A DNA stretch of 26,183 nucleotides from Nitrospinota bacterium (GTDB lineage: Bacteria; JADFOP01), in assembly GCA_022562795.1 (NCBI GenBank), contig JADFOP010000032.1:1-26183 (forward strand), written 5' to 3'. Positions 1 to 26,183 of the stretch are shown here, in pieces; positions within the stretch are counted from its first letter, which is position 1; the number at the start of each line of letters is the position of its first letter. A model generated the notes under the pieces. The model was not told the origin of the DNA. It searched no databases and saw nothing but the letters and a program-made list of their open reading frames with translations. Position numbers and translations under genes: made by a program.

Positions 1-1336
1 GCCTCTCCGAAGCCGACACGGCCACGGCCAGACTTTGCGCCGGCTGAATCCGGAACTCGGCGCGAAGGTTGCGGACGGCGCGGACGATCTCGGTCACGGC
101 GCCCATCTCGCCCTCGGCCTCGTCGTCGAACATCGATGCGTCGGCCTCGGGATAGGGCGCCACCACCAGTGCCTGCGGACGGTCGGGTTCCGCCGGCAGG
201 TATTTCGTGAGAGTCTGCCAGATCTCTTCGGTAACGAAGGGCATGAAGGGGTGCAGCAGGCGGAGCACCCGCTCGAGGACGTGGGCGAGGACCGTCAGGG
301 GCGACGGATGGCCCTCGCCGCCTGAGCGGAGCCTGATCTTGGCCATCTCGATGTACCAGTCGCAGTACTCGCTCCACAGGAAGTCGTGGATAACGCGCTG
401 CGCCTCGCCGAACTGGTACTCCTCCATGAAGCCCTGGACCTCCGCGGCCACGCGGTTCAGCCTGCTGAGTATCCAGCGGTCCTGCCGATGCGAGGGAGTG
501 GGCCGTGGCCAGCCCTCCAGCCCGGCAGCACCGTCGAGGTTGGAGATAACGAAGCGCGCCGCGTTCCACAGCTTGTTGGCGAAGTTGCGGCTGGCCTCCA
601 GCTTGCGCTCGTTGAGGCGAATGTCGTTTCCGGCCGAGGCGCCCGTCGTCAGCGCGTACCTAACGGCGTCGGCCCCGAACTCCTCCAGCGACGCCAGCAG
701 GGTCGTCGTGTTGATGTCGTAGATTTGGCCCGGCCCGAGGGGGCCTTCCCCCGGCGGGACGATCTCCTTACCGGTGGGGATGACGACGGCCGAGGGCTTG
801 GCGTAGACAAGTACTGTGCTGCGCCCCACGGCGGCAAAGGCTCCAAGCCGGGCGGGGTTTAGCAGGACACCGGACTCGATCACGACCTCACCGGCTCTAA
901 TGTCTTCGCCTCGGGGGGCGGCGTTCCTGCCAGTCTCGATGGGCTTGAGGATGCGGACGGCTTCCCCCGTGGCTTCGGTGTGCTCCACCATGACGACGGC
1001 GTCGGCCCCGGCCGGCATGGGGGCTCCCGTGGCGACAGCGATGCACGTGCCAGGCTCAACGGAGAGGCTCGTCTCCTCGCCGGCGTAGACCCGCTCCACG
1101 CAGGTCAGGATGACCGGGGCTCCAACGGTGTCGGCGGCCCTAACGGCGTAGCCGTCCATCGCGGCCCGGTCGAAGGGGGGCACGTCGGCCTCGGCCCTAA
1201 CGGCCTCGGCCACCACCCGGCCGGTGGCGGAGGGAACGGAGACCACCTCGGTCCCCTCCAGGGGTTCGGCGGCCTCTAGGGCGAGCGCAAGGGCCTCATC
1301 GAGCGGGGTGAGTTGCTTCGTTTGATGAGCAGACAT
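1..1336 (-). CDS. In-frame chimera: MoeA N-terminal part joined to ValS C-terminal part (3' end outside window)
   Basis: Reading leftward from the ATG at 1334-1336, the first ~220 codons look like molybdopterin molybdenumtransferase MoeA: an N-terminal PPFDRAAMDGYAV motif, a VATGAPMPAGADAVVMVE motif, then PTGKEIVPPGEGPLGPGQ and YDIN, the start of the MPT-binding domain. Near 670-685 the frame changes identity without a stop. GADAVRYALTTGAS and NDIRLNE, then NFANKLWNAARFV and LHPFMPFVTEEIWQTL, are the segment of valyl-tRNA synthetase that follows the KMSKS region, including its anticodon-binding domain. The join lies in GADAVR, a string plausible in both families. The product lacks the rest of MoeA and the whole ValS catalytic core, so neither activity is expected. 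It begins 25 nt after the moaB stop, where moeA would be expected. It may be a true rearrangement, giving a pseudogene, or an assembly error. Confidence 0.8.
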   Translation of the reverse strand, partial: MSAHQTKQLTPLDEALALALEAAEPLEGTEVVSVPSATGRVVAEAVRAEADVPPFDRAAMDGYAVRAADTVGAPVILTCVERVYAGEETSLSVEPGTCIAVATGAPMPAGADAVVMVEHTEATGEAVRILKPIETGRNAAPRGEDIRAGEVVIESGVLLNPARLGAFAAVGRSTVLVYAKPSAVVIPTGKEIVPPGEGPLGPGQIYDINTTTLLASLEEFGADAVRYALTTGASAGNDIRLNERKLEASRNFANKLWNAARFVISNLDGAAGLEGWPRPTPSHRQDRWILSRLNRVAAEVQGFMEEYQFGEAQRVIHDFLWSEYCDWYIEMAKIRLRSGGEGHPSPLTVLAHVLERVLRLLHPFMPFVTEEIWQTLTKYLPAEPDRPQALVVAPYPEADASMFDDEAEGEMGAVTEIVRAVRNLRAEFRIQPAQSLAVAVSASER

Positions 1337-1361
1337 ATAAAAAGGCTCGCCGTCCCAGGAA

Positions 1362-1883
1362 CTATTCTTTCTTATCCGGCCTTTTTTCCATCTCAAAGAC
1401 CAGGTGGCCGAGCTCAGGCAGGATGAGCTTTTCCATCGCAAGCCTGACCGCGGCCCGGGAGCCGGGCATCGCGAAGATGAGCGCTCCTTTGGCCACCCCG
1501 CCCACGGCCCGGCTCAGCATGGCCGCCGCCCCGATCTCCTCGTAGGAAAAGACACGGAAGAGCTCGCCGAAGCCGTCCATGCGTTTGTCGAGCATCTCGG
1601 AGACCACCTCGTGGGTCCTGTCCCGGGGCGTGATGCCAGTCCCCCCGGTAAGCAGAATGGCCTTTACGCCGTCGGTTCCCGCCGCCTCTTCGACGGCCCT
1701 CCGGATGGCCGGGGGCTCGTCGGGCACGATGCAGGAGGAGAGGACCCTATGGCCCGCCCCATCCAACCCATCCCGGATGAGCTGGCCCGAGGTGTCGGTG
1801 GCCTCGGTCCGGGTATCGCTGATGGTAATTACGGCACAGCCAACGGAGGTCGGGCTTTGGGCGCGGTGTTCTTCGATGCCCAT
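1362..1883 (-). CDS. moaB: MoaB/MogA-family molybdopterin adenylyltransferase
   Basis: This 173-residue protein belongs to the MoaB/MogA family, which adenylylates molybdopterin before molybdenum insertion. Visible family signatures are ITISDTRT near residue 20, LLTGGTGITPRD mid-protein, and AMPGSRAAVRLAMEKLILPELGHL near the end, where the substrate loop and closing helix lie. The frame is open further upstream, but the ATG at 1881-1883 is preferred: it lies 4 nt after the moaDE stop and gives the usual family length. The longer version would add an arginine-rich tail overlapping moaDE. It is the third gene of the minus-strand operon moaC-moaDE-moaB. Assignment to the family is firm; the choice between MoaB and MogA names is conventional. 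Confidence 0.9.
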   Translation of the reverse strand: MGIEEHRAQSPTSVGCAVITISDTRTEATDTSGQLIRDGLDGAGHRVLSSCIVPDEPPAIRRAVEEAAGTDGVKAILLTGGTGITPRDRTHEVVSEMLDKRMDGFGELFRVFSYEEIGAAAMLSRAVGGVAKGALIFAMPGSRAAVRLAMEKLILPELGHLVFEMEKRPDKKE

Positions 1884-1887
1884 TATC

Positions 1888-2574
1888 TCAATGCCCCACG
1901 GAGGAACCGTGGTGGCCCACCCAAACCTCGCCGTCCTCGAAGACCTCCTTTTTCCAAATCGGGACGATCTCCTTGAGCCGTTCGATGGCGTAGGAGCAGG
2001 CCTCAAGGGCCTCGCGCCGGTGGGGAGCGGCCACGGCGATGGCCAAGCTCATCTCGCCCACCTCAAGGCGGCCGACCCGGTGGAGGATGGCCACGGAGTC
2101 CACGGCCCACTTGGCCCCGATCTCTTCGCCGATCTGGGTCATTTTCCGCTCCGCCATGGAAGGGTAAGCCTCGTACTCCAAGTAGAGAACCCGCCGCCCC
2201 TCGGTCTCTTCGCGCACCACGCCTCCGAAGGCGGCCACTGCCCCTGAGGAGTCCCGACGGACCAACTGGGCAACCTCATCGAGGCTGATGGGGCGCTCCA
2301 CCATCGCATAGGTTTCGGCCGGCAGGCTCTGGCCTCCGCTGACCGGCGGGATTAGGGCTACCTCATCTCCGTCGGCCAGCGATGCCTCCCGAGCGGCATA
2401 CTCCTGATTGACGGAAACCGCCAGGGCGGGCTCCAGGCCCTTGAGGTCTGGATGGGTGCGTATCAACACCTCCAGAAGGTCCTGAGCCTTCGCACCGGGC
2501 TCCAGCTCCACGGTTTCCTCGGCGGCGCCGACGACGTCCTTGCAGGATGCAAAATAAAGGACGGTGACTTTCAT
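1888..2574 (-). CDS. moaDE: MoaD-MoaE fusion, molybdopterin synthase small and large subunits
   Basis: This 228-residue protein joins both subunits of molybdopterin synthase, which puts the dithiolene sulfurs on cyclic pyranopterin monophosphate. Residues 1-81 are a ubiquitin-fold MoaD ending in VALIPPVSGG, whose Gly80-Gly81 matches the C-terminal diglycine that carries the thiocarboxylate. Residues ~90-228 are MoaE, with VRRDSSGAVAAFGGVVR, a YEAY motif, HRVGRLEVGE, and KEIVPIWKKE holding the conserved active-site lysines. In separate subunits the diglycine must be the free C-terminus, so this fusion probably has to be cut after Gly81 to be sulfurated, as known for MoaX of Mycobacterium. Its ATG overlaps the moaC stop (ATGA, 2571-2574), implying translational coupling. 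Confidence 0.93.
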   Translation of the reverse strand: MKVTVLYFASCKDVVGAAEETVELEPGAKAQDLLEVLIRTHPDLKGLEPALAVSVNQEYAAREASLADGDEVALIPPVSGGQSLPAETYAMVERPISLDEVAQLVRRDSSGAVAAFGGVVREETEGRRVLYLEYEAYPSMAERKMTQIGEEIGAKWAVDSVAILHRVGRLEVGEMSLAIAVAAPHRREALEACSYAIERLKEIVPIWKKEVFEDGEVWVGHHGSSVGH

Positions 2575-3080
2575 TCGATTGCCCCTTGCCCCTTCGGGGC
2601 CTCCTCGCCGGAGGCCGTGTAGGCGCCACTAGCGCCCCCGGCCTTGTGGATGAGCCGGAGGTCCGAGACGGTGATGGAGCGATCCACCGACTTACACATA
2701 TCGTAAATCGTAAGGGCAGAGACGGCCGCGCCCGTCATGGCCTCCATCTCCACCCCCGTCTTTGCGGTCGTCTTAACCGTGACCTCGATATCGACGGCGG
2801 CGGCCTCATCCCGGAGCTCAAACTCAACGGTCACGGCGGACAGGGGGAGAGGATGACACAGGGGGATGAGTTCGGAGGTTCGTTTGGCTCCCATAATCCC
2901 CGCCAGCCTTGCAACCTCCAAGACATCGCCCTTCTCCAGGCTCTTATCGACGAGACGACTGAATGTGGCCGGGGCCATGGTAACGGTGGCTCGGGCCGTG
3001 GCGATACGCTCCGTTGTGGGCTTCGCAGAGACATCCACCATCCGGGCCTTGCCTGCCTCATCGAAGTGGGTGAGCGCCAT
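2571..3080 (-). CDS. moaC: Cyclic pyranopterin monophosphate synthase MoaC
   Basis: MoaC converts the product of MoaA into cyclic pyranopterin monophosphate, completing the first step of Moco synthesis. The 169-residue protein shows the family motifs in order: LTHFDEAGKARMVDVS at the N-terminus, AGIMGAKRTSELIPLCHPLPL with the conserved Cys-His, KTGVEMEAMTG, and YDMCKSVDR with the catalytic lysine region. The ATG at 3078-3080 is chosen over an upstream in-frame start because it matches the usual MoaC N-terminus and is preceded by AAAGGTGA at proper spacing. It leads the operon, has a candidate promoter at 3117-3146, and overlaps moaDE by 4 nt. Confidence 0.95.
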   Translation of the reverse strand: MALTHFDEAGKARMVDVSAKPTTERIATARATVTMAPATFSRLVDKSLEKGDVLEVARLAGIMGAKRTSELIPLCHPLPLSAVTVEFELRDEAAAVDIEVTVKTTAKTGVEMEAMTGAAVSALTIYDMCKSVDRSITVSDLRLIHKAGGASGAYTASGEEAPKGQGAIE

Positions 3081-3116
3081 GGGGTCACCTTTCGGTTGTA
3101 GAGCGAATTGCCTTTC

Positions 3117-3146
3117 AGGATACCTAGGGGGATAGGAACTCGTCAA
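3117..3146 (-). promoter_or_regulatory. Candidate sigma-70 promoter for the moaC operon
   Basis: On the minus strand TTGACG (3141-3146) is followed after 18 nt by TATCCT (3117-3122). It lies about 37 nt upstream of the moaC start and points into the operon. This is a match by eye only. Confidence 0.5.
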
Positions 3147-3187
3147 GGCGAAAGGGGACCAGCATGGTGTCACGCCCTGGGAGCCGT

Positions 3188-3216
3188 TTGCACAGAGGCG
3201 GGCGAGGGATTATGTT
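3188..3216 (+). promoter_or_regulatory. Candidate sigma-70 promoter for moaA
   Basis: TTGCAC (3188-3193) is followed after 17 nt by TATGTT (3211-3216), leaving an untranslated leader of about 45 nt before moaA. It is divergent from the moaC promoter in a 188-nt gap. I found no recognisable Moco riboswitch fold in this gap. Confidence 0.5.
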
Positions 3217-3268
3217 TATTAATGAACTGTTCCATCACTTCATCTAGCTAGCCATTTGTGGAGACTGC

Positions 3269-4261
3269 ATGGATCCTCTCGTAGATACCTTCGGTCGCGT
3301 TGCAAAGAACCTTAGGGTTTCCGTGACGGATCGTTGTGACCTCCGATGCCTCTACTGCATGCCGCCCGAAGGGCTGGAGTGGCTCCCTCGTCCTGAGCTC
3401 CTTACCTATGAGGAGATCGAGCGGTTGGTCCGCATCATGGTCCGCCTTGGCGTGGAGAAGGTTCGAATCACCGGAGGCGAGCCGCTTGTCCGCAAAGACC
3501 TCCCTGTTCTGGTCGAGAAGCTGGCCCGTATTGAGGGGCTAAAAGACCTTGCCTTGACAACCAACGGTGTGCAGCTCAAGCGCTTCGCCGGAGACCTGGC
3601 GGCGGCAGGCTTGAAGCGAATCAACGTGAGTCTGGACTCCCTTCAGAAAGACCGCTTTTTTCAGATCGTTCGCCGGGACGTGCTGGAGAAAGTTTTGGAG
3701 GGTCTGGAGGAGCTGGAGCGCCACCCCTCCATCAGCCCCATCAAGGTCAACGTGGTCACCATGCAGGGGGTCAACGACGACGAGATGCTTGAGTTCGCCA
3801 AGCTGGCCATGCGCAAGCCCTACGTCATCCGCTTCATCGAGTTCATGCCCCTCGACGCCCAAGAGGCCTGGCAGCGCGAGCAGGTGCTGACCGGCCGGGA
3901 AGTCTTCGAGCGCATCAACGCATACAGGCGGCTCGTTCCCATCGACACCTCCACGAACAGCTCCCCCGATACAAAGTACCGCTTCGAGGACGGTTCGGGC
4001 GAGATCGGCTTCATCAACTCCGTCAGCGAGCCTTTCTGCGCATCCTGCGACCGGATACGTATCACTGCAGACGGGCAGTTTCGAAACTGCCTCTTCGCCC
4101 TTGAGGAGACCGACCTCAAGACCCCTATGCGTGCTGGGGCCAGCGACGAGGAGCTTGCGGTGCTGATCCGCCAGGGGGTGTGGGAGAAGTGGGCGGGCCA
4201 CCTCATCAACCAGCCGACTTTTCAGCGGCCCGGCCGCTCCATGTCGCAGATCGGAGGCTGA
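3269..4261 (+). CDS. moaA: GTP 3',8-cyclase MoaA (radical SAM)
   Basis: MoaA rearranges GTP to 3',8-cyclo-7,8-dihydro-GTP, the first committed step to Moco. The 330-residue protein has the radical-SAM cluster motif C23-x3-C27-x2-C30 (in CDLRCLYC), the GGEP SAM-contact motif at 69-72, and the second Fe-S cluster ligands C257, C260 and C274 (CASC...RNC). It ends in Gly-Gly, the conserved tail needed for catalysis in characterised MoaA proteins. The length is normal. The start is the ATG at 3269, preceded by GGAGA. It is divergent from moaC-moaDE-moaB, so the two arms together cover the pathway up to adenylylated molybdopterin. A hairpin followed by T residues lies downstream. Confidence 0.96.
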   Translation: MDPLVDTFGRVAKNLRVSVTDRCDLRCLYCMPPEGLEWLPRPELLTYEEIERLVRIMVRLGVEKVRITGGEPLVRKDLPVLVEKLARIEGLKDLALTTNGVQLKRFAGDLAAAGLKRINVSLDSLQKDRFFQIVRRDVLEKVLEGLEELERHPSISPIKVNVVTMQGVNDDEMLEFAKLAMRKPYVIRFIEFMPLDAQEAWQREQVLTGREVFERINAYRRLVPIDTSTNSSPDTKYRFEDGSGEIGFINSVSEPFCASCDRIRITADGQFRNCLFALEETDLKTPMRAGASDEELAVLIRQGVWEKWAGHLINQPTFQRPGRSMSQIGG

Positions 4262-4319
4262 GGCCCATCGCCTAATTTCGACCAACCAGGTCACCGGCAA
4301 CATCGTCTTGTTGCCATGG

Positions 4320-4360
4320 GCCGAGTAGCCATTGTGGGACAGTAGTAGCTCGGCTTTTTT
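4320..4360 (+). terminator. Rho-independent terminator after moaA
   Basis: GCCGAG (4320-4325) can pair with CTCGGC (4349-4354), directly followed by six T residues (4355-4360). The loop is long (23 nt), so the strength is uncertain. It separates moaA from the next, different transcription unit. Confidence 0.55.
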
Positions 4361-4470
4361 ATTTGGCATGACAAACCAGTGTAAACGAAGTAAGGGTCGA
4401 GGTTCGAAGGCGGCTTCGGAGCCCTTGGTTGGTAGAGATACTGGTTAATGGCCCGCGTAAGGAGAAGATA

Positions 4471-5349
4471 ATGACAACCCCAAAGGTTCTAGTAACCGGC
4501 GCGGGGGGAAAAACGGCCTCTTACGTGGTCGAACAGCTCATCGAAGAGGGCTTTCCGGTGCGCGCCTTAGTTCGCCGCCTCGACGAAAGATCGGATCGCC
4601 TCACATCTCTGGGGGCCGAGGTGGTCGTGGGAGATTTCTTAGATATCGAATCGCTCCGGTCTGCCATGGCGGGTTTAAAACGCGCGTACTTCTGCTATCC
4701 ACCCGCGGACCGCCTGCTGGAAGCCACCACCAACTTTGCTATCGTGGCCAAGGAAGTTTCCCTGGAGGCGCTGGTCAACATGTCGCAGTTTGAAGTTCGC
4801 GATGCACATCCGAGCCATCTTGCGAACCAGCACTGGCTGGGGGAGAGAGTGCTGGAGTGGGCTGACGTAGGCGTAACACATATACGCCCCACATTTTTCG
4901 CCGAAATGTCTCTGATACTGAACGGAAAGACCATCGCCTCCGAAGGGAAAATGTATCTACCCTACGGCGACGGAAAACACGCTCCGGTATCGGCCGAAGA
5001 CATCGCGCGCGTGGTGGTCGGTGTGCTAACGAACCCCGGACCGCACACCGGCGAGATATATAAAGTGACGGGGCCGGAGGATTTGTCGATCGCAGAGATC
5101 GCGGAGATATTCAACACGGCCCTCGGCAAGCCGGTTGAATACGTGGACATACCCTTAGAGGTTTGGCAGAAGGCCTTGGCTGACTTGGGCCTCTCTCCCT
5201 TTTTAATCCAACACCTGGGCCACATGGCAGAGGACCATAAAAACGGGTTTTTTGCCGGAGTGACGGATGTGGTGCATAAGGTTGGAGGCCGGCAACCTCA
5301 GTCCCTCGAGGACTTTATTCGCGCGAACGCCCAAGCCTTCGGGGCGTAG
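4471..5349 (+). CDS. NmrA-like NAD(P)-binding protein (atypical SDR family)
   Basis: This 292-residue protein is an atypical short-chain dehydrogenase of the NmrA type. It opens with a Rossmann strand and glycine loop (VLVTGAGGKTASYVVEQL), then the ALVRR stretch expected to read the NADP phosphate, GAEVVVGDFLD, and NMSQF near residue 110. The C-terminal part (GEIYKVTGPEDLSIAEIAEIF, PVEYVDIPLEVW) is typical of quinone oxidoreductase or azoreductase-like NmrA proteins. The catalytic YxxxK of classical SDRs is not evident, so it may sense redox state or reduce quinones; the substrate is unknown. The ATG at 4471 has AAGGAG six nt upstream and is preferred over an upstream start. It is the first gene of the selenoprotein island, 48 nt before the glutaredoxin. 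Confidence 0.82.
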   Translation: MTTPKVLVTGAGGKTASYVVEQLIEEGFPVRALVRRLDERSDRLTSLGAEVVVGDFLDIESLRSAMAGLKRAYFCYPPADRLLEATTNFAIVAKEVSLEALVNMSQFEVRDAHPSHLANQHWLGERVLEWADVGVTHIRPTFFAEMSLILNGKTIASEGKMYLPYGDGKHAPVSAEDIARVVVGVLTNPGPHTGEIYKVTGPEDLSIAEIAEIFNTALGKPVEYVDIPLEVWQKALADLGLSPFLIQHLGHMAEDHKNGFFAGVTDVVHKVGGRQPQSLEDFIRANAQAFGA

Positions 5350-5397
5350 AAGTAGCAACAAATTTGATGGAGTAACCTCGCGTGAGAGGAGGGAGCA

Positions 5398-5652
5398 ATG
5401 GAGAAAGTAACGGTCTATTCTACCCCCACCTGACCCCACTGCACCACGGCGAAAGAGTTCCTTTCGCAAAAGGGGGTCGCCTTTACTGAGCATGATGTCA
5501 GTCAGGATCGAGAGGCCCTTGAGGAGATGGTCAAGATATCCGGAGCGCTCAGCGTTCCAGTAATCGTCGTCTGTGAAGAGGTGATGGTAGGGTTCGACCG
5601 ATCCCGCCTCGAACAGGCCCTGACTTGTATGGAGCAACGGTCCGAGGTATAG
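5398..5652 (+). CDS. Selenocysteine-containing glutaredoxin-like protein (UGA codon 12 = Sec)
   Basis: The frame from the ATG at 5398, preceded by AGGAGGGAGCA, is interrupted once, by TGA at 5431-5433, and otherwise stays open to TAG at 5650-5652. Read through, it gives 84 residues with a clear glutaredoxin fold: VTVYSTPT, then U12-P-H-C15, a helix [11 protein letters not shown], the EHDVSQD strand turn, a cis-proline motif SVPVIVV (P54) and [11 protein letters not shown]. The TGA is exactly where the nucleophilic Cys of the CPxC motif belongs, giving UxxC. It resembles the small glutaredoxin-like (seleno)protein group that NCBI calls the Uxx-star family. A strong hairpin follows the TGA. A Cys-to-stop mutation or sequencing error is the alternative. 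It makes poor sense because the downstream frame, its motifs and the hairpin are all preserved. It likely reduces disulfides or peroxides with thiol partners. Confidence 0.9.
5431..5478 (+). promoter_or_regulatory. Bacterial SECIS-like element for the glutaredoxin UGA
   Basis: The UGA lies at the base of a two-part stem. GACCCC (5432-5437) pairs with GGGGTC (5473-5478), and after an internal loop GCGAAAG (5449-5455) pairs perfectly with CTTTCGC (5461-5467). The apical loop is AGTTC (5456-5460), 22 nt past the UGA. Bacterial SECIS elements recognised by SelB have this position and an exposed GU in the loop. Confidence 0.8.
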
Positions 5653-5761
5653 ACATGACGCGGAGCATCCCGGCCCTGTCACCTCAATGGCGTGGTTCTT
5701 ATTAGGAATTTGTCGCGAAAGAAAACCCAGAGATGGCATTGTCCGGAGGGAGGAGATTAAT

Positions 5762-6724
5762 ATGCGTTGGATAGTAACATTGCTTGGAGCCACACTGATG
5801 GTCGCTCTGATGGCGCCGCCAGCAGCGGGACGCATGAGACGAAATCCGACGATGCACAAATCAGTGAAAGTGGACGGGTTGGACATCTTCTACCGCGAGG
5901 CGGGTCCGAAGGACGCTCCAACCATTCTGCTGTTGCACGGTTTTCCCACGTCGTCGCACATGTTTCGTAACCTTATCCCCGCACTTTCCGACCGATTCCA
6001 CATAGTCGCACCAGACTACCCTGGCTTTGGGAATAGTTCCATGCCATCGCCAGACAAGTTCAACTACACATTCGATCAATTGGCTGAAGTGATCGAGAAG
6101 TTTATTGCAGCGGTTGGACTGAAAAAATATAGCCTTTACGTCATGGACTACGGTGCACCGGTGGGCTTCCGCATCGCGGCGAAACACCCAAATCAGGTGC
6201 AGGCGCTGATCGTGCAGAATGGCAACGCGTATGAAGAAGGCCTGCTCGAGTTCTGGGATCCATTTAAGATATACTGGAAAGAGCGAACCGAGGCTAATGC
6301 CAAGCCTCTCCGCGAATTTTTTGAGATTGGTGCAACAAAGTGGCAGTATACGCACGGCGTGCGGAACGTCGAGGCAATCAGCCCTGACAACTGGACGGTC
6401 GATCAATCGCTGCTTGATCGTCCTGGAAACAAGGAAATCCAGCTCCAGTTATTCTATGACTACGGTTCCAACCCCCCACTCTATCCTCAGTGGCAGGCCT
6501 ATTTTCGTAAATACCAGCCGCCGACGCTCGTAGTTTGGGGAAAGAACGACTTTATATTCCCGGCGGAAGGTGCTCACCCGTATCTTAAGGACCTCAAGAA
6601 CATTGAGTTCCATTTGCTAAACACAGGTCACTTCGCGCTGGAAGAAGACGGCGACTTGATTGCCACACTGATTCGCCGATTCATGAAAAGATTTGTAGTG
6701 TCTGGAACGAGTGGAACACAATAG
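5762..6724 (+). CDS. Exported alpha/beta hydrolase with Asp nucleophile (epoxide hydrolase/haloalkane dehalogenase-like)
   Basis: This 320-residue alpha/beta hydrolase carries a signal peptide (residues 1-23, ending PPAAG). HGFP at 59-62 forms the oxyanion side. At the nucleophile elbow VMDYGAPVG, Asp129 replaces the usual Ser, as in epoxide hydrolases, haloalkane dehalogenases and related enzymes. Asp263 (GKNDFIFP) and His290 (NTGHFALEE) complete a plausible triad. The ATG at 5762 follows GGAGGGAGGAGA and yields the signal peptide; a longer in-frame start at 5687 lacks this support. It lies 109 nt after the selenoglutaredoxin in the same direction. Base composition is lower in GC than the flanking housekeeping genes, hinting at acquisition by transfer. 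The substrate cannot be read from sequence. Confidence 0.85.
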
Positions 6725-6826
6725 GTCGCGGAATTCGTAAGGACTTCAGGGATGGTAGGAGAATTGAGCAAAAGCTGAACGTCCCTACTTGTATAAACGA
6801 GATTATAATTTAGAGGGAGACCATAT

Positions 6827-7510
6827 ATGAAGCTCCTGTCGGTGAATGTTTCGTTACCCAAGGAGGTCCCATACAAGGGCAAGACAATCACAACGGGAAT
6901 TTTTAAAGAACCGGTGGAGGGCCGGGTCATGCTGCGAGAGCTGAACCTCGACGGCGACGGCCAGGCCGATCTGAAGGCCCACGGCGGGACTTACAAATCA
7001 GTCTACGTCTACTCGATTGAGAATTACAACTATTGGAAGCGCGAACTCGGACGGGACGACTTTACCTTCGGACAGTTCGGTGAGAATTTCACCGTCGAGG
7101 GCATGCTTGATGACGAGGTCCACATCGGCGACATCTTCCGGGTGGGCGACGCACTCGTCGAAGTGACCCAGCCCCGGGTTCCGTGTTTCAAGCTCGGCCT
7201 CAGGATGGGCATGGTGGAATTCCCAAAATTGTTTCATAAAGTCGAGCGGCCCGGGTTCTATCTGAGGGTGTTGGAGGAGGGCGAAGTGGGAGCGGGCGAC
7301 GTATTCGAGCGGGTCGAGGCCGACCCCGAGCGGGTGACGGTGCGGGATGTCTACCATCTTCTCTACTTCGACAAGGAAAACGTGGAAGGGGCGAAGAAGG
7401 CGCTCTGCGTCAAGGCCCTCTCGCCCGGCTGGCGTGGCTCGTTCGAGGAGATTGTAGCGAAAGACCCAGATGCGTCAACCGAAGACCTCGACTGTTGCAC
7501 AGGAGCATAA
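6827..7510 (+). CDS. MOSC domain-containing protein (YiiM-like)
   Basis: MOSC domains belong to the Moco sulfurase C-terminal superfamily and handle Moco, sulfur or N-hydroxylated substrates. This 227-residue protein shows the family landmarks: a GIFKEPVEGRV segment, GQADLKAHGG near residue 45, VYSIENYNYW, FGENFTVEG, HIGDIFRVGDALVEVTQPR and the conserved Cys120 in RVPCFKLG. The region after residue 165 matches the YiiM 3-alpha extension. It ends in DCCTGA, a vicinal Cys pair that could bind metal or sulfur. A TATAAT at 6804-6809 lies just upstream without a clear -35, and GAGGGAGA precedes the ATG. The stop is only 4 nt before the seleno-peroxiredoxin start, so the two are surely cotranscribed. 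YiiM itself reduces N-hydroxylated compounds. Confidence 0.9.
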   Translation: MKLLSVNVSLPKEVPYKGKTITTGIFKEPVEGRVMLRELNLDGDGQADLKAHGGTYKSVYVYSIENYNYWKRELGRDDFTFGQFGENFTVEGMLDDEVHIGDIFRVGDALVEVTQPRVPCFKLGLRMGMVEFPKLFHKVERPGFYLRVLEEGEVGAGDVFERVEADPERVTVRDVYHLLYFDKENVEGAKKALCVKALSPGWRGSFEEIVAKDPDASTEDLDCCTGA

Positions 7511-7514
7511 AAAC

Positions 7515-7991
7515 ATGCGTTTGGAGAACAACCAGCAGTTTCCAACGGTAGTCGCTCGGCGAGTGGGAGACGGTGAGATCACAATCCCCGATGATCTGGC
7601 TGAGAGCTGGGGTGTGTTGCTCTTCTACCGGGGAGATTGGTGACATTACTGCAATCAGCAGTTAGCTGACTTTCAAACGAACATCGAGCGGTTAAGCGAG
7701 ATCGGTACCCGGGTGGTTGCGCTGTCCGTAGACTCGGAAGAGGACGCCCAAAAGACCGTGGACCGCAACGCGCTCGCATTCCCGGTCCTGTATGGGCTAG
7801 ACGCTCCGACGATGGCTTCGATGATCGGCGCTTACATCAACGAGGAGCCGCTCTACCTCCATGCCACCGGCTTCATCCTGCAGCCGAACGGGACCATCGC
7901 CTTGGCCGTCTACTCCAGCGGTCCGATCGGCCGCATCGTGTCCGATGACGCCATCGGAATTATTCGGCACTATCAGAAGCACGGCTACTAG
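7515..7991 (+). CDS. Selenocysteine-containing peroxiredoxin-like protein (UGA codon 43 = Sec)
   Basis: From the ATG at 7515, with AGGAG at 7501-7505 inside the end of the MOSC gene, one TGA at 7641-7643 interrupts an otherwise open 158-codon frame ending TAG at 7989-7991. The protein is an AhpC/TSA thioredoxin-fold member: LLFYRGDW before U43-H-Y-C46, then NQQLADFQTNIERL, RVVALSVDSEEDAQKTV, FPVLYGLD and TGFILQPNGTIALAVYSSGPIGRI. Relatives carry YRGxWCPYC, so the UGA replaces the first, reactive Cys. Without readthrough, gene callers would report only a fragment from about 7713. A short hairpin with loop AGTTA follows the UGA. The likely role is peroxide or disulfide reduction with Sec as nucleophile and Cys46 resolving. 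A plain nonsense mutation is possible but unlikely, given a second selenoprotein 2 kb away. Confidence 0.88.
7641..7669 (+). promoter_or_regulatory. Bacterial SECIS-like element for the peroxiredoxin UGA
   Basis: After the UGA, TCAGC (7655-7659) pairs with GCTGA (7665-7669) around the loop AGTTA (7660-7664), which starts 16 nt past the codon. The loop again exposes a GU, as in the glutaredoxin element. The stem is only 5 bp, and a competing hairpin (CTGC with GCAG, 7649-7661) exists, so support is moderate. Confidence 0.55.
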
Positions 7992-8033
7992 GGTACAGAG
8001 GTGGCCACGCAGTCTTGATCCCTGAGGACTATC

Positions 8034-8669
8034 TTGGAAATCATCCCTCCGGCAATCGAGTCGTACCTGGAGAGTCTACTGCCTGGGAGGCACCCCGTCT
8101 TCATTGAGATGGAGGCTGAAGCCCGCCGCAGGGGATTTCCCATCGTCGGCCCCGTAGTGGGCTCGCTGCTGGCGCTTCTCGCCCGGGCCATCGGCGCCCG
8201 GACCATCCTCGAGCTCGGAAGCGGCTTCGGCTACTCCGCCCTCTGGTTCGCCCAAGCCCTCCCGCCGGACGGCCACCTCATCGCCATCGAGGTCAACCCC
8301 GACAACGCCAAAGACGCCCAAGCCTACTTCGCCCAGGTGGGCCTCGAGGGCCGGGCGACCCTCAAGATAGGCGACGCCCTGGAGCTCATCGAGGCCGAGG
8401 CCGGCCCCTTCGACATCATCTTCAACGACATAGATAAGGACGCCTACCCCGAGGTCCCGCCCAAGGCGCTGCCCCGGCTTCGGATCGGGGGTCTGCTCAT
8501 CTCCGACAACGCCCTCTGGTCCGGCCGGGTAACCGAGCCTACCGGCGATACATGGACGGCCGGCGTGCAGGCCTACAACAAGATGGTGGCATCCGACCCG
8601 ACACTCGCCACCACCATCGTTCCGATCCGCGACGGGGTGTCGGTGAGCCTCAAGCTCTCGGATGGGTGA
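8034..8669 (+). CDS. SAM-dependent O-methyltransferase (class I, COMT-like)
   Basis: This 211-residue protein is a class I methyltransferase of the bacterial O-methyltransferase family (CCoAOMT/COMT-like). Motif I is ILELGSGFGYSALW, followed by the acidic end of strand 2 (LIAIEVNPDNAKDA). Motif FNDIDKDAYPE holds the metal-binding acidic residues, and ISDNALWSGRV follows. The N-terminal EAEARRRGFPIVGPVVGSLL is also typical. The start appears to be TTG at 8034, with a GAGGA sequence just upstream; no better ATG keeps the N-terminal helix. It lies 42 nt after the seleno-peroxiredoxin and may end that operon. The acceptor substrate is not known. Confidence 0.88.
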   Translation: MEIIPPAIESYLESLLPGRHPVFIEMEAEARRRGFPIVGPVVGSLLALLARAIGARTILELGSGFGYSALWFAQALPPDGHLIAIEVNPDNAKDAQAYFAQVGLEGRATLKIGDALELIEAEAGPFDIIFNDIDKDAYPEVPPKALPRLRIGGLLISDNALWSGRVTEPTGDTWTAGVQAYNKMVASDPTLATTIVPIRDGVSVSLKLSDG

Positions 8670-8687
8670 GGGGGGTAGGCTGGCCCT

Positions 8688-9806
8688 CTACGGCCTTTGG
8701 GCCAGCAGGGCTATTACTAGGCGGTGAAAGCGCCGAAGGACCTCCCAGCGGCCCTCGCCTCCTGCTTCCCCTGCGTGCGGGTCGACGTGGGCGAACAGCG
8801 GCAGGATGGAGACCGTCGGCTCGGCGCCAGCGGGGAGGGCGGCCGCCAGCCGGAGGGTCTCGGTGTGAGGGATGACGGGGTCGGGTCTTCCGTGGGCCAG
8901 AAAGAGCTTCATGGTCAGGCGCTCGGCGTAGTATCGAGGCGAGAGCGCCCGTCGGAGTCGGGCCACGACAGGACCCGCCCGCTCAAGGAGCGCCTCCACC
9001 CGCTCGGGGTCCTCGGTCGTAATAATCTCAAGTATGGCCCGGCCGCCGGGCGAAAGGCGGCCAGCCAGGATCTTCATCCTCTCGGCCCGCTCCATCGGGG
9101 GAACGGCGGCCACGCGAAGGAGGAGGGCCCGGTCTTTAGGGTCGGCCGCGATGTGACCGTTTGCGGCGAAGAACGCCCACCGGTCGGTCGTGACCAGCTC
9201 GCCTTCCAAGGACCGTCCCGCCTCCACAAGGCCTTTGACGAGCGCTGATAGGTCGTAGTAGCCCCCGAAGGCGCCGGCGAATGCGACCGTTGAGTGGAGC
9301 CGGGCGGCGGCGGCCAGGGCTGGGCCCCCACCGACGGAGATCCCCACCACCCCGACCCGTTCGGGGTCGACCGCCTCGACCATAGAGTGGATGTAGGAAA
9401 CCACGGCGGCCACGACGTCGATGTCCTCTTCGACGAGCGCTCCCCGCTTCAGGCCAGGGACCGCTGGGACGAGGACGGTGAAGCCGCCTGCCGAGAGTGT
9501 GGCGGCGAGGCGTCGCAATCGCCAATCCTCCTCGCCGGTTGCGACCATCCCATGGACGAGCACCACGCCGGAGCCGGGCGAGGCGTCCCGTGGCCGGACG
9601 AGGAGGGCCCTGGTCGCGCCATGGGGGTGAGGGATAGAGAGCGCCGAGACCTCGGGGCTCCAGCCGAGCCATGGCGTAACCGGCCGGGAGGCAGGCCTAA
9701 CGATGTCGTGCACCATAGCCCAGCCCAAAAGCCACGTACTCCGGAGCGCCGAGACGACCACGAGGACGCCTATCACCGCCGCGATAAGAAGCACAGTGCG
9801 CCGCAT
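8688..9806 (-). CDS. Membrane-anchored alpha/beta hydrolase
   Basis: This 372-residue protein begins with one hydrophobic segment (residues ~4-20) that should anchor it in the inner membrane or act as an uncleaved signal. The alpha/beta hydrolase core shows VVLVHGMVATGEEDW at 81-95, a nucleophile elbow VVGISVGGG with Ser157, a candidate Asp309 in AHGRPDPVIP and His340 in LFAHVDP. The order and spacing fit a catalytic Ser-Asp-His triad, as in dienelactone-hydrolase or prolyl-oligopeptidase-like esterases. It is transcribed toward the O-methyltransferase gene, so the two are convergent with only 18 nt between stops. No substrate can be named. Confidence 0.85.
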   Translation of the reverse strand: MRRTVLLIAAVIGVLVVVSALRSTWLLGWAMVHDIVRPASRPVTPWLGWSPEVSALSIPHPHGATRALLVRPRDASPGSGVVLVHGMVATGEEDWRLRRLAATLSAGGFTVLVPAVPGLKRGALVEEDIDVVAAVVSYIHSMVEAVDPERVGVVGISVGGGPALAAAARLHSTVAFAGAFGGYYDLSALVKGLVEAGRSLEGELVTTDRWAFFAANGHIAADPKDRALLLRVAAVPPMERAERMKILAGRLSPGGRAILEIITTEDPERVEALLERAGPVVARLRRALSPRYYAERLTMKLFLAHGRPDPVIPHTETLRLAAALPAGAEPTVSILPLFAHVDPHAGEAGGEGRWEVLRRFHRLVIALLAQRP

Positions 9807-9940
9807 GGGTCTAATTCCTCTTCAGCGCCGTAGGATTTCTCGGCAGTCCTTCCCGCCACCTGCTTAGGGTTTGACACAACCACTACGGCGGATTACGATG
9901 ATACCAGAGAGGCGGCGCTCTCCGTAACGAGAAACGGACC

Positions 9941-10888
9941 ATGGGTAAATACCAGATTGATAATACCTACGTCGAGAAGATTTCCAACCTCTGGCGCGGG
10001 ATGGAGCAAAAGTACGGGCCCTTGAAGGACGTGGTGGAGGTCGATCCTAATCCCACCATGACCTTCGAGTCTATCGGCGGCCTGGAGGACGCCAAGCGGG
10101 AGCTTGAGGCCTTCAGCCTGGCCCTCACAAACCCGGAGCTTCACAATAAATGGGGCACCGAGCCCTCCCTTGGCGTCATTCTCTACGGCCCTTCCGGCAC
10201 CGGCAAGTCCCTCCTGGTCAAAGCCCTGGCCAACCGCGCCCAGGCCATCGAGCTGCGCATTGTTTTACCCAACCTGATCATACAAACTATGAAAATCCCC
10301 CAGAAGTGGGAGGAGTTCCTTAAGGACCTCTACGCCCTTATGGGGGAGTTTAGACGGACGATTGTCCACCTGGACGACATCGACATGTTGGGCAGCGACT
10401 ACGAGCAGCTCTTCCAGGCAATGAAGGGGGCCATGGTTCAGCTCACCCCCTTTCTGCTGGAGATTGTCGATCGGCTCATCGCCCAAAACAACACCATCGT
10501 CGTGAGCTCCACAACCCGCCTCGATTTAATAAGGCCTCAGTTCATCAAGCCGGGCCGCTTTGAGCGGATCATCGAAGTGGCAATGCCAGACCAGGTCGCC
10601 CGCAGGGAGATCTTTCAGATCAGCCTCCGGGCCGCCGAGAAGCGGGCGGGCCGCCCCCTGGTGGGGGAGGTGGACTTTGATGCCGCCGCGCAGGCCTCTC
10701 ACGAACTCTCTGGCGACGACATCACCGAGGTGGTCCGCCGATGCTTGGAAGAGAAAGTAATTCTCGAAGGCACCGGCCAGCCGGCTCCCCCCATATTCAC
10801 CGCCGACCTGCAGAGGAGCATCACCGCGTTCCAGAGCATCAAAGACCTCGCCGGCACTATCCGCACAAATCCGTCACTCTACCTGTGA
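9941..10888 (+). CDS. AAA-family ATPase, stand-alone
   Basis: This 315-residue protein is a single AAA module related to the FtsH/Cdc48/proteasomal ATPase group. FESIGGLEDAKREL at 42-55 is the AAA N-linker. Walker A is GPSGTGKS (83-90), and Walker B is IVHLDDID (141-148), with a second Asp where most AAA proteins have Glu. The sensor-1 stretch VVSSTTRLDLI and the arginine-finger region IKPGRFERIIEVAMPD follow. There is no protease domain, membrane segment or second AAA domain, so it probably remodels a partner protein not evident here. The ATG at 9941 has only a weak ribosome site. It precedes the DUF1015 gene but is separated from it by a hairpin and a strong promoter. Confidence 0.85.
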   Translation: MGKYQIDNTYVEKISNLWRGMEQKYGPLKDVVEVDPNPTMTFESIGGLEDAKRELEAFSLALTNPELHNKWGTEPSLGVILYGPSGTGKSLLVKALANRAQAIELRIVLPNLIIQTMKIPQKWEEFLKDLYALMGEFRRTIVHLDDIDMLGSDYEQLFQAMKGAMVQLTPFLLEIVDRLIAQNNTIVVSSTTRLDLIRPQFIKPGRFERIIEVAMPDQVARREIFQISLRAAEKRAGRPLVGEVDFDAAAQASHELSGDDITEVVRRCLEEKVILEGTGQPAPPIFTADLQRSITAFQSIKDLAGTIRTNPSLYL

Positions 10889-10910
10889 GGCCCGCTCAGG
10901 GGCCTTTCGT
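10888..10910 (+). terminator. Possible weak terminator after the AAA ATPase gene
   Basis: AGGCCC (10888-10893) pairs with GGGCCT (10900-10905) around a 6-nt loop, beginning at the last base of the stop codon. The following TTCGTT is only weakly T-rich. Confidence 0.4.
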
Positions 10911-10939
10911 TGACACCCATTAGGAGGCTCGTCTATACT
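10910..10939 (+). promoter_or_regulatory. Strong sigma-70 promoter candidate for the DUF1015-engB unit
   Basis: A consensus TTGACA (10910-10915) is followed after 18 nt by TATACT (10934-10939). It lies about 77 nt upstream of the DUF1015 start and is the best consensus match in the window. Confidence 0.7.
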
Positions 10940-11016
10940 GGGGTCGGGACCTTGGGCCGGCAAGCCAATCACCCTTCCGCCCGACCCACCAGGGTATCGA
11001 TGTTTTGGGGATTGCC

Positions 11017-12333
11017 ATGGCTGTGGTGCGGCCCTTTCGGGGCATCATTTACAATCCCGAGCTCATTCACGACTTAAAAAACGTCGTCGCCCCGCCCTAC
11101 GATGTTATCCCTGAGAGCGACTTCAAGCTCTATTATCGTCGTCACGGACATAACGTCGTCCACCTTATTTTGGGCAAGGTCTACCCCTTCGACACGCCGG
11201 GCCGTAATCGTTACACACGGGCTGGTGAGTATTTTCACAGCTGGCTTAGTGACGGCGTCCTGCTAAGAGACCGGGAGCCCGGCTTTTACGCCTACAGCCA
11301 GACCTTCACCTATAAGGATCAACCGACTCGCCACCGGGTCGGGCTTATGGCGCTCGTTAAGCTTGCCCGCTATGACGAGCGGATCATTCTCCCTCACGAG
11401 GAGACCTTCCCCAAGCCGAAGGAGCACCTGAAGGCCCTGCGGCGGGCCTGCAAGGCCCACCTCTCGCCCGTCTTTGCCGTATTTTCCGACCCCGCCCGGG
11501 AGGTCGACGCCCTCATCGACCCAGGGGAGCGCCCCCCCATTATGGACGTCAAGGACGCCCACGGCGACCGCCACTGTGTGTGGAGGATTACCTCCCCCAA
11601 GGTCTGCCAACGCATCCAGGAGCTCATGGAGGACAAGCAGATTATCATTGTCGACGGCCACCACCGGTATGAGACGACCCTTGAGTTGAGGGATGAGTTC
11701 TGCGCGGAGGACCCCGATGGAGCGGCCAGTGGCGCGTACGACTACGTGCTGATGTTTCTCGCCAACTCCCATGACGAGGGGCTGACCATCTTTCCGACCC
11801 ACCGGCTATGCGCAGGGATCAAGGACTTCCAGGTGGAGGACTTCTTGGCCCGTGCCCGGGAGGTGTTCACGGTAGAGCCGATCGAGGCGGCCGACCCGAC
11901 TGAAGCCTCCAACGCCCTCGCCCAAGCCATGGCCGAACGGGGCAAAACGACGGCCGCCTTCGGCATATGCATCGCCCCGGGCCGGCTCTATCTGACGACG
12001 CTCGCCGACCACGGTCCGATCGATGAGCTGTCCGACCCCGAACTTCCCGAGGCTTACAGGCGCCTCGATGTCCACATCCTCCACACCTACCTAATCGACG
12101 ACTGCCTGGGCATTCCCAAGGAGCGCTACTACGAGCACATCTCCTACACGCGAAACGACGCCGAGGTCGTCGAGGCTGTCACGGGAGGCCAGGCCCAGGT
12201 GGGTTTCTTCATGAACCCAACCAAGATGGCCCAGGTTGAGGAGGTCGCGCGCCTGGGCTTGCGGATGCCGCAAAAGTCGACCTACTTCTACCCGAAGCTA
12301 CTGACCGGCCTCGTCATCAACCAATTTGGGTAA
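11017..12333 (+). CDS. DUF1015 family protein
   Basis: This protein of 438 residues is a full-length DUF1015 member. Signatures include VVRPFRGIIYNPE at the N-terminus, VAPPYDVI, the nearly invariant IIVDGHHRYETTL mid-protein, and YVLMFLANSHDEGLTIFPTHRL. The DGHHRYE motif recalls the DGHHR motif of ParB/sulfiredoxin-fold enzymes, some of which are ADP-dependent serine kinases; that link is inference and no function is established here. The ATG at 11017 fits the family N-terminus and is preferred over the TTG at 11005. It is separated from engB by only 6 nt, so the two form an operon. Confidence 0.9.
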   Translation: MAVVRPFRGIIYNPELIHDLKNVVAPPYDVIPESDFKLYYRRHGHNVVHLILGKVYPFDTPGRNRYTRAGEYFHSWLSDGVLLRDREPGFYAYSQTFTYKDQPTRHRVGLMALVKLARYDERIILPHEETFPKPKEHLKALRRACKAHLSPVFAVFSDPAREVDALIDPGERPPIMDVKDAHGDRHCVWRITSPKVCQRIQELMEDKQIIIVDGHHRYETTLELRDEFCAEDPDGAASGAYDYVLMFLANSHDEGLTIFPTHRLCAGIKDFQVEDFLARAREVFTVEPIEAADPTEASNALAQAMAERGKTTAAFGICIAPGRLYLTTLADHGPIDELSDPELPEAYRRLDVHILHTYLIDDCLGIPKERYYEHISYTRNDAEVVEAVTGGQAQVGFFMNPTKMAQVEEVARLGLRMPQKSTYFYPKLLTGLVINQFG

Positions 12334-12339
12334 GGGCGG

Positions 12340-12930
12340 ATGCGCGTCACTCTAGCCGAGTTCGTTACCTCCGCCGCCCGGCCCTCCCAGGTACCGCCTC
12401 CCTCTCTGCCCGAGGTGGCCTTCGCCGGCCGAAGCAATGTGGGTAAATCCTCGCTCATCAACACTCTCGTTATGCGCAAGCGCCTGGTGAAGACGAGCTC
12501 GACGCCGGGCAAGACACGTATGCTCAACTTCTTCGTGGTCAACGGCCGGTATGGATTCGTGGACCTGCCCGGATACGGCTACGCCCGGGCTCCCAAAGGC
12601 GAGAGGGCGGGATGGGGCTCCCTGGTGGAGGCCTACCTCAAGAAGCGTCCGACCCTACGGGCCATAGTCCTCATCATGGACCTCCGCCACGAGCCGTCCG
12701 ACAAGGATCACCAGATGGTCGAGTGGCTCGCCCACCAAAAACTCCACGCGATCCTCGTGGCCACCAAAGCAGACAAGCTAGGGCGAAGCCGCAGGATGGA
12801 ACAACGCAAGCGAATGGCCGAGGCCCTGGAGGTCGAGCCCGACCGGATAGTCCTCTTTTCAGCTAAGAGCCGCCTTGGCCGCCCTGAGCTCTGGCGAGCC
12901 ATTCGCGCAGCTTGCCAAGAGGAGGTCTGA
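12340..12930 (+). CDS. engB: Ribosome biogenesis GTP-binding protein EngB (YihA/YsxC)
   Basis: EngB is an essential GTPase for assembly of the large ribosomal subunit. The 196-residue protein has all G motifs: G1 GRSNVGKSS (30-38), a switch-I region KTSSTPGKTR with the conserved Thr, G3 DLPGYG (75-80), G4 TKAD (142-145) and G5 SAK (174-176). VAFAGRSNVGKSSLIN and FVDLPGYGYA are diagnostic of EngB rather than Era or EngA. The length is normal. It follows the DUF1015 gene immediately and probably depends on the promoter at 10910. Confidence 0.95.
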   Translation: MRVTLAEFVTSAARPSQVPPPSLPEVAFAGRSNVGKSSLINTLVMRKRLVKTSSTPGKTRMLNFFVVNGRYGFVDLPGYGYARAPKGERAGWGSLVEAYLKKRPTLRAIVLIMDLRHEPSDKDHQMVEWLAHQKLHAILVATKADKLGRSRRMEQRKRMAEALEVEPDRIVLFSAKSRLGRPELWRAIRAACQEEV

Positions 12931-13012
12931 GCGACGCCGGCTTACCCGTCGCCCTAGGGCTCGCCGGGCGGAGTATGATGACGGAATTCCTGTTATAAAG
13001 GAGTGTCTAACA

Positions 13013-13198
13013 ATGCCCATCTTCCAAGTCGATCTTGTCTGCCAGGTCTGCGGAGCCTCGTGGAAGGCGGAGGTCGAAGGCGACGACGAAGGGGACGCCC
13101 TCTTTAGATGTATCGCCGAGGCCAGCAAAAAGCGATGCACGTCGTGCACGAGCCTCGGCCAGTTCGAGCTCCAGCGCTCTAGTCCGAAAGAGCAGTGA
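13013..13198 (+). CDS. Small protein with two CxxC pairs (zinc-ribbon-like)
   Basis: This is a 61-residue protein with C10-x2-C13 and C42-x2-C45, spaced as in small zinc ribbons, separated by an acidic segment (EGDDEGDAL). The ATG at 13013 is chosen because AAGGAG lies nine nt upstream and because residues before it in the same frame look like untranslated leader. It is not a family I can name. It lies 82 nt after engB. It may bind zinc and act in a complex, but nothing in the sequence says with what. Confidence 0.7.
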   Translation: MPIFQVDLVCQVCGASWKAEVEGDDEGDALFRCIAEASKKRCTSCTSLGQFELQRSSPKEQ

Positions 13199-13322
13199 GG
13201 GCGTGGAGGATGGACGGCCTAAACTGCTTCTGGGGGGTCCGAGTCACCCGCAGATGTGGGGCGCAGGTCCGAGCAGGGCATATCAGCGCATTTTTCCATC
13301 GAGCCCTGGGAGGAGAAAATCC

Positions 13323-13351
13323 TTGCACGGGACCCGGTGAGCACCTACAAT
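13323..13351 (+). promoter_or_regulatory. Candidate sigma-70 promoter for the SPOR lipoprotein gene
   Basis: TTGCAC (13323-13328), a 17-nt spacer and TACAAT (13346-13351) give a good match about 120 nt before the chosen start at 13473. The rest of the 274-nt gap between the small Cys protein and this gene shows nothing recognisable. Confidence 0.55.
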
Positions 13352-13472
13352 AACGGCTAGGCTGTGGCTTGAAGGCGGGTGGATTTCCAGGGTCAACGCT
13401 ATGTCTCCGTTACCAGGCCGGCCTGTCTCTTTAAATGGGAGTTCCGCCGCCTGCTCTAGGACGAATGGTTTC

Positions 13473-14384
13473 ATGAGAGGACTTTTAAAACTACCGCCGA
13501 ATCGGATCGTCTTCCCATCCTGGCTTGGGAGTGTTGGTCTATTGGCGGCCCTTGTGCTCATCGTTAGCTGCGGGGGCCGTAGGGCTGTCAAGCGCACAGA
13601 TGCTTCCAAGCGACAGGGGCCCGTCCAGATACAGGAAGTCCGGCCGCCCTCGCCATTAGAGACGCTCGAATCCAAGGTCCGCGACCTGGATAAGCGGCAG
13701 CGCACCCTCGCGCAGAGGCGGGCGGAGGTTGAGAGGGATTTCGCCAAGCTGAGCCAATCTCAATGGGAACTGATCAGCCTGCGGGATGAAGTGCTGGCGG
13801 CTCAGCGGGAGGCGGCCGAGAGGGCCGCCTCTCAAAGAGCGGTGGGGGCCGAGGCCCTCGGGCAGCGGCGGGTCGCAAAAGCCACGGTAGCCAGGCCGCC
13901 CACCCCGGGCGGCCCCGGCGCGAAGCCCTTCGTCGTGCACACATCCTCGTACCGGACCGCCTGGAAGGCACTCAACGACTCCAGACGGCTCGCCAACGGT
14001 GGGTACATGGCCTACTCGTCCAAGGCCGACCTGGGGCCCAAGGGGATCTGGTACAGGGTGCTGGTGGACCGTTTCACCTCCGTTGGAGAGGCTCGCTCCT
14101 TTGCCCGTCGCCTCAAGGAGCGCAACAAGCTCTCCTACGCCGCTCCGATGCGCCTCCCCTACGCCGTGGCCCTGGAAGCCTACCCCTCCATGGAGGAGGC
14201 AAGGGAAGCCAAAGCCGACCTGGAGCGCAAGGGCCTCCACCCCTACGTTGTGAAAGAGACCAACCCCGGCGGCTCTACCCTCTATCGGCTCAGGATCGGA
14301 GCCTTCAAGAAGCGGAGCGAGGCCGAAGCCGCCGCCGAGCGTGCGGAGCAAGCCGGGGCCGCCTCGGCAGTCGTAAAACCCTAG
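13473..14384 (+). CDS. SPOR domain lipoprotein with coiled coil
   Basis: A signal sequence (GLLAALVLIVSC) ends in a fitting lipobox, IVSC, so the mature protein should be a lipoprotein. A heptad-like, charged stretch follows (TLESKVRDLDKRQRTLAQRR, with more to VLAAQREAAERAA), then two SPOR-type repeats. The first, FVVHTSSYRTAWKALNDS to FARRLKE, and the second, VALEAYPSMEEAREAKADL to LRIGAFKKRSEAEAAAE, share the aromatic-rich strand and helix pattern. SPOR domains bind denuded peptidoglycan glycan strands at division sites, so a role in envelope division or cell-wall remodelling is inferred. The start at 13473 makes 303 residues with a normal signal; an earlier ATG at 13401 would add 24 residues before it. 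The stop shares the palindrome CTAG with the convergent recG stop. Confidence 0.82.
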   Translation: MRGLLKLPPNRIVFPSWLGSVGLLAALVLIVSCGGRRAVKRTDASKRQGPVQIQEVRPPSPLETLESKVRDLDKRQRTLAQRRAEVERDFAKLSQSQWELISLRDEVLAAQREAAERAASQRAVGAEALGQRRVAKATVARPPTPGGPGAKPFVVHTSSYRTAWKALNDSRRLANGGYMAYSSKADLGPKGIWYRVLVDRFTSVGEARSFARRLKERNKLSYAAPMRLPYAVALEAYPSMEEAREAKADLERKGLHPYVVKETNPGGSTLYRLRIGAFKKRSEAEAAAERAEQAGAASAVVKP

Positions 14385-16789
14385 CCTACCTCTATCAACT
14401 CCACCTTCTCCGCCCATTGGCGCTGGAACGCCCGCTTAATCGCCTGGTGATCGCGGCGCTCCAGGGCCGGGTCGTCGGCAAGGCAGTCGAACGCCGCCCG
14501 GCGGGCCTGCTCCAGCACCTTTTGGTCCCTAACCAGGTTGGCGAACCTGAGCTCCGGCAGCCCCGACTGGCGGGTCCCGACCAGCTCTCCCGGCCCTCGA
14601 AGCTCCAGGTCCTTCTCGGCGATGACGAACCCGTCGGTGGTGCGCGCCATTACGGCGAGGCGGGCTCGCGCGTCGTCGGTCATCGGGTAGTGGGCCACCA
14701 GCAGGCAGTAAGAAGGGTAGGGTCCTCGGCCCACGCGACCCCGGAGCTGATGGAGCTGAGATAAGCCGAAGCGCTCGGCGTGCTCGATGAGCATGACCGA
14801 GGCGTTGGGCTGGTCAACCCCGACCTCGATTACGGTCGTACAGACGAGCGCCGAGGTCTCTCCGGCGGCGAACCTCCGCATTACCGAGTCCTTCTCCTCG
14901 GATTTCATCCTTCCGTGGAGGAGGTCGACGGCGACGTCGGCGAATGGCCCTACCTTAAGCTCCTCGTACATAGCCGTTGCGGCCTGGAGATCAAGCTTCT
15001 CGCTCTCTTCGACCAGAGGGCAGACGATGAAGGCCTGGCGCCCGGCGGCGATCTCCCGCCGGACGATGGCGTGGGCCTCGGCCCGGCGGCCCTCGCTGAC
15101 CACGCGGGTTTCCAGCGGGCCCCGGCCCGCCGGGAGCTCGTCGATGACAGAGCAGTCGAGGTCGCCGTAGACGGTGAGGGCCATGGTCCGAGGGATGGGG
15201 GTAGCGGTCATGACTAGGACGTCCGGGGCGTAGCCCTTCTGGCGTAGGGTCGCCCGCTGGAGTACGCCGAAGCGATGTTGCTCGTCAATGATGGCTAGAC
15301 CCAGATCGGCGAAGGCCACCCCCTCCTGGACGAGGGCGTGGGTCCCCACCACGAGTTGGAGGCTGCCGTCGGCAGCCCGATCGAGCAGGCTGTTGCGCTT
15401 GGAGCCTTTGACGGCGCTGGTGAGCATCTCCATCCGTACCCCAAGGGGCTCGACGAGTCGGCGGAGCGTCCTGGTGTGCTGTTCGGCGAGAATCTCGGTG
15501 GGCACCATGAAGGCCACCTGTCGGCCGCGCTCCAAGACTGTGCAGGCGACGGCGAGGGCCACCACGGTCTTGCCGCATCCCACGTCTCCTTGCAGGAGCC
15601 GGTTCATGGGGTGGGGTCCGCTCATGTCGGCGTCGATCTCCTCGAGGACCCGCCGCTGGGCCGCCGTCAGGCTGAATGGGAGGCTCTCCAGCAGCCGGCG
15701 CCTGAGAGTGCTTTGGCCCGTGTAGATAACCGGCCGGGCCTCGGCCCGGGTGGCCTCCCGCCGGCGGGCCAGGCCTAGCGCGAGCAGAAAAAGCTCCTGG
15801 AAGACTACCCTCCGGTGGGCCGGGTGGGTGCCGTTGTTCAAGGCCTCGACATCCTCCTCATCTCCCGGGAGATGGAGGGTCTTTAAGGCATCGGAGATAA
15901 GCGGCAGGGCGTGCTCCCGTCGCGTGTGGCTGGAGAAGATCTCCTCCACCTGGTCGGCGTAGCCCTCCACCACGTTGTCCATGATGGAGCGCAGGACCTT
16001 GGCCGAAAGCCCCTCGGTGGCCGAGTACTTGGGAATGAGGCGGCCGCCGTGGAGCCACTCCGAGGCATCGTCGCCTTCTTCGAGAAGCTCGATATCGGGG
16101 TGGTGGAGCGCCTTCTGGAGCCTGTAGGTCTCCACTCGTCCACTCACCACGACCCGCCGGCCCGGACGAAAGCGGCCCGCAAAGTACGCCTCTCGGAAGC
16201 GGAACCACTTGCATGCGATCCGGCCTGTCTCATCCCCGACAATAATCTGGTAGATGCGGCCGCGACGGGTGCGGCTGGTCCCGGCGGTGAAGATCTCGCC
16301 GACGAAAGTCTCCAGGGCGCCCGCCTCCAGGTCGCCGATGGGCTTCCTCGCCCGGCGGTCCTCGTATGCGTAAGGTAGAAAGAAAAGGGCGTCTTCAACC
16401 GTGGCGATGCCCTTTTTGAGCAAGAGGGCGGCCCGGCGGGGTCCCACCCCTTTGATGTATTGAATGGAGAGGCTGTCGAGGGGCTGGGCGGGGGGTCGCT
16501 CGGCGGGCTCGAGGGCGAGGGACTCGTTAAGCGCGCCGAGGAACCTGCGGGCTTCGGCCACTCTCTCTCTCCTCTCTTCGAGGCTGAGTGTGTCGAAGCC
16601 GGCGAAGGCTGAGGCGAGCGCCTCCATAGGACGGAGCATGTTGGCGGGCGTACTTGAAGCCTTAAGAGCCTGGAGGCGTGCCGTCACGTGGGCTTCGGCG
16701 CCCCTCCAGGCGGCCAGGATAGCGTCATTTTCCGCGGCCGACTCAATGGGGGCGGCGAGGGCGTGGAGTATCTCCTCGGGGGTGGTCAT
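14381..16789 (-). CDS. recG: ATP-dependent DNA helicase RecG
   Basis: RecG reverses stalled replication forks and migrates branched DNA. The 802-residue protein has an N-terminal helical extension, a helix-hairpin-helix-like IKGVGPRRAALLLKKGI (112-128) and the wedge domain with its OB fold (about 150-240). The helicase core shows Walker A GDVGCGKT (401-408), DEQH (502-505), TATPIPRT, and GRVGRG (684-689) with the QLRGRVGRG motif VI. The C-terminal DGFVIAEKDLELRGPGELVGTRQSGLPE is diagnostic of RecG. The ATG at 16787-16789 is preceded by GGAGCGGG. The length is slightly above the ~690-780 typical range because of the N-terminal extension. It is convergent with the SPOR gene. Confidence 0.96.
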   Translation of the reverse strand: MTTPEEILHALAAPIESAAENDAILAAWRGAEAHVTARLQALKASSTPANMLRPMEALASAFAGFDTLSLEERRERVAEARRFLGALNESLALEPAERPPAQPLDSLSIQYIKGVGPRRAALLLKKGIATVEDALFFLPYAYEDRRARKPIGDLEAGALETFVGEIFTAGTSRTRRGRIYQIIVGDETGRIACKWFRFREAYFAGRFRPGRRVVVSGRVETYRLQKALHHPDIELLEEGDDASEWLHGGRLIPKYSATEGLSAKVLRSIMDNVVEGYADQVEEIFSSHTRREHALPLISDALKTLHLPGDEEDVEALNNGTHPAHRRVVFQELFLLALGLARRREATRAEARPVIYTGQSTLRRRLLESLPFSLTAAQRRVLEEIDADMSGPHPMNRLLQGDVGCGKTVVALAVACTVLERGRQVAFMVPTEILAEQHTRTLRRLVEPLGVRMEMLTSAVKGSKRNSLLDRAADGSLQLVVGTHALVQEGVAFADLGLAIIDEQHRFGVLQRATLRQKGYAPDVLVMTATPIPRTMALTVYGDLDCSVIDELPAGRGPLETRVVSEGRRAEAHAIVRREIAAGRQAFIVCPLVEESEKLDLQAATAMYEELKVGPFADVAVDLLHGRMKSEEKDSVMRRFAAGETSALVCTTVIEVGVDQPNASVMLIEHAERFGLSQLHQLRGRVGRGPYPSYCLLVAHYPMTDDARARLAVMARTTDGFVIAEKDLELRGPGELVGTRQSGLPELRFANLVRDQKVLEQARRAAFDCLADDPALERRDHQAIKRAFQRQWAEKVELIEVG

Positions 16790-16925
16790 GGCCCGCTCCG
16801 TAGGAGGCGTTGGTCCATGCTACCTTAGTCCCGGCGGCGGAGTCAACGCGGGGCTTGTCGGATGGATTCCTCTCGGGTGGTTGCGCCAGCGCGGCCCCTA
16901 GATCGGGAGCATGAAGGGTCTAACG

Positions 16926-16956
16926 AAAAATCCCCCTGCCCAAGGCAGGGGGATTT
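16926..16956 (-). terminator. Rho-independent terminator for the small helical protein gene
   Basis: AAATCCCCCTGCC (16928-16940) pairs perfectly with GGCAGGGGGATTT (16944-16956) around the loop CAA. On the minus strand the stem is followed by five T residues, so it ends transcription of the gene at 16983. Confidence 0.85.
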
Positions 16957-16982
16957 CATGCAGGTTCGAGACGGGAGGACCC

Positions 16983-17255
16983 TCAGGCCACGTCCTCCAC
17001 GGATGCGCGTTGCCTTGAGGCCCGCCTAATCTTTACCTTCGATGCCCTCTCCTGGAAGCGCCGAGCCTCTTCCAACTCATCCTCCAGTTCTTCAATGAGA
17101 TCGGCCACACTGTCCTTGAGAACCGCCACAAGCTGGCGCTCGGTCCGAGCATCGAGAAGCGCGATCTCAATAGCTGAATTGAGGGAGATGGAGTCGTATT
17201 CGACCTCCTTGAGAAGGCCTACGAGGCCCCGATTTCTCAGGTCTTCTTTTCGCAT
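16983..17255 (-). CDS. Hypothetical small helical protein
   Basis: This protein of 90 residues is not recognised. It is highly charged and predicted helical (ERQLVAVLKDSVADLIEELE, then DELEEARRFQERASK) with a basic tail (KIRRASRQR). The ATG at 17253-17255 has AAGGAG six nt upstream and is preferred. An alternative ATG at 17291 gives 102 residues and also has a weak AGGA nearby. A strong terminator follows, so it is a single-gene unit. The acidic-basic helical pattern could fit a small coiled-coil or DNA-associated protein, but that is only a guess. Confidence 0.65.
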   Translation of the reverse strand: MRKEDLRNRGLVGLLKEVEYDSISLNSAIEIALLDARTERQLVAVLKDSVADLIEELEDELEEARRFQERASKVKIRRASRQRASVEDVA

Positions 17256-17434
17256 TTCCCGCTCCTTCGGGCTGTCCCCTTGAACCTTCATGATTTTCCT
17301 GATTGCGGACGCCCTTATATACGTCCTTTAGACCCTGTGGATAGCCGAAAAGTTCATTCCCTTCTTATCGTTAAATATAGGAGGAATTTAGAGGAATTTC
17401 AACGAGATGGGCATCTCATACCAGGCAAAACGCA

Positions 17435-17463
17435 TTGGTTTTATAGGGGATTTGTGGTATAAA
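17435..17463 (+). promoter_or_regulatory. Candidate promoter for the nitrilase-family gene
   Basis: TTGGTT (17435-17440), a 17-nt spacer and TATAAA (17458-17463) lie just upstream of the start at 17492, leaving a short leader with GAGGAGG as ribosome site. Confidence 0.5.
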
Positions 17464-17491
17464 GTTTTTTCCGCCGACGAGGAGGGCTATT

Positions 17492-18301
17492 ATGCCCGTT
17501 ATCACGGTCGCCGCCGTCCAGCAGACCAGCACCGAGGAGGTCTCTAGAAACCTGGAGGTGAGCGAGCGCCTTATCCGTGAGTCAGCCGCCGCCGGGGCCT
17601 CGTTCGTCGCCCTACCTGAGAACTTCGCCTACATGAAGGTCGAGGGGGAGGTGGCGGCCTTCTCCACAACTATCGAGGGCGAGGTCGTGGCCCGGATGAG
17701 CGAGCTCGCCCGCGAGCTCGCCATAACCCTGCTTTTGGGCTCCATCCCCGAGGCCGTCCCAGGGAGCGATAAGACCTACAACACCTCGGTGCTCGTCGGC
17801 CCCGACGGTGAGACGCTCGCCGTCTACCGCAAGGTTCACCTCTTCGACGTCGAGGTCCCGGGGGTCGTGGAGCTCAAGGAATCCAACGCGGTGGAGGCGG
17901 GCAGAGAGGTGGTCACGGCCAAGACGCCCGTCGGCGTGGTGGGCCTTTCGGTCTGCTACGACCTGCGCTTTCCGGAGCTCTACCGCCGCCTCGTCCAGGC
18001 CGGCTCGGAGCTGCTCGCCGTGCCCAGCGCCTTCATCCCCCACACGGGCAAGGACCACTGGGAGGTCCTCCTTCGGGCCAGGGCCATCGAGAACCAGGCC
18101 TACGTCATCGCCCCGGCCCAGTACGGCCGCCACTCCGAGAGGCGGCAGAGCTACGGCCGGAGCCTTATCGTCGACCCGTGGGGGCTGATTTTGGCCCAGG
18201 CTCCCGACGGGGAGGGATTCATCACCGCCGAGGTTGACCTCGCCCACCTGAAAACCATCCGCAGAAACCTCCCCTGCCTGGAGCACATCCGGTTGTTGTA
18301 G
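17492..18301 (+). CDS. Nitrilase-superfamily amidase (Nit1/Nit2-like)
   Basis: This 269-residue carbon-nitrogen hydrolase has the nitrilase triad: Glu43 (PENFAY), Lys114 (YRKVHLFDV) and Cys155 (SVCYDLRFPELYR). The motif around the Cys and the KVHLFDVEVPG loop are typical of the Nit1/Nit2 branch, whose members hydrolyse deaminated glutathione or omega-amides of alpha-keto acids. GRSLIVDPWGLILAQAP near the C-terminus also fits. The length is normal. The start has a good ribosome site (GAGGAGG). A housekeeping metabolite-repair role is the most likely; the exact substrate cannot be decided. Confidence 0.9.
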   Translation: MPVITVAAVQQTSTEEVSRNLEVSERLIRESAAAGASFVALPENFAYMKVEGEVAAFSTTIEGEVVARMSELARELAITLLLGSIPEAVPGSDKTYNTSVLVGPDGETLAVYRKVHLFDVEVPGVVELKESNAVEAGREVVTAKTPVGVVGLSVCYDLRFPELYRRLVQAGSELLAVPSAFIPHTGKDHWEVLLRARAIENQAYVIAPAQYGRHSERRQSYGRSLIVDPWGLILAQAPDGEGFITAEVDLAHLKTIRRNLPCLEHIRLL

Positions 18302-18324
18302 ATACGCCGCGCCTTAGTCCGGAA

Positions 18325-18355
18325 TTAATCACCCAAAGGGTTTACCAGTTATAAT
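18325..18355 (+). promoter_or_regulatory. Possible promoter for the M20 peptidase gene
   Basis: A perfect TATAAT (18350-18355) is preceded by a weak TTAATC (18325-18330) at a 19-nt spacing, about 69 nt before the chosen start. The -35 part is poor. Confidence 0.35.
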
Positions 18356-18423
18356 GATGATATACAGGTCAATGCGGTGAGAGGACTCGACCTGGTGGGA
18401 TGCCAGGGCGATGGGAGAGGTCG

Positions 18424-19896
18424 ATGATTCGTAGGCTCATTTGGGGCATCTTGGGGCTGGCCGCCATCCTGGCCTCCGTTGTGCTGATCAGGACGGCCCT
18501 CTTCACCTCTCGGCAGATGCCTGTGGGTCCGCAACGAGGAATTCTGATTGATAAGGAACAAATCGCCGACCACCTGGCAAAGGCAATCCAGCTCCGCACC
18601 ATCTCACACGGCCCTGTCTCCCCTGTGGAGGAGGAAGCCTTCAAAAACCTGCACCGCTTCTTTGCCCGAAGCTATCCGAAGGTCCACTCGACGCTGAAGC
18701 GGGAGACGGTCAGCGGCTCTAGCCTCCTCTATACTTGGGAGGGCGCCGACCCCAACCTGAAGCCGATTCTCCTCATGGCCCACATGGACGTAGTGCCGGT
18801 GGCGGCGGGCACGGAAGGGGATTGGACCCATCCACCTTTCTCAGGGGAGATCGCTGATGGTTTCATCTGGGGCAGGGGCGCCATGGATGACAAGGTCGGC
18901 GTTATGAGCATTCTAGAGGCCGTGGAAATTCTGATAGCGGAAGGCTTTCGGCCCAGCCGCACGGTCTATCTCGCTTTCGGCCACGACGAAGAGGTAGGTG
19001 GCTTCAAGGGGGCTGCCAAAATCGCGGCCCTCTTGCGCGCCAGGGGGGTCGAGCTGGAATTCACTCTCGATGAAGGTTTTGCGATCACCGAAGGCATTTT
19101 GCCGGGGGTTGTCGCTCCCGTTGCGATGATTGGGGTCGCCGAGAAGGGCTATCTCAGCCTTGAGCTGACAGTCGAGAGTCCAGGGGGACATTCTTCGATG
19201 CCCCCGAAGCACACCGCCGTTGGAGCTCTGAGCACGGCCATACACCGTCTCGAAAGAAACCCCTTTCCTGCGGGCATCAAAGGGGCTACCAGACAACTCT
19301 TCGAGTTCGTGGGCCCGGAGATGCCTTTTTCAAAGAAGATGGTGTTCGCGAACCTATGGCTCTTTGGTCGGCTGGCCGAGCGCCGTCTCGCCGCATCTCC
19401 ATCGACGAATGCCCTGATTCGGACTACCGTAGCTGCGACGATGGTTGGGGGGAGCGATAAGGAAAATAAGCTTCCGACCAAGGCGTGGGCTATCGTGAAC
19501 GTCCGGATTATGCCCGGCGAGAGCATCGACAGCGTGACCGAATATGTGCAAAGGACGATTAACAACCCCAAGGTTGAGATCAGGACCCTGGAGCATGCCG
19601 CTGAGCCGTCGCCCGTGTCGGACGCTGGATCGGCGAGCTTTAAGGTCATTCAACGGACGATCCACGAGATATTCCCCGATGTAGTTGTCGCGCCCAGCTT
19701 GACAGTTGGAGGAACCGACTCCAAGCATTACGTTTCGTTGAGCGACGCCGCCTACCGGTTCATGCCGCTTCGGCTGAAGCGCACCGATCTCCACCGCTAT
19801 CACGGCACCAACGAGCGCGTCGCCGTCGATAACCTAGCCGAAGCCGTCCGGTTCTACGCCCGGCTCATCCGGAACATTGATTATATCCACAAGTAG
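18424..19896 (+). CDS. M20-family metallopeptidase, membrane-anchored (PM20D1/carboxypeptidase S-like)
   Basis: This 490-residue peptidase starts with a transmembrane helix (about residues 5-23), so its catalytic part likely faces the periplasm. Metal-binding motifs are MAHMDVVPV (His120, Asp122), GRGAMDDKVG (Asp155) and GHDEEVGG (Glu189-Glu190). PGGHSSMPP marks the dimerisation or lid domain and GGTDSKHY the late metal ligand. Length and the ISHGPVSPVEEEAF segment suit the carboxypeptidase S or PM20D1 branch, which cleaves or forms N-acyl amino acids and dipeptides. The ATG at 18424 has GGGAGAGG upstream and is preferred over an earlier one at 18400. No partner is obvious nearby. Confidence 0.9.
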   Translation: MIRRLIWGILGLAAILASVVLIRTALFTSRQMPVGPQRGILIDKEQIADHLAKAIQLRTISHGPVSPVEEEAFKNLHRFFARSYPKVHSTLKRETVSGSSLLYTWEGADPNLKPILLMAHMDVVPVAAGTEGDWTHPPFSGEIADGFIWGRGAMDDKVGVMSILEAVEILIAEGFRPSRTVYLAFGHDEEVGGFKGAAKIAALLRARGVELEFTLDEGFAITEGILPGVVAPVAMIGVAEKGYLSLELTVESPGGHSSMPPKHTAVGALSTAIHRLERNPFPAGIKGATRQLFEFVGPEMPFSKKMVFANLWLFGRLAERRLAASPSTNALIRTTVAATMVGGSDKENKLPTKAWAIVNVRIMPGESIDSVTEYVQRTINNPKVEIRTLEHAAEPSPVSDAGSASFKVIQRTIHEIFPDVVVAPSLTVGGTDSKHYVSLSDAAYRFMPLRLKRTDLHRYHGTNERVAVDNLAEAVRFYARLIRNIDYIHK

Positions 19897-19952
19897 AGGA
19901 ATTACGAAGAGATGAAAAAACTGATCGGAACGGACTTCAGGCCGGCGAAGCC

Positions 19953-20132
19953 GTGGGGGTGGCTGATCGGCCTCGCCGCGCTCATCAACCGCTTTCGCCT
20001 GCGCCGCCGCTGGATGTCGGGGAGTTTGTGCGGGGGCAGAGCGAGGAGTCTTCCCGCGACGATCTCATCGAGGAGCTCGTCGTTCGCCTGCATGGCGCCC
20101 TCGATGCCATCGCCCGTGAGGAGGCCCAATAG
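19953..20132 (+). other. Doubtful short coding remnant between the M20 peptidase and hicB-like genes
   Basis: Two overlapping frames compete here. One starts ATG at 19912 with a plausible N-terminus (MKKLIGTDF...) but loses sensible composition after about 33 codons. Another, from a GTG at 19953 to TAG at 20132, ends in an acidic helical stretch (ESSRDDLIEELVVRLHGALD). One reading is a frameshifted small gene whose start is in the first frame and end in the second. Neither is recognised; I give no function. Confidence 0.3.
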
Positions 20133-20185
20133 GGTCCTGGCGGCCTACCTCTTTCCCTTGCGTTGCATCCTCTCAAATTGCTGCT

Positions 20186-20275
20186 ATGCTTTCGCTCGAA
20201 CGGCATCTTGAGACCTTAATACAGGGCGTGGCCTTGGCCCTGATGATCAAGCTGCAGGACAAGGAGAAGGCATGA
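20186..20275 (+). CDS. Possible 29-residue ORF overlapping the HicB-like gene
   Basis: An ATG at 20186 opens MLSLERHLETLIQGVALALM and continues through IKLQDKEKA to a TGA at 20273-20275, overlapping the ATG of the next gene (ATGATG). The spacing suggests translational coupling, but the ribosome site is poor and the peptide is not recognised. Confidence 0.3.
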   Translation: MLSLERHLETLIQGVALALMIKLQDKEKA

Positions 20276-20457
20276 TGAGCGAGTTGGTGTTTCTTATCGA
20301 AGATGACCCGGACGGCGGACTGACAGCCCGCGCTCTCGGTGAGGCCATATTCACCGAGGCCGAGAGCATGGAGGAGTTGCGGCACAACATTCGGGACGCC
20401 GTGCTCTGCCACTTCGAGGATGAGGCGGGCCGGCCCAAGGTGGTCCGCCTCCATTAG
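20272..20457 (+). CDS. HicB-like small protein (orphan antitoxin-type fold)
   Basis: This 61-residue protein (FLIEDDPDGGLTARALGEAI, then SMEELRHNIRDAVLCHF) matches the partial RNase-H fold of HicB-type antitoxins, the group often misnamed 2-oxoisovalerate dehydrogenase. It has AAGGAGAAGG as ribosome site. HicA toxins usually sit next to such genes; none is seen here. Its stop lies 2 nt from the convergent mrp stop. It could be an orphan antitoxin or a regulator of something elsewhere. Confidence 0.75.
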   Translation: MMSELVFLIEDDPDGGLTARALGEAIFTEAESMEELRHNIRDAVLCHFEDEAGRPKVVRLH

Positions 20458-20459
20458 GC

Positions 20460-21536
20460 TTACTGGATGACGGGCAGATCTATTTTGGTGAGCGCCAGGA
20501 CGCTTAGCTTGGCCGCGACCTTGCCGGCCAACTCGTTGTAGATTTGGGTCGCCTCGCTATCGGGCTGGGCAACAACGATGGGCGTCCCCGCATCCCCGCA
20601 CTCCCGTATGGCGGGGACAAGGGGAATCTCGGCAAGCAGGTCCACCCCCAGCTCCTCGGCGCAGTTTTTGCCTCCCCCGGTTGCGAAGATGTCGGTACGC
20701 TCGGTGCAGTGGGGGCACGAGAAATAGCTCATGTTTTCGACAATCCCCAAGACAGGCACCTCTACACGCTCGAACATGATAAGCCCTTTGCGGGCGTCCA
20801 TGAGCGAGAGCTCCTGGGGGGTGGTGACGATGACCGCCCCGGCGATGGGAACCGTCTGGACGAGCGTGAGCTGGGTGTCGCCCGTGCCCGGAGGAAGGTC
20901 CATCACGAGGTAGTCGAGCTCACCCCACGCAACGTTACGGATGAACTCCTGCATGATCTTGTGGATCATCGGCCCGCGCCAGATGACGGGGGTGTCCTTG
21001 GTCGTAAGGAAGCCCATCGAAATTGTCTTAACGCCGTAGCTCTCGAGCGGAATAATCTTATCGTCCTGGCTTTTTACCTGCGGTGCGTGTTCGAGCTTCA
21101 TCAGCGTCGGGATGCTGGGGCCGTAGACGTCGGCGTCGAGCAGACCCATCTTCGCCCCCGTTTGGGCCAGGGCCAAGGTGAGGTTCACCGCCGTCGTGGA
21201 CTTGCCCACCCCGCCCTTTCCGCTGGCCACGGCGATAATGTTCCTGATACCCTCGATGGTCGTCCTCTCGCTGGAGCCTCGGGCTTGTGGGACTCGGGCG
21301 TCGAAGTTGAGATCGACGGCGCTCGCGCCAGCCGCCGTCAGAGCCGTCTCCACCCGGTTCTTAATCTCCCCCTTCATAGGGCAGGCAGGAGTCGTAAGCT
21401 CCACCGTGAGGGCCACATTGGAGCCATCCACCCGGACGTCTTTCACCATGTTGAGGCTCACGAGGTCCCGGTGGAGCTCCGGGTCGTTCACATGGCTCAG
21501 GGCCTCCATGACCTTATCGACATCTATCGAACTCAT
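20460..21536 (-). CDS. mrp: Mrp/NBP35-family ATP-binding Fe-S cluster carrier
   Basis: This 358-residue protein has an N-terminal MIP18-like (DUF59) domain (residues 1-85, with DPELHRDLVSLNMVKDV and TTPACPMK) joined to a ParA/MinD-type ATPase. The deviant Walker A is SGKGGVGKS (105-113), followed by DADVYGPSIP, VMDLPPGTGDTQLT and the Cys274-x2-Cys277 pair (SCPHC) that holds the bridging 4Fe-4S cluster in the dimer. Mrp proteins insert Fe-S clusters into target enzymes, which here would include radical SAM and respiratory proteins. The ATG at 21534-21536 has GGGAGGAACGA upstream. Length and domain order are normal. Confidence 0.95.
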   Translation of the reverse strand: MSSIDVDKVMEALSHVNDPELHRDLVSLNMVKDVRVDGSNVALTVELTTPACPMKGEIKNRVETALTAAGASAVDLNFDARVPQARGSSERTTIEGIRNIIAVASGKGGVGKSTTAVNLTLALAQTGAKMGLLDADVYGPSIPTLMKLEHAPQVKSQDDKIIPLESYGVKTISMGFLTTKDTPVIWRGPMIHKIMQEFIRNVAWGELDYLVMDLPPGTGDTQLTLVQTVPIAGAVIVTTPQELSLMDARKGLIMFERVEVPVLGIVENMSYFSCPHCTERTDIFATGGGKNCAEELGVDLLAEIPLVPAIRECGDAGTPIVVAQPDSEATQIYNELAGKVAAKLSVLALTKIDLPVIQ

Positions 21537-21657
21537 TCGTTCCTCCCTGGGAGATAAGAAAACATTGTCAAATTGCTCTTTTCCTTAAGATATGGAACCG
21601 GCGGTAAAAGGCAAGGGGATGGAGCCTTTCGAACAGCGACTCACCCTTTATACCCAT

Positions 21658-21682
21658 CCGCCTAAGGCGAACCTGAGGCGGA
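21658..21682. repeat. Intergenic palindromic repeat, copy A
   Basis: CCGCCTAAGGCGAACCTGAGGCGGA is an imperfect inverted repeat (TCCGCCT with AGGCGGA at the ends), written here in full as its 25 bases differ at only four places from copy B at 23126-23150. Confidence 0.5.
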
Positions 21683-21706
21683 CCTTAAGCGGACCCCTGC
21701 AAATAC

Positions 21707-21739
21707 AAAAAGGGGCGGGGCCTTTCGGCCCCACCCCTT
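21707..21739 (-). terminator. Rho-independent terminator for the DNRLRE protein gene
   Basis: AAGGGGCGGGGCC (21710-21722) pairs with GGCCCCACCCCTT (21727-21739), with one mismatch and loop TTTC. On the minus strand it is followed by T residues (21707-21711), ending transcription of the upstream gene at 21771. Confidence 0.85.
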
Positions 21740-21770
21740 GAAAAGTTACCCCTTCAGCGCCGAAACAACA

Positions 21771-22820
21771 TCAAGGCGTGCACGTTTGAGGAGTGAACAC
21801 GGCGGTCCAATTCACCGATACATCATCCGCTAGGCTGTCGCCGCCTGTCCCTACTATCTCTACGGATATGCGGTCGCCTGTTTCAAAGCACTGGGAGTCG
21901 GTAGTATCAGAGCATATCCTCGGGTCGGATTCGGTCCCGTCAATTATGCAGTCGGTGGCGTCGAAGCCGCCTGAGCCGTCGCTGCCGACATCTGTGCCAG
22001 CCCCGTTTCTGAGGATAGTGAACTCTAACGCGTCGTCGGGGGCGCCGATATCATTATTGGCAAAGACGTGGAAGTCACTCACTATGCCATCCAACGGCAT
22101 GACGTTCCTCACAGCCGTTTCAGTACCGCTATCGTCGTCTCCAAAGAACATCCCCATGTAGGTGGTGTCGTTGTCCCCGGGAAGGAATTTGTCGCCGATG
22201 CCCCCGCCGATGATGGTGGTAGCTCCCCCCTGCGTAACTTCAATCACCATCGAATGGCTGGTATGCCTAGACTCTTTGCTGTCCATAGCCATCCGGATGC
22301 CAGATGCGGATACTGGCAGGAAGGCAATCCCAAAGTTGTCGGTCCCGTCAAGCCAGTCCTTCACCAAGTTCGTGACATCGACCAAGACGAATGTGCGCTG
22401 GTCCGCTTTCGCTATAGCTATAAGGACTGGGGGGCTGAGTGGGGCGGTCGAAGGGGGCGGGCTTGCGTCCAGGGTGCCCTCGTCCCAATCAGTCGTAACG
22501 CGTTCAATGTCGATGCTTCCTGCCACCTTAACCCTATTGAGGAAGAACCTCAGGGTTGCCTTGCCGATTTGGTTGCTTGTAAGGCTGCCCAGAACTGTAA
22601 GATCAAATTTCGCGAAGCCACGGATATCGTGGGGGTCATCGACCTTAATCTGCTTTCTCGAACCAAAGTTTTTGTTGGGGTTGTTTAGGTTGATGAAGGT
22701 GTCGTCTGTTACAATCAGCGTAACGGCATGCCCAGGGGTGGGCAATAGTAGAAGACAGGCCGCCAGGGCCAGCCCCGCGCGCGCCAGTAATTGCATCCGA
22801 CTCGTTGCGGCAGGATTCAT
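21771..22820 (-). CDS. Secreted DNRLRE domain-containing protein
   Basis: This 349-residue protein has a clear signal peptide (LLARAGLALAACLLLLPTPGHA) and then a DNRLRE domain, named for its motif and seen in extracellular carbohydrate-binding and surface proteins. TDDTFINLNNPNKNFGSRKQ, IRGFAKFDLT, ATLRFFLNRV and DVTNLVKDWLDGTDNFGIAF match its strands. The last ~150 residues are acidic, glycine-rich and contain paired Cys (DCIIDG, RICSD, QCFETG, QTCTP), looking like a second beta-rich module. The ATG at 22820 has AAGGAGAACAAGGG upstream, better than the farther ATG at 22877. It is monocistronic with its own terminator. The role is likely surface binding; the ligand is unknown. Confidence 0.82.
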   Translation of the reverse strand: MNPAATSRMQLLARAGLALAACLLLLPTPGHAVTLIVTDDTFINLNNPNKNFGSRKQIKVDDPHDIRGFAKFDLTVLGSLTSNQIGKATLRFFLNRVKVAGSIDIERVTTDWDEGTLDASPPPSTAPLSPPVLIAIAKADQRTFVLVDVTNLVKDWLDGTDNFGIAFLPVSASGIRMAMDSKESRHTSHSMVIEVTQGGATTIIGGGIGDKFLPGDNDTTYMGMFFGDDDSGTETAVRNVMPLDGIVSDFHVFANNDIGAPDDALEFTILRNGAGTDVGSDGSGGFDATDCIIDGTESDPRICSDTTDSQCFETGDRISVEIVGTGGDSLADDVSVNWTAVFTPQTCTP

Positions 22821-23503
22821 CCCTTGTTCTCCTTGTTCATCGGGGGGGTTTGTCTCGTGTTCGTCGCCGCATAACACCGCTCATCCCCGCTCTTCAAAGA
22901 GTTTTGGCCTACGCTGATACGGCAAATTTTCATTGGTCCACTGATGGAAAAGTTAGTCTACCATTTCTATTGTAGGGCGGCAAGTATTTTTTTACAGTAT
23001 TAAGATGGCCCCACCATAGAAGTGAAATGAGGTCCGCTGGGTCAGGGCTAGCTCCGTGCTTCCCGTCGTTCCGGTCCCAAAAAAGATCGCTGCTGATACC
23101 AGATAATATATTAAGGGTAGTCGGTCCGCCTAAGGCGGGTCTCAGGCGGAGCTGTCCCTACAATTTTAATCACTTACGGAAATTGGACACCTCCGTTACA
23201 GTCGTCCATTTTCCGGGAAACTACGATTTCCAATAATCGCAATAAATTCAATATATTAAGTAAAATCGGGGCTTTTGTCACCCTTTGACACCTGTCCGCC
23301 GCTTCGACTGTCCGAATTCCTGGTAACTTATTAATAATCAAAATATTATATCGGATTAAACACCTGTAAAGAAACCCAAAGTGTGTCTAAAAGTGTCAAA
23401 TGTGTCTAAGGACGGGAGGTGCCGGCGGTAAGAGGCCGCGGGCCTGACACGTCTTGCTTTCGGGCCTGGATGAAGGGGAATGCTGGTCCTGCCGTTAGAG
23501 GCA
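22821..23503. other. Gene-poor AT-rich intergenic stretch
   Basis: No convincing gene lies here; a 69-codon frame at 23027-23236 lacks a ribosome site and known motifs. The stretch is AT-rich compared with its flanks. It contains one copy of the palindromic repeat (23126-23150), an 8-bp inverted pair TTTGACAC (23284-23291) and GTGTCAAA (23393-23400), a direct pair ACACCTGT (23288-23295 and 23360-23367), and three GTGTC units at about 9-10 nt spacing (about 23383-23410). Confidence 0.6.
23126..23150. repeat. Intergenic palindromic repeat, copy B
   Basis: This 25-bp imperfect palindrome begins CCGCCTAAGGCGGG and ends AGGCGGA, and matches copy A at 21658-21682 in 21 of 25 positions. It resembles a dispersed REP-like element. 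Confidence 0.5.
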
Positions 23504-23532
23504 TTGACAAAAGTCGGCTTGCTCGATACCAT
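23504..23532 (+). promoter_or_regulatory. Candidate promoter for mqnD-like gene
   Basis: A consensus TTGACA (23504-23509), a 17-nt spacer and TACCAT (23527-23532) lie about 50 nt before the ATG at 23585. This position supports the internal start over a longer frame from 23480. Confidence 0.55.
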
Positions 23533-23584
23533 TGGCCCCTTCGAAAGGCCCGCCCACCAGCGCGTGGCTTACAACGAGGGAGCG

Positions 23585-26084
<2,500 letters not shown>

Positions 26085-26183
26085 CTGTACAAGTCGCTGA
26101 CCTGGGATCGAGGTAAGGAACTCACCGATCACAAGCGTTTTAGCCTTGCCACCGACATCGATGTGTACTTCTGCGATCCGAAC
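26085..26183 (+). pseudogene. IS30-family transposase fragment (runs off window)
   Basis: Directly after the IS21 end, the frame reads LYKSLTWDRGKELTDHKRF, then SLATDIDVYFCDPN at the window edge. This is the segment of IS30-family DDE transposases around the second catalytic Asp (TWDRGKE), just before the conserved SPWQRG region. An ATG at 26070 is in frame but lies within the IS21 terminus, so the true N-terminus is absent. The IS21 element probably inserted into this IS30 gene. Confidence 0.75.

Follow-up and report, generated by a model that had tools for sequence, protein, structure and literature searches.

A glutaredoxin gene with an in-frame UGA at its catalytic position in a Nitrospinota bacterium is very probably a selenoprotein gene

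Does a TGA codon that cuts a short reading frame at a catalytic position mark a broken gene, or is it read as selenocysteine (Sec)? The question is raised by positions 5398 to 5652 of the window, that is, the whole stretch of 26,183 nucleotides of Nitrospinota bacterium DNA analyzed here, for which an earlier note, made from the sequence alone, had proposed an unannotated selenoprotein, a glutaredoxin with UGA at the catalytic Cys.

Results

We examined the readthrough frame on the forward strand. It runs from an ATG at 5398 to a TAG stop at 5650-5652 and encodes 84 residues when TGA is translated as Sec (U). The frame contains a single TGA, codon 12 (5431-5433), which supplies the first residue of a UPHC motif, exactly where the earlier note had placed it in a CPHC motif. 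The complete glutaredoxin with cis-proline described around this codon was also recovered; the profile matches span the TGA, and the codons for the predicted resolving Cys15 (5440-5442) and for cis-Pro54 (5557-5559) are invariant in 37 relatives; the product further carries GFD at residues 65 to 67. The good ribosome site that had been claimed is a Shine-Dalgarno-like AGGAGGG (5387-5393), located 4 nt upstream of the ATG in a leader that is also kept in a genome of the same genus.

The readthrough protein matched the Pfam Glutaredoxin profile (3.4e-19) and NCBIfam TIGR02196, the YruB family (92.8 bits against a cutoff of 88.55 bits, 1.4e-26), a family whose name is silent on Sec. Both matches extend across the TGA and thus the frame is not a chance one. 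The listing of open reading frames (at least 60 aa, standard code) held none in this frame, and plain ORF calling yields an antisense ORF of 227 aa (5203-5886) that overlaps the gene. The claim that standard gene calling finds no gene here holds for plain ORF calling; it does not hold for the NCBI model NF041212 (Uxx-star glutaredoxin-like (seleno)protein), which the readthrough protein passed with 74.4 bits against a curated cutoff of 66 bits. Scores against Uxx-star families 1, 2, and 3 (NF041114, NF041211, and NF047338) were 54.2, 49.4, and 47.3 bits, below the respective cutoffs of 72, 100, and 97 bits, and the cutoff of the HUGP fusion subfamily was likewise not reached.

An AlphaFold model of the 84-aa protein (mean pLDDT, 89.5) showed a glutaredoxin fold, and its top matches in the PDB were glutaredoxins. 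Sequence and model together display the [U/C]xxC active site, the cis-Pro, and the thioredoxin-like fold of this class of proteins. Classical glutaredoxins typically have a GGCDD-type glutathione site, which the GFD region of the window protein does not resemble. The best PDB match by sequence, which is also among the best by structure, was cGrx1 of Clostridium (Alkaliphilus) oremlandii (PDB 7c10, 7c12, and 7c13). The two proteins share fold and size, are 49 to 51% identical, and have the VPVI, VVGFDR, and KEFLS motifs in common as well as UPHC, which reads CPHC in the crystallized cGrx1 variant. The window protein differs from cGrx1 in having two extra cysteines (C59 and C77) and in ending with a CMEQRSEV tail. 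The native form of cGrx1 contains Sec, and the enzyme has been proposed as the reductant of the selenoprotein cMsrA (PMC7642778).

The gene recurs, TGA included, at 94% DNA identity in a genome of the same genus deposited as Nitrospinae bacterium AH_259_B05_G02_I21, this comparison being with one genome, assembled independently. The codon changes between the two copies comprise 8 synonymous and 4 replacement changes, with no frameshift. Further relatives were collected from bacteria and archaea by a genome scan for a pattern in the GFD region, and since this region lies far from the UGA, the choice of relatives was not biased toward it. The scan returned 69 loci, and the motif was readable in 67. 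At the position of codon 12, 49 of these carry TGA and 18 carry Cys, the outcome that an alignment had been expected to give for a selenoprotein family, and a Cys follows three residues later in every readable relative. The relatives with TGA are spread over several phyla. On plasmids and viral contigs, only distant relatives were detected.

In a tree of 37 of the collected rows, Sec and Cys forms are intermixed, with at least seven label changes, four of which are forced by well-supported branches. The window glutaredoxin falls into a supported group of seven. Three of these are Cys forms from deltaproteobacteria, and the other four have Sec, namely the window protein, its counterpart from the same genus, and those of a Methylomirabilota bacterium and an uncultured bacterium. 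The nearest relatives, Sec and Cys forms alike, have one or two additional cysteines (near C59 and C77) and end in a tail resembling xCxxQxS, and both traits are absent from the rest of the family.

Folding predicted a stem-loop at 5432-5478 (minimum free energy of about -21 kcal/mol, z of about -2.1), in which a lower stem, GACCCC/GGGGUC, encloses an apical hairpin, GCGAAAG[AGUUC]CUUUCGC, at 5449-5467. Relatives do not retain the lower stem. The apical hairpin spans 18 to 36 nt from the UGA (18 nt being counted from its first base). The bacterial SECIS model limits the loop to 3 to 9 nt, the upper stem to 4 to 16 bp, the spacing to 16 to 37, and the minimum free energy to at most -7.5, and places a G within the first two loop positions (PMC13188914). 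With a loop of 5 nt that begins 22 nt after the UGA, a stem of 7 bp, and a G at loop position 2, the window hairpin lies within every one of these limits. An Rfam search of the window gave no match at gathering scores.

To assess constraint on this hairpin, we compared Sec and Cys relatives. Across 41 distinct Sec relatives, which as related sequences are not independent and among which Rokubacteria are over-represented, 93.7% of cells were paired and 23 cells carried compensatory changes on both sides; none of 500 shuffles paired as highly, and sliding the partner by 1 to 3 columns lowered pairing to 39 to 70%. The 18 Cys relatives, by contrast, showed 52.4% pairing, with no excess over shuffles. 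Moreover, the hairpin includes Leu codon 22, for which 47 of 49 Sec genes use CTT, although CTT accounts for only 15 of 197 Leu codons in the remainder of these genes. Despite the kinship of the sampled sequences, the contrast with Cys forms agrees with the codon signal, and together they indicate that the hairpin downstream of the UGA is under selection in Sec forms.

The source genome is a draft of 2.15 Mb in 84 contigs and is 97% complete. Here the search for Sec machinery that the earlier note had recommended succeeded in part. A tRNA-Sec (77.6 bits, TCA anticodon) is present, and so is selD (C27:1-672), which is cut by the contig end and itself carries an in-frame UGA in GGGUACK; the draft yielded neither selA nor selB. 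The joint lack of selB and tRNA-Sec, which had been named as grounds for rejecting the selenoprotein, therefore applies to selB in the draft and not to tRNA-Sec. The same-genus genome has selA and selB together, with no selD found, and a same-class genome has all three genes. Their occurrence in these relatives makes an assembly gap in our draft likely, and incomplete drafts are the simplest reading of the missing genes, likely but unproven. A synteny search did not locate the gap: scpA adjoins selA in the same-genus genome, and its counterpart here (C34:1805) adjoins other genes. The genome also holds another Uxx-star gene with TGA (C46:14615-14839) and a Cys version (C1:18626-18847).

A second selenoprotein gene lies about 2 kb from the first on the same strand, at 7515-7991. 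It encodes a peroxiredoxin-like (AhpC/TSA) protein of 158 aa with a UHYC motif, whose in-frame UGA is codon 43 (7641-7643), and the Pfam AhpC-TSA match (71.9 bits) runs across this TGA. Its orthologue in the same-genus genome shares this TGA (motif UPFC) and is identical at 113 of 158 residues; the changes number 22, 21, and 55 by codon position and thus fall mainly on the third. A candidate SECIS hairpin, UCAGC[AGUUA]GCUGA, is located at 7655-7669. The UCAGC/GCUGA stem recurs unchanged, with an AGUU loop, in the same-genus genome and forms part of the minimum free energy fold there, but this pairing is suboptimal in the window. The same-genus glutaredoxin and peroxiredoxin-like genes reside on separate contigs (C199 and C333), so conserved linkage is not shown.

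The window matches the same-genus contig only at 5361-5653 (9638-9929 there), between unrelated flanks, and for this reason the neighborhood of the glutaredoxin gene yields no functional link. Within this match, the two genus members share 94% identity over the gene and its 37-bp leader, compared with mostly 77 to 85% for other shared DNA. Since the surroundings have changed, strong constraint alone is insufficient to account for such identity between unrelated flanks, and horizontal transfer or relocation of the single gene appears likely from these alignments. Elsewhere in the window, an ORF at 24427-25989 on the forward strand combines a DprA (DNA_processg_A) match with a following IstB-like ATP-binding domain, an unusual combination and maybe a fusion.

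Discussion

Homology, the TGA shared within the genus, the 49 TGA and 18 Cys relatives, the SECIS hairpin, tRNA-Sec, selD, and the other UGA genes all support the selenoprotein reading with which we started. We are highly confident that a functional selenoprotein gene resides here, its UGA codon 12 predicted to be read as Sec via tRNA-Sec, SelB, and the SECIS at 5449-5467, and that its product is a Uxx-star/YruB oxidoreductase near cGrx1. Sequence evidence directly establishes the reading frame, conservation of its UGA, the constraint on the SECIS, and the presence of tRNA-Sec and SelD. The gene is a real selenoprotein gene, well supported as such, and belongs to a family that is already known rather than new.

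The alternative that fares best, though very improbable, is that selA and selB were lost recently and that the glutaredoxin gene is a decaying relic, as their absence from a 97%-complete assembly would allow. It is opposed by tRNA-Sec, a UGA-bearing selD, and two further UGA genes, all intact as far as they are readable, and by the mainly third-position changes in the neighboring peroxiredoxin-like gene. Moreover, the other genus member lacks selD yet has selA and selB, as expected of fragmentary drafts.

Slightly less credible still is a pseudogene, in which the TGA would be a genuine stop that arose by mutation in a glutaredoxin once carrying Cys. The Cys paralogue on C1 might make such a loss tolerable, and the unfound selA and selB fit with it, but conservation of the UGA contradicts this reading: the codon recurs in the other genome of the genus and among readable relatives from several phyla (49 of 67), in a gene with no other stop or frameshift, with mostly synonymous changes, and with a SECIS hairpin under selection.

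A sequencing or assembly error that masks a true TGC or TGT is more remote again, given that the identical TGA appears in the same-genus genome, which was assembled independently, and that the window gene possesses a SECIS hairpin which Cys relatives lack. Reassignment of UGA to a standard amino acid, which the occurrence of several genes with in-frame TGA might bring to mind, can be dismissed almost entirely, because 6 of the 17 long ORFs in the window terminate at TGA, the in-frame TGAs coincide with catalytic Cys positions, and tRNA-Sec is present.

With the selenoprotein gene as the preferred reading, we infer both the insertion of Sec and the subsequent chemistry, with its substrate and reductant, as follows. 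tRNA-Sec and SelB would decode UGA codon 12 under the direction of the SECIS hairpin. Sec12 would then attack a disulfide or an oxidized residue of the substrate, Cys15 would resolve the mixed bond as a selenenylsulfide, and a cellular reductant would reduce the latter. By homology, the most likely assignment is Sec12 as the attacking and Cys15 as the resolving residue in a thiol-disulfide exchange. It is also tempting to suggest, by analogy to cGrx1 and MsrA, that the glutaredoxin may serve as the reductant of the peroxiredoxin-like protein.

More doubtful, although possible, is that the window protein, the Nitrospinae-labelled same-genus relative, the Methylomirabilota bacterium, and some deltaproteobacteria make up a distinct Uxx-star subfamily, which would be marked by two extra conserved cysteines (at about C59 and C77) and a conserved tail, would switch between Sec and Cys, would move as a single gene with its SECIS, and possibly would partner the Sec peroxiredoxin-like protein.

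What is known of the Uxx-star family is unchanged by the window gene. The finding does indicate very probable use of selenocysteine in a poorly sampled lineage related to the Nitrospinae, and at least two redox genes on this single contig would escape plain gene callers. It also offers a clear comparative view of how a SECIS hairpin constrains codon choice, the KEFLS codons being almost invariant in Sec genes but unconstrained in Cys genes.
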